From Siphonodentalium dalli (Eukaryota > Mollusca > Scaphopoda > Gadilida > Siphonodentaliidae), in assembly GCA_032622095.1 (NCBI GenBank), contig CP136061.1:87662983-87726982 (forward strand): a stretch of DNA of 64,000 nucleotides, read 5' to 3'. This document shows, one piece after another, positions 1 through 64,000 of the stretch. The position numbers and the translations under genes were made by a program. A model generated the notes under the pieces. The model was not told where the DNA came from, did not search any database, and saw only the letters and a program-made list of their open reading frames with translations. Numbering within the stretch: the stretch's first letter is position 1; each line of letters begins with the position of its first letter.

Positions 1-226
1 TACATGTGCGTGGATATGTGCTGAATATTTGTCATCTGGATTTAGAGCTAACCTGACACCACTGTATACTCACCCTCTAACTTCTAAAACTGGGATAGGG
101 CTTATCTTCAAGGACCACCCCTGTGATTGTTTCGGAAGCAAAAAACATCCTCAGGGATAGGCTTACTGACGGGTGTATACAGTAATAAAGAAAGCACTGC
201 GCATATGATGAACATTATGTACTCAC

Positions 227-376
227 CCATAGCTTTCTGCATATGTGACATTGTCTTGCTGACGCCGCCGGTGATCGTTCCAGTGATTGAGCCGAGTAGT
301 GAGTTCTTATCAATAAAACTTGATATTCTATGGGAGGGTATGTCTGCTGGCGCTATGATGTCCCAGTCATCAAGAC
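227..376 (-). CDS. TBC1D25: TBC1D25-like coding exon 4
   Basis: 150 nt after a TTGTTTATTAG acceptor; GT completes Gly with the G left by exon 3. It encodes LDDWDIIAPADIPSHR and continues through SLLGSITGTITGGVSKTMSH to QKAM, leaving one G before a consensus GTGAGT donor at 226-221. The DDWDIIAP motif corresponds to EDWDIISP of vertebrate TBC1D25, just before the linker to the TBC domain. The next exon would need to start in phase 1 and is not confidently visible in positions 1-226. Confidence 0.88.
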
Positions 377-1071
377 CTAATAAACAAGAAATTTTTGAGT
401 CAATCGAAAAACAAATATCAAAATAATCATCCGGAAACAAATAATTTGGCGTATTCTAAGTCAATAAATGTCTATAACACCTCAGGCAAACTTCATAGGA
501 CGACCCCCATATTTTAACTTAACCTGTATTTTCTTGTGCTTAAACCACATACAAAGCTTTTTGAGTTCATCGAACAATTAATACTAAAGTAATGATTCGG
601 AAACCAAAAAATGTTGCTGGACAGACAGACAGACAGACCAGACCGACATGTTTCAAACAGTTTCATTGAAATGTCTGTGTTGTTGTTGTTGTTGGAAGAG
701 ATAAAGCACTGTTAACAAGGTTTAGCAATAACAATTCTTAGCAAATTAACCACAATCACTTAGAATGTTCCTACATGGAAACTATTGCCCATATGAACAC
801 AAATTATAAATGACCTCCCAATCATTCAAAAGTCTCTTTTAAGATTTGAAAGTAACATATAAGTGTTGAGAAATTGAATTTTTTAAACTTTCCCAGTAGA
901 TGCCCTTCAAACCGTCTCTAACATGGAATGAATGATACATCATATCCCCCTCCCAACTAACTTGTGGCACAATCAGGGTTTGAATTTGATTCTCGTACCC
1001 TCAAACTTGTGAATCAGCTTTGATTCTCGAAAAAATGGATGGTTTTTACTGAATAAAGATGATACACATAC
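377..1071 (-). other. TBC1D25-like intron 3
   Basis: 695 bp between matched splice sites. It contains a short GACAGACAGACAGAC run at 622-640 and a TGTTGTTGTTGTTG run near 675-692 (plus-strand reading), but no transposon that I recognise. It is the only short intron in the visible gene. Confidence 0.75.
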
Positions 1072-1220
1072 CTTCTTCAAACGGCTTGAGATCCACTTTG
1101 AGTTTGAGGTAAGGATCAGATGCACACTGGAATGCTGCATCCATGTCCCAGTCAGATAGCATGCTCAAATAGAGTTCTCTCCCATCACAGTCCTGAGCCT
1201 GATAACTCATTGCAAAGTCA
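1072..1220 (-). CDS. TBC1D25: TBC1D25-like coding exon 3
   Basis: 149 nt after an ATATTACAG acceptor; the first T completes the Gly codon begun by GG at the end of exon 2. It encodes DFAMSYQAQDCDGRELYLSM and continues LLSDWD-type sequence through KVDLKPFEE, with the last G starting the next codon. Donor GAAG|GTATGT. The LSDWDMDAAF and SDPYLKLKVDLKP stretches match the most conserved N-terminal block of TBC1D25 proteins. The ATG further upstream at 1249 is intronic and not a start. Confidence 0.9.
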
Positions 1221-1283
1221 CTGTAATATGAAACAACAGGTTGATGCAAAGAATTGTTGACAGTTCAGACCTTGGGGACATTC

Positions 1284-1375
1284 TTAACCCTTTCATGATG
1301 GGAGCTGCACTGGCGCAACATTAAAGATCCTGTGCCAATGCATTATTTTATATATGCAAGTCTCCCATAGGTTCA
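1284..1375. mobile_element. P-family TTAA element, truncated
   Basis: Begins TTAACCCTTTCATGATGG and contains the family motif CTGTGCCAATGCATT followed by TTTATATATGCAAGTCTCCC. The right half and right TTAA are missing. The same left end occurs at 27206. Confidence 0.55.
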
Positions 1376-1989
1376 CAAGCTTGAAAGCCATGTAAACCAT
1401 TGAGGTGATAAGCTGATAACTTTCTTCTACTTCAAAGTGACTTTCTGAGCCAACAAAACAGCAAAAGAAAGAATAGGATTCTGTAGGGTGTTTATTAATG
1501 AAAGAATGCAATTCTATAGGGTTTTTATCTGCTCATTTACTTAAAGACATGTTATGTTCTTAATTCAGTGAATAATACTGGTGAGTGAGCCCCCAGGCAC
1601 TTTGCCCACTGGCAAAATGCAGCATTCAATTAATATTATTGAAAATTCTAGCCACACCGATCATACCATTTGAGAAAACGCAACATCCAAATTGCAATTA
1701 ATTGTAAATATTTACTTCTTAAATCGGAATGAATGATTGTCAGTAAACAAAAGGCAACGATTTAATCGACGTGAGTTGCTCTATATAATTCATGTATAAA
1801 TGTCATTGTGCGCTGCCAATTTGGATATAAAATTTATGGAAATAACTACTTTTTCTGTGTTGCCATTAAATCACTCCAGCGGAGTGTTTCATATCACTTT
1901 AAGTTATTTAACCAACTCAGTAAATGGAGAATAGAACTTTCCCATGTAAACTTTTATAACTAAATTGGAAAGCCATTAGGAGTGAAAGT

Positions 1990-2243
1990 CAAGCCTTGAA
2001 ATAGTGTGCCTGTCATTTGCAGAATGAGGTCCCCAGAGGGTGAATTTAGTGATGCTACCCCGCATAGCGGGCTAGCATCACTAAATTCAACCTCTGGGGA
2101 CCTCATTCTGCTTACAACTCAGCAGAATGAGGTTCCCAGAGGGTGAATTTGGTGATGCTAGCCTGCTATACGGAGTAGCATCACTAAATTCACCCTCTGG
2201 GGACCTCATTCTGCAAATGACGGACACACTATTTCAAGGCTTG
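1990..2243. mobile_element. H-family hAT-type MITE, complete 254 bp
   Basis: Ends CAAGCCTTGAAATAG...CTATTTCAAGGCTTG, flanked by the perfect 8-bp duplication GTGAAAGT (1982-1989 and 2244-2251). Inside are two ~100-bp hairpins, each built from AGAATGAGGTCCCCAGAG and its complement, separated by a short spacer. The 8-bp target duplication and CAAG ends point to hAT transposase mobilisation. There is no coding capacity. Confidence 0.85.
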
Positions 2244-2252
2244 GTGAAAGTG

Positions 2253-2375
2253 TTAACCCTTCCATGACTGCATGGAGCTTCCTGAAAATTTGTGAAAACC
2301 CTCTGCCATTGCATTCTCTTACTAGTATATTTGCAAGTCTCCCATAGGGAGCCCCATGACCCATGAAAGAGTTAA
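2253..2375. mobile_element. P-family TTAA element
   Basis: TTAACCCTTCCATGACTG at the left and CATGAAAGAGTTAA at the right, with GCCATTGCATTCTCTTA inside: a short, partly decayed member. It lies one base beyond the target duplication of the preceding hAT-type element. TTAA borders suggest piggyBac-type insertion. Confidence 0.6.
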
Positions 2376-3019
2376 ATTGTCAAGCCAGATAAATATCCAA
2401 TTCGTTCCACAAATCAATCCTTGTGTTCCTAGTTGTACAATTTACTAGTATTTCATGCACGGCTACTTCTAACAGATAGATGGAGGTGATATTTTAACAA
2501 ATATAACATGCATGACCAGATAAACGGATGTAATCAAACTCACAACATGTTGAATGATACCTATAATAAAGCAGTGAATTACGGCAATTATTCTTATAGG
2601 TCGAATTCACTGATGACAGCATAAAAATCGCATATACATGTATGCTGAAATAGTATCCTTTATTCAGTCCTCGAAATTGGCCACGGCAATAAGCAATGCC
2701 ATGCAAAACGCCGGGGCAACATGTGGAATCTATAATGCCATTGCATTAAATTTGCTGTAGGATATTTTTCCTCATTTTGAGGGCTGCATTAATCTTAACA
2801 AAGATACAATCTAATCTAAGATATTCATTGATTTACTATCTAATCTAAGATATTTATTGATTTATTGATATTATGACGAAGAGTTTGCCATGGCAGCAGA
2901 AGTTACAAGTTATTATGGTCAGTAATCTGGATTAAGTACAAATTAAATATACATATTTTTTAAACAAGTGATCTCAAAATTGTCCATGCTTGGAGACATT
3001 CCAGACTAGCCCATAAATC

Positions 3020-3089
3020 CTTAAATTCATATACCGTTATAGTTTACTAGCTGACTTAAATTCATATACCGTTATAGTTTACTAGCTGA
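3020..3089 (+). repeat. 35-bp exact tandem duplication
   Basis: The unit starting CTTAAATTCATATACCG and ending TTACTAGCTGA occurs twice head to tail without difference, which suggests a recent slip or duplication in the intron. Confidence 0.85.
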
Positions 3090-3177
3090 AACAGGCTCCC
3101 TTAAGTGGCCCCTGTGTGTGCTTTGCACAAAATACAGACAGATCCTATTCTTTTATATATAGAGATATTTATTATGG

Positions 3178-3362
3178 TACAGTAATGCTCTAAGTAATCG
3201 ACTTCTTAACCACAGCAGAATTATGGGTAACTTTTCAGGATTTAGTCGGAAATATGGTTTGTTGCCATTCATCAGAAAGCTCTAATATTTCCGACTAAAT
3301 CTTGAAAAGTTACCCATAATTCTGCTGTGGTTAAGAAGTCGATTACTTAGAGCATTACTGTA
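3178..3362. mobile_element. M1 palindromic MITE
   Basis: TACAGTAATGCTCTAAGTAA at the left and its complement ending GCATTACTGTA at the right; the two halves pair over most of their length around a shortened centre. The TA at both borders fits a Tc1/mariner-type target duplication. Confidence 0.8.
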
Positions 3363-3559
3363 CTTTAATATATTCTCATGCATATAGATTGGACTTATTT
3401 GTTTCTAGAATAAGCTCACTGTGGACTTATACCTGTTAGTCCATTGGATGGCGGGGGCCACAGTGAAAAGACATACATGTACATAAAGAGCATACATCTG
3501 GTGCTGCAACATATCCTCGTGCAAATAGGTTCATATTGGATTTATTTGATCATCTGAAA

Positions 3560-3586
3560 TAGCCCCCCCCCCCCCCCCCCCCCCCC
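3560..3586. repeat. Poly-C tract
   Basis: Uninterrupted run of about 26 C bases. It is one of several long C or G homopolymers in the window (also near 20060, 20434, 20659, 20840, 58253). Confidence 0.9.
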
Positions 3587-3731
3587 ATAGTGAGCTTATT
3601 CAACAAACAAAATTGTATTTATTTAGCGTAATTAAATACCATACCAAATTTGTTTGAAATCGGACAAGCAGTCTGGGAGAAAAAACTGGATAGACAGACA
3701 GACATACAGAAAGAAAGATCCTACTATTTTA

Positions 3732-3970
3732 TATATATATAGTTAAGTCCATATGCAACATTCCAAACAAGATTATCAAGCAGTCAATGGTCACTATCTG
3801 CTCCCATACTGGCAGATAACCACCACAATGTCAGTTCATTTCTGCTGAATCAGACATCACAAGACCACAACTCATAAATAATTCAACAAAGTATAGCTGA
3901 ATAAAATGTTTAAACTGCCTCAATACATTTAAATAACATTCATGCTATTCTCGGTATGCATTTCTTGGAA
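3732..3970. repeat. Intron-2 segmental duplicate, copy 1
   Basis: Carries CATTTCTGCTGAATCAGAC and AGTATAGCTGAATAAAATG in the same order as copies at 4800-5240 and 7215-7570. All three are in direct orientation with perhaps 15-20% divergence judged by eye. Confidence 0.65.
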
Positions 3971-4009
3971 AGTTGAGACTCAAATCTGGACTTGCCCCAA
4001 CCCCCCAAT

Positions 4010-4797
4010 TTAACACTTTCTATACTAAATACACATTGGAGTAGTTATCCCATAGGAAATGTTCAGATAATAAGTTATTTAAAGGTGGATTATCTCTTTG
4101 TAAACATGTATTATATAGTTACCGGGGTATAAAATATTAGATCTGAATCGAAGACTCCTGTCCGGAAATGCTTCTATCGAATTATATTCATTTTATTTTG
4201 AATATTTTCTGGTCTAAAAAGGTGTGGTTGTTTAGCTAACGAACAATAGTGGTTACTGTTAACAGAGACCAGAAATTTTATTGCATAATTTTGTCACAAA
4301 TAAACGTTGATTATACTCATTATCGCTTATAACTATGGAATAAAATGATACAACCAATCAATCTGGGACATTTGATGTTCGGTACATAGCCATGGGAACA
4401 GCCTAATGCTCTATATCGCTATATGGTATCACCCGAATGGTCTGTTCTAAAAATAGACAAATAAACGGGCCCAATAAAATATATGAAATAAAATCAATGT
4501 TAATTGATAGAAGCCTTTCCGGACAGGGGTCTTCAGTTCATATTTATTATTTTATACCCACGCAACTATTTAAAATTTGTTATTTAAAGAGATAATCCAT
4601 CTTTAAGCATTAAAATAGGTAGTTTGTTGGCTTATTATCTGAATATTTCCCAGCAATAAATAGAACTTCTGAACCTATGTTACGTGTATCTGTCGTCTGC
4701 TTATTTTTCCTGAAAACATCTCCAGATCAATAATAGACCATTCCAGTGTATACTTTTATAACTGATGGAAGAATCCATTCATTATAGAAAGGGTTAA
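4010..4797. mobile_element. TTAA-bordered element with nested insertion
   Basis: Left border TTAACACTTTCTATACTAA, right border TATAGAAAGGGTTAA. Related sequences at about 24440-24695, 42928-43190 and 11140-11280 lack the inner insertion. The TTAA borders and terminal CMCTTTCTATA inverted repeat fit a piggyBac-type non-autonomous element. Confidence 0.6.
4079..4606. mobile_element. Inner TTAA element with AGRTGGATTATCTCTTT ends
   Basis: TTAA + AGGTGGATTATCTCTTT at the left, AAAGAGATAATCCATCT + TTAA at the right. Interior arms also pair (CTGTCCGGAAATGCTTC against GAAGCCTTTCCGGACAG). It sits wholly inside the outer TTAA element, so it inserted later. Confidence 0.7.
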
Positions 4798-4799
4798 AT

Positions 4800-5240
4800 C
4801 TAGTTTTCAAAAGATTGGAGGAAAACCATTTATTTTATATATTACCAGCCAAACAATGTTCAGATAATATTATAAAGATTGGAGGAAAACCATTTATTTT
4901 ATATATTACCAGCCAAACAATGTTCAGATAATATTATAAATATTGAATGACTCTTACATGTATATATATATACCTTTAAAGTTTATTAGTCCACAAAATT
5001 GAGAACAAGATTTAACAAGTAATAAAGAACAAGCTACTATTAAATTCAGTTATAGTGGCTATCACCTTCCATATTTGCATGTGACCACCACAATGTTAGT
5101 ACATTTCTGCTGAATCAGACATCACAAGACCAAACCTTATAAACAACTAAGTTATGTAACAAAGTGTAGCTGAATAAAATATTTAACTGGCTACAACTGC
5201 CCCAATACATTAACTTTCATGCCATTCCCAGTTTATAATA
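4800..5240. repeat. Intron-2 segmental duplicate, copy 2, with ~65-bp tandem duplication
   Basis: The unit beginning AGATTGGAGGAAAACCATTT is present twice in tandem (about 4812-4876 and 4877-4942). The rest aligns with copies at 3732 and 7215. Confidence 0.7.
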
Positions 5241-5475
5241 ATATAATAAATCAATTTATGTGGCCACAGAATTAAAGGCGAGACCAAATAATAATATGAT
5301 GCCAAACTTATTCTAAGGTGCTTTACATCAATGAGGTCCACAAATTAATTCTAGTAAAAACATACATGTGAAAATAGAAATGAAATAAAAACAGAATACA
5401 ATATAAATTCTAAGAAGATTGTCTCATGAGGCAATATCAACTAGAACTAAAAGGCGTTCCTTTTAGCTGTACATG

Positions 5476-6096
5476 CAGTAATGCCCGAAGTATATGTGAC
5501 CCGCCATATCAAATCCAGTCGTAAGTCGGGATTTTTTTTACCCTGTGCCAATGCATTCTCTTATATATGCAAGTCGACCATATTTTTTATCATGTTTTTT
5601 AAATAAATGTTTCTTACAATTTTTAGGACATAAAATAAAAAACATCCATTACCCTGCAGGGAGCCCCACACATATGTAGAAGCATATAGAAGAGTGTCGT
5701 CTGCTCATGTTTGTCTGGGGCTCTGTATGGGTGAAATTATAAAATTGTTAAAGAATACAAGAACAAATTATTACAATTGTAAAAAATTGTTAGGCCAATG
5801 CATTCTCTTATATATGCGAGGCGACATATGGTCGACTCGCATATATAAGAGAATGCATTGGCACAGGGTAAAAAAATCCCGACTTACAACTGGATTTGAT
5901 ATGGCGGGTCACATATGACCCTTTAACCACAGCAGAATTATGGGAAATTTTTCAGGATTTAGTTGGAAATATGGCTTGTTGCCATTCATCAGAAAGCTCC
6001 GATGAATGGCAGCTAGCCATATTTCCGACTAAATCCTGAAAAATTTCCCATAATTCTGATGTGGTTTAGGGGCTGATTATTTAGGACTTTACTGTA
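5476..6096. mobile_element. M1 palindromic MITE split by another element
   Basis: The left tip CAGTAATGCCCGAAGTA (5476-5492) is separated from the body (TTTAACCACAGCAG... from about 5922) by the 417-bp element at 5496-5912. The right end is TTTAGGACTTTACTGTA. Confidence 0.7.
5496..5912. mobile_element. GTGACCC-ended P-family element, complete
   Basis: Inverted ends GTGACCCGCCATATCAAATC and GATTTGATATGGCGGGTCAC, then GGGATTTTTTTTACCCTGTG. Inside are two AATGCATTCTCTTATATA modules, one mostly lost at the left and one full palindrome at the right. It is inserted at TA inside an M1 copy. Confidence 0.75.
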
Positions 6097-6564
6097 GGTG
6101 CACAATTACCTTGATAGAGACAATACTTCACACAGTGTGAGGGTAAACTCTCTTAAACAAACATGTTTTTAGCTCAGCCTTGAAAATTCAGTGATACGGG
6201 TCAAATAGGAATCAACGTTGTTCCATAGATACGAGAAAGCCCTGTCAGCAAACATCTTTCATTTGTTTGTTGGGATGTGTAACAACATAAGACTGTTTGA
6301 TCTGAGATTGTAACATGAAACAGGCTTATTCCAAATGAGGTCTGATATATACGAAGTTACCTTTAATATATACACTGTCGTGATTTGTGAACCATTAACA
6401 ATATCTTATACATAACCCTGTACTTGGCCTGAAGCCAGTGCAAATTCATTTATCACTTTCTGCATGCATTTGTAGATATACTGAGGCAGTCCAAACAACA
6501 AATAATCCAAATGAGATGTCACAAATGCATGAATTAATGAGTTTTTGTAGAATTTGTTTCAAGG

Positions 6565-6780
6565 TACAGTAATGCTCTAATTAATCGACTCCTTAACCAC
6601 AGCAGAATTATGGGTAACTTTTCAGGATTTAGTCGGAAATATGGCTTGTTGCATTCATCAGAAAGCTCTCGCCGAGACCTTTCCGATGAATGGCAACAAG
6701 CCATATTTCCGACTAAATCCTGAAAAGTTACCCATAATTCTGCTGTGGTTAAGAAGTCGATTAATTAGAGCATTACTGTA
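6565..6780. mobile_element. M1 palindromic MITE, complete
   Basis: TACAGTAATGCTCTAATTAA to its complement ending CATTACTGTA. Both ~100-bp arms are present (ACCACAGCAGAATTATGGG and complement) and meet at GAAAGCTCTC..GA. Confidence 0.85.
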
Positions 6781-6794
6781 TATTTCAAGGAATT

Positions 6795-6868
6795 GCCAAA
6801 TTTGTCGAATACTGTAAAGTCCTCTGAATCCTGTAAAGTCCTCTGAATCCTGTAAAGTCCTCTGAATG
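6795..6868 (+). repeat. Tandem repeat, ~18-bp unit
   Basis: About three and a half units of AAAGTCCTCTGAATCCTG follow the M1 element at 6565-6780. It is a minor satellite-like slip. Confidence 0.75.
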
Positions 6869-7214
6869 CTCATGAATCAAAACATTGCACAGAAAGTGCA
6901 AATTTCCCAATCCGAATTTAAAGTGACGCGAAACACTCCGGTTGGGTGATAAAATAGAAATGTAGAATAATCTTGCTCAAAGGATTATTTTACAAATATT
7001 ATATTCAAGTTGACAACACACACACCGTCATTCTTATATATTACTTACAATTGAGTTCGAATGATGTTTTCTATTGGAGTGATACAGTTGATAATCGATT
7101 TGTTTGAGATTTTTGGCGATGTTAGTAGAATTCTACTTTCCTCCAGTTGGCATTGCGCCTGAATACAAACTTATAAGTTTCACGCAAAACAAGTCCATAA
7201 TATGTATTTAACTA

Positions 7215-7570
7215 AAGTTTCTAGAAGATTGGAGGAAAACCATTTTTATATACCACCTGCCAAACAATGTTCAGGTAATATTATAAATATTGAATATATT
7301 GAATGACTCTTATAATTAGAACATATTCATATATATACCTTTATATAGTTTTATAAGTCCATAAAATTCAGAACAAGATTAACAAGTCATATAGAACAAG
7401 CTACTAATAAACACATAGTTTATGGTGGCTATCTGCTCCAATACTGACATGTAACCACTCCAGCATCAGTACATTTCTGCTGAATCCCAAACAAAACCAA
7501 ACCTCATAAATAGCCAAGTTATGCAACAATGTATAGCTGATGAATAGCTTATGGCTGCAATTGTCCACTA
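7215..7570. repeat. Intron-2 segmental duplicate, copy 3
   Basis: Starts AGATTGGAGGAAAACCATTT and carries TACATTTCTGCTGAATC in register with the copies at 3732 and 4800. Confidence 0.65.
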
Positions 7571-7833
7571 CAAACAGGTGATATATTGTTAAATCGATTT
7601 CTGGGTAAACGGTAATCAACAGGTTAAATATTGATAATAGCCTGAGAGCATCAAAGACAAACAATATGCCATAACTCTATTGGGATACTGGGATGCTGTA
7701 AGTCTTAATCAAATATTGTGCAACAACCCAACAATAGGTCACCAGCTGAGGTCATTGGACAGCTGACTAAAAGGTTATGATCTGAAAGCCCTTGATCAAA
7801 GATAATAGGATTTGTACATTAGTAGGAAGCATG

Positions 7834-7948
7834 TATCTGACATTTGCAGAATAAGGTCCCTCAGAGGGTTAATTTAATTATGTTACCCTGCACAGTAGGC
7901 TAGCACCACCATGTACACCCTCTGGGGACCTCATTCTGCTTAGGCCTT
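7834..7948. mobile_element. H-family MITE, half copy
   Basis: One hairpin only: TCTGACATTTGCAGAATAAG through CTGGGGACCTCATTCTGCTT. No second hairpin and no right terminus. Confidence 0.65.
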
Positions 7949-8648
7949 TAATTGTGAAAAATATGTCGAGTATCAAGCAAAATGAAAAAAAAATTACAAT
8001 CATCGATGAATTTCCAACATAATTGCACAAATTGAAATTTCAGTACATTAATAGGCCCAAAAAATATATATACCTTTGTTTTTGGTAACATGCAAGAAAA
8101 AAATAGGGGCGGTGGGGTGGCTTTTCATTTTATTTTATTTTTTCATTTTATTTTCAACTTTGCTCAAAATAAATATGAATACCCCCCAGACTGCTTCTCC
8201 TTGTTTTTAATGTACTACATGTATATTAATAATAAAACTAAGTAAATAATATTAGAATATTGTGTAATTTATTGTTTTATTGAATAAAACATGAAAAATA
8301 AGTTGGATTCGGCTGTGACCTAAATGAAGTGTGGTATAATTTCCAGTTTAACAGGACACGCGATGTGTCTGTTTTACATGGAAATGAGTCAGATTACCCG
8401 GAAAATAAAATCGGATGTTCACTAATTTTACAAAATCAATCAAACGAAAATGGTCAGGGTGCTGGAATAGGAGCAGGCGAGTCACCAAAAACAAAGGTCT
8501 GTTTTATTTCGGCCTTAAAATAAAAATGTTGTTTAAAAACAGACAATTTTACACTGAATGTATTAGCTAATATCAAAATTATGGTGAACAAAGAATTTTC
8601 AATGCCACAAGTGACTGGCTCAGATCTCAGATGCCGATTGGTATAAAA

Positions 8649-8865
8649 TACAGTATTGCCCTAAGTAATCGGCTCCATAACCACAGCAGAATTATGGGTA
8701 ACTTTTCAGGATTTAGTCTAAAATATGGCTTGTTGCCATTCAACGGAAAGCTCTCGGGGAGAGCTTTCCGATGAATGGCAACAAGCCATATTTCCGACTA
8801 AATCCTGAAAAGTTACCCATAATTCTGCTGTGGTTATGGAATTGATTACTTAGGGCATTACTGTA
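8649..8865. mobile_element. M1 palindromic MITE, complete
   Basis: TACAGTATTGCCCTAAGTAA to GGGCATTACTGTA, full ~105-bp arms. One arm shows AACGGAAAG in place of ATCGGAAAG. Confidence 0.85.
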
Positions 8866-10241
8866 TCTGTTAATAATTATTTGGTTGTCATTGGTGGAAA
8901 GGTCCATGCCTTGGAAGAATTTTATATTCATGGAAGAATTTTGATCCCAAGAACTTGGGAGGAATATGACAAAAGCAAGAATTACTGGGCATAATTCTAG
9001 GGTCCAAACCGCCAAATGCCTTTAACTCCAGAATCTAATATAATTGCAACAGACAAGCAAGGAGTATCAATACTGAAAAACCTTCAAAGAACGAGAGGCC
9101 GATCACGATCGGCAGATGTTAACCCATCCCTTGGCGATAAAAATTTAATATGATCGGATAAATGAGAGTTTTGGTGTTGAATTATAGAGTATACTGTTAT
9201 GTACTATTATAGACAAATGTACATAACACAAATTATTGGAATTTATGGGTCACTGGCATTTATATAAGAGAATGCACTGGTACAGGATCTGTAATGCTAA
9301 ACCGCCACAGCCAGCAAGTCCGTGGGTTAAATGTGTAGGTGTGCCCTGGACATGGAATACTTGGGTTAAGAGAGTCAAATTTAAGTTTACAATAATAATG
9401 TGTCCTAGTAGACAGATAAGCAACCTCACCACTGACCCATTAATATCAATTATATAGCACAGCTGTCAAAAAATCACAGGAATTGTTTATGTTGAACACT
9501 GACCTCTATTAAACCAATAACAATTATAATGATATCAGACCATCTGAAGATATAACTCTGCAGCACAGATGTCCAAGTCTACTGTTAATATCATGTGATG
9601 TTTATTGTTGAATCTTTATTTTAAATTAGATACCACAGGCTTCTTTATCAGATTATTTGCACATTGGCATAATAGACATCAGAAAATAATATAGCTTTAT
9701 CAATAGCTAAGTAGTCCAAATGCAACAGATTTACCAGTACATAACACAAGATTTTGGACCGATTTAATCAAATTTGGTGTGGTGATTCGGGGTACCCTTG
9801 GCAGAGTTATAATGGTTATAATTGTTTTTAATTATTTAAAAAATTTAAAGGGACACATTGGAAATCTTTTTATTGGTTCCAATCAGTTAAAAAATGTTTG
9901 AGTTATGGCAGAATGTGTGAATTCTAAGTAGAAAAAGGGCCATAACTCTGTAACAAAAACTCGGATCAAACCCAAATTCGAACTCGATCTGTATTTTGGG
10001 CTGATATACCCATATACAAAATTTGCTTCTGATTGGATAGAAAATGTTTGAGTTATCGCATTACACGCATTATTCTGAGAATACCGAGGTTTAACCACCC
10101 CCCACATACCAACTTGCAAAGTCTATCAATGAAGTTTACTGTACCAATATACCTGGTTGTGTGGCTTTTGTTTGTCTTCAAAGGAGGGTTTACCATTTAA
10201 TTAAGTCTGAACAAATTGGAAACACTCAACCAACATCAATT

Positions 10242-10458
10242 TACAGCAATGCTCTAAATAATCGACTCCTTAACCACCGAAGAATTATGGGTAATTGTTC
10301 AGGTTTTTGTCGGAAACATGGCATGTTGCCATTCATCGGAAAGCTCTCACTGAGAGCTTTCCGATGAATGGCAACAAGCCATATTTCCGACTAAATCCTG
10401 AAAAGTTACCCATAATTCTTCTGTGGTTGAGGAGTCGATTATTTAGAGCATTACTGTA
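10242..10458. mobile_element. M1 palindromic MITE, complete
   Basis: TACAGCAATGCTCTAAATAA to AGAGCATTACTGTA. The left arm is more diverged (GGTAATTGTTCAGGTTTTTG) than the right. Confidence 0.85.
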
Positions 10459-10672
10459 AGTCATATGTTTATTGTTCAAGCTTGCTATAATTAACAAATC
10501 TTGGCACCACTTACTCTTGACAAAGAGACCATTTACATAACAATGTGTGCCTGCTATATCTTTTGAAATATTTCTTCACTAAATACTCATTCACAAGTTA
10601 GGAAATGTTAATTTAATAAGTTCAACAAATGACCATTTGTTGAAAGCATATTATCTCAACATTTCCCAACAT

Positions 10673-11135
10673 CAAATCTGATTTTAGTGTGTCTGTCATT
10701 TGCAGAATGAGGTCCCCAGAGGGTGAATTTAGTGATGCTATCCCGCATAGTGGGCTAGCATCACCAAATTCACCCTCTGGGGACCTCATTCTGCATGGCC
10801 TCATCTGCTATGGGGACATAGACTCAGATTGAAGTTCCCAAATTTTTGGTGAATATTGTGATGTACACCCATTGGGAACCTCGATTATGCAATGTGTCAT
10901 CTGCCAATTTGGTGATATAGAGAAACTAAACTAAAAAAGAAATAGAATCTATGTGAAGAAGTTTCTATAGAAATTTCATAAAAAAGAAACTTTCCAGAGA
11001 AGATGAGGCCTAAGCAGAATGAGGTCCCCAGAGGGTGAATTTAGTGATGCTAGCCTGCTATGTGGGATAGCATCACTAAATTCACCCTCTGGGGACCTCA
11101 TTCTGCAAATGACAGGAACACAATAATCAGGCTTG
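10673..11135. mobile_element. H-family MITE, long form
   Basis: Two hairpins as in the 254-bp form but separated by ~240 bp of non-palindromic DNA (with AAACTAAACTAAAAAAGAAA). Degenerate ends CAAATCTGATTTTAG and CAATAATCAGGCTTG; flanks CCCAACAT and ACCAACAT form a 7/8 match, again hAT-like. Confidence 0.75.
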
Positions 11136-11676
11136 ACCAACATCTTTCTGCATTATCTGTTTGGTTATTTGTCGTCTGCTTGTATTTCCTGAACATCCCT
11201 TCAGATATATAATAGATAATTCCAATGTATACTTTTACAACTGAATGGAATAATTCATTCAGCAGTGAAATGGTTAAAGGCTGAAATTAGGTCAGAATTG
11301 ATCCCCGAGTTGAATCCCGTGACTGTTAGTAACATATGGCAGCTGTTTTTATATATAATATCAATATTGATCCACTCATTTCAACTCAATCCATGGGCGA
11401 ACAAGAGAATTCACTCCAACTGCACCCACACGTATTGAAAATCAAATTTAAATAGCTGGATAATGAAACATGAAAGGAGAGTACATACAAACATATAGCT
11501 TCCATATACAAATATAAGGAATGGAAGTTTGACTAGTTCTATCACAGCTAGTGCATAAAGATACATAATCCAATTTAATGCCCCTAAATTACTGTTTCTT
11601 CGGCTTCGTGGGTGAAAAATATGTTATTCGAGTCGAGGAATCCAGACACCAAAGCTGATATTTAATATATGTTATA

Positions 11677-11881
11677 TACAGTAATGCTCTAAGTAATCGA
11701 CTTCTTAACCACAGCAGAATTTTGGGTAACTTACATGGATATGGCTTGTTGCCATTCATCGGAAAGCTCTCGGGGAGAGCTTTCCGATGAATGGCAACAA
11801 GCCATATTTCCGATTAAATCCTGAAAAGTTACCCATAATTCTGCTGTGGTTAAGAAGTCGATTACTTAGAGCATTACTGTA
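11677..11881. mobile_element. M1 palindromic MITE
   Basis: TACAGTAATGCTCTAAGTAA to AGAGCATTACTGTA. The left arm has a small deletion after GGGTAACTTA, while the right arm is intact. Confidence 0.85.
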
Positions 11882-11949
11882 TCACCACCTCTAATATTTG
11901 GCGGCCTGATAAAAATCAGCTAACTTTGTAATAGTATAGACATGCACTG

Positions 11950-12760
11950 CACGGATGCTGTTATGAGAGTTCACTCAAGGTCTGTACCAAGATATACCCA
12001 GGGCAGAACCTTCAACCCAGGAAAGCAGACAATCTTCAGTTCGTAGGGATTGCACGATTCACCATACATATCGGCACCCCCTGTTAACTATATCGAGATA
12101 CGATGGTACAATACACAAACAACAGCTTAGACCACCCGAAGTAGAAAGCTAACGCAGCATGAAGATTTTAAATAGAAGTACACAGCACAATTTACGGATA
12201 AGCGCGAGTAGCTATCACCGAGAAGATGACCATTGGAGTCTAATGCAGCACGCTATACGACAAGAGAAACATAGGGAAAAGACACTGAAGAAGGCCGCTC
12301 GCCTGATCACCCCAGATACGCCCAGATAGATGTGCTGTGAAATACGCCCAGAGCTAACCTAATCCCCTCTGTGTATATAGTAACAGGCAAATTGACACTC
12401 GGTACCCAGTTCTCAGCGAGCTACCAGAAGTTACCAACGACTCACGATTCTCATGGCGCTGAGAAGACAGCCGGAAACATGGATAGGAATACAAGGTAAA
12501 CATTACAATCTTGTATTTCTGACAATGCTACCCCGATGGACCAACAAAGAAGCGAAGCAGACGACAGGCCGACAAACTCAACCGGATATCAACCACGCAG
12601 ATGACGAGCGGACACGCCCAACTTATGAGGACGCGAGAAGACCCCAACCCGAGCAGACGACAGGAAGACGAACACTAAGAGAAACCAGATGCCGACGATT
12701 GAATGCCATTGACTTTGTTGTAATTAAATAATCAAATCGCTTTGATTGTCTAAGCGTTAT
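11950..12760 (+). other. GC-richer island with unrecognised 92-codon ORF (12453-12731)
   Basis: This ~0.8-kb stretch is visibly richer in G+C and in AGACGA/GACAGG-type words than its surroundings and contains none of the local repeat families. The ORF at 12453-12731 is rich in Arg, Thr and Gln (starts MALRRQPETWIGIQG) and is followed by a possible donor (CAAG|GTAAAC) at about 12494. It matches no family I recognise. It may be a remnant of a foreign insertion (retroelement) or of an exon of another transcript. Confidence 0.3.
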
Positions 12761-12916
12761 ATGTACCCCGTATTGGCACAGGTCGCGACACGCTGTACTA
12801 TCAGTGGCGTTTAAAAAATTACATAAATAATTTCGGAATCTGAGACGATGAATAATATCTCTTTCAACAAGAATACGGTATGTTGTGATAGTTGACGTGC
12901 GGATACATACCATACA

Positions 12917-13083
12917 TACAGTAATGCCCTAAATAATTGACTCCTTAACCACAGCAGAATTATGGTAACTTTTCAGGATTTAGTCAGAAATATGGCTTGT
13001 TGTCATTCATTGGAAAGCTCTAACTGAGGGCTTTCAGATGAATGGCAACAAGCCATATTTCCATTATTTAGGGCATTACTCTA
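12917..13083. mobile_element. M1 palindromic MITE, right arm shortened
   Basis: TACAGTAATGCCCTAAATAA at the left. The right arm jumps from AGCCATATTTCC directly to ATTATTTAGGGCATTACT, so about 50 bp of the arm is deleted. Confidence 0.8.
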
Positions 13084-13465
13084 CATTTTTTTTCCTATAG
13101 TGACAGACTGGTCTGTCTCTCTGACTCAAAATTATTATTTTATACTTCTGAATCAATGAAGTTCAGTCATAACTCGTTAAAAGTGGTATAACTATTCATT
13201 AACGAGTTTTTAGTAAAGACATCACTATGCCATTAACTTCCGCATACCCTTTAAATGTACGGGTCATGGGGTGAATGTACTTGATATGTTAATATTAGTA
13301 CAGACAGATTATACACCAGCTGGGAGTCGAGGAGACTCAGTAGTGTCACAAAGGATAAGATAACGAACAGAACAAATAAACAACATTGACCCAATGACAT
13401 TCGTTAATAACCTATTTTGCTGACTTAGCATTAGTGTGCAAAGCACTCTTACTGATGAAACTGAT

Positions 13466-13756
13466 CGCCAACAATTTCATCATGATAAACTTTACAAAAC
13501 CATATGACTTATCATTACTATGCGAAACAGATTTTATTATCTCCAACATGACGTAAATGAACGTCAACAAATTATGACTAAAATGACTATCAGCAAATTC
13601 ATCCAGATCAAATCAATAAAACCATCTGATTGTTACTGTACCTACAAGCATGTGATACACGTCACACTTTGCAATTTGACTGCTGTTAAACCTCAGATGA
13701 CTACTCATATCACACAATATCAACATCACACCATATGGTCAAGGCTCAAAATAAGT
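13466..13756. repeat. Left arm of a ~290-bp inverted repeat
   Basis: CGCCAACAATTTCATCATGA ... CACCATATGGTC reappears reverse-complemented at 17591-17873. The two arms bracket the Helitron-like element at 14383-16979. Confidence 0.75.
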
Positions 13757-14382
13757 GGCCGGTCATGGTCATTGTCCATCTAATTAATGTCCGATGAAAA
13801 ATAGCTTATGTCCAGTGCACTTCTGAATCCATCGGACATTTTGTCCAATGCAAATTTTTAAACAATCTGTATCTGTTTGGGTACATCCAGTACTGCAACT
13901 TATATATAGATTCATTCTAAACCAACTCTTTGCTCAAAATAATGTGTATTCACCACTTTGGACATGACATTGTCAAATTGATAATCTTAATTAAATTATA
14001 CTTTTATTGGTGCGATAATTGAGTTCTGGTTCAGGTTTTCATTTTTTACAATTTTTCATCTGATGGAAGCTAGATAGAACACATGTTTCGCAGTTCGTGT
14101 AAATGAAATGTCAGAACGAATTCTCGAAGCACGTTATTGTTTTATTTTATTCATTGAATTATTAAACACATAGTTGTACTGATATGATATTTGATGACAG
14201 GCATCATTTTGAAATGACCAGCTGTCTCTTTGAAAAGCCGATGAATATCCTAATGGATGTATTTCATTTCTACGACAACGCAGCATTCCCAAAATGACGT
14301 AATAAACCTTTTCCAAATATGGAGTGCATTCCTGATGTAGTAAATGTTTGTGAGGATCTTAGTATTTAGAAATAGTTATAAA

Positions 14383-16979
14383 TGAAAGTGTCAATGACAC
14401 TGTAGCTCAACTTAGGTAGGGGAATAATTTAATGGTTGACAGTAAATGGAGGAATAGGAAAGGTGCTAATTGAAATGTCTAACCTGTGCCAAAGGATTTA
14501 GTGATGCAAAGAGTAAAATACAAGATGGCTGCTGGTGGCCATTTTTTTTGGCCAATTGACCCCAAAAGAACTCGTTTCCATCTACGTATAATTGTTAACA
14601 TCCATGACAAATTTTATGAAGATCTGACCAAAGCTACGACCTACAAATTTCATGATGATCAGACGAACAGTACGACCTGTAGACCGCGCCAATGGATTGA
14701 ATTTTGAAATCCAAGATGGCAGCCATGTTTTTTGGCCGAATGACCCCACAATGATTCGTTCCCATCTACATGTCAATGTCAACATTCATGACAAATTTCA
14801 TAAAGATTAGACCAAAGGTACAACCTGTAGCCCGCGCCAAAGGATTTAGTCATGCAAAGAGTAAAATCCAAGATGGCTGCTGGCGGCCATGTTTTTTGGC
14901 CGAACAACTCCAAAATCACTCGTTCCCATCTACATGACAGTGTTAACATCCATGACAAATTTCATAAACTTCCGACCATCACAACGACCTGTAGCCCGCG
15001 CCAAAGGATTTAGTCATGCAAAGAGTAAAATCCAAGATGGCTGCTGGCAGCCATGTTTTTTGGCCGAACGACCCCAAAATGACTCGTTCCCATCTACATG
15101 TCAGTGTTAACACCCATGACAAATTTAATAAAGATCAGACCAAAGGTATGACCTGTAGCCCACGCCAAAGGATTTAGTCATGCAAAGAGTAAAATGCTCG
15201 TGGCCATGTTTTTTGACCGAATGACCCCAAAACGACTCGTTCCCATCTACATGTCATTGTTATAATTCATGACAAATTTCATGACCATCTGACCAAGGCT
15301 ACGACCTGTAGCCCGCACCAAAGGATTTAGTCATGCAAAGAGTAAAATCCAAGATGGCTGCTGGCGGCCATGTTTTTTGACCGAATGACCCCAAAACGAC
15401 TCAATCCCATCTACATGTCATTGTTATCATTCATGACAAATTTCATGATGATCAGACGAACAGTACGACCTGTAGCCCGCGCCAATGGATTGAATTTTGA
15501 AATCCAAGATGGCCGCCAGCGGCCATGTTTTTTGGCCGAATGACCCACAATGATTTGTTCCCATCTACATGTCAACGTTTGTGACAAATTTTATAAAGAT
15601 TAGACCAAAGGCAACCTATAGCCCGCGCCAAAGGATTTAGTAATGCAAAGAGTAAAATCCAAGATGGCTGCTGGCAGCCATGTTTTTTGGCCGAACGACC
15701 CCAAAATCACTCGTTCCCATCTACATGTCATTATTTCATGATGATCAGACGAACAGTACGACCTGTAGCCTGCGCCAATGGATTGAATCTTGAAATCCAA
15801 GATGGCCGCCAGCGGCCATGTTTTTTGGCTGAATGACCCCAAAATGACTCGTTCCCATCTACATGTCAATGTCAAAATTCATGACAAATTTCATAAAGAT
15901 CAGACCAAAGGTACGACCTGTAGCCCGCGCCAAAGGATTTAGTCATGCAAATAGTAAAATCCAAGATGGCTGCTGGCGGCCATGTTTTTCGGCCGAACGA
16001 CCCCAAAATCACTCGTTCCCATCTACATGTCATTGTTAACATCCATGACAAATTTCATGATGTTCCGATCAAAGCTACGACCTGTAGCCCGCGCCAAAGG
16101 ATTTAGTCATGCAAAGAGTAAAATCCAGGATGGCTGCTGGCGGCCATGTTTATTGGCCGAACGACCCCAAAATGACTCGTTCCCATCTACATGTCAATAT
16201 TAACATCCATGACAAATTTCATGATGATCAGACGAACAGTACGACCTGTAGCCCGCGCCAATGGATTGAATTTTGAAATCTAAGATGGCCGCCAGCGGCC
16301 ATGTTTTTTGGCTGAATGACCCCACAATGATTCGTTCCCATCTACATGTCAATGTCAACATTCATGACAAATTTCATAAAGATTAGACCAAAGGTACAAC
16401 CTGTAGCCCGCGCCAAAGGATTTAGTCATGCAAAGAGTAAAATCCAAGATGGCTGCTGGCGGCCATGTTTTTTGGCCGAACAACTCCAAAATCACTCGTT
16501 CCCATCTACATGACAGTGTTAACATCCATGACAAATTTCATAAACTTCCGACCAAAACAACGACCTGTAGCCCGCGCCAAAGGATTTAGTCATGCAAAGA
16601 GTAAAATCCAAGATGGCTGCTGGCAGCCATGTTTTTTGGCCGAACGACCCCAAAATCACTCGTTCCCATCTACATGTCATTATTAACATCAATGACAAAT
16701 TTCATGATGATCAGTTGAACAGTACGACCTGTAGGCCGCGCCAATGGATTGAATCTTGAAATCCAAGATGGCTGCCAGCGGCCATGTTTTTTGGCCGAAT
16801 GACCCCAAAATGACTCATTCCCATCTACATGTCAATGTCAACATTCATGACAAATTTCATGTAGATCAGACCAAAGGTACAACCTGTAGCCCGCGCCAAA
16901 GGAAATTGTTGACGGACACACGGACGACGGACGCCAAACCATGGCAATAGCTCAAACTTACAAAAGTAAGTTGAGCTAA
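14383..16979 (+). mobile_element. Helitron/Helentron-like non-autonomous element with tandem core ('pearl'-type)
   Basis: Left end TGAAAGTGTCAATGACACTG followed by TAGCTCAACTTA; right end is a hairpin (CTCAAACTTAC AAAA GTAAGTTGAG) followed directly by CTAA. Hairpin plus CTRR is the Helitron 3' signature, and the AGCTCAACTTA/TAAGTTGAGCT inverted pair recalls Helentrons. An identical left end and similar right end recur at 34227 and 35458. There is no Rep/helicase coding sequence, so the element is non-autonomous. Bivalve 'pearl' elements have the same layout of flanks around tandem core repeats; the assignment is by layout and memory. Confidence 0.7.
14480..16910 (+). repeat. Tandem core: ~16 units of ~145-165 bp, two interleaved unit types
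   Basis: The anchor GCCCGCGCCAAAGGATTTAG or a variant recurs at about 14485, 14683, 14833, 14997, 15162, 15312, 15477, 15623, 15770, 15925, 16090, 16252, 16407, 16571, 16736 and 16891. Type A continues TCATGCAAAGAGTAAAATCC; type B reads CCAATGGATTGAATTTTGAA. Both then share AAGATGG.TGC.GGC..CCATG and GACTCGTTCCCATCTACATG. The open frames here come from the repeat and are not genes. Confidence 0.9.
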
Positions 16980-17236
16980 TAAAACAAGATGAAAAAGAAT
17001 AATCAGTCATGAATATCGTTGACTGATAAAAACTCGAAGATGATGTCTCCAAAATTGCGACGAGTAAAATGAATTATGGATATATTGCCTGTATTCAGTT
17101 TTCCAACAGCAGTTTGACAATGCATGGGAGACTTGTCAACACGTCATTGACCTCTGATCTGTGAAGTGATCTGTTATGCCATAAACCAATGAAATTGTGC
17201 GTAGTCTGCACCACTCTCCAATGAAATGGAGGGAAT

Positions 17237-17317
17237 CCTTTCACGTAGCAGTAGTTTGCCATGGTGATTGGTGAAGTTCTAAGCAGTAGTTTGCCATGGT
17301 GATTGGTGAAGTTCTAA
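17237..17317 (+). repeat. ~36-bp tandem duplication
   Basis: GCAGTAGTTTGCCATGGTGA through GAAGTTCTAA is present twice head to tail, identical. Confidence 0.8.
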
Positions 17318-17423
17318 TCAATGTACTGGGTAGATTATAAATTTGCACTTGGGGCCTCCAAAATAATATGTAGTAGATTCAACTTCCATTGTCAGTCAGA
17401 TGTGTACATGTACATCATACATG

Positions 17424-17541
17424 TACAGTAATGCCCTAAGTAATCGACTCCTTAACCACATCCATATTTCCGACTAAATCCTGAAAAGTTACCCATAATT
17501 CTGCTGTGGTTAAGGAGTTGATTACTTAGGGAATTACTGTA
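17424..17541. mobile_element. M1 palindromic MITE, internally deleted
   Basis: TACAGTAATGCCCTAAGTAA then directly CATATTTCCGACTAAATCC to AATTACTGTA: almost all of the left arm is missing, while the right arm is complete. Confidence 0.8.
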
Positions 17542-17590
17542 ATTTGCTCAGGTGCAGGGCGAGGTAAGATCAATGTCATATATTCAGGGC

Positions 17591-17873
17591 ATTTTGAAGT
17601 AGAGACCATATGATGTGATGTGGATATTGTGTGATATGAGTAGTCACATGACGTTTAACTAATGTACTGAGTAGTCACCTGAGGTGACGTGTATCACATG
17701 CTTGTAGGTGCAGCAGTACCTGAGTAACAATCAGATTGTTTTATTTATTTGATCTTGATGATTTTGCTGATAGTCATTTTAGTCACAATTTATTGGAGAT
17801 AATAAAATTTGTTTTGCATAGTAATGATAAGTCATATGGTTTTGTAAAGTTTATCATGATGAAATTGTCGGCG
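17591..17873. repeat. Right arm of ~290-bp inverted repeat
   Basis: Reverse complement of 13466-13756. It is interrupted by ~70 bp of extra sequence around 17640-17700. The outward continuation (17873-17930) also resembles, reversed, 14228-14285. Confidence 0.7.
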
Positions 17874-17946
17874 TTCAAGAAGGCGTACATCCGATATAGG
17901 ATTTTCGTCGGCTTTTCAAAGAGACTGGGCAAACTATTGCTACATA

Positions 17947-18222
17947 TACAGTAGTGCCCAAAGTAATCGACTCCTTAACCACAGCAGAATTATGGGTAAC
18001 TTTTCAGGATTTAGTCGGAAATATGGCTTGTTGCCATTCATCGGAAAGCTCTCAGTTTATTTAGAGCATTACTGTATGTACACCTCATCTCCCACCGAGA
18101 GCTTTCCGATGAATGGCAACAAGCCATATTTCCAACTAAATCCTGAAAAATTACCCATAATTCTGCTATGGTTAAGGAGTCTGCTATGGTTAGGGAGTCG
18201 ATTACTTAGAGCATTACTTAGA
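17947..18222. mobile_element. Two rearranged M1 copies
   Basis: 17947-18076 is a left arm joined to a right tip (CAGTTTATTTAGAGCATTACTGTA region). 18096-18222 is a separate right half with a short internal duplication of GAGTCTGCTATGGTTA and a damaged end (CATTACTTA). Confidence 0.75.
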
Positions 18223-18414
18223 TTACTTCTCACATTAACATTATCAATCTGACCTAATAATCAATATGAGCATCGTAAAACACCTTGAGCATTGTTGAAC
18301 CAATAGGATAAACATATCTTAGATAAAGAGAAAATTATCACAAATTAGATTTGATGGTGGTAGCCTTCAGTTGGCTGGGCAGATTTGACGGCACCAGAAT
18401 TTATTCATTGGCTT

Positions 18415-18545
18415 GGCTATCACGATTGAGACTCGATCACCCTTCAATATTCAAATCCTTGGCCAGTAAACAATCGAGCATATCAACCAATGAACATAAC
18501 AAGACTCACCCTTGGCCTTCTATATCGAAAGAACCAGGGACATGC
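18415..18545 (-). repeat. Decayed copies of the TBC1D25 exon-2 3' unit
   Basis: Reading on the minus strand, GGGTGAGTCTTG, TTGATATGCTCGATTG, TACTGGCCAAGGATTTGAA and AGGGTGATCGAGTCTC appear in the same order as the 69-bp unit at 19109-19332. The copies are diverged, so they are older than the near-identical tandem units beside the exon. Confidence 0.7.
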
Positions 18546-18860
18546 TAAGATTTTCAGATTGGGAGAAGTAACTTCTCCTTGTTTGATTATTAGGTTATCA
18601 GTTGCTGAAGTTCAATTTACACACCAACATCACCCTTTGGTGATCCAATAAGTATTATGCAACACAAGATCCCATTTTTAAACCATTACAGTGAGTAAGA
18701 TGGCCATTATAATCAATAAATATATATTAAATATGCTGTTGGGACATATGCATTCTAGTATATGAGAGAGGTCACTTCTCCCTGGGACAAAAATATGGAG
18801 AAGTGGCACATTTTAGGGAGAAAATGTCTCCCTAGTTGCCCTCTAGACTGGTCCCCGCCT
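18545..18860 (+). repeat. Duplicated intronic segment, copy A
   Basis: Matches 37300-38000 in direct orientation (TTGGGAGA.., GAAGTTCAATTTACA, AATATGCTGTTGGGACAT, GGAGAAGTGGCACATTTTAG, TAGRCTGGTCC). Copy A lacks the two MITEs found in the other copy, so it preserves the empty sites. Confidence 0.75.
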
Positions 18861-18869
18861 TGGCCAGTA

Positions 18870-19104
18870 TACAGTAAAACCCTAAATAATTGACTCCTTA
18901 ACCACAGCAGAATTATGGGTAATTTTTCAGGATTTAGTCGGAAATATGGCTTGTTGCCATTCAACGGAAAGTTCTCAGTTGTTGCCATTCATCGGAAAGC
19001 TCTCTCTGAGAACTTTCTGATGAATGGCAACAAGCCATATTTCCTGAAAAATTACCCACAATTCTGCTGTGGTTAAGGAGTCAATTATTTAGAGCATTAC
19101 TGTA
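18870..19104. mobile_element. M1 palindromic MITE inserted in an exon-2-derived repeat unit
   Basis: TACAGTAAAACCCTAAATAA to AGAGCATTACTGTA with a small internal duplication (GTTGCCATTC). The flanks CCTTGGCCAGTA and CAATCGAGC are contiguous in the decayed copy near 18455-18475, so the element landed at TA inside a former exon-2 unit. Confidence 0.8.
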
Positions 19105-19108
19105 CAAT

Positions 19109-19332
19109 CGAGCTTATCAAACGATTAATATATCGAGACTCACCCTCCGATATTGAATGCCTTGCCCAGTATACACCAGAGCATATCAAACGATTAATAT
19201 ATCGAGACTCACCCTCCGATATTGAATGCCTTGCCCAGTATACACTGGAGCATATCAAACGATTAATATATCGAGACTCACCCTCCGATATTGAATGCCT
19301 TGCCCAGTATACACTGGAGCATATCAAACGAT
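19109..19332 (-). repeat. 69-bp tandem array containing exon-2 3' end and splice donor (~3.2 units)
   Basis: On the minus strand each unit runs TCGTTTGATATGCTC, TGTATACTGGGCAAGGC, ATTCAATATCGGAGG then GTGAGTCTCGATATATTAA. Exact 69-nt spacing places potential donors at 19281, 19212 and 19143. Units differ by only a few bases, so the duplication is recent. The first donor gives the in-frame exon; the others would add TGA immediately after GGA GGG. Confidence 0.9.
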
Positions 19333-19391
19333 GTTATCTGTGGATCAATCGAAAACTTCTTGTATTCTGGTTGCATGAGGCCATCACACTT
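19282..19391 (-). CDS. TBC1D25: TBC1D25-like coding exon 2
   Basis: 110 nt, entered after a TTTATTTGCAG acceptor in phase 0, encoding 36 residues plus two bases. It starts KCDGLMQPEYKKFSIDPQI and ends LQCILGKAFNIGG across the splice. The IDPQITS core and the LQ.IL.KAF pattern match the conserved N-terminal ubiquitin-fold-like part of TBC1D25 orthologues as I remember them. The donor is GG|GTGAGT at 19281-19276. The last ~50 nt of the exon, the donor and the start of the intron are repeated in tandem immediately downstream. Reading through the donor in frame meets TGA at once, so only the first donor keeps the frame open. Confidence 0.85.
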
Positions 19392-19433
19392 CTGCAAATA
19401 AAGAATGAAGACAATTTTTATATGCTACCCCCA

Positions 19434-19911
19434 TTAACCCTTTGAGTGCCAGGTCCGATTTTGTTATCAACCGATATACCCTGTGCCAATGCATTCTCTT
19501 ATATATGCGAGTCGACCATAGGTCGCCTCGCATATATCAGAGAATGCATTGGCCTAACAATTTTTCATCTTTTTGTTATTATTTTTTACAATTTTTAACA
19601 ATTTTAATACTTTTTTCTGATATTCTTTAACAGACTTATTTAGTAGGTTTAGTGCCAGGGAATCTTATGTTTTTTATGGGCATCAAAATTATTACTATGA
19701 ATACTTGGTGATAGTTTTGAGTTATAACATGCCCCTAAGGTGTTATCCAGTTTGTTTCTAAATTCGCTATAGCATGCTTAAGCATACCCAAAAAAAATTC
19801 AACCCCAAAAAAAAAAACATTATTTTTTTTTAGTTTTTATTTTTTTAGGGCCGATTTTACACACCGTAAATTAGGGCCGATGAGATCGGCCCGTGGCACT
19901 CAAAGGGTTAA
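19434..19911. mobile_element. P-family TTAA element with GAGTGCCAGG ends
   Basis: TTAACCCTTTGAGTGCCAGG to GGCACTCAAAGGGTTAA. Inside is the complete shared palindrome ACCCTGTGCCAATGCATTC ... GAATGCATTGGCCTAAC. A second member lies at 35765-36193. The TTAA border suggests piggyBac-type mobilisation. Confidence 0.75.
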
Positions 19912-20049
19912 AGTGGGAAAATGCCATGTTGCAGAACATTCTATCAATCGCATGGACCGAGGGAGTGATAACACTAATCGAAGTGATAAATAACACCATC
20001 GTATTACCCTCTCTGAGATCACTTCCGGTTAATAGAAGAAAAAACATTA

Positions 20050-20657
20050 CCACTTCTGACAGGGGGGGGGGGGGGGATATTTTCCGGGCACGTATGCCGG
20101 GGTGGGTGGGTGGTCTATTGGACAAACAAACAATTTTTCGCAACTCAAAATGTTTTCGTTTTTATAGCCGAATGACCCCAAAACCAAAACGAATCGTTCC
20201 CATCTACATGTCAATATTAACATAAATGACAAATTTCATGATGATCAGATAAACAGTATAGCCTGTAGCACATGCTGATGGATTGAAGTTTGAAATCCAA
20301 GATGGCCACTGGCAGCCATGTTTTTTTGCTGAATGACCCCCAAAATGACTCGTTCCTATTTACATGTCAATGTTAACATCCATGACAAATAGTATGCACA
20401 GAAATTCATATACAGCTGTTAACAGTGAATTCCCCCCCCCCCCCCCCCCCCCCCCCCCGCAAATCTCTGTTTTGTGTCAAAAGGGAGGTGGGTGTAAAAA
20501 AATGGTCCAAAAAAAAAACTGCCGAAAACGGAAAAAATCCAAGATTGCCACTGGCAGCCATGTTTTTTTGCTGAATGACCCCAAAATGACTATTTACATG
20601 TCAATGTTAACATCCATGACAAATAGTATGCACAGAAATTCATATACAACAGTGAAT

Positions 20658-20689
<32 letters not shown>

Positions 20690-20880
20690 CAAATCTCTGT
20701 TTAGTGTCTGTCAAAAGGGAGGTCTCTCCCCCGAATCCCACCCCATGCCGAAAACGAAAACATTTTTAGACACAAGAGTGGGTCCCAACAAGGGTCGAAA
20801 GGAAAAAATCAGCATTCGTGCCTTAAATTTTTTTCCGACCACCCCCCCCCCCCCCCCCCCTGCTTCTGACAGCAAAATGT
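20050..20880. repeat. Poly-C/G-bearing inverted and tandem repeats with Helitron-core units
   Basis: Units of the Helitron core (GTTAACATCCATGACAAAT, GCAGCCATGTTTTTTTGCTG) recur at 20163-20390 and 20530-20640. Each of the last two runs into ATAGTATGCACAGAAATTC, GTGAATT and a ~30-base poly-C at 20434-20458 and 20658-20688. The ends (TCTGACAG + poly-G near 20057, and poly-C + TGCTTCTGACA near 20872, with CAAAATGTTTTCGTTTT/complement) are inverted relatives. The 172-codon frame across it is repeat-derived. Confidence 0.65.
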
Positions 20881-21397
20881 GATGTTTTCTAACAATTTGC
20901 AGTGAACTGTAGAACAAAACTAGCAGTTTTGGGGGGTTTATAACGTAGCACATATAATAAAAATAATACCTGTCTTATCTCATTCATGGCTACAATAAAA
21001 TACAGAATTTCCAATCGCTGCTTTCAGCCACTCGTGGAAATTCTTTATTTCCTTGTAGCCACATCCATATTTATGATATACATGTATGTTGAAAGAATAG
21101 ATACCTAGAAATTGCAGGGGATTATTCAGGGTATGAACAGGGAATACAATTGCAGTTGACCCAATAACCGCACTCATAGTAGCTAGGACGGAATAGCAGT
21201 CCAAGGATACAATGATTAAGTGAACAGTCAACAGAACCACCTGAGTGGCAGATAGTTATTACATTTTGATATTTTTGCCATTTTTTGGACCAGGAACCAA
21301 TCTATTCAACAAGAGATAATGAGAGTGTGCCAATATTTAGACCAAAAGGTCACAATATCAATGGCAGACGGCAGCTTGGCAGCAACGTTCATTCACT

Positions 21398-21775
21398 CAA
21401 GCCTGGATCTAGTGTGTCTGACATTTGCAGAATGAGGTCCCCACAGGGTGAATTTAGTGATGCTATCCAGCACAGTGGGCAAGCATCACCAAATTTGCCC
21501 TCTTGGGACCTCATTCTTCTTAGGCCTCATCTTCTTGAAAGTATCTATAGTCTCAAATTAACATTGTTTAAGTTACTTTTTCCCTTCTGTTCAGTTTCTA
21601 TATCCCGTAATTTGCAGAAGATAAATTCAATTTATCATCAGTAAATTAGGGTGAATGGGTGAACATCATCAATTTCTACTGGGGAACTTCAATCTGGTCC
21701 TAGGTCTATCACAGCAGTTGAGGCTTAAACAGCATGAGGTTCCCAGAGGGTGAAGTTGGTGATGCTAGCACGCCG
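21398..21775. mobile_element. H-family MITE, long form, right end lost
   Basis: Begins CAAGCCTGGATCTAGTG; first hairpin near complete, then the internal segment with CCCGTAATTTGCAGAAG, then only the start of the second hairpin (AGCATGAGGTTCCCAG). Confidence 0.65.
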
Positions 21776-21867
21776 TGATGATAATCTAGGTATTTATTTA
21801 TTTATTTATCTAAGGCCGAATCACAGCATATAAACCTAACAGAGCTATTGGTAGATCATGTCATGAC

Positions 21868-22121
21868 CAAGCCTTGAAATAGGGTGTCTGTCATTTGCAG
21901 AATGAGGTCCCCAGAGGGTGAATTTAGTGATGCTACCCCGCATAGCGGGCTAGCATCACCAAATTCACCATCTGGGAACCTCATTCTGCTGAGGTGTAAG
22001 CAGAATGAGGTCCCCAGAGGGTGAATTTGGCGATGCTAGCCAGCTATGCGGGGTAGCATCACTAAATTCACCCTCTGGGGACCTCATTCTGCAAATGACA
22101 GACACCCTATTTCAAGGTTTG
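21868..22121. mobile_element. H-family hAT-type MITE, complete 254 bp
   Basis: CAAGCCTTGAAATAGGGTG to CACCCTATTTCAAGGTTTG, flanked by GTCATGAC and GTCATGAA (7/8 match). Same length and two-hairpin layout as the copies at 1990, 37408 and 41084. Confidence 0.85.
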
Positions 22122-22344
22122 GTCATGAATCTCTACTCTGGCTAATGCCTGTAGAGATCATATTCCACCAGTACAAAACTTGATGGACTTTGTATTATAA
22201 ACGGTGTTTTATTGTAACGCCCTGTTAGGGTAGTGGGTAAAGGAAACCAACTTTTTAGTTTTACAAAATATAAGTTCATTCTTCTAAAGTTATAGTTGTC
22301 TACTTCATTGAATATAACAAAACTTGGGAACTTTTTTATGTTCT

Positions 22345-22462
22345 AACCACAGCAGAATTATGGGTAATTTTTCAGGATTTAGTCGGAAATATGGCTTGTT
22401 GGCATTCATCGGAAAGCTCTCACTGAGAGCTAGCTTTCCGATGAATGGCAACAAGCCATATG
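22345..22462. mobile_element. M1 palindromic MITE, both tips lost
   Basis: Central part only: TAACCACAGCAGAATTATGG through CTCTCACTGAGAGC to GGCAACAAGCCATAT. Confidence 0.75.
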
Positions 22463-22519
22463 TTCTGTCCAAAGCATGCAGTATTGCTGGAGGTGTCAGG
22501 TTACTATGTTTTCAGATTT

Positions 22520-22943
22520 GTGACCCGCCATATCAAATCCAGTCGGAAGTCGGAATTTTTTTTTACCCTGTGCCAATGCATTCTCTTATATATGCGAGTC
22601 GACCATAGGTCGCCTCGCATATATAAGAGAATGCATTGGCCTAACAATTTTTTTATCATTTTTTTAAAATAAATGTTTCTTACAATTTATAGAACATAAA
22701 ATAAAAAACATCCATTACCCTGCAGGGAGCCCCACACATATGTAGAAGCATATAGAAGAGTTTTGTCTGCTCATGTTTGTCTGGGGCTCTGTATGGGTGA
22801 AATTATAAAAATTTTAAAGAATACAAGAAAAAATTATTAAAATTGTAAAAAATTGTTAGGCCAATGCATTCTCTTATATATGCGAGGCGACCTATGGTCG
22901 ACTCGCATATATAAGAGAATGCATTGGCACAGGGTAAAAAAAT
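22520..22943. mobile_element. GTGACCC-ended P-family element, right tip lost
   Basis: GTGACCCGCCATATCAAATC at the left, two full shared palindromes (22568-22645 and 22855-22935), right end stops at CACAGGGTAAAAAAA. Host sequence CAGGTTACTATGTTTTCAGA at the left is partly repeated after it (22962-22990). Confidence 0.75.
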
Positions 22944-23382
22944 ACTTGTTTTTAAGAGTCAGGTTACTACCGTATGTTTACAGATTTTTGCAGTTTTCGA
23001 CCAGGAACCAGTCTATTCAACAAGAGACATTTAGTGCACACAATAAACAGACACGAGAGTTGCGAAAACAACGGCAGACGGCAGCAAGATAGCAATTTTC
23101 ATTCACGAAGCAGTTATTTTAACCTTCAGACAAAAGTCATTCATTAAAATGTACTGTTACTTCCAAGAACTATAAATTTAGACAGTTGTCTATTTTCATG
23201 CGATAGACTGGTCCTTGTCCAGTTGAAAATGTAGTAACCTGACCTTTTCAGAGCAGTGTTGCATGTACATTGTATTGAGATGTCAAAATTAAGTTATGTG
23301 TACCGCTGATAATTCCAACTCAGTATCTACAAAAGAATGCCACTTAAAATAAAATATTCCACAAAATTGCTGAATGCTCAAA

Positions 23383-23566
23383 TACAGTAATACCCTAAGT
23401 AATCGACTCATTTAACCACAGCAGAATTATTGGTAACTTTTCAGGATTTAGTCGGAAATATGGCTTGTTGCCATTCATCGGAAAGTCATATTTCCGACTA
23501 AATCCTGAAAAGTTACCCATAATTCTGCTGTGGTTAAATGAGTCGATTACTTAGGGCATTACTGTA
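23383..23566. mobile_element. M1 palindromic MITE, shortened centre
   Basis: TACAGTAATACCCTAAGTAA to GGGCATTACTGTA; both arms present, but the GAAAGCTCTC centre is lost. Confidence 0.85.
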
Positions 23567-23943
23567 CTTGGAAATGGAATTTTATTCCTGACTAACATCA
23601 AAAGAGATATAATCTCATAAAAGAATAAATTGTCACCTGTTATACTGGTTAAGTTTCCAATAAAGTATGAACTAAACCCTTTGTTGAACACTGTCAATCT
23701 GAGGATGAATAATGCTGACCTGTCACAGCACATAAACCCTATACAGCTATTGGCTGTCAAGTTTATCACACCCATACCCTCAGACATGATAATACAATAT
23801 ACTCATAAACAGGCTGTTGATAAAAGTTGAATAAGTCCCTTATGTCCTGTGCAAGGTCACAAACGGAAACTTTTTCATGAAGCCTTCAAACTTACCTTGA
23901 CCCCATGTTGACCAATGGTCAGTGACCACATGCCTCAAGGACA

Positions 23944-24377
23944 CAAATCTGAAGATAGTGTGTCTGTCATTTGCACAAATGAGGGTGAATTTAGTGACAC
24001 TATCCAGCTAAGTGGGTTGGCATCACCAAATTCACCCTCAGGGAACCTCATTCTGCTTAGGCCTCAACTGCTATGGAAAACCTAGGATCAGATTGAAGTT
24101 CCCCAGTTAAATTTGCATGGTGATGTTCACCCATTATCACTCAGATTATGCATTTTATATTCTGCAAATTAGGGGGATAATGAAACTGAACAGAAGGGAA
24201 AAGTAACTTAAAAAAATATAATTTGATATTATAGATAATTTCAAGAAGATAAGGCCTAAGCAGAATGAGCCCCCCCAGAGGGTGAATTTGGTTATGCTAG
24301 CACACCATGCGATATCACTAAATTCACCCTCTGGGGACCTCATTCTGCAAATGACAGACACACTATCTACAGGCTTG
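23944..24377. mobile_element. H-family MITE, long form
   Basis: CAAATCTGAAGATAGTGTG to CACACTATCTACAGGCTTG. The internal segment is the CTTCTGCAAATTAGGG type (AGTTCCCCAGTT, ACAGAAGGGAAAAGTAACT). Flanks share AGGACA only. Confidence 0.7.
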
Positions 24378-24439
24378 GCAGGACACTGCCCAGTTCACCA
24401 TCAATATGGCTCATAAACTAACAAATGGTTGCTTCAATT

Positions 24440-24695
24440 TACTCATTCTTTACTAAATACTAAAGACTAAAATGACAAGTTGTTCCCTTAGGAAATGTTC
24501 AGATAATAAGTTCAAGTTCAACCAAAAACCATATTTCCCACTAATGAATATGAATCCTTCTGCACCTGTATTATCTTTTTCGTCTGTCTGCCGTCTGCTT
24601 TTATTACCTGAGCATCCCTCAAAATGAATAATAGACAATTCCAATGTTACTTTTATAACTGAATGGGAGAATCCATTCAGTATAGAAAGGGTTAC
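24440..24695. mobile_element. Relative of the 4010-4797 TTAA element
   Basis: Shares TAGGAAATGTTCAGATAATA, CTTCTGCACCTGTATTATC and AATGGGAGAATCCATTCAG with the ends of 4010-4797 and with 42928-43190, without the inner insertion. The right border is GTTA, not TTAA. Confidence 0.55.
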
Positions 24696-24742
24696 ATTAT
24701 TTATTTACTTGAACCTCAGTCAATTAACATGATTCATTTGTA

Positions 24743-24838
24743 GGGATGTTCACATATTAATTTGTAGGGATGTTCACATATTAATTTGTAGGGATGTTCA
24801 AATATTAATTTGTAGGGATGTTCACATATTAGTTTTAG
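24743..24838 (+). repeat. 24-bp tandem repeat, 4 units
   Basis: TTTGTAGGGATGTTCACATA-type units repeat four times with single-base differences. Confidence 0.85.
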
Positions 24839-24858
24839 GTAAGACTGTTTGTTGAACT

Positions 24859-24965
24859 TACAGTAATTCCCTAAATAATCGACTCCTTAACCACAGCAGA
24901 ATAATGAGTAATTTTTCAGGATTTAGTCGGAAATATGGCTTGTTGCCATTCATCGGAAAGCTCTC
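24859..24965. mobile_element. M1 palindromic MITE, left half only
   Basis: TACAGTAATTCCCTAAATAA through CATTCATCGGAAAGCTCTCC; the right arm is absent. Confidence 0.8.
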
Positions 24966-25381
24966 CATGGCTCAAATTCATTCATTTGTCTGTGTAATTT
25001 GGAAGGAGGTTTTAATTAGATTGACAAATACACAAAATATTGATATACTGGCCTCATATGCTCTGAAAAATACATGCCATGGTCACAGCAATTTTCCAGC
25101 TGTTTTCAATTTCAAGTGAAATGAAAGCTCTTTATTTCTACCATATCAGGAATGACTAACACGGAATGCACTTTTCTGTTCCATGCCATTGCTCAAATTT
25201 GTATTTTTATGACTTCAATGCATCTTTCTGAGACATATAATACTCATTCAATCAAGCGCAAATCTTCAAGTGGCTTTAATATATGTCATATTTAAACTAA
25301 ATATAAGCAACATGTACTTTTCCTGTCGTATTTCTGGATTTTTTCTGCTATGCTGGGGATTTTGGAGGGGCATTCTAGTCC

Positions 25382-25609
25382 TACAGTAATGCCCTAATTA
25401 ATCGACTCCATAACCACAGCAGAATTATGGGCAACTTTTCAGGATTTAGTCGGAAATATGGCTTAAATATAGCTTGTTGCCATTCATCGGAAAGCTCTCC
25501 CCGAGAGCTTTCCGATGAATGGCAACAAGCCATATTTCCGACTAAATCCTGAAAAGTTACCCATAATTCTGCTGTGGTTATGGAGTCGATTAATTAGGGC
25601 ATTACTGTA
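25382..25609. mobile_element. M1 palindromic MITE, complete
   Basis: TACAGTAATGCCCTAATTAA to GGGCATTACTGTA. The left arm carries a 12-bp internal duplication (ATATGGCTTAAATATAGCTTG). Confidence 0.85.
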
Positions 25610-25843
25610 TCTTCGACCTGCTTCTGATGCCGTTGAGTGCATGACCTACCGGTATCACAAGTGAAGCTTTGTCAAATCATTTAGTGTACCCCAGCAAAAT
25701 CCTAACACAATTGACCCAAAACGTGATTATCATAGACAAGAGATATAAAATACATAAATACATACAGTGGATATGCACTTTGAAACACAGCATGTGATTG
25801 CAGATCTTCCCCAAACATGACACGTGTGATCTGTGATATTGTC

Positions 25844-26302
25844 CAAGCCTGAGTTTAGTGTGCCTGTCATTTGAAGAATGAGGTCCCTAAAGGGTTAATT
25901 TAGTGATGCTATCCCGCATAACAGGCTAGCATCACCAAATTCACCCTCTGGGGACCTCATTCTGCATTGCCTCATCTGCTACGGGAGACATAAACTCAGA
26001 TTGAAGTTCCCTAATATTATGATATACACCCATTGGGAACCTCGATTATGCAATGTGTTGTCTGCCAATTTGGGGAAACAGAGAAACTAAACTAAAAAAG
26101 AAATAGAATCTATGTGAAGAAGTTTCTATAGAAATTTGATAATAAATAAACTTTCCAGAGAAGATGAAGAGGTCTAAGCAGAATGAGGTCCCTAGAGGGT
26201 GAATTTAGTGATGCTAGCCCGCTGTGCGGGATAGCGTCACTAAATACACCCTCTGGGGACCTCATTCTGTAAATAACAGACATGCTAAACTCATCAGACC
26301 TG
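25844..26302. mobile_element. H-family MITE, long form
   Basis: CAAGCCTGAGTTTAGTGTG to GCTAAACTCATCAGACCTG; two hairpins around the AAACTAAACTAAAAAAGAAA-type internal segment. Confidence 0.75.
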
Positions 26303-26639
26303 ATGTTGTGACAGTGCACTGGAGGTCCGGGCTATAATACACAGCTGATAAGATCTCATGGTCAAGGTTTTGGAGTGGTCCTTCAGTTTGAAAGTTCAGC
26401 ATATTTTGCATCAGATGCATCTAATCAGTAAAACTAATCAGCGTATTATATCTTGTTGATGGCATTTTCAACATAAGCCTCGACTATTATTATGACTCAT
26501 AATGGATGTTTTTTTATTAAAAACTCATTCATATAGATAAAACTATGGTAAACAATCTAATGGGATGATAACATGCAATGAGCTGTAGGGGACATCATAA
26601 CCTGGAGGGTTGTCCGCCTGCTGTCCTTGTGTTCGGTCA

Positions 26640-27064
26640 AGGCCATTCAGAATGAGGTCCCCAGAGGGTGATTTTAGTGGTGCTATTGTGCATAGCAACC
26701 TAGCATCACTAAATTCACCATCTGAGGACCTCATTCTGCTTTGGCCTCATCTTCTCTGGAAAGTTTCTTTATTTTTCTTCACATAGATTCCATTTCTTAT
26801 TTAGTTTAGTTTCTCTATATCCCCAAATTGGCAGACACACATTCCATAATCGAGGTTCCCAATGGGTGTACCGGTACATCACAATATTCACCATTTTGGA
26901 ACTTCAATCTGAGTCTATGTTTCCCATGGCAGATGAGGCCATGCAGAATGAGGTCCCAAGAGGATGAATTTAGTGATGCCAGCCAACTATGCGGGATAGC
27001 ATCACTAAATTCACCCTCTGGGGACCTCATTCTGCAAATAACAGGCATACTAAACTCAGGCTTG
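26640..27064. mobile_element. H-family MITE, long form, left tip lost
   Basis: Same internal segment as at 25844 but in reverse orientation (CTTTCCAGAG complement first). The right end CATACTAAACTCAGGCTTG is intact. Confidence 0.7.
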
Positions 27065-27205
27065 GAGACATTGTCCCAAACAAAATCTGAAGTGAATTAA
27101 TCGATTGAATTTGTTTAGGAATACATGACCAAGGTGCGTTTTCCACGAAATTAGTAGATTCAACTATACATGTATGATGGAGGAATGACATTTTTATTTT
27201 TGCAT

Positions 27206-27373
27206 TTAACCCTTTCACGATGGGAGCTGCACTGGTGCAGCATTAAAGACCATGTGCCAGTGCATTTTCTTATATATGAGACCCCAAAAGGGAGCCTCAC
27301 ACATATAATAAGAGAATGCATTGGCACAGGCTTATCACAAAATTTCAGGAAGCTCCAGTCATGGAAGAGTTAA
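27206..27373. mobile_element. P-family TTAA element, 168 bp
   Basis: TTAACCCTTTCACGATGGGA to CAGTCATGGAAGAGTTAA, with the shared module degenerate at the left (AGTGCATTTTCTTATATATG) and clearer at the right (AGAGAATGCATTGGCACAG). Confidence 0.7.
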
Positions 27374-27549
27374 CCTTTTACCTGCTAAAGGACGTTATGA
27401 CGTCGTGTCCTGGACTGTTACTTATTGCAATTTTCCAGTGGAAAAATTTAACGGGAATATCACAAGAACCATAAAACTGACTCAGTTGAAATGCTATTAT
27501 CGTTCACAATCGTGGAACATCATACACTATTTGAAACTTGAGATACAGT

Positions 27550-27766
27550 TACAGTAATACCATAAACAATCGACTCCTTAACCACGGCAGAATTATGGGT
27601 AATTTTTCAGGATTTAGTCAGAAATATGGCTTGTTGCCATTCATCGGAAAGCTCTCACTGAGAGCTTTCTGATGAATGGCAACAAGCCATATTTCCAACT
27701 AAATACTGAAAAATTACCCATAATTCTGCTGTGGTTAAGGAGTCAATTATTTAGGGCATTACTGTA
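27550..27766. mobile_element. M1 palindromic MITE, complete
   Basis: TACAGTAATACCATAAACAA to GGGCATTACTGTA, arms nearly full length. Confidence 0.85.
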
Positions 27767-27934
27767 TTCCAATGCACCAAAATCTGAGTTCAATTTATGA
27801 GTAATGGCCTATTGCTACAGTAGTGTGCTGAAGTAGGTCCATAGGACCATATAGCACAAGACATGCATTTTTACGTCCGTAATAATTACAGACATCATAG
27901 CAGCAAAAACTTAGTTAAACAAGTTTGGGCAACT

Positions 27935-28790
27935 GCTATTATAAGGGAATATATTTCTGCCCTCTCAATTCAAATTTTTTGGCTTCGGCTATCTGCTACA
28001 GCAACCATTGCCATGATTTACGAACCCATCCTATTTTTTGTCCAATTTTTTGTAAAAAAAATTCAACTTTTCATTGATTGGTTTATGTTCATGATCTCAA
28101 GAAAACCTCAAAAGGAAAGTCTTCAAACGTGAGAAAATAGCAGATGGTAAAGACTTTCCTTATGAGGTTTTCTCCCCCCTGTTTCAACTGTTATTTGGGA
28201 AGAAATACTATTAGTCGTATCAATTGAATAAAACTTATTTCCAAAAATTATGAAATTCATATAAATTTCCAATATTTGTCTTAAAGTTATTTTTTTATTT
28301 TTTTCCCCTCCTGCATCTGTTTTTCCACACAAATGTTCGTAAACCAGGCTATGAAATTGTTGTGACCTCATCAGCATATTTCAAAATCAAAGTTTTATTA
28401 TTTTTAATAAAAAAAAAAAAATAACCCCAATTTCCTATCTAACCTCCTGAACAAGCCTTGAAATAGGGTGTCTGTCATTTGCAGAATGAGGTCCCCAGAG
28501 GGTGAATTTAGTGAAGCTACCCCGCATAGCAAATGACAGGCACACTATTTCAAGGCTTGTATCTAACCTCCTGAAAAAAAATTGTGTATTAACCCTTCCA
28601 TGACTGGAGCTTCCTGAATTTGGCGAAAACCCTGTGCCAATATCAGCCCTCATAATTGGCTATGGCAATCAGCAATGCCGAAGCCATTTGCTGCAGCAAA
28701 CTGTACCCATGGCAATGGTTGCTGTAGCAGATAGCCGAAGCCAAAAAATTTGAATTGAGAGGGCAGCAATATATTCTCTTATAATTTGAT
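27935..28790. repeat. ~75-bp inverted repeat pair
   Basis: 27935-28010 (CCCTCTCAATTCAAATTTTT, GGCTTCGGCTATCTGCTACA) recurs reverse-complemented at about 28705-28790. The space between holds a small hairpin (28110-28170, AACCTCAAAAGGAAAGTCTT) and the H-family deletion derivative at 28452. Confidence 0.8.
28452..28559. mobile_element. H-family MITE, 108-bp deletion form, with 16-bp flanking duplication
   Basis: CAAGCCTTGAAATAGGGTG and CACTATTTCAAGGCTTG ends are intact but only part of one hairpin remains. It is flanked by TATCTAACCTCCTGAA on both sides (28436-28451 and 28560-28575), twice the usual 8 bp. Confidence 0.75.
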
Positions 28791-28825
28791 ATGCGAGTCC
28801 CCTATAGGGAGCCTTGCAAATATAA
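28589..28825. mobile_element. P-family TTAA element, degenerate
   Basis: TTAACCCTTCCATGACTGG and CCCTGTGCCAAT at the left; the core is replaced by unrelated sequence, then ATATTCTCTTATAATTTG and GAGTCCCCTATAGGGAGCC. The right TTAA is not seen. Confidence 0.45.
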
Positions 28826-28873
28826 ACGTGTACATGCTCATGTATGTTAAGATTGTGTACATATACTTACATG

Positions 28874-29393
28874 TATATGCCTGTGTTTTATCTTATTTTA
28901 TCTTTAATACAATTCAGCTGTATTTTAGTGATACATGTACATGTACCCCGCTGGACAAAACAAGTGTCCATTGGCACCGCGGTGTATTTGCCGTTCGGCT
29001 GCGGTGTCAGAGTTTGTAACTGCAGTTGAGCACCGCGGGCCGAACGGCAAGTACACTGCGGCCAAACGGCAAGTTCACTGCGGCCAAAAGGCAACTACCC
29101 TCGCGGTCGAATGGCATGTACACCGTGGTTAGATTTCTGGTTTGTATTCTCTTTTTTCAGTTTGATGAAAGTACACCGTAGCAACTACACCATGCCGAAT
29201 GGCAATTACACCGCGGCCCAACTGTAGTTAGCCGGTGGAGCCGCGGTGTAGTTGCATTTCGGCCGCGGTGGCAACGCTAACCGCACCGCAGTTAAGTGGA
29301 CACTTGTTTTGTCAAGCAGGGTATATGCCTGTGTTTTATCTTATTTTATCTTTAATACAATTCATCTGTATTTCGGTGATACATGTACATGTA
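28874..29393. repeat. 72-bp direct repeats bracketing a GC-rich element
   Basis: 28874-28945 and 29322-29393 both run TATATGCCTGTGTTTTATC ... GATACATGTACATGTA with only about three differences. The TIR element at 28946-29321 fills exactly the space between. Confidence 0.85.
28946..29321. mobile_element. GC-rich TIR element, 376 bp
   Basis: CCCCGCTGGACAAAACAAGT at the left and ACTTGTTTTGTCAAGCAGGG at the right (about 25-bp inverted ends). The interior is far richer in G+C than its surroundings and repeats GGCCAAACGGCAAGT-type and ACCGCGGTGTA-type words in both orientations. TA lies at both borders. Several short open frames here are by-products of the repeats. Confidence 0.75.
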
Positions 29394-29434
29394 ATATCAA
29401 CCCTTGTAATTAGGAAAAATTTCTCACAGCAAAC

Positions 29435-29827
29435 TTAACCCTTTACCCAACAAACCGGCCAAAACCGGCCAAATAAAGCTTCAACAGCCTAAAATATCTT
29501 CGGTCTGTCTCAATAGAACCATACAAATATGGATATCATTGGAACCGGCTCCTTGACCACATTGTGATAGTTACAGTTATGCCCTGTGCAAATGCATTCT
29601 CTTATATATGCGAGTCGACCATAGGTCGCATATATAAGAGAATGCATTGGCCTAAAAAAAATCTTTTTTTAACACTTTTTACCATTTTTTCTTACAATTT
29701 TATAATTTTATAATTTTTAATGTGTTAAGCCAATGCATTCTCTTATATATGCGAGGCGACCTATGGTCGACTCGCATATATAAGAGAATGCATTGGCACA
29801 GGGCCCTTCTGTTGGGTAAAGGGTTAA
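29435..29827. mobile_element. P-family TTAA element with CCCAACA ends
   Basis: TTAACCCTTTACCCAACA to TGTTGGGTAAAGGGTTAA. It contains two copies of the shared palindrome (29587-29655 and 29728-29803) facing each other around AT-rich DNA. A close relative is at 41792-42246. Confidence 0.8.
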
Positions 29828-30041
29828 TGCTGTGGCATGTTAGATTCCACATGTTGCCATGGCATTGCTTATAGCCGTGGCCAATTTCGAGGACGGTAAT
29901 AAGATATCAAACATTACTTACTTGGTTGGCAAGAATACATATCAACCTCATCCCAATTACCAGGGGTGAATGTAGACAAATAAAAATCACAATAATTTGT
30001 TTTTAAATCTCCAAATATCATTCACTATTAATTATCTGACC

Positions 30042-30440
30042 AGGCTGACAAGAGGCAACTTATGGTTAATTAAACAAAAGTTAAAATGAGCAGACTGGCT
30101 TCATTACCATCATTTAAATAGTCATGCATGTCCAAATGGCAATTCACAGGTACTGATATAAATAGGACAATTTATAATAAAAGAACATACCTAACAAGTA
30201 AATTACAAACAATACAAAGGAATATCAAGGAGGTGCTGACAATGCTTTTTTTTATGAGACTCAATTGGGTGTGAATGAGACTGAAATTTGAGCTTATTAT
30301 CAAAGTAATAAATCGATGATAATTATGGCCTAATGGGATTAACAAAGGTCAGGATTAACAAAGGTCATCTTAGTTGAAATTTAAGCTATGGTTGGCGGGG
30401 CTCCTCCCCAAAGTGACCTCAGGCACTGTCCTTCTGTCCT
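30042..30440 (+). repeat. Segmental duplicate, copy 1 of 4
   Basis: Markers in order: CCAGGCTGACAAGAGGCAAC, GGAGGTGCTGAC, GAGACTCAATTGGGTGTGAA, AAAGGTCA, AAGTGACCTCAGGCACTG. Direct copies are at 30610-30800 (partial), 31772-32510 (with insertion) and 33829-33900 (fragment). Confidence 0.7.
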
Positions 30441-30492
30441 ATGTTAAGATTATGTAATTAATGTTATGCAGTACACCTGTATTTTAACTTAT

Positions 30493-30606
30493 TTAACCCT
30501 TTCAGTGCCTCAAGCATTACGCAGAGGGCGTATTTTCGTACTATGCAAAAACCGTACCTTATTTGTGATATTTTTTAGCAATCGAACTTGGCACTGAAAG
30601 GGTTAA
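30493..30606. mobile_element. Short TTAA element, 114 bp, no shared core
   Basis: TTAACCCTTTCAGTGCCTC to TTGGCACTGAAAGGGTTAA. It resembles the GAGTGCC ends at 19434 but lacks the internal palindrome. Confidence 0.7.
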
Positions 30607-30609
30607 ATG

Positions 30610-30800
30610 TTAAGCTTGATAAGCCTTTTTATGAGACTCAAGTGGGTGTGAACCTGAGACTGTTATCATATGTGTTAAATAGATGACAATTTAATATGGC
30701 CCCAGCAATTTTTGCCAAATTGATTAACAATTAAAGGTCATCTGAGTTTAATATTAAGCTACCAGTGGCTTGGCTCCTCTCCAAACTGACCTGAGGCACT
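30610..30800 (+). repeat. Segmental duplicate, copy 2 (partial)
   Basis: GAGACTCAAGTGGGTGTGAA through AACTGACCTGAGGCACTG aligns with the second half of 30042-30440. Confidence 0.65.
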
Positions 30801-31027
30801 GATTATGTAATTGTTATACATTATGCTAGTGTTTGAATTAGTTTTACAGTTAAGATTGAAAGGCTATCCAGCTGGTATTTTTAGTGTTCGATATATAATT
30901 TTACTTACTATAGTAAGTAAGTAAAATTAATTAGCAAGAATGTTGATCAACCCAGTTGTAAATATATGGTCCATACTGGTAGATAAAGACAAATCACAAG
31001 AAAAGTAAATTGCCTATCAAGTCACTA

Positions 31028-31303
31028 TTAATCCTTTCATGACTGGAGCTTCCAGCTTCCAGAAATTTAGCGAAAACCGAGTGGCAATGCAATCGACTAT
31101 ATATGCTAGTTGCCCATAGGGCACCTCGCATATATAAGAGAATACATTGGCCTAACAATATTCACTTTGACCATGCATGTAAGCCAGTGAATTTTCTTAT
31201 ATATGCAAGGCTCCCTGTGGGAGACTCGCATATTTTAGAGAATACAATGGCATAGGATCTTAAGTTTAATGCTGCACCAGCATGGCTCCCATCATGAAAG
31301 GGA
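31028..31303. mobile_element. P-family element with two core modules, right TTAA lost
   Basis: TTAATCCTTTCATGACTGG at the left and CCATCATGAAAGGGATA at the right; inside are ATATATAAGAGAATACATTG and a second degenerate module. Confidence 0.6.
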
Positions 31304-31340
31304 TATCTACATGTATTAAACATGGACTCCCATAGCAGTT

Positions 31341-31776
31341 GAGGCATCAGCAGAATGAGGTTCCCAGAAGGTGAATTGTGACACTAGCCCATCGTGCGGG
31401 GTACTGTAACTAAATTCACACTCTGGGGACCTCATTCTGCAAATAACACTCTATATCCAGACATGGACTGCTTATGCCTCATCTTCTCTGGAAAGTTTCT
31501 TTATTATCAAATTTCTATAGAAACTTCTTTATATAGATTCTATTTCTTTTTTAGTTTAGTTTCTCTATATCCACAAATTGGCAGATGACACATTGCATAA
31601 TCGAGGTTCCCAATGGGTGTACATCACAATATTCACCATTTGGGAACTTCAATCTGAGTCTATGTCTCTAATAGCAGATGAGGCCATGCAGAATGAGGTT
31701 CCCAGAGGGTGAATTGGTGATGCCAGCCCACCATGCTGTATAGAGTCACTAAATTCATCCTCTGGAGACCTCATTG
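31341..31776. mobile_element. H-family MITE, long form, damaged
   Basis: First hairpin AGCAGAATGAGGTTCCCAG to GGGGACCTCATTCTGC, then the internal segment (GAAAGTTTCTTTATTATC, AATGGGTGTACATCAC), then a damaged second hairpin ending CTGGAGACCTCATTGG. Neither terminus is clear. Confidence 0.6.
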
Positions 31777-32510
31777 GAGGCAACAGCTAAAATGAGTGGA
31801 CTGGCTCGATTACCATCATATCAAAAGTCATGAATTTCCAATTGCCATGTCACAAGTATTGGTATAAATACATGTGGTTGGAAAATCTATGATAAAAGGA
31901 CATACTCATAATGGGAACAATACAAAAGTATAGCAAGGAGGTGCTGAAGATGCTTTTAAGGGGGAGGTCAATTGACCAATTTTTAATGGGGATTTCCATG
32001 CAAATCTCGAGAACAAAAGTTATGTATAAGCAGATGTCCGGGAAACAAAGCAGGCATGTCACTGAACAGTCTTAATATTTAACTGCTTGTGTGTTAAATA
32101 AATTATAAAATTTTGCAATAAATGTTAGAAATCAATAGAAAATTAAAATAATTAATACACCAACATTATAATGGAACATGTTTCAAGCAGACCCGCCAGA
32201 TGAATACCTGTTGTTTCCAATACCACATCAAGTCACACTGAGAGGGTGTGCAACTCTGTAAATTTTGCTCTGCAGATTTGCATGGAAATCCCCATTAAAA
32301 ATTGGTCACTTGACCTCCCCTTAATGACAGACTCAAGTGGGTGTGAATGAAATTGAAACCTGAACCTTCAAAATAGCTGACAATTATCTCCAACAAGAAT
32401 TACAAAGGTCATGAAAATATCAAATTTAAGCATAATAGTTGACCTGACTACTGTCCACAATGACCTGACCAGGCTGACCAGAGGCAACTCAAGCTGAATT
32501 ACATAACAGT
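31772..32510 (+). repeat. Segmental duplicate, copy 3, interrupted by TTAA element
   Basis: Matches 30042-30440 on both sides of the insertion at 31956-32324 (GGAGGTGCTGAAGATGC before, GACTCAAGTGGGTGTGAA after). Confidence 0.7.
31956..32324. mobile_element. TTAA element with GGGGGAGGTCAA ends, ~369 bp
   Basis: TTAAGGGGGAGGTCAATTGA at the left, TTGACCTCCCCTTAA at the right; arms pair for about 50 bp, including CATTTTTAATGGGGATTTCC-type sequence. The uninterrupted relative at 30245-30265 shows the empty site (GCTTTTTTTTATGAGACTC). Confidence 0.8.
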
Positions 32511-32533
32511 TAAAATGAGTAGACTGGCTGGAT

Positions 32534-32653
32534 TACAGTAATGCCCTAAATAATTGACTCCTTAACCACAGCAGAATTATGAGAGCCATATTTCCGACTA
32601 AATCCTGAAAAGTTACCCATAATTCTGAGTCGATTATTTAGGGCATTACTGTA
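32534..32653. mobile_element. M1 palindromic MITE, internally deleted
   Basis: TACAGTAATGCCCTAAATAA, then a jump from AGAATTATGAG to AGCCATATTTCCGAC, to GGGCATTACTGTA. Confidence 0.8.
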
Positions 32654-32760
32654 CCATAATTTCTATGGTTGATTACTCCCAGCTTGAGTGGACTGACCTG
32701 CATATCATGTCTATGGTTGATTGCGCCCAGCTTGTGTGGACTGACCTGCATATCAACATT
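32650..32760 (+). repeat. ~53-bp tandem duplication
   Basis: TCTATGGTTGATT.C.CCCAGC and GTGGACTGACCTGCATATCA occur twice. Confidence 0.75.
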
Positions 32761-33099
32761 GGCAAGTTCCTTCATGTGACAGTTCATGGTAATAGCTTCT
32801 CACAATTTTCAAGCACACACCTAACATAATGTTGAGATTCTTGAAACAGTATTGAACTCAATTAAATAGCCTTTTACTAGTTCAGATCATGTACTTTTTA
32901 TGGCAGTAATTCTTTTCCACACAGTTTGTATACTTGCTGAGAACACTCTTCCCAAAATTTCCCTTCTAAAACTATCATCTTTTCGACAGTTTTTTTGTTA
33001 TATAATATGCTTGATGTGGTCTTTAGATAGTATAGATTCCTTCATGTGGTGTAATAGCTTAACATTCAAGTACTTTTCTAAACTTTCCACTTCCTGAAA

Positions 33100-33295
33100 T
33101 ACAGTAATGCTCTAAATAATCGACTCCTTAACCACAGCAGAATTATGGGAAATATGGCTTGTTGCCATACATCGGAAAGCTCTCACTCGAGAGCTTTCCG
33201 ATGAATGGCAACAAGCCATATTTCCGACAAAATCCTGAAAAATTACCCATAATTCTGCTGTGGTTAAGGAGTCGATTATTTAGAGCATTACAGTA
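33100..33295. mobile_element. M1 palindromic MITE, complete ends
   Basis: TACAGTAATGCTCTAAATAA to AGAGCATTACAGTA; the left arm is deleted between ATTATGGG and AAATATGGC. Confidence 0.85.
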
Positions 33296-33371
33296 GCTCA
33301 GGCGTGGAAACCCCTTTAACACAAGAAAATACAGGTCAAGTTATGAGTAGATTATGCTGGTTGGACTGCAT

Positions 33372-33794
33372 CAAGCCTGTCATTTGCACAATGAGTTCCT
33401 CGGAGGGTGAATTTAGTGATGCTATCCCACATAGCGGGCTAGAATCACCAAATTCGCCCTCTGCTTGGGCCCAATCTTCTCTGGAAAGTTTCTTTATTAC
33501 CAAATTTCTTTTCTTCACATAGATTCTATTTCTTTTTCAGTTTAGTTTCTCTATATCCCCAAATTGGCAGCCGACACATTGCATAATCAAGGTTCCCAAT
33601 AGGTGTACATCACAATATTCACCATTTGTGAACTTCATCTGAGTCTATGTCTCCAATAGCAAAAGATGTCATGCAGAATGAGGTCCCAACAGGGTGATTT
33701 TGATGATGCTAGCCCACTGAACGAGATAGCATCACTAAATTCACCCTCTGGGGACCTCATTCTGCAATTGGAAGACACACTAATCGCAGACTTG
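33372..33794. mobile_element. H-family MITE, long form, perfect 8-bp TSD
   Basis: CAAGCCTGTCATTTGCAC to CACTAATCGCAGACTTG, flanked on both sides by GACTGCAT (33364-33371 and 33795-33802). This is the clearest evidence that the long form also moved by 8-bp (hAT-type) insertion. Confidence 0.8.
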
Positions 33795-33828
33795 GACTGC
33801 ATTGTGCTGGTCCCTGTTTTTTGTCCAA

Positions 33829-33900
33829 TAGGTCATCTGAGTTCAATGTACATGTATAAGCTACGGTTGGCTCCACTCCAAACTGACCCCAGGGCCTGGC
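33829..33900 (+). repeat. Segmental duplicate, copy 4 (fragment)
   Basis: GGTCATCTGAGTTCAATGTA and AAGCTACGGTTGGCTCC match the end of 30042-30440. Confidence 0.55.
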
Positions 33901-34226
33901 CATTATTGGCTTATCTTCAGGTCAGATCTTCTTATACTAGTAACTAATATGATAAGGAACAGGGGGACATCTAATATTACCACAAAATAATGCATCTTCT
34001 TTGGACCACATTGCTTTGTTTTTTTCCAATGATTTTCAGAACAGTCTAATTTAGAAATAATTTACTACGACAGCAACTACATGTACATTATAATAAGTCA
34101 TCTAATGGTTAATGACGTATTCAGGGTTCCAACCAGGGTTCACTATGGCTGGAATATGTTTTGGCCAATTGTTTGGCCGTTACTGAATTTTTTGGGCCAT
34201 TTTTCAGAAACTATGGCCAAATTTAT

Positions 34227-35458
34227 TGAAAGTGTCAATGACACTGTAGCTAAACTTGGAAAGTAGTTTGTTTTTTTCTGAGCAATGATAAAGAAGAAGG
34301 AAAGCCGAAGTGACAGTAAAGGTCTTTTAATATGTAGATGAAATTATATTCAATTCAAACATTTCACCAATAAATGTGGACTACAAGGTGTACATATGGA
34401 TTCAAATTTGAAATCCATGATGACTGCTGGCAGCCATGTTTTTAATTTATAATGAATTTCAGAAATAATCGATGGCTCCAATCTAGAGGTCACATGGAAG
34501 ATCCATATGAAGTTTGATGATGATTGGATGAGGGATGTGGCCTGTAGGGTGTGCCAAAGGATTTAGTCAGGCAAAGAGTAAAATCCAAGATGGCCACTTG
34601 CAGCCATGTTTTTTTTTACGAATTTCGGAAAAGATTTATGGCTACCATCTAGAAGTCACTATGAGGATCCCTTTACAACTTGATGATGATCAGATGAGGG
34701 ATGTGGGATGTGTCAAAGGATTTAGTCATGCAAAGAGTCAAATCCAAAATGGCTGCTGGCGGTCATGTTTTCAAATGAAATTCAGAAATAATCGATGGCA
34801 CCATATCCAATAGTCACACAAAAGATCCATATAAAGTTTTGTAAGGATCGGATGAGGTATGTAGGGTGTGCCAAAGGATTTAGTCATGCAAAAAGTAAAA
34901 TCCAAAAAAATTTCAAATTTGATGGATCCCATCTAGAGGTGATCCTAAACATTCCTGCAAATTTTCTCCAATAAAAGCAGTCTGCACGGTGTGCCGATGG
35001 ATTCAAATTTGAAATCCAAAATCAAGCCTTGAAATAGTGTCTGTCATTTGCAGAATGAGGTCCCCAGAGGGTGAATTTAGTGATGCTATCCCACACAGCG
35101 GGCTAGCATCACCAATTTCACCCTCTGGGGACCTCATTCTGCTTAGGCCTTAGCAGAATGAGGTTCCCAGAGGGTGAATTTGGTGATGCTAGCCTGCTGT
35201 GTGGGATAGCATCACTAAATTCACCCTCTGGGAACCTCATTCTGCAAATGACAGGCTCACTATTTCAAGGCTTGTTTTTTAACGAATTTCAGAAAAAATT
35301 GATGGCTCCCATCTAGAGGTCACCCTAGAGATCAATATTAAGTTTGGTGATGAACGGATGCGGCCTGTAGAGTGAGCCAAGGGAAATTGTTGACAGATGG
35401 ACAGACGAATGCCAACACACGGCAATAGCTCAAACTTTACAAAGTAAAGTTGAGCTAA
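34227..35458 (+). mobile_element. Second Helitron-like element, with nested H MITE
   Basis: Left end TGAAAGTGTCAATGACACTG is identical to 14383. The right end hairpin CTCAAACTTTAC..GTAAAGTTGAG is followed by CTAA. The core has about four diverged ~150-bp units (CCAAAGGATTTAGTCATGC; AGATGGC.GCTTGCAGCCATG). An H-family MITE at 35023-35274 interrupts the last unit. Confidence 0.7.
35023..35274. mobile_element. H-family MITE, 252 bp, inside Helitron-like element
   Basis: CAAGCCTTGAAATAGTGTC to CACTATTTCAAGGCTTG, two hairpins. No 8-bp duplication is visible; the flanks CCAAAAT and TTTTTTAACG suggest a small deletion on one side. Confidence 0.8.
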
Positions 35459-35764
35459 AAACAACATAAAACCGGAACTAAAACAAAAATATGAGGAAAT
35501 GCACAATATATCTGAAAGGAATTTTGAGTTGGAAAATTATATCAAGAGTGACTGAGACAAAGTTTATTTTCATGAGTGGCTTGCAAAATGAGATAATTTT
35601 AGATATCCACTCAAAATACTAGATTTTATTTTTATTTTAAGCATGCTGTGCATATAATACCCATTATAACCTGGTCACATTCAAATCTAATACTTCATAA
35701 TAGAATCATACTAATGATACTATATGGTTCACATTTTACAATTTCGATGATAGTTATTCAGTCC

Positions 35765-36193
35765 TTAACCCTTTGAGTGCCAGGTCCGATTTTTATATCA
35801 ACCCATATACCCTGTGCCAATGCATTCTCTTATATATACGAGTCGACCATAGGTCGCCTCGCATATATAAGAGAATGCATTGGCCTAACAATTTTTCATC
35901 ATTTGTTATTATTTTTTACTATTTTTTACAATTTTAATAATTGTTTCTTATATTCTTTAACAGGCTTATTTTGTAGGTTTAGTGCCAGGGAATCTTACGT
36001 TTTTCATGGGCATCAAAATTATTACTATGAATACTTGGTGATAGTTGTGAGTTATAACACGCCCCTATGGTTTTATCCAGTTTGTTTTAAATTTGCTATG
36101 GCATGCTTAAGCATACCCAAAATAAATTAGGGCTGATTTTACAGATCGTAAATTAGGGCCGATGAGATCAGCCCCTGGCACTCAAAGAGTTAA
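35765..36193. mobile_element. P-family TTAA element with GAGTGCCAGG ends
   Basis: TTAACCCTTTGAGTGCCAGG to CTGGCACTCAAAGAGTTAA. Same family as 19434-19911, including the shared palindrome and AGTGCCAGGGAATCTTA; the A-rich stretch is shorter. Confidence 0.75.
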
Positions 36194-36705
36194 CATCAAA
36201 GCTACAATAAAAGTGTAATTTTCTATATATCTTCACAGCTATAGTGTTGGATAATGATTATTATCAGTTAGTGATTTCTTCTATAATCGATTGTTGAGCA
36301 TATAATAAATTCAGTTACTGGTAATCTCTTCACCACTGTGACCACATGCTTCATATTTTAAATATATGTGGGAAGGGTTCCTAAACCAGGCTATTAACTT
36401 GCTCTCCTCTAATTATAAAAACAAAACAATAACACATGTGGCACATTAGCCTATTAACTGACAAAAACCCACATGGAATATCACAGATGATTTTGTCCAG
36501 CAGATATCTTTGTAACTGGTCAATCCCCTGCTGATTGTGAAATTATTTCCTTAAAAACAAGCTGCTGACAAACTGTGAATGCTCATTTACACAGAGAAAA
36601 TCCAGATTAATACATGTCAGTGATTATTTTTACCTCATCTGGTACATCTATACATGTATACAATGGGAACTTACCAATTTACTTTGGTGAATAACTTAAT
36701 TTTTA

Positions 36706-37275
36706 ACCATTTAATGACGGGAGCTGCACTGGTGCAGCATTAAAGATCCTGTGCCTGACTGCCTGTGCATTCTCTTATATATGTGACCCGCCATATCAAA
36801 TCCAGTCGTAAGTCGGGATTTTTTTTACCCTGTGCCAATGCATTCTCTTATATATGCGAGTCGACCATAGGTCGCCTCGCATATATAAGAGAATGCATTG
36901 GCCTAACAATTTTTTATCATTTTTTTTAAATAAATGTTTCTTACAATTTTTAGGACATAAAATAAAAAACATCCATTACCCTGCAGGGAGCCCCACACAT
37001 ATATAGAAGCATATATAAGAGTGTCGTCTGCTCATGTTTGTCTGGGGCTCTGTATGGGTGAAATTATAAAATTGTTAAAGAATACAAGAAAAAATTATTA
37101 AAATTGTAAAAAATTGTTAGGCCAATGCATTCTCTTATATATGCGAGGCGACCTATGGTCGACTCGCATATATAAGAGAATGCATTGGCACAGGGTAAAA
37201 AAAATCCGACTTACAACTGGATTTGATATGGCGGGTCACTTATGTGAGTCCCCCAACTATGTTAGGGAGCCTCGC
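36706..37275. mobile_element. P-family element split by another P-family element
   Basis: Left remnant TTTAATGACGGGAGCTGCAC through GTGCATTCTCTTATATATG, resumed after the insertion by TATGTGAGTCCCCCAACT and GGGAGCCTCGCAT. The interruption lies in the middle of its own core module. Confidence 0.6.
36783..37239. mobile_element. GTGACCC-ended P-family element, complete
   Basis: GTGACCCGCCATATCAAATC to GATTTGATATGGCGGGTCAC. Two intact shared palindromes (36832-36905 and 37117-37196) oppose each other around AACATCCATTACCCTGCAGG. It is nearly identical to 22520-22943. Confidence 0.85.
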
Positions 37276-37407
37276 ATCTGGGACCAGCCTAGATGTTCCA
37301 AATTGGGAGATATCACTTTTCCCTGTTTGGTCATTAAGGAGAAGTTGAGTGTAATCAGGGAGAAGTAACAATGGCTGGAGTTCAATTTACATCCAAACGT
37401 TATCAAT

Positions 37408-37661
37408 CAAGCCTTGAAATAGTGTGTCAGTCATTTGCAGAATGAGGTCCCCAGAGGGTGAATTTAGTGATGCTACCCCGCATAGCGGGCTAGCATCACC
37501 AAGTTCACCCTCTAGGAACCTCATTCTGCTGAGGTGTAAGCAGAATGAGGTCCCCAGAGGGTGAATTTGGTGATGCTAGCCCGCTATGCAGGGTAGCATC
37601 ACTAAATTCACCCTCTGGGGACCTCATTCTGCAAATGACAGACACACTATTTCAAGGCTTG
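37408..37661. mobile_element. H-family hAT-type MITE, complete 254 bp
   Basis: CAAGCCTTGAAATAGTGTG to CACACTATTTCAAGGCTTG, flanked by TTATCAAT and TTATCATT (7/8). The paralogous site near 18615 lacks it. Confidence 0.85.
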
Positions 37662-37785
37662 TTATCATTCTATGATCCAAAAATTATTTTTCAACACAAG
37701 AGCCCATTTGTAAAACAATTGGAGTGAGTAAACAGACCATTATATTCATTAAAATTACTTTGAATATGCTGTTGGGACATACATG

Positions 37786-37893
37786 TACAGTAATGCCCTG
37801 AATGGCAACAAGCCATATTTCCGACTAAATCCTGAAAAGTTACCCATAATTCTGCTGTAGTTAAAGAGTCGACTTACTTAGGGCATTACTGTA
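37786..37893. mobile_element. M1 palindromic MITE, right half plus left tip
   Basis: TACAGTAATGCCCTGAATGG, then the whole right arm to GGGCATTACTGTA. The paralogous empty site GGACATATGCATTCT is near 18745. Confidence 0.8.
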
Positions 37894-37999
37894 TGCATAC
37901 TCATATATGAGAGAAGTCACTTCTCCCAGAGACAAAATGAGGGAGAAGTGGCACATTTTAGGGAGAAGATGTCTCCCAAGTCACCCTCTAGGCTGGTCC

Positions 38000-38168
38000 C
38001 TGCCTCGCATATATAAGAGAATGCACTGGCTTACAAGGTCAAGGTAAATAATGTTAGGCCAATGTATTCTTTTATATATGCGAGGCTCCCTATGGGAGAC
38101 TCACATAATATATATAACAGAATGCATTGACACAGGGTTTTCGCAAATTTTCAGTAAGCTCCAGTTAA
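38000..38168. mobile_element. P-family element, degenerate
   Basis: CGCATATATAAGAGAATGCA, then GGCCAATGTATTCTTTTATA and GCATTGACACAGGGTTTTC, with the GCTCCAGTTAA right border; the left border is unclear. Confidence 0.5.
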
Positions 38169-38329
38169 TTTCTCCAAAAGGTTAATTTCTCCAAAGAATA
38201 CATGTACTAGTAGTTAAACAAATTTTGAAGGACCCAAACATTTTACTTCAAGAGTGGCCTGAAATAATTCCAGATGCTCTGGACACTATGTAACCATTAA
38301 TCGGTATATACTGGTATGCCAGTGTCATA

Positions 38330-38744
38330 TACAGTAATGCCCTAATTAATCGACTTCTTAACCACAGCAGAATTACTCCAATAAGTATTATGCCCCCCCC
38401 CCCCCAACATCACCATTATATGATCCAATAAGTATTATGCCCCCCCCCCCCAACATCACCAGTATATGATCCAATAAGTATTATGCCCCCCCCCCCCCTT
38501 TATAAAAGCCACCCTAGTCGGGGGATGTATGGCCTAGCAGCCTTTATAAAAGCCACCCTATTCGGATATCAGTTTATAGTTACGGGATTAAGTCTGTATT
38601 GAGATCGAGCGGTCATTTGTTTAGCTACTCGGATATCGAGAGCTTTCCGATGAATGGCAACAAGCCATATTTCCGACTAAATCCTGAAAAGTTACCCATA
38701 ATTCTGCTGTGGTTAAGGTGTCGATTAATTAGATCATTACTGTA
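38330..38744. mobile_element. M1 palindromic MITE interrupted by tandem poly-C repeat
   Basis: TACAGTAATGCCCTAATTAA and AACCACAGCAGAATTA, then about 260 bp of other sequence, then GAGAGCTTTCCGATGAATGG to GATCATTACTGTA. Confidence 0.7.
38376..38500 (+). repeat. ~43-bp tandem repeat with poly-C, 3 units
   Basis: CCAATAAGTATTATG + poly-C (10-14) + AACATCACC.TATATGAT repeats three times. The non-C part matches GGTGATCCAATAAGTATTAT at 18637, which lacks the poly-C. Confidence 0.8.
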
Positions 38745-39317
38745 CCAGTTTTCATAAATACCAGGTTATCTTTACTGATCATTCATGTGACTTTTTGTTA
38801 ATACATGTACTATATACCGGTACATAGGCTCTAAGGACAATCTTGCTGTTGCTCTAAAATGAAATTTGCCTCAATCATTTCTGAAAATGACGGAAAATCA
38901 AATTTGCTTAATTGAGCAGTAAAACATGAAACGAGGTGCTGTAAAATATATTCATGAATGTTTAAAATCAATACAGAGAGAATATCAATTGAAGGAGATA
39001 AATTAATTTATCATATGACTGTCTGTAGCTATTGAAATATGATATTTGAGGGAATTCTAAGTTACATTGCGGTTGATAAACCTATCACTGTGCTGGAAAT
39101 ATCCTATTCAAATAACAAATGGATCATTTTGACATGTATTTCAAAACCTAGCATATCGGTAGTAAATCAAACCTGGCATACAAGCAGGAAATCATGACTT
39201 GGTCTAATCTGGATCATTATATGTTAATCACAATTAATTAGTAGTAGTTTGTTAGATTCAAGACTTTGAGTCTGTTCCTGGTATCTTGTGAACTCTGCAA
39301 TCAATTTGTGATTGAAT
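38745..39317. other. Intron DNA without recognised features
   Basis: AT-rich sequence. I see no exon, no member of the local repeat families and no simple array here. Confidence 0.5.
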
Positions 39318-39691
39318 CAAGTCTGAGTTTAGTGTGCCCTTCATTTGCAGAATGAGCATCACCAAATTCACCCTCTGGGGACCTCATTCTGCATGGCCTC
39401 GTCTGCTATGGAAGATATAGACTCAGACTGAAGTTCCCAAATGGTGAATATTGTGATTTACACCCAATGGGAACCTCAATTATGCAATGTGTATTCTGCC
39501 AATTTGGGGATATAGAGAAACTAAACTAAAAAAGAAATAGAAGCTATCTTAGCTATATGAAGAAGTTTATATAGAAATGTGATAATAAAGAAACTTTCTA
39601 GAGAAGATGCGACCAAAGCAGAATGAGATCCCCAGAGGGTGAATTTGGGGACCTCATTCTGAAAATGACAGGCACACTAAACTCAGGCTTG
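39318..39691. mobile_element. H-family MITE, long form with both hairpins deleted
   Basis: CAAGTCTGAGTTTAGTGTG to CACACTAAACTCAGGCTTG. The first hairpin has lost its 5' half, and the second is reduced to a short piece around GTCCCC..GGGGACCTC. Confidence 0.65.
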
Positions 39692-39718
39692 GAGGAATAT
39701 CACTGACCTGGGAACATG

Positions 39719-40297
39719 ACTGGAAATAGTCTGTCTGACATTTGCAGAATGAGGTCCCCCAGAGGGTGAATTTAGTGATGGTAGCATGCTGTGTCAAATT
39801 CACCCTCTGTGAACCTCATTCTGCCGAGGTTTCTACTGCTATGGGAGACCTTGGACCAGATTGAAGTTCCCCAGTTGAAGTTGGTACTAGTACGGTATGT
39901 TTACCCACTAGTCGATGTAAACATATTTATTTGCATCCAAATTAAATGAATGGGACAATTTAAAAAACTTATCTTGGGCTCACTACCGACAATAATATAA
40001 AGAACATAATATTTACATAAGTATAATGTACTCTATGATTCACATGTAATAGTCATTTCGATTTTGCACTTTATCTTCTGCAAATTATGGAGATATAGAA
40101 ACTAAACAGAAGGGAAAAAGTAACTAAAAACAATGTTAATTTGAGACTATACTTCCCAGAAGATGAGGCCTAAGCAGCATGATGTCTCCCGAGTGAGAAT
40201 TTGGTGATGCTAGACCTCTGACAGGGTAGCGTCATTAAATTCAACCTCTGGGGACCTCATTCTGTTCATGTCAGACATACATGTACTAATTCCAGGC
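39719..40297. mobile_element. H-family MITE, long form, with ~110-bp internal insertion
   Basis: ATAGTCTGTCTGACATTTGC to TCAGACATACATGTACTAAT. The internal segment of the CTTCTGCAAATTATGG type is broken near 39915-40050 by unrelated AT-rich sequence. Confidence 0.55.
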
Positions 40298-40359
40298 TGT
40301 CTCCGGAACATGAGCTTCTGGGATTTTTTAACCCATTTTGATAAAGGGTCCTGGGTCCA

Positions 40360-41003
40360 GATACATACAATCTAGGAAATACATAAAAAAATACATTAAA
40401 CTGTTTGATTACTCTGAACTCTTGAATTGAACTTGACTTGAATTAGAAAAAGCTTGTTCCTATATTCCCAATTACACTGCTTTGGATAATTACAGCATTT
40501 GTTTGATGTTACGTGTGTATGTAAATATACCATCAATCAGTTTATAGTGCTCAAAGAGTTTGGATGGATGTTGGGTAAATGATAATTCATTCATCACATT
40601 TTTCAAAGACAGGCAGTTCACAATCTTATTTTATTTTTTCTGATACATTAATTTACCAATCAATATTTAGTGTCAAGTGTTGTGGTTATAGACCAAGAAG
40701 TGAATATATGTGAATGTTTTATCAAATGGGTTCCTGTTGGAAAATATCACGAGTATAGGAAGTGTTGGTTTGACCTTTTCTAATAGTTGTGAAAGATTGA
40801 CAATTGAACACCCACTAGTCCTTGCTCTGGGATTTTTTTTACAAAACGGTAGGGGCCGAAAATGGACCCCGTTCCCAGTTACATTCCTGTAACTGGGAAT
40901 ATATAGAGAATATAGGAACAAGCATTTTAAAATTCAAGTCAAGTTCAATTCAGAATTCAGAGTAATCGAACAGTTTAATGTATTTCTTAGATTGTATGTT
41001 TCT
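40360..41003. mobile_element. TIR element with ~110-bp inverted ends
   Basis: 40360-40470 (ACATACAATCTAGGAAATAC, GATTACTCTGAACTCT, AGCTTGTTCCTATATTC) is mirrored at 40887-41003. No transposase frame; the short ORFs at 40673-40921 lie inside it. Confidence 0.7.
40475..40790. repeat. Interior segment duplicated inverted at 42258-42577
   Basis: CACTGCTTTGGATAATTACA through AGGAAGTGTTGGTTTGACC is found reverse-complemented at 42258-42577 with small indels. Confidence 0.8.
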
Positions 41004-41083
41004 ATTTTATGCTCAAGAAGGAAGAGGACAATAAAATATTCATAGAAACGAGGGGTAGTCTTGTGTTTTATTCACAAAACAAG

Positions 41084-41337
41084 CAAGCCTTGAAATAACG
41101 TGTCTGTCATTTGCAGAATGAGGTCCCCAGAGGGTGAATTTAGTGATGCTACCCCGCATAGCGGGCTAGCATCACCAAATTCACTCTCTGGGGACCTCAT
41201 TCTGCTTACAACTCAGCAGAATGAGGTTCCCAGAGGGTGAATTTGGTGATGCTAACCCGCTATGTGGGGTAGCATCACTAAATTCACCATCTGGGGACCT
41301 CATTCTGCAAATGACAGGCAAGCTATTTCAAGGCTTG
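41084..41337. mobile_element. H-family hAT-type MITE, complete 254 bp, perfect TSD
   Basis: CAAGCCTTGAAATAACG to GCTATTTCAAGGCTTG, flanked on both sides by AAAACAAG (41076-41083 and 41338-41345). Confidence 0.88.
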
Positions 41338-41791
41338 AAAACAAGAGACATTCTGTGAATTAGAAATTTCAGATTGAGAAATTTGGAACAGGCCTGCAGA
41401 TTTAAAAATTATGTGTAACCTATTTTTCGTTTGCCTGGTTTGTGCTTTAATAGGTAACCCATACCATAGGTTAGCAGGAGAGTTACACAAACTGTTATAA
41501 TCACTACAACTGGTATTATTAACTACATATGGGCAACTCATTGAAATACTGTAACAATTTTGAATGTCTCAAATAAAGTTGAGAATCAGTTTTTGTGAGA
41601 CCTACATAAAACTTTGGCTCTACCTGTTTTTCATTCATGGCATTTTCATTTTAGATAACCTCCAGGTGAACTGAACAGTCATTCGCCTCAAATTTGCAGG
41701 CCTGTGGAACAAAACATGACTATTTCCCATTTGGAACCGGGTCATTTTGCCATTTTTCCACTTCCCATGCATTAGAATTATTCAATAGATA

Positions 41792-42246
41792 TTAACCCTT
41801 TACCCAACAAAACGGCCAAAAACGCCCAAATAAAGCTTCAACAGCCTAAAATATCTTCGGTCTGTCTCAATAACACCATACAAATATGGATATCATTGGA
41901 ACCGGTTCATTGACCACGTTGTGATGGTTACAGTTATGCCCTGTGCCAATACATTCTCTTATATATGCGAGTCGACCATAGGTTGCCTTGCATATATAAG
42001 AGAATGCATTGGCCTAAAAAAAATCTTTTTTTAACACTTTTTACCATTTTTTCTTACATTCTTTAACAATTTTATAATTTTTTCTTACATTTTTAAAAAT
42101 ATTTTTCTACATTCTTTGACAATTTTATCATTTTTAATATGTGATAAGCCAATGCATTCTCTTATATATGCGAGGCTACCTATGGTCGACTCGCATATAT
42201 AAGAGAATGCATTGGCACAGGGCCGTTCTGTTGGGTAAAGGGTTAA
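41792..42246. mobile_element. P-family TTAA element with CCCAACA ends
   Basis: TTAACCCTTTACCCAACA to TGTTGGGTAAAGGGTTAA; close relative of 29435-29827, with an expanded T-rich spacer between its two shared palindromes. Confidence 0.8.
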
Positions 42247-42257
42247 CCCATATATTC

Positions 42258-42577
42258 CAACTATTAGAAAAGGTCAAACCAACACTTCCTATACTCGCGA
42301 TATTTTCCAACAGGAACCATTTTGATCAAACATTCATATATATTCACTTCTTGGTCCATAACCACAAATTTGATACTAAATATTGATTGGTAAATTAATG
42401 TATGAGAACAATTAAATTAAGATTATGAACTTTGAAAAATGTGATGAATAAACTATCATTTACCCAACATCCATCCAAACTCTTTGAGCATTATAAACTG
42501 ATAAACTGATTGATGGGTATACATGTATACATACACAGGTAACATCAAACTAATGCTGTAGTTATCTAAAGCAGTGT
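42258..42577. repeat. Inverted duplicate of 40475-40790
   Basis: AACTATTAGAAAAGGTCAAA to GTAGTTATCTAAAGCAGTG. Confidence 0.8.
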
Positions 42578-42927
42578 GGATCATATAGACCAATAAATAG
42601 CTTGGCAAACAGTTTGTGAAATGGGCATTTGGTCAAAAGGTCAGTAGGTCATAACATGAACCACTGTTACCAGTACACTTTATACACACAGGTAGATGTA
42701 ACTAGTGCTTCACTAAGAAATTGGTGCCTTGGAACCGGTGAAACTCTAAGTTTGAAACAGTATATAATGTAGAAATTAATGTTCTGTGTTTTATATAATA
42801 TCCTTTGCACGAAGTTAGTTTTACCAGTATGGTTTTTGAGATGTTCACTCTCTATTTTGTCACTGAACTGAAAATTGGCAATAACTTCAACGTCCCAGTA
42901 CAATGCATAGTACTAGTAGCATCATTC

Positions 42928-43190
42928 AGCAGTGAAGTAGTTAACCATTTTTTAACTAAATACTCATTGACGAGTAGTTTCCTAAGAAAATGTTCAGATA
43001 ATAACTTCAACAAATGACAACATTTCCCACAAGTTATTAGAAATCCTTCTGCACTTGTATTATCTTTTTGTACATGTATGTCTGTCATCTGCTTATAGCA
43101 CCTGAGTAACCCTTCCAGGTGAATAATAAACCATTCCAATGTACATTTTATAACTGAATGGGAGAATTCATTTAGTATCGACAGGTTTGA
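42928..43190. mobile_element. Relative of the 4010-4797 TTAA element
   Basis: Shares AACTAAATACTCATTGACGA, AAAATGTTCAGATAATAA, CTTCTGCACTTGTATTATC and ACTGAATGGGAGAATTCATT with the family; borders are decayed. Confidence 0.55.
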
Positions 43191-43223
43191 TGACTTCTCA
43201 CTATACTGAAGTGAGCAGGCATT

Positions 43224-43616
43224 TTGAGATTCATAAATATGGAATTCGTAGCTAGTGCTGTCTTTATAAACAAGACAGTCAATGACTGTGGGTTCGCTCA
43301 CCAGACTGCAAAGACTGATAAGACTGGGACTCTGGAGACCAAAACTGTCAGCACTTTTCATAATAACATTAAAAGAAGTAGATTTAAACAGGATATGTGG
43401 CTAGAGAGACTTCAAGTATGTAGATTGGTGAAAATCCACCTTGAAATTGCCAACTGTACACTACTGATCACCCCCTTCTTCCAGCTCAACAAGTCCCCTC
43501 CCGACCGGGCTCCAGACTCCCAAGTCTTAGGTTGGAATTTCACAACTGACACCTCAAACTTTCTCAATTGTTGGAAATTTCCAATCTCACAAGCGCCTTT
43601 TTCTAAAACCATTTAG
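43224..43616 (+). other. Unrecognised 130-codon ORF
   Basis: Open for 130 codons with no similarity that I recognise and no clear splice sites. Its sequence is not part of the repeat families I can see here, and it is somewhat richer in C+A than its neighbours. It could be a chance frame, a decayed gene or a lineage-specific exon. Confidence 0.2.
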
Positions 43617-43699
43617 ATATGTTTGAAGCCCAATTATCCATGGACCCAAAACACAATACATGTATGTCAGACCAATCAGTCAGGTGGTTCCAAGGTAGA

Positions 43700-46384
43700 T
43701 GTTTTAATGAATTTGGTATTTCGATGATTTTATTAGACACAAAAGTGTTAACTCCCCATAGCCTGCAATTTCTTGACAGGTTGACCTCATTTTAACAAAT
43801 CTGAATCTAGTCACTAAAGAATCCTCCTGGTTCCTCCATACTATATGTAAGCTAAATAGTCCAAACTCTCTTGAGAAGACATTTTAAGAATTACTATAGA
43901 GACATATAGTTATGTCCCTGGTCCCACCCTATTTAACCTGGTGACCCCATCTGAATAAATTTGAATCCCAGACACCAAAGAACCCTTCATACATATCATA
44001 AATATCAGTAAAATAGACCTGATGGTCCTTGTGAAGGAAGCATATTAAGAGGGAAACTGTCCTTCGCTTGGCCCCTATTTGACCAGGTGACCCCATTTAA
44101 AAAAATCTGAATTGCAGTCAAGGAATAATATTCCATTCTATATAAGCCAACTAGTTCTTGCAAACATATTTTAAGATGTAGTGAAATAGTTAAGTCTCTT
44201 GCTCAGCCCTTATTTGACTTTGTGATCCCATTTTCACAAATCTGATAAGGATAAGAATTAAGTTCCCCAGTTGAAGTTGGTGATATTCACCCATTGGTCA
44301 CCTCATTTATGAATTTTATCTTCTGCAAATTAGGGGTTATAGAAACTTCCTAGAAGGGAAATTTAACTAACAACAATGTAAATTTGATACTATAGATACT
44401 TCCCAGAATATGAGGCCTAAGCAGAATGAGGTCTCCAGATGGTGAACAAAAAGCGTGTCTGTTCCTACATTGTGCATGCCTGGCCTCAAGCAACACAATG
44501 TATTATACAATCAAGCCTTGAAATAGTGTGATAGTGTGTCTGTCATTTGCAGAATGAGGTCCCCAGAGGGTGAATTTAGTGACGCTATCCCGCACAGCGG
44601 GCTAGCATCACTAAATTCACCCTCTGGGGACCTCATTCTGATAAGGCCATCAACTGCTATGGAAGACCTAGAATAAAATTGAATTTCCCCAGTTGAAGTT
44701 GGTGATGTTCACCCATTGGGCCCCTCAATTATGAATTTTATCTTCTGCAAATTAGGGGATATAGAAACTTCCTAGAAGGGAAATTTAACTAACAACAATG
44801 TAAATTTTATACTATAGATACTTCCCAGAAGATGATGCCTAAGCAGAATGAGATATCCAGATGGTGAATCTAGCCCGCTGTGTGGGATAGCATCACTAAA
44901 AGCATGTCTATTCCTATATTGTGCATGTCTGGCCTCAAGCAACACAATGTATTATACAATCAAGCCTTGAAATAGTGTGATAGTGTGTCTGTCATTTGCA
45001 GAATGAGGTCCTCAGAGGGTGAATTTAGTGACGCTATCCTGCACAGCGGGCTAGCATCACTAAATTCACCATCTGGGGACCTCATTCTGCTAAGGCCCCC
45101 CAACCTCTATGGCAGACCTAGGATAAGATTGAAGTTCCCCAGTTGAAGTTGGTGATGTTCACCCATTGGGCACCTCAATTATGAATTTATCTTCTGCAAA
45201 TTAGGGGATATAGAAACTTCCTAGAAGGGAAATGTAACTAACAACAATGTTAATTTGATACTATAGATACTTCCCAGAAGATGAGGCCTAAGCAGAATGA
45301 GGTCCCCAGAGTGTGAATTTGGTGATGCTAGGCCGCTGTGCGGGATAGCATCACTAAATTCACCCTCTGGGGACCTCATTCTGCAAATGACATTAGTCCT
45401 GATATGAACAATACATGAATGATTGGGAATTAATGACTTCTAGCAGATCTGCAAGGAATGTTTATAAACATATCAAGATTGACATGATTGTGTCAGCATA
45501 CCCAGCATATATACAGTTACAGCCAAAGTAAATGCTTCTTATTAATGATTCTGTCAAGAAATTGAGTAAATTTTATTTTTGGGACTAGGCCAGGGTGGCA
45601 GAAGCAGTGCACTTGAGTGAAGGGCCAGGGGGCACAACCTTCAGAAATGTAATAGCATTAGTTTTTCAATTTAAAAAAAATGTTAAACAATATATATATA
45701 TAATTGACCATGGAGTTAAATACAATTTTTTTTAATATTTTAATAAAAAAAACAATTCCACAGTTTTTTTAAATATTCTTTTATTTTTTAATATATCATT
45801 TATTTTCTATTCTTTTATTTTTTGGTTAAAGAGTTTAATCTGAATTTTTTTTTTGAGTTATGTCCCTGGCCCCACCCACATTTGACCCAGTGACCTCATT
45901 TCAACAAATCTGAACCCCAGCCAACCAAGGATCCTTCATACCAAATATGAACCCAATTGGCCTGATGGTATTTGAGAAGAAGATGTTTAAAAGAATTAAT
46001 ATGGAGGGAAAGAGTTATGGCCCTGGTTTCTCAACTAATCAACCTGGTGACCTCATTTGAACAAATCTGAATGTGAGTCACCTAGGGAACATCCACACCA
46101 AATATGAACCCATTAGGCCTTATGGTTCTGGAAAAGAAGTTGTTCTAAGAATTACTATCAAGGAATAGAGTTGTGGCCCTGCTCTCGCAACTATTTGACC
46201 CAGTGACCTCATTTGAACAAATCTGAATGAGAGTCACCTAGGAAACATCCACACTAAATATGAACCAATTCGGTCCAATGGAACTTAAGAAGAAGATGTT
46301 CAAAGAATTGTTGACGGACGGATGGACGACGGGCGAGGAGTGATGACTATAGCTCCACCGGAGACTTCGTCTCAGGTGAGCTAA
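43700..46384 (+). mobile_element. Third Helitron-like element (3' part), interrupted
   Basis: Diverged ~130-150-bp units with TTTGACC.GGTGACC.CATTT and ACAAATCTGAAT occur at 43780-44240 and again at 45850-46310. The end has GGACGGATGGACGACGG then a hairpin (CTCCACCGGAGAC..GTCTCAGGTGAG) followed by CTAA at 46381-46384. The two halves are separated by ~1.6 kb of H-family and AT-rich sequence. The left end was not located. Confidence 0.6.
44245..45400. repeat. ~449-bp tandem duplication of an H-family region
   Basis: CAAGCCTTGAAATAGTGTGA starts at both 44512 and 44961, preceded each time by GGCCTCAAGCAACACAATG. The internal segment with CTTCTGCAAATTAGGG recurs at about 44325, 44745 and 45195. 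Each unit mixes an H hairpin with parts of the long-form internal segment. Confidence 0.75.
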
Positions 46385-46430
46385 AAAGGCCACACGTCCC
46401 CAGAATAAGGTGGCTTTATTTGACGGGTGG

Positions 46431-46617
46431 CAAGCCTTGAAATAGTGTGTCTGTCATTTGCAGAATGAGGTCCCCAGAGGGAGAATTTAGTGATGCTACC
46501 CCGCATAGCGGGCTAGCATCACCAAATTCACCCTCTGGGGACCTCATTCTGCTTACACCTCAGCAGAATGAGGTTCCCAGAGCGTGAATTTGGTGATGCT
46601 AGCCTGCTATGCGGGTT
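46431..46617. mobile_element. H-family MITE, truncated in second hairpin
   Basis: CAAGCCTTGAAATAGTGTG, first hairpin complete, second stops at GCCTGCTATGCGGGTT. Confidence 0.75.
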
Positions 46618-46749
46618 ACAAAGGTTTTGAAAATGTGTTGAAGGGTATATATATGGGTTGTGATCGGCAGTATGGCTGAAGGGGTCACTGTCACCAAAAA
46701 CAGCACTGAAGGTTACATAGGTTTTGAAATGTGATGAAGGGTACACAGG

Positions 46750-49700
46750 TTTTGAAATCTCGTAATAAATGATGTTTAGTTTTCGTGTCTGCCGTGGTTT
46801 CTGTTAGTGAATAATTGATTACATTCCAATGAAAATTAAAATGAACTGAACACAAACCGCTGAATACTGATGGGGGCCAGACCTCAGGAACACAGTTGAA
46901 GTAATTGCGTTAGTACTACATATAAGAAAATTATTAAGTTCTAAATCCTGCATACACTTTAACTACATTTCAAATGTATAACAGTATTTGGCTAAACATG
47001 AACCCATTGAACAATCACAATTATTTTCCTGGAAAGAATAAACCTACAAATAGCATTTGAATTCCTCTGTACTAGTATAAATTTACTAACTTTCCACTAG
47101 TATTAGTAAAAGCAACCTGTATTGCCATTTTTTCAAGGACAAATTCGATCATCTCAAACATTTTATAATTCAATTCTGATAATGGATACCAGTAACATTA
47201 TGGTGTTAGTGGACTAATTTTAATAAATATACTAAAAGACCCAAATAACGACCAGGATGGATCTTTCCTGAAATTTAATAAACATAGGGGTATGTTTGTT
47301 TGGATCCCAAAAGTAAGTCAACAGTCATAACTCTGGTGAAAATGAGTAGACCGAATATACCAAATTTGAAGCTAAAATAATTGACAAAATTCTAAGTCTT
47401 CAAGGAGCCAACATTCAGTTAAAAATGGGTGGACCTCACCCAAATTTGAACATTCGAACATGAACTGTATTTCCATGTGAGAAATCCATATACCAATTTG
47501 AAAACAATGTTTACATTAAGCAGCAATAATTTTAGATGGAATTTTTAAAAACAATTTACTTCTATTAAAATACATGTCCATTTGTGGTTGCAGATGAATC
47601 CCAATCTCACCAATAAATCTGCAGTCTTTAAAACCTGCCTGTGGCTAATCTTGTTTGTTCAACTCCCATGTCTTGCGGGAAGAAGTCTTATCTGTTAGAG
47701 AGCAATATACATGTGGAAAACTTTCTATATCAGAATTTAAAGTTCCTCTCCACAGTCAATGAAGGATTGATAGTGTTCATGCATAGTTACTAGTACATGT
47801 ATGTATACAGGCAGTATAAAGATGACTGCATGCCTACCATATCAAACACCCTTCTGGGATGGGCACTAAGAAAGGCACATGAAATTATCTACTGGTTTGT
47901 TTGGGTGTATCAAACTTACAAGCATGCATATGCCAGTGTGTATAAGGAACTTCAAAGTTGGGGGCAATTTGAATGGTGAGGTGTGGTACCTCAGTCAAGG
48001 TGTGACCTGTGGTACCATTTTCAGTGTGGTGTGGGACTTTATATTTCAATGCAATTGAGGGTTGTCTGAGGAACATTTACACCCTGTGCAATGTGTCTGA
48101 GGCGCATGTGATAAATCCTGCCAGTGGAGGTGTGTCTTAGGTCCTGAGGTGTATGACCAAATATTTAAGTGAGGTTTGAATTAATATCATACAAGTTATG
48201 TTATTATAAAGTCATAGAAAAGCCCTATTATGGCCTGTTGATATGTCAATATTGTGCTCGGAGGAAATTGTGCCACCACATCTGAGAGAATAGTTACAAG
48301 AGAGCTGCATACCGGGTAGTTGAGTGCCTGGGAGGCATTTGTTTGTCCACATTGACAATACTTATCATATTATTGTGCAACATTAACTGTTTACTTGCAA
48401 TATACATGGACAGCCTTAACACAAGTATGAAGAGTAAGCATTAATGTACTTCTTAACTGTTCGGGAAAAAATAAAAAAAATATTACCAAAAAATAAAAAA
48501 TCCCTACTTACCTACCTGGAATTTTTTGGCACCGTAATAGGAAACAATTAAGTTTTATTTTTTGGCCTAGATATAAAACAATTTCTTATTTTACTTATTT
48601 ATGATTCACTTGACAGAAAACAGATTCATTCTGAACAGGGTTCAAAGCCAGACAATCTGATATCACTTTTATATATGGCACACATACCCGGTACATGTGA
48701 GCATACCGGTATGTATACCATATATAAAAACCTGTTTATCACTTTTATATATGGTACACATGCGTGTGAGCACATGTATATGTATATGCACCATATATAA
48801 AAGCACTTGTAGCTATGATTGAAGCTCAATGTAAACATGTATGTACATCAAAATAGATATCGGTACACCAAAAAAAATCCCCCCCCCCAAATTTCAGGAT
48901 ATACATAAATTGACAACACGGGGAAATTGTATTGTGACTATTGTCATACATGTACTAGTAAGTATGTTTATTGCAAAATCACAAAAGTCACCGTAATCAT
49001 GAAATCTTAAGCTGGAACCTCCAGGTATTGTGAAATATATTAGATTAGAATTTCATTTCAGTCTGCATTAAGATTCTCTATACATATAAAACTGATCAGA
49101 AAATCCTCAAAATAACGAGGTGCCTTTAATGCATTACTCTCAGGTGCCAGATAAACGTGATGGCTGAATAAACGTGCTGGTTTACATTTACCCCTAAAAT
49201 TATTAATATTGCTGGCATTTTCACTATATATATCATGACCAAATAATAGTGATGGCCAGCATATTCTTCCAAAATTAATAAGCGTGCCAGCACTTTATTT
49301 GGTACCCAAGAGTAATGATCTGGAACATCTCTGCAAAGCTATCGCTCATTTTTACACCGCTCAGCTTCAACTATCACTGCTCACTCACCATATAGAGATA
49401 CATCCCAGAGGATCCTGCACTTAACAAAATACATGTACATATACTTTATCTACATGTAGTCTCTGGATTCGTAATTTTACAGGTTTTGATAATCTGCAAA
49501 AGAGGTGATGTTGACCTACTGTACATGTACCGGTATTGTATATAGCAGATTCTCATGTCATATGTTATGATATACACATGTACATGTACATGTAATGGAT
49601 ATACCAGTACCATTAGTTAAATGACAACTCCATTATAATCACGATCATTCCACTGAAGTTGAACTGACCCCTTCCAAAATTCTTTATAATTTGCATATCT

Positions 49701-50370
49701 ACCGTACCAAACACTCAAACTACTTAATTGTTTCCCAGTTGACATTGTGACAATCCAAATTGGTAACATCTCCCTTCACATTGGCACCATTTTATTGCAC
49801 CTAACAGTTCTAAATCTAATTTATAATTACGCCTTCTACTATATACGGTACATACATCATGTACGCCACCTTCGAGGTTGACATTGGACACCATACCATT
49901 TGAGGTGGCAACATCAATATACTGATGCTGTATACATGTACAAGTACATGTACTGTATTGTCTGTATATGCAGTGAATTATAGACCATTTAGATAATATA
50001 TCGTTTACGTTATAGCGACCTTAACTGTCCTACTAGTAAGTTGAAGCCCTAAGGCCTAACCAGCTGCTAACCTTTTTATTTATCGCAGTTTATATTTCAA
50101 ACAACTTCCATCAGATCTTTCAATCTGAAACTTTGGCACTGTGAAATTTTGTGGCATGATAATAAATACCTGGAGAGCTTGCTATTTGATAACACGGTTG
50201 ACATTAAAGCTAAACCCCCTAAATTGTCCCATGTGGATTTTTTTTTTCAACGAATCACCACTTCCACTTGTGACAGTGCCCAAACATTGGAAAAACAGAA
50301 AAAGGCAAAGCATGTCATTGACACTGAGCGAAACACTCCGGTGAAAAATCATTAAAATGAGTAAACATAC
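46750..50370. other. TE-poor part of intron 1
   Basis: None of the M1, H or P families is present. I see only two hairpins made of ATCACTTTTATATATGG-like arms (48655-48735 and 48740-48810), ACATGTACATGTACATGT runs (49578, 49935) and generic AT-rich DNA. Short frames here (for example 47797-47979) look like chance. Confidence 0.5.
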
Positions 50371-50424
50371 CTTGGCCTTCACTCTGATAACTTCTCTATT
50401 TTCCATGCCGTAAAAACTAGCCAT
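50371..50424 (-). CDS. TBC1D25: TBC1D25-like coding exon 1 (start codon)
   Basis: Encodes 18 residues, MASFYGMENREVIRVKAK, and ends at a strong donor (AAG|GTATGT), phase 0. The ATG sits in a good Kozak setting (CCAAAATGG, A at -3 and G at +4). The frame is closed upstream by a TAG eight codons before it, so this is the first possible in-frame start. The ENREVIRVK segment corresponds to the EREVVRVRVK-like stretch at the vertebrate N-terminus. The long low-complexity N-terminal extension of vertebrates is absent. The ORF reading past the donor (to 50182) is intron. Confidence 0.85.
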
Positions 50425-50760
50425 TTTGGCATATGATGATGTATGCTAAATATCGATTTTTCATCTCATTTCCGATTTCGAGAAAATCTCCACTTCCAGC
50501 TGATCCGACGAACCAAGGGAGGTAATTCATCGCACATTGATTGGATTATTTCAAATTTGTGTGGGGGTGTTCAAGACACAGAGCTATATTTTAGTTTATG
50601 CATCGACGTATATATAGATCGATGGTTTATGTTTAGAACTGTTCGATATTTCAACATGGGATTTCTCAAAATCTATCCAGAAAAAAAAACTCTTGGTGTT
50701 CATATAAATGATAAAACCTCCAATAATATTTACAATTTATATAGATTATAGTTTCATGAC
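50425..50760. promoter_or_regulatory. Presumed 5' UTR/promoter region of the TBC1D25-like gene
   Basis: Inference from position only: this lies immediately upstream of the first coding exon on the minus strand. No TATA box or initiator is convincing. The divergent 102-codon plus-strand frame here (50443-50751) matches nothing I know. Confidence 0.35.
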
Positions 50761-51178
50761 ATAAAAATAAATTGCAATGTATTCATGCAGGTATACCATA
50801 TGATATAAATTTTAATATGCAAGATTGTCATGCACGGTCTTTATAATTTTTCATAAAAGCATGGTATATCGGGAGGGGTGGTCATGAGAGGAAACTTTCT
50901 TTATGATCCTTTATATTTATCGTTACAAGCAAATATTTTATATGTTATTTATTGAGAAAGACAATACCAAATAAATACTCTAAGAATCTCATGTAAGAGA
51001 ATCCGTAAAGTTTAAAATTAATAATGAAATGTTTTTTTTATGTGTGTGCCAAAACGTCATATACGACATTTGAGAAGTCCACATACCATTTGTAGTAATG
51101 AATTCCTGAGAAAAATATTATACCCCCACTTGTTTTAAATGAATGAAATTGTGTTGGCTCTATAATTATTAAGACTGC

Positions 51179-51470
51179 TTTCAAAAGAGGGCCAAAATGA
51201 CGTTGCTCGCGATTTCCATTCTAGAATTTTCATTCTTTGTTTTTCTTGATGGGGGGGGTGTCCATCCCTGCAAATATATCAGCTATATTATGGGTTTTCG
51301 GATCTTAGTAAAATTTGGTATGGAGCGCCATCATGCCTCCATTCAAAAGAGGGGCAAATGACGTTGATCGCGTATCGATTCAGCAGTTATCCTTCTTTGT
51401 TTATTCTAAATTTGGTTTCCGTCCTGCCCATGTTTGCATGCATGCATGGGGGATGTCAGTACCCGAGATG
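51179..51470 (+). repeat. Diverged ~163-bp tandem duplication
   Basis: CAAAAGAGGGCCAAAATGAC at 51182 and CAAAAGAGGGGCAAATGAC at 51344, each followed by CG..GATTTC/TATCGATTC and a TTCTTTGTTT motif. Confidence 0.6.
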
Positions 51471-52634
51471 TAACTTCTTGTTGTACATGAGAGTATTTTC
51501 AATTATAGGGTACTAATTTTGATTATTGATCTTGCCCAAGTATTCTGGATTATGTTTTAGATTATTTAAAGGTACTCACTCCGATTCGATGGTCCCCATA
51601 TCATCAGATTCAATAACAAAAATAAAATTGCCCAAACCGTGTTATTTATAAACATTTTGTTCAACGAAATCTGGCGGTATATAATTGTCAAATATCTAAC
51701 ACCAAATGCCACTTGATTTTAGATGGAGTTATCCATCTTCATTCGCAATTTTGTCCGAGACCGTCGGCTTGAGTAATATTTGCCAGGCCGCCAAATTAAC
51801 ATATCTCGGGAAACAACAAATTTCTAAAATCGATATTTGATCACTCTGAGCTTTGATGGGTGGGTTCCTCTACTCGAATTAAATATGTTTTACACCCGAT
51901 GCCAAAGAAATTGCAATTTGGGAGCGTTAATTCGGATATGCATCTTTAAACTGTTCATGTATGTACACGTGGGTGTAATGTGGATAGATATTATTTTTAT
52001 TATTTGCATTGATCCGTGCTTTTAATAATGTTGCATGTATGATTTATTTGTTAACAATATGCGATTGTTACATACTAATCAATTTATTTGCAATAATATT
52101 CACCCGTGGATATGACGTCATATACATGAGGTATACTATATGGCAAGCCGTGTTCACATTTTCGATTTATTTGGACTTAAGTGAAAATATTTGCACTTAA
52201 GTGCAAATAATTTTACTTTATTAAATGCAAATCCTAAGTATGGTATGAACTAGATGACTGTTTATCCTATATATACCTACCCATGCCATAAATGTAGTAA
52301 TGACGATACATGAACATGCATGGTCCTTTCACTATTTGCAGGGGAGTAGCCTATCAATTTAAGACTGAAAACCCATGCATGACATATATACCCTCAGGGC
52401 CGGGACCAATTTCCTACTTACTACCCAGGCCTATGGGTATCCATATGGGTCCATGGCCATCCCGATCATATTGGGTCGTCAGTCATATCTGTCTTTAACA
52501 GTGGAGAAGAACGTGTATGAATTTGGTGGAAACTGGAGCTAAAGTTTTATATCACAGTCAGTTTTGGTGCCCCTCCCCTCCAATTCATGACTCGAACGGC
52601 ACGAAGTTGACTTCCATTTCTTATTCCTTATTCG

Positions 52635-53135
52635 AACTATTTCTATTTAGGTCAAACAAAGGGTGTTGTATGGTGGCCCACAAGGCACTCTTTCCACACA
52701 CCCACCCCGATCCAAAATGGCCACCGTCCAGAAGGGTTCAAATAGGGAACCCATGTCAATCTCGGCCCCTTGACCGATTTAGGTTAAACAAATGGTGTTG
52801 TAGGATGGACCCCAAACCAATCTAAATATTCACCTCGTTCACCCCGATCCAAAATGGCCGCCGCCCAGATGGGTTCAAATAGGGCACCAATGTCATTTAT
52901 CGCGGTCCCTTGACCGATTTAGGTAAAAAAAAAAATTGTAGGTCGACCCCAAATCATTCTAAATATTCATCCCGCATACCAACCCCGATCCAAAATGGCC
53001 ACCGTCCAGAGGGGTCCATGGGCATCCATGCCTTTTTTCTGCCCCTTGGCCGATTTAGATCAAACAAAGGGTGGTGTGTGGTGGCCCCAAGCAATATAAA
53101 TATTCAACATATATACACCATGCCCCGATCCGTAT
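52635..53135 (+). repeat. ~137-141-bp tandem repeat, about 3.5 units
   Basis: CCCCGATCCAAAATGGCC starts units at 52705, 52842 and 52983, with a partial one at 53123. Each continues GTCCAGA.GGGT, CCCTTGACCGATTTAGGT.AAACAA and TCTAAATATTCA. It resembles the AGATGGC-containing Helitron cores in style but not in sequence. Confidence 0.85.
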
Positions 53136-53597
53136 ACAACGATCGCTGGGTTTGGTGAAAATAATTATACATGGAGTATTTCATCATTACGAAATCAACC
53201 AACTGATATGTTATATGTAAATAACATGGAAATATCGTGCATTGACATAGTCTTCGTCGCGTATAAATTAGACTGCATTGATTTCCAGAAAATAGGTATA
53301 TAGTATATGTATACGCATACATATAGAGTGCATATATAAGGCTAGAAATCATAAATGATGCATGAAGAATTAGCTGGAGATAAATAGATATGTCTGTTGT
53401 CAGGATGGACGTGATGTGTAGTGAAGGAAACGTAGAAGGCGAGAAAAAGACTCAAAAATAAAAGATAAGAGGTGGTTAGTGAAAAATGCTGCGGTGCCAA
53501 TCAATAGTCACCACTATTTGTTTTCAAAGCAAATTGGGCATCATGAACTCAGTCTACCAGCATTATACCTATATAATTATAGGGTACCGCGTATGGA

Positions 53598-54570
53598 AGG
53601 CAAATTCACATTTAACAGCTAATTACACTTAAGCATAATGCCAGTATACTTAAGCGTATTGCTATTACGCTTAAAGGCGTAATGTCATTATGCTTAAGCG
53701 TGATTGCCTCACTCACACACAAATCCATTATGCTTAAAGGGGTACTGTACGCCATTTTCATTAAATTTTCGGTGACAACAACGATCTAATATCGATAATA
53801 TATAGAAACATAAGTAATTTGAGTCGAAGATGTATTCTGTAAACGCTCAGGTTAATAGGCTATCTTAAAATTTAATAATTTAAAAGTTAATAATTTGATA
53901 TAAATTGAATTTATGACTGGAGCCATAAAATGGCGTCAATTAAATTACGAATTACCGTAATCAAAAACAGTAATTGAGGGATACTGGATGTTAAACCGAT
54001 CGCACACACGATCGCTTAAAATATTATGATGATACGGGGAGAACACTCAAGCCACTCACCGACTAGCGACGATACAATAACTTAAATGATTATATGGGAC
54101 TAGTATGCATATAATATAACTTTTATTTGATTCATTTGGTTGAATAACTTTACAAAAATTACTCGACAACGACAATTTGTATTTTTGCATTCCGGTAAAT
54201 TTGTCATCCGTATATAACATGACTTCGTACTCAACAGACTTTCAAATAATGGAAAATTGTTACCTTATTCTCCGACTCGGAGACTATAGAAACCAACAAC
54301 AACATTTGGCGTACAGTACCCCTTTAAGCAGAATGCCAATATGCTTAATATAATACAAATTCCATTACGCTTAATGCAATTACACTTAAGCATTATGTTT
54401 AATCGTAATCACATGCATTATGAGTAATGGAAATCAGCATTATGCTCAAGCGTAAATGCATTACGCTTTAGCGTGATATAATTACGCTTATACATAATGG
54501 AATTATACTTTTTTAAAAGCGTAATGCATTACAATTAAGCGTAATTGGCTATTAAATGTGAATTTGGCCT
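53598..54570. mobile_element. TIR element rich in TTAAGCGTAAT words
   Basis: AGGCAAATTCACATTTAACA at the left and TTAAATGTGAATTTGGCCT at the right. The interior is built of roughly twenty ATTACGCTTAAGCATAAT-type words in both orientations. It is interrupted by the TTAA element at 53734-54327. Confidence 0.75.
53734..54327. mobile_element. Nested TTAA element with GGGGTACTGTACGCCA ends
   Basis: TTAAAGGGGTACTGTACGCCA region at the left and TGGCGTACAGTACCCCTTTAA at the right. It inserted at a TTAA supplied by one of the host element's GCTTAAGC words. The interior is AT-rich with no ORF. Confidence 0.8.
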
Positions 54571-54725
54571 CCCACAACCCTGCACACTGAAGTATTTACC
54601 AATGCATTTGATAATATTATGTATACTGTTTTTGAAATTGTACATGCACATTCGGTTTCGATCAATAGCGTGCACGAATCTAGTGCCTCTGTTGGGCGAA
54701 CGCTCAGTTGACATCTGGTCTCAAT

Positions 54726-54929
54726 CACAGGGGCCTGTGACGCGCTCCGCTGTCCGCCCCCCCCCCCTTTTACACTGCCCATATACGCCGCCTCTATATA
54801 CGCGCCTTCTTCGCGTTAATGGAACATTATGTCTATATAATGTTCCATTAACGCGAAGAAGGCGCGTATATAGTGGCGGCGTATATGGGCAGTGCAAAAG
54901 GGGGCGGACAGCGGAGCGCGTGGCCTGTG
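54726..54929. mobile_element. 204-bp near-perfect palindrome, hAT-type MITE
   Basis: Flanked by perfect 8-bp GTCTCAAT (54718-54725 and 54930-54937). Ends CACAGG.. and ..CCTGTG; the arms ACGCGCTCCGCTGTCCGCCC and complement pair almost without error around ACATTATGTCTATATAATGT. GC-rich compared with the surroundings. Short frames on both strands come from the palindrome. Confidence 0.85.
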
Positions 54930-55479
54930 GTCTCAATGATATTTTTACAATGACAGGAGGTAATATTTGGGAAAATTGGGTAAAATATACAATTTATATA
55001 TAAATTGCATATTTTATACCCAATTTTCGCAAATGTATTTTACAAAATTCACCAATGATGCAGCTGGGTTTATGTAATTATTTCTGCAAAGAACTCTCTT
55101 TTTCAATTATTTCCTGATAAATCCATAATTTAAACCATTGTTTCAGTGCAGATTTAAAAAAAGATACCTCCATGGAAGCTACCGGTATAGCTGTATCAGT
55201 GTTTACTCAGATCACCACCGATTAACGTTGGATGGTTTACTCAATGACATGTCATGCAGACCTGCATTTAGTTTTTATATATTTCTGTGTGGCTCCCATT
55301 TAGGAGAGTTGCTGTTCATAGCGTAATATATGGGAGGATGGATCGTTATCGGATTATTATAATGTATTCGAGAAATATGTAAACATTCCCCGAACCATTA
55401 ACTGTCAATTAATCAGGTGGGGGGGGGTATTTCGCCAAAGAGAGTTACTATACATATATCGGTGATGGGTGCCATCAGA

Positions 55480-56010
55480 AGATCTTTTACACACCTAGCT
55501 GAGTTTACACTTGGAAATTATATAAAGGATTGGTCCGACCACATTTGGAATACCCACAACCAGCATGGGAACTCCACCTACAAAAACATATCGAACGTTT
55601 AGAAGTTCAGAGAAGGGCATCCAAATTAGCACCAGAGCTATAAAAGACAAAAAAAGACAAGAGATTGGAGCTTTTTAACATTCCAACACTTTAATACAGA
55701 AGACATCGAGGTGACATGCATGATAGAGTGTTTCAAAATGTTTAACACATATGACCAAGAAGTCGCAGACGTATTCACAAGAAATACTGACAATAGAACT
55801 AGAGGACACACTTACAAACTATACCTATTGAGGGATCAAACTATATATATATAAGAAAATATTCATTCGGTCAGAGAGTAGTGGAAATATGGAACAACCT
55901 ACATACCGGTACATGTACCAGAAAAAGTCGTATATTCAGAAAATATGAACCAATTTGAGAACAAACTAGATAACCATTGGGACATACACGAGGTGAATTA
56001 GAACTTTATG
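55480..56010 (+). mobile_element. Non-LTR retrotransposon fragment (RT C-terminal part), broken
   Basis: With frame changes the translation contains YKGLVRPHLEYP, VQRRASKLAPEL, YRRHRGDMHDR and RTHLQT-like blocks, the region after the reverse transcriptase core in CR1/Jockey-type LINEs. Stops and shifts are frequent, so it is an old 5'-truncated copy. No RT catalytic motif is present. Confidence 0.7.
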
Positions 56011-56599
56011 GCTGAATTGAAAACTAACCTGACAATCTCTCAAACATGCAACATGTCTCTAGAACAGGATTCTCTATAGTTCACCGTCACGTATAAATGG
56101 GGTGGATAAAGTGGCAACCATGGGAGCCAGCGTCCACTAAAAGCATAAGTAACCATACGTAAGTATATCATTTATTTAATTATTTTGACACCCAATTGCA
56201 AATTTGCAATAACAACCGTGAACAGTAGTGACATAGCGTTATGGAACAAGTGACAAGTGGTTTGATCGATACGACGGGTAAGTGATAATTACATATAACA
56301 TATTCGGGCTTGGTACGTGCATGTCCTTCATGCACACGCTTACGTTATTCCAACTCATCAAAATCGTACCTCGAGCCACGTATGTAAAAACGGTATATAT
56401 TATGCAATTATTATATACGTGCTATATACATGTATATACAGCCCACAATTAGAAAAGAATAGATCTAATAAAAAAAATCAATAGCAATTAGTTTCCACAA
56501 GAAATACTTTTAAAAGCACTGGAAATTAAACCAGTCGAAATTATTGATACCCGAAATAACGTCGGAAATTTTACAACAATAAAATTTAGATGGTATTAA

Positions 56600-58516
56600 T
56601 GGTAGGCCTATGTCAAAGAGCAATGGGATTTCTTGTATTCGAACAAATGGCATAACCGTAACAGATCCAGTTAGCAAAGCAAACGCTGTAAACCTACAGT
56701 TTCAGAAAGCCTTTTCTGAGGAAGACAATAAAGGTCCCTCACCATACCAAACCATGGCTTCAATTACAGTCAGTGAAAAGGGCATTGCAAACTTCCTGTT
56801 TAAGATAGATCCACACAAGGCTATGGGCCTGACAAGATTCACGGGCAGATCCTATAAAGACTCTAAGGCACACCATTGCTCCAATATTAACATCAATGTT
56901 TAATCTCTCTCTGGAGACTGGGACAGTACCCCATGATTGGAGAACTGCAATTGTTACACCAATATTCAAATAGGGGGACAAATCTGACCCAATCAACTAC
57001 AGGTACCGCCCAGTCTCTCTGACATGTATCATTTGTAAGATCCTCGAACATGTCATAGCAAGTAACATCATGCGTCATTTGGAAAAACAGGATATCCTGT
57101 ACAGCAAACAACACGGCTTTCGCTCCAAGAGATCAGGTGAGAATCAATAAATTGATTTCACGCAAGAGCTATATCACAACTTCAACAAGGGATTACAAAC
57201 AGATATTATTGTCATGGACTTCGCAAAAGCATTCGATAAGGTCCCTCGCTCCAGACTTATACACAAATTGAGTTACTATTGCATTGATCTGCAAACTTCC
57301 TCATGGGTTTCTAACTTTCTCTCAAACCGCACACAGACAGTAGTTCTTGAAGGCCAAAGTTCTGATTCAATCTCTGTTAAATCTGGCGTACCTCAAGGCT
57401 TTGTCCTGGGTCCCATATTAGTCTTGCTATACATAAATGACTTTCACGATTATATGAAACACAGCACTCTAAGACTATTTTCTGATGACAGCATCATATA
57501 CCGTACTATCAAAAATAACAATGATGCAGCTAAACTACAAAATGACTTAAATGCAGCTAGCCAATGGGAGAAAGACTGGCTCACGTCCTTTCACCCAGAT
57601 AAGTGTAATCTCCTCAGCATCTCTAGGCAAAAATCTCCTATAACTGAGCACTACATACTCTCTCAAAGGCCACACACTTAAAGAAGTCAAATCTGTAAAA
57701 TACCTCGGACTTACTATCCAAAATAACTTACATTGGGATCAGCATATTGATCAGATAACATCAAATGGCAATAGGGCACTTGGATTTTTAAAGAGAAACC
57801 TTAAGGTAGCATCTATAGATATCAAAACAGAGCATATCAAGCACTCGTCAGGCCCAAACTTGAATATAGCGCTACAATATGGGACCCACATCACAAAGGG
57901 CAAATAGACAAATTAGAAAAAGTACAACGCCGCTCAGCCAGATATGTCTCAAACAGATTTCATAACATCAGTTCAGTCACCGAGATGCTTGATAACCTTC
58001 ACTGGCAAAGCCTACAAGAGAGAAGACTTAAATCCAGACTCACTATGCTTTACAAAATTAATGACAATCTTGTCTTTTCTGATTCAAATAATGTACTCAT
58101 CACTAAATCCAAAACTACACGATCCTCTGTAAACAAAGCAAACTTCATCCAGATAGGCACAACATCAGACAATTACAAATACTCTTTTTTACCCCCGAAC
58201 TGTCACTCAATGGAATAATTTAACACAAGACTCTGTATCTTCTGAGGATGTGGGGGGGGGGGGGGGGGGGTTGGCTTCAAGACGACGCTATCACCTGATG
58301 TCTTGAAGCCTCTTATCCTCCTAGACCGCACCAACGAGTAAGCAACTGAGATTGTACATAGTTTTAACTGTTTTTACACTAACTGTTTTTAATACGAAAA
58401 CTACCCTTTTATTAATAGTATAAAAATACCAAAAAATTCCACTCAACCAGACTCAACGGCTAATAATGGTCAGCAAATGGCCGACGGCTGTAACCGGAAG
58501 AAGAAGAATAAAACAC
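56600..58516 (+). mobile_element. Non-LTR retrotransposon (LINE), 5'-truncated and broken RT
   Basis: The longest intact piece (57214-57681) shows FAKAFDKVPRSR (RT motif A), SGVPQGFVLGPI (motif B) and LFSDDSIIY (motif C, FSDD where FADD is usual). Upstream, in another frame, are ITVTDP..KANAVNLQF, then INYR..RPVSLTCIICKILEHVI. Downstream are AKYLG-like, GFLKRNLKVAS, VQRRSARYVSNRFHN and ERRLKSRLTMLYKI blocks. TAG at 56971 and TAA at 57148 interrupt it, with frame changes near 56860 and 57660 and a ~20-G run at about 58252. The 3' end GGAAGAAGAAGAA lies near 58497-58509. It differs from the fragment at 55480. Confidence 0.85.
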
Positions 58517-58739
58517 GGTAAGCCCCAAATATTTGCCTTTAATCTTTTGAAAACCCGTCATGTTTTCTGTGATGATCATGATATTATATTACATAAATAA
58601 TCTAAATTCTAAAACCCGTCCTATTACACCATAATTGGTTACTCTGGCGTGGCGTATATATCCAGATCCAGAAAACAGTTTCTTCAGGTCACATCATTTG
58701 CGGGTGCACCTTTAAAATTAAACTGAGCACCTGTTGACG

Positions 58740-58830
58740 GAAACAGCCGAATGAAGACGAAGATACACGGTTGCTGATGTAAACAAGATGGCGGCAAATA
58801 TACCGTGGAAAAGAAAAAGTTGAAATATAC
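58740..58830 (+). promoter_or_regulatory. Candidate promoter/first-exon motif (AAGATGGCGGC)
   Basis: AACAAGATGGCGGCAAATAT at about 58782. AANATGGCGGC is the known YY1 binding word, often just downstream of animal transcription starts. It is oriented toward the plus-strand gene at 63265. The ATG in it opens only an 11-codon frame. No transcript evidence is available, so this is a weak call. Confidence 0.25.
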
Positions 58831-59197
58831 AAATTTCTGCAAAGAGTTCATAATCTCGTACTAATGGAAAGTACAGAAGGATAGTTTGGTTGGTTTTAGA
58901 CTATATCATTAAGCCGACTGCCGCGCAATATTTTGGTTTATGATGGCTTGTTCCAGTGCTTGTTGAGTTTTTTTTCTTCTGTCACATTCAAGACGTTTCG
59001 TACCATCACGATCACGGTCGTATCATACCAAATGTTATTTGATTGATTAATTTTATTTTGTTGCCAAATCATACATCATACATGTTATGTGGTGTGTGGA
59101 CAAACAGGCACATTTATAGTTGGACATTTGATGGATATATATATGCCACTTTACTTTGTCAACCAACTTTGAAGTTATTCAAATACATGTAGAGTCT

Positions 59198-60128
59198 TAG
59201 TCCAAGTCTTCTTGTACTAAAACCAGCTAAGATATTGGGATGGCGATGCTGGCGTTTAGTCCAAGCCCGCTTGCATACCAATCCTACCACATGAGTTACG
59301 CCCACGATCTGTGGCGGGAATTTGTGGTGTATTTTACTCGATTTACCTAGCAAATCAATACATGATGCTATATACATCGGAAAGGCTTACATCTAATGGT
59401 CATAATGGTGTATAATAATCTAACTTTAATGTTAAATTACACATAGAATATTCCGGTTGATTGCCACAAACATCGTTGTTTTTTCTGTTTGTTTACTTAA
59501 CTGAAAGCCGAACTCAGGTTCCGAAGAACTTCGGCATTGTCCGGTGTTTGTTTTGGCCGAGACGAATTTCGATACAAACAAAATGGCGGCCCCCATGATA
59601 TTCTAATGCTCATTGTGTTTACACTGTTTTAAACTGTGAGATGGTTGTAATTCGCGTAATTTATTTAATGTATTACATTTATATCTTCAATATGTATTTA
59701 ATCTATGTATTTATTTATTTATTGTCACGTATAATTACGATTACAATGGAGAATTCATCGTGCGTGGTTGATTGAAAATCTACGGAATATTTTCACCGGA
59801 AAATGCCGAACGCAGTTCGCAAGGTCAACTGAGTTCGCATACTTTAAAAAATATGTAAACACTGCGGCAAATGTTTCTTTTCACATTAAATTACCGCTTT
59901 CAATTCACAACCGATGTGGGTTTCAGATCAAATAGCATGTCTTCTGCGGAAACTATCCGTTTATTGTAGCAATTGTGATATTTTATTTCATATAATTGTG
60001 GTTTTATTTGAGCGGGTCACTAACGCTTAAGCCGTGTCATAAGAGAGCATATAGGGCGGTCTTGGACTAAACGCCAGCATCGCCATCCCAATATCTTAGC
60101 TGGTTTTAGTACAAGAAGACTTGGACTA
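59198..60128. mobile_element. Mutator-like non-autonomous element, 931 bp, perfect 9-bp TSD
   Basis: TIRs of 68 bp (59198-59265 and 60061-60128) are identical; each begins TAGTCCAAGTCTTCTTG and ends GGCGTTTAGTCCAAG. The target duplication GTAGAGTCT is perfect (59189-59197 and 60129-60137). A 9-bp duplication with long TIRs fits the MULE superfamily. The ~795-bp interior has no transposase; it contains CAAAATGGCGGCCCCCATGA and TTCCGAAGAACTTCGGC, so it may be captured host DNA. Confidence 0.85.
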
Positions 60129-60679
60129 GTAGAGTCTTTACTTTACTGATTTAGACAGGTCTGGCAAATATGAGAATACACAGGGTTTCCGCCAGGCCGG
60201 CTGGGACAGACCCAGTCCCCCGTCGGTCATTGCATGAAATCCCGCTCATACACAAATAAATGACATAATTAAAAACTTATTCAGTCTTGTCTGTGTCGAC
60301 AGGCTATATATCTACACTTATTTTCATTAATATTGACAAAATGAAATCGACACAGATCATCTCCCGAAAAAAAACCCAATAAGAATAGCATGCAAATACA
60401 TTGGAGCAAAACATCCAAGGCGGCAAACATCAAAGGCAGAACACATTAGTGCCATCAGAATTGCTTGAGCTTCACGTGCGTCAGCTGCAGACTTATTTCG
60501 TCAGCAAATCGGTGCCATAAAATTTATAAATGGGTCTGTTTTTTGACGTCGCGTTCAGTTCCACAGTTCCACAGAATTATTGCTGAGCATGTTGCAATAA
60601 TATGGCTGTAGACAATGGTTCCGATTGTTGTCGACCTCAACAAGTTTTGTAAATAACTGTTAGAAAATTTTACGAATGG

Positions 60680-60747
60680 TCCTTGGAAAGAGAATTTAGT
60701 GGCGCTAGTATGCTAGCGTCACCAAATTCGCCTTCTGTGGAGTTTAT
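60680..60747. mobile_element. H-family hairpin fragment
   Basis: GAGAATTTAGTGGCGCTAGT and its imperfect complement ending CAAATTCGCCTTCTGTGGAG: one diverged hairpin, no termini. Confidence 0.5.
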
Positions 60748-61015
60748 TCTTGAATATTAAAATACATTTTCCAAGCCCTTGAATTCCTTAGGTTTCCGAC
60801 CCCATCCGGAAAACCCTTGATTCCCTTCAAACCGTGGGGAAAAAGTCACGAATAGTTGCCCAATAGAGCGATTGTAAGATCATTATAAATTAGTTCTAAT
60901 TATTATAAATTAGAATTTCCAATTACGCAAGGGGAGACTCAAGCTGAAAGTCCGAGTTTAGTCCCCTGCTATAGCTTAATTAGCAAGGGGACTGAAATGT
61001 TTTACGGAAGAGTGG

Positions 61016-61258
61016 TAACGTCGGAAGAGCTATACTCGTCCTTGACCTCGGTTAATGGTATACTTGTATGGTGCGCATCTATAGGCTACTCGCAAATCGA
61101 CTCCACCCACCCCGCATGTACAATTTTACTTATATATCAGGATGTTCCACCCACTTTGGTGTTCTAAAAACCACCGGAAAGAGATCCGTTAATTAGTTTA
61201 ATATAACGTGACTGCCATTCTGGGGTGAAGGTCAGAGTATAGCTCTTGCGATGTTACC
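61016..61258. mobile_element. Small TIR element, ~240 bp
   Basis: GTAACGTCGGAAGAGCTATA at the left and TATAGCTCTTGCGATGTTAC at the right. The interior is unrelated, and the target duplication is not clear. Confidence 0.55.
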
Positions 61259-61377
61259 CGCCACCCTGTTTTGCAGCTTGGGGAGACTAGCGATGTAGCA
61301 CTCTGGTCCCAGTTTGACCTTTGCACTGGCCTCCACATTGCACCAAAGATTTCATGTCTGTCCACATTCCTAAGATT

Positions 61378-61575
61378 TCAGTAAATCACCTTTAAAAAAA
61401 ACGCTGGGTGCTTAGTCCGAGAATGCACATTTTTGCGAGCACCGTTTACAGAAGGACACTGATTGACATCCTCATTCGTTTCTGAAGGCAACGTCTGCCG
61501 TCGTGATTGTGTCGGTAGGAAAACTTTGCTACCGTCCATCATTAGCTGATTAGATGTGACATGCTGATGACGCAT
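61378..61575 (-). other. Unrecognised 65-codon ORF
   Basis: Polar frame starting MRHQHVTSNQLMMDGSKVF and ending near a possible donor (TTAAAG|GTGATT). It could be a first exon of an unidentified minus-strand gene or chance. No domain is recognised. Confidence 0.2.
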
Positions 61576-61793
61576 GCATGTGTATTTCTCCGTGTCTCAG
61601 ATGCATGGAACTGGCATTTCCGCCGCTGTTGTAAAACAGAACATTTTCTTATGCATGCGCGAACCATGGTCGCTCCCGCCGAACTGTGCCGCCCCCCCCC
61701 CCACCCAGGACCGGACCCATTTATTTTTCCCTAGCGGAAACCCTGGAATACAGCTACAGTACAACTTGTACACGTACAAAAGCTGTATTCATC

Positions 61794-62676
61794 TAACTTA
61801 GCTGAATTAAGCTATATATGCTACTCTCAAACTGGCTGTTTTTCAATAATTAACCAGAAACGCTAATTTGCGTATCTAAACTAGGTTACGCCATTCTCCA
61901 ATCATTTTCAAATAAATCAAAACTGTCACTCGTTTTGTGACAAAGTTTTGTGTTTTTTCAATGTCGATTATGTGTGAAAACTCACTACGGTGATCAATGA
62001 CGGTCATAATGGTTTAATAACTCTTTTATGCATTGCGGAATACCTTGAAAACTATATTTAATACAATATGCAACTCCGAAGATGCAATGTCTTTATCAGT
62101 TCCCAAAATAGTAATCTGGTGCTGCTCATATGCAATTTGATTGGTGCTCTAAAATTATTAACTAGTTGAAAAGGGCACGGGACATGATCTCTAGCCCGAG
62201 ATTAAACCGAGCGAGCACAACTCACCACTATAGCTTACAGCACATTATGTGTATAATACCATTATGAATTGTTATCAGTATCGCTCACAACCCATTAGTG
62301 GTGTGTGAGTTCAAAGGCTTCAGGTTATGTACACCATTCTAATGCTCCTTTCCGTTTTAGCAGCAGGAAGAAATTCAGGAGTGTCTTTGATGGGGTATAT
62401 CATTGCATTACAAGTGATTTAGTTCACGTTATCACAGAAAATAGTCCCCAGGATATTTACGTTCACCTCCCATTGTAGTGTTAGTAAGTTTTCACACAAA
62501 ATCAAAATCGCTGTGTCAATAAATTGCAACACTTTGTCACAAAATAAGTAACGTTTTTTATTTAGTTGAAAGTAACCGGATAATAGGGTGACCTAAATTT
62601 AATGCGCAAATTAGCACTTCTAGTTTATTTTCGAAAAACAGCCAATTTAAGAGTAGAATAGGATTCATCTAGGTTA
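61794..62676. mobile_element. Diverged long-inverted-repeat element, ~880 bp
   Basis: Arms of about 200 bp (61794-62000 and 62478-62676) share CTACTCT.AAA.TGGCTGTT, GCTAATTTGCG and TTTTGTGACAAAGT in inverted order with roughly 25-30% divergence by eye. The interior has no ORF. Confidence 0.6.
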
Positions 62677-63031
62677 ATAGGTCAAATACGTGGTCATTGT
62701 TGGGGAAGGGAATGAGGCAGTCTATGTAAACATACACTCAGATTCATACTGATACTATTTTTTATATGTGGGTATGTAGTTTACTCCAGACTGGGAATGA
62801 GGCTGCTCTTCAACATGTCATACTAGTAGTAGCAGTGACCCTGCGTATACCGTACCCTGACGCAGTGACAACTTGGGTGAATTATTAAAGTAGCGGTAAC
62901 CCTGCATATACCGTGACATAGTGACACCTTGACTGATATAACAAGCGGTATTTAACCCTGCATTATACCCTGACAAAATGACAATTATTTTCTGTATTTA
63001 TGAGTCTGACCTTCTATTCATGTTGATACCA

Positions 63032-63253
63032 TACAGTAATGCCCTAAATAATCGACTCCTTAACCACAGCAGAATTATGGGTAACTTTTCAGGATTTAGT
63101 CGGAAATATGGCTTGTTGCCATTCATCGGAAAGCTCTCAGTGAGAGCTTTCCGATGATGGCAACAAGCCATATTTACAACTAAATCCTGAAAAGTTACCC
63201 ATAATTCTACTAGTACTGTGGTTAAGGAGTCAATTATTTGGGGCATTACCATA
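63032..63253. mobile_element. M1 palindromic MITE next to an exon
   Basis: TACAGTAATGCCCTAAATAA to GGGGCATTACCATA (damaged right tip), with a short ACTAGTACT insertion in the right arm. It ends about 11 bp before the acceptor CAG of the next exon. Confidence 0.85.
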
Positions 63254-63264
63254 TCTCTTTACAG

Positions 63265-63834
63265 TCAACAACCAAACATTGGGCCAAACCAGAACAATTA
63301 ACTATGGTCTTTCAAGGCTTCAGTTCCACATTCGAACATGTGGACCAATCAGGGAAGGAGCATCTCACGCAGGATGATCTAAACCACTTTCTCTCAGACT
63401 TTTATAATGGTGATGTACCTTTTGGTCATATTACGCCTTCGCTTCAATATCATGGCTTATCACCCGAGACTCCAATGAAAGAAGATAAATTCTTCAATGT
63501 TCTACGAGAAATCGAAAGGAGGAGAACGATTGAAGAAGAAGCTTATTGGGATTTTGTTGCTTTAGATACACGACTGAATGCTCGAGTATCTCTGAGTGAC
63601 ACATTTCTCTTGTTTCGGGAGTATCATGGTGATGAATTTTCTGTTAAAACATGGTGGAAATTTGTCGCTTCGAGAGAAGTAGCTGAAAGTGAGGTGTGTT
63701 TCAGTGAGATTAAGCATTGGTTGTGTGACCACCCGACTGATGATCCGAGTAGCGAAAAAGAAATCAAGGATGAGGAGAATAGATTGACTCTCGTAGAGGA
63801 TGGTTATAAACTGACACATTATCAGCAATTACAG
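63265..63834 (+). CDS. Internal exon of an EF-hand-like protein (continues right)
   Basis: 570 nt between CTCTTTACAG and CAG|GTAAAT, phase 0 at both ends, 190 residues, fully open. Residues ~20-45 (TFEHVDQSGKEHLTQDDLNH) look like a degenerate EF-hand: loop D-Q-S-G-K-E-H-L-T-Q-D-D with the usual Gly replaced. Two further helix-loop-helix-like stretches follow (FVALDTRLNARVSLSD and FVASREVAESEVCFSE), with poor calcium ligands. An acidic, charged tail (EKEIKDEENRLTL) ends it. An ATG at residue 14 (TMVFQGF) could also be a start if this is the first coding exon. I do not recognise the family. Codon use and the lack of stops support real coding. Confidence 0.75.
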
Positions 63835-63869
63835 GTAAATAATTTCAAAAGGAAAATTGGATGAGGGAG

Positions 63870-64000
63870 GGAGGCATTTAATTCTGCTTTAGGCCTCATT
63901 TTCTGGGAAATATCTATAGTCTCAAAATTAACATTGTTTTTATTTACATTTTCTCTTCTATTAAGTTTCTATATCCCCTAATTTGCAGAAGGTAAATTGC
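63870..64000. mobile_element. H-family internal segment, runs off window
   Basis: AATTCTGCTTTAGGCCTCAT then AATATCTATAGTCTC and CCCCTAATTTGCAGAAG: the CTTCTGCAAATTAGGG-type internal segment of the long H form, reversed. Confidence 0.65.

Follow-up and report, generated by a model that had tools for sequence, protein, structure and literature searches.

How does the end of an exon, together with its splice donor, come to stand three times in a row within a gene, and are the extra donors put to any use? The question is raised by a TBC-domain, TBC1D25-like gene on the minus strand of a 64,000-nucleotide stretch of the Siphonodentalium dalli genome (the window; positions are window positions unless prefixed with C1, the contig that carries it, or C5). 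With splice sites read from the sequence, exon 2 (19282 to 19391; 110 nt) follows a TTTGCAG acceptor before 19391 and ends in phase 2, its last bases ATC GGA GG being followed directly by the GTGAGT donor that begins at 19281. The frame continues into exon 3 (1072 to 1220; 149 nt), exon 4 (227 to 376; 150 nt), and the last exon, exon 5 (C1:87661642-87659814, left of the window; 1829 nt), all on the minus strand. Joined, exons 2 to 5 form a single open frame of 745 residues, and the last exon holds the RabGAP-TBC domain (PF00566, E = 2.9e-34). By sequence, TBC1D15 and TBC1D17 are the best solved relatives. We take exons 2 to 4 to resemble TBC1D25, which together with the TBC domain makes the TBC1D25 label plausible. 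A search for exon 1 with a narrow pattern (an open frame whose end has a basic-hydrophobic motif, followed by a phase-0 donor) found no match, and this exon may lie outside the window.

The first-pass annotation had proposed that the end of exon 2 and its donor are tandemly copied, and Tandem Repeats Finder places such an array at 19103 to 19332 (period of 69, 3.3 copies, 96% matches), with three identical GTGAGT donors whose first G stands at 19281, 19212, and 19143. The 69-bp unit named there holds as well, but its exonic share is 49 nt rather than ~45 nt; the remaining 20 nt are the start of intron 2, including the donor. Unit 1 (19262 to 19330) carries the productive donor at 19281. Unit 2 (19193 to 19261; donor at 19212) is identical to it, and unit 3 (19124 to 19192; donor at 19143) differs from it at 2 of 69 bases. 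All three lie on the minus strand, and as head-to-tail units within the range of roughly 10 to 100 bp they make the array a minisatellite (VNTR) by size and arrangement. The claim that the frame is kept by the first donor alone is upheld by the arithmetic: 69 is 3 times 23, and in the frame of the exon the donor spells GGG TGA, so that a transcript spliced at donor 2 or 3 would end translation at the first donor. A stop at this position precedes three more junctions (exons 2-3, 3-4, and 4-5), as is the case for premature stops that are coupled to nonsense-mediated decay (NMD).

Exon 2 and the array, taken as a 300-base query in a search that skipped common words, have two matching loci in the assembly (2.23 Gb, 9 contigs): the window (copy A) and a second locus 603 to 610 kb away on the same contig (copy B). 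The best collinear chain between the copies, into which only blocks of more than 88% identity were taken, comprises 58,518 compared bases with 1.84% mismatches. The four exons show 8 differences in 2238 bases, every one of them silent (dN of 0 and dS of 0.017), and none of the 745 residues has changed. The copies do differ in the array, where B has two young units, and hence two array donors, against three in A; unit 3 is the one that B lacks. As the array and the older units described below are found in both copies, it predates the split of A and B, and in view of the unequal unit numbers its length has been altered since. The donor of exon 3 also reads differently, being GTATGT in A (window 1071) and GTTAGT in B (C1:87058282, minus strand).

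Deeper in the intron, the units are older. A complete old unit (about 18420 to 18489, minus strand) matches the young unit at 18422 to 18485 with a score of 54, whereas the best of 20 shuffled units reached 29 over the whole window and both strands; the match is thus not due to chance. Its donor is intact in B, but in A 4 bp are inserted into it. Another old unit on the minus strand has been split. Its 5' end (19103 to 19123) and a second matching piece (18858 to 18871) stand on either side of a 231-bp MITE (M1; 18872 to 19102) with TA on both sides, then follow 324 bp of other DNA (18534 to 18857) and a 3' half (18490 to 18533) whose donor at 18509 is intact in A. With the MITE left out, the two pieces of the 5' part score 46, a value reached by 0 of 2,000 shuffles (best, 26). 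The 3' half is a weak match when taken by itself (score of 26; 0 of 2,000 shuffles, best 25) and includes the full donor motif; the 5' and 3' parts are probably one unit. Diverged copies had been annotated at 18415 to 18545, and of these one is indeed a complete unit (~18489 to 18420), but the other is a 3' half only (18533 to 18490). That a further copy had been interrupted by the M1 transposon proved right, since removal of the element and one TA restores the unit. An initial count of three old units was reduced to two, given that the half at 18533 to 18490 probably belongs with the pieces around M1. The MITE, which is 241 bp long in B, and both old units are common to the two copies.

The MITE itself has BLAST matches of over 40 bp at 20 other places in the window. 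Five arrays of 1.9 copies each (2019-2214, 21897-22092, 35050-35245, 37437-37632, and 41113-41308) consist of a 103-bp palindromic unit beginning GCAGAATGAGGTCCCCAGAGGG and look like a second MITE-like family. A fragment of a retroelement reverse transcriptase (PF00078, E = 8.5e-18) lies at 57151 to 57678 on the plus strand.

The junction at which the intron piece of one unit meets the exon piece of the next is common to old and young units. Had the units arisen by independent duplications, their ends should differ, and one founding duplication followed by turnover of units is therefore the simpler history. The first-pass annotation was correct that the exon end has been duplicated, but its view that this happened repeatedly is less well supported than a single founding event with later gain and loss of units. 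The motif ATCGT, which recurs at the breakpoint in the exon, where the units meet, and in the intron past the last old unit, is a weak hint to the origin of the first duplication.

We think that the array is best explained as a minisatellite that straddles an exon-intron boundary, its extra donors being a source of tolerated splicing noise that depends on the number of units rather than an evolved switch (probability of roughly 0.6). The shared junction suggests that a single ancestral tandem duplication took in the final 49 nt of exon 2 and, with the donor, the first 20 nt of intron 2. Whole units have later been gained and lost, as seen in the three young units of A and the two of B, and those deeper in the intron have decayed and gathered insertions, as the two old units show. 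The unit that ends the exon would meanwhile have been held constant by selection on the protein, in keeping with the absence of any residue change between A and B. Under this scheme, the first donor would be used often enough for a working gene, and some pre-mRNAs would probably take donor 2 or 3, meet the TGA immediately, and become targets of NMD. Regulation by the extra donors is possible but unsupported. The reading draws on the anatomy of the array, the graded decay of the units, their common junction, the difference in unit number between copies that share the MITE and the old units, and the exclusively silent exon differences. It also draws on the 300-base search, which matched A and B only, and on the decay of old-unit donors in both copies. 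Eleven other tandem arrays (period of at least 16, matches of at least 93%) occupy 1,968 bp, or 3.1%, of the window; without a 483-bp-period satellite, there are ten such arrays with 1.2% of its bases. Young short tandem duplications are thus common here, and an exon boundary is expected to be caught in one now and then.

The strength of the donors speaks against this reading. Pairing with the 5' end of U1 was scanned on the minus strand from 19281 to about 1266, and the donor of exon 2 pairs at -10.1 kcal/mol. Only 4 of the 1,027 GT sites, the best of all those scanned, reach this value: the three donors of the array and, at 18509, that of the split old unit, which is weaker in B (-9.2). The donor of the complete old unit is at -6.1 in A, where it has the 4-bp insertion, and at -10.1 in B, where it is intact. 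Among donors of comparable strength, the intron-proximal one is favored for reasons described as unknown (PMC6002489), and if this rule is applied to the array, most of the message would be broken. On the other hand, the protein is unchanged in both copies, which suggests that the exon-most donor is used enough. The choice between such donors can also be shifted by splicing factors, SRSF1 favoring intron-proximal and hnRNP A1 intron-distal donors (PMC5585400).

We also considered whether selection has preserved the old donors. The donor 9-mer of the two old units is kept at 18 of 18 bases, compared with 92 of 120 elsewhere in the units (Fisher P = 0.012, post hoc), which is a weak hint of constraint. 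In this count one old unit combines a 5' piece of B with a 3' piece of A; taken wholly from A, it keeps 48 rather than 49 of its 60 bases outside the 9-mer. A second block of the unit is kept as well as the 9-mer, and each copy has a change in one of the two old donors, though not in the same one. Selection on these donors is therefore not supported.

Other accounts of the array differ in what they make of the extra donors. If it served as a regulated switch, a splicing factor would shift use between the first, productive donor and the later donors with their TGA and thereby set the output of the gene. The donors are strong and identical, the array is found in A and in B, and the same layout exists in exon 18 of Hps1 under control of Ptbp1 (PMC4222953); nevertheless, the unequal unit numbers of A and B, the decay of the old-unit donors, and the abundance of young short tandem arrays in the window make a switch unlikely. 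An improbable outcome, too, is that the array is simply harmful, with intron-proximal donors winning, the three-donor copy giving mostly decaying message, and the other copy or allele compensating. It would follow from the preference reported in PMC6002489, given that the donors and their exonic context are identical. However, at least two donors are present in both A and B, and the four-exon protein is unchanged, so some multidonor copy must work; hnRNP A1, moreover, can favor an intron-distal donor (PMC5585400). Likewise unlikely is a role of the unit number as a heritable dose control, in which each added identical donor would divert a share of transcripts to decay, the length of the array would set the output, and the cell would have to override the intron-proximal preference to make any protein.

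Two further explanations deny that an exon end was duplicated in the genome at all or derive it from elsewhere. That the true locus has one unit and the rest is an assembly artifact is very improbable. Tandem repeats are prone to error, and should A and B be two haplotypes within one assembly, the local assembly is not clean; yet B has the same structure with one unit fewer, which argues against a one-off error, unit 3 of A has its private 2-base difference, and the diverged old units contain insertions beyond what an assembler can make. Still harder to credit is a dispersed satellite that came to lie at the end of the exon or was co-opted to form it. Satellites and MITEs abound in the window, but the exonic half of the unit lies in a single frame with exons 3 to 5, and such an origin is disfavored by the genome search, which, with common words skipped, found A and B only.

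The nature of copy B bears on how the difference in unit number is to be viewed. A block of ~90 kb with the whole known part of the gene occurs twice on the contig (C1:87024440-87122085 and C1:87625767-87718238, the latter from the left flank of the window to 55256), collinear and interrupted by many insertions. One possibility is that the assembly retains both haplotypes, as A and B: no residue has changed, dS is 0.017, and the homology of A begins 877 bp past a run of 100 N (C1:87624790-87624889) that may be a scaffold gap. Several observations count against a plain allelic overlap. Collinear homology ends near window position 55256, with no gap in the stretches examined, and B there enters a high-copy repeat; the sequence at C1:87123001-87126000 is a very young one, with 38 other full-length matches at 99 to 100% among the 40 of 828 candidates scored. 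No collinear match to the right side of A was found in B up to C1:87160000, and an open frame on that side (63320 to 63861) has a single genome match, its own locus. Four further probes directed at the question of allele or duplication matched mainly repeats, with 28 to 40 of 7,789 to 15,449 candidates scored, and favor neither reading.

Some features of the two blocks and of the interval between them were seen along the way. The open frame on the right side of A spans 63226 to 63861 on the plus strand (212 residues) and matches no Pfam family at an E value of 0.01; we presume that it resembles EF-hand proteins. B holds ~13 kb (C1:87089303-87102548) that is absent from A at the matching place (30754 to 30757) and is made up mostly of tandem repeats akin to the satellite of 164-bp period at window positions 14717 to 16903. 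In the B-to-A interval, two identical 3-kb stretches lie 39 kb apart (C1:87300001-87303000 and C1:87261072-87264071), suggesting either a very recent duplication or an assembly overlap. A 3-kb probe from the same interval (C1:87200001-87203000) matches C5, a contig of chromosome size, at 97 to 98% over nearly its whole length (C5:235144846-235147650).

Parts of the picture are already known from other systems, namely boundary tandem repeats that vary between human duplicated genes and a productive donor upstream of an NMD-bound one. De Grassi and Ciccarelli (2009; PMC2812944) described variable internal tandem repeats, which are expanded minisatellites, at exon-intron boundaries in human genes within segmental duplications. 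The present array resembles theirs as a boundary repeat of minisatellite size whose unit number varies between near-identical gene copies and which possibly alters splicing. The boundary effect described there is that primate genes acquire novel introns, as supported by transcripts, whereas here an existing donor has been multiplied, as judged from genomic sequence. In the potato RdRp gene (PMC4974935), a small tandem duplication likewise doubled splice signals, and NMD is mentioned as a process that might remove unspliced forms; the S. dalli locus has gained no new intron but has had an existing boundary duplicated, the donor being copied without an acceptor. In exon 18 of Hps1 (PMC4222953), the upstream donor leads to full-length protein and the downstream donor to NMD targets. 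The order is the same here, where the reading frame predicts NMD-bound donors downstream of the productive one, but the two Hps1 donors are of unequal strength and have a known regulator, while those of the array are identical copies. Competition between equally strong donors at close range has been described for exon 1 of ER-alpha, which has two comparable donors 33 nt apart (PMC6002489), and for synthetic pre-mRNAs with duplicated splice sites (PMC8724738). Unlike in these reports, the donors here are natural, exact copies that include their exonic context, stand 69 nt apart, and number two in one copy and three in the other. In the open-licence PMC literature, we found no description of a natural exon end copied in tandem along with its donor and nothing useful on TBC1D25 in connection with splicing.

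With three exact donors in A and two in B, each with its exonic context, the pair amounts to a natural duplicated-splice-site experiment, one in which the reading frame reports which donor was used. As the frame survives splicing at the exon-most donor alone, counts of donor use would directly test whether position alone decides among equal donors. The same counts would also test whether minisatellites across exon boundaries alter the output of genes through decay.
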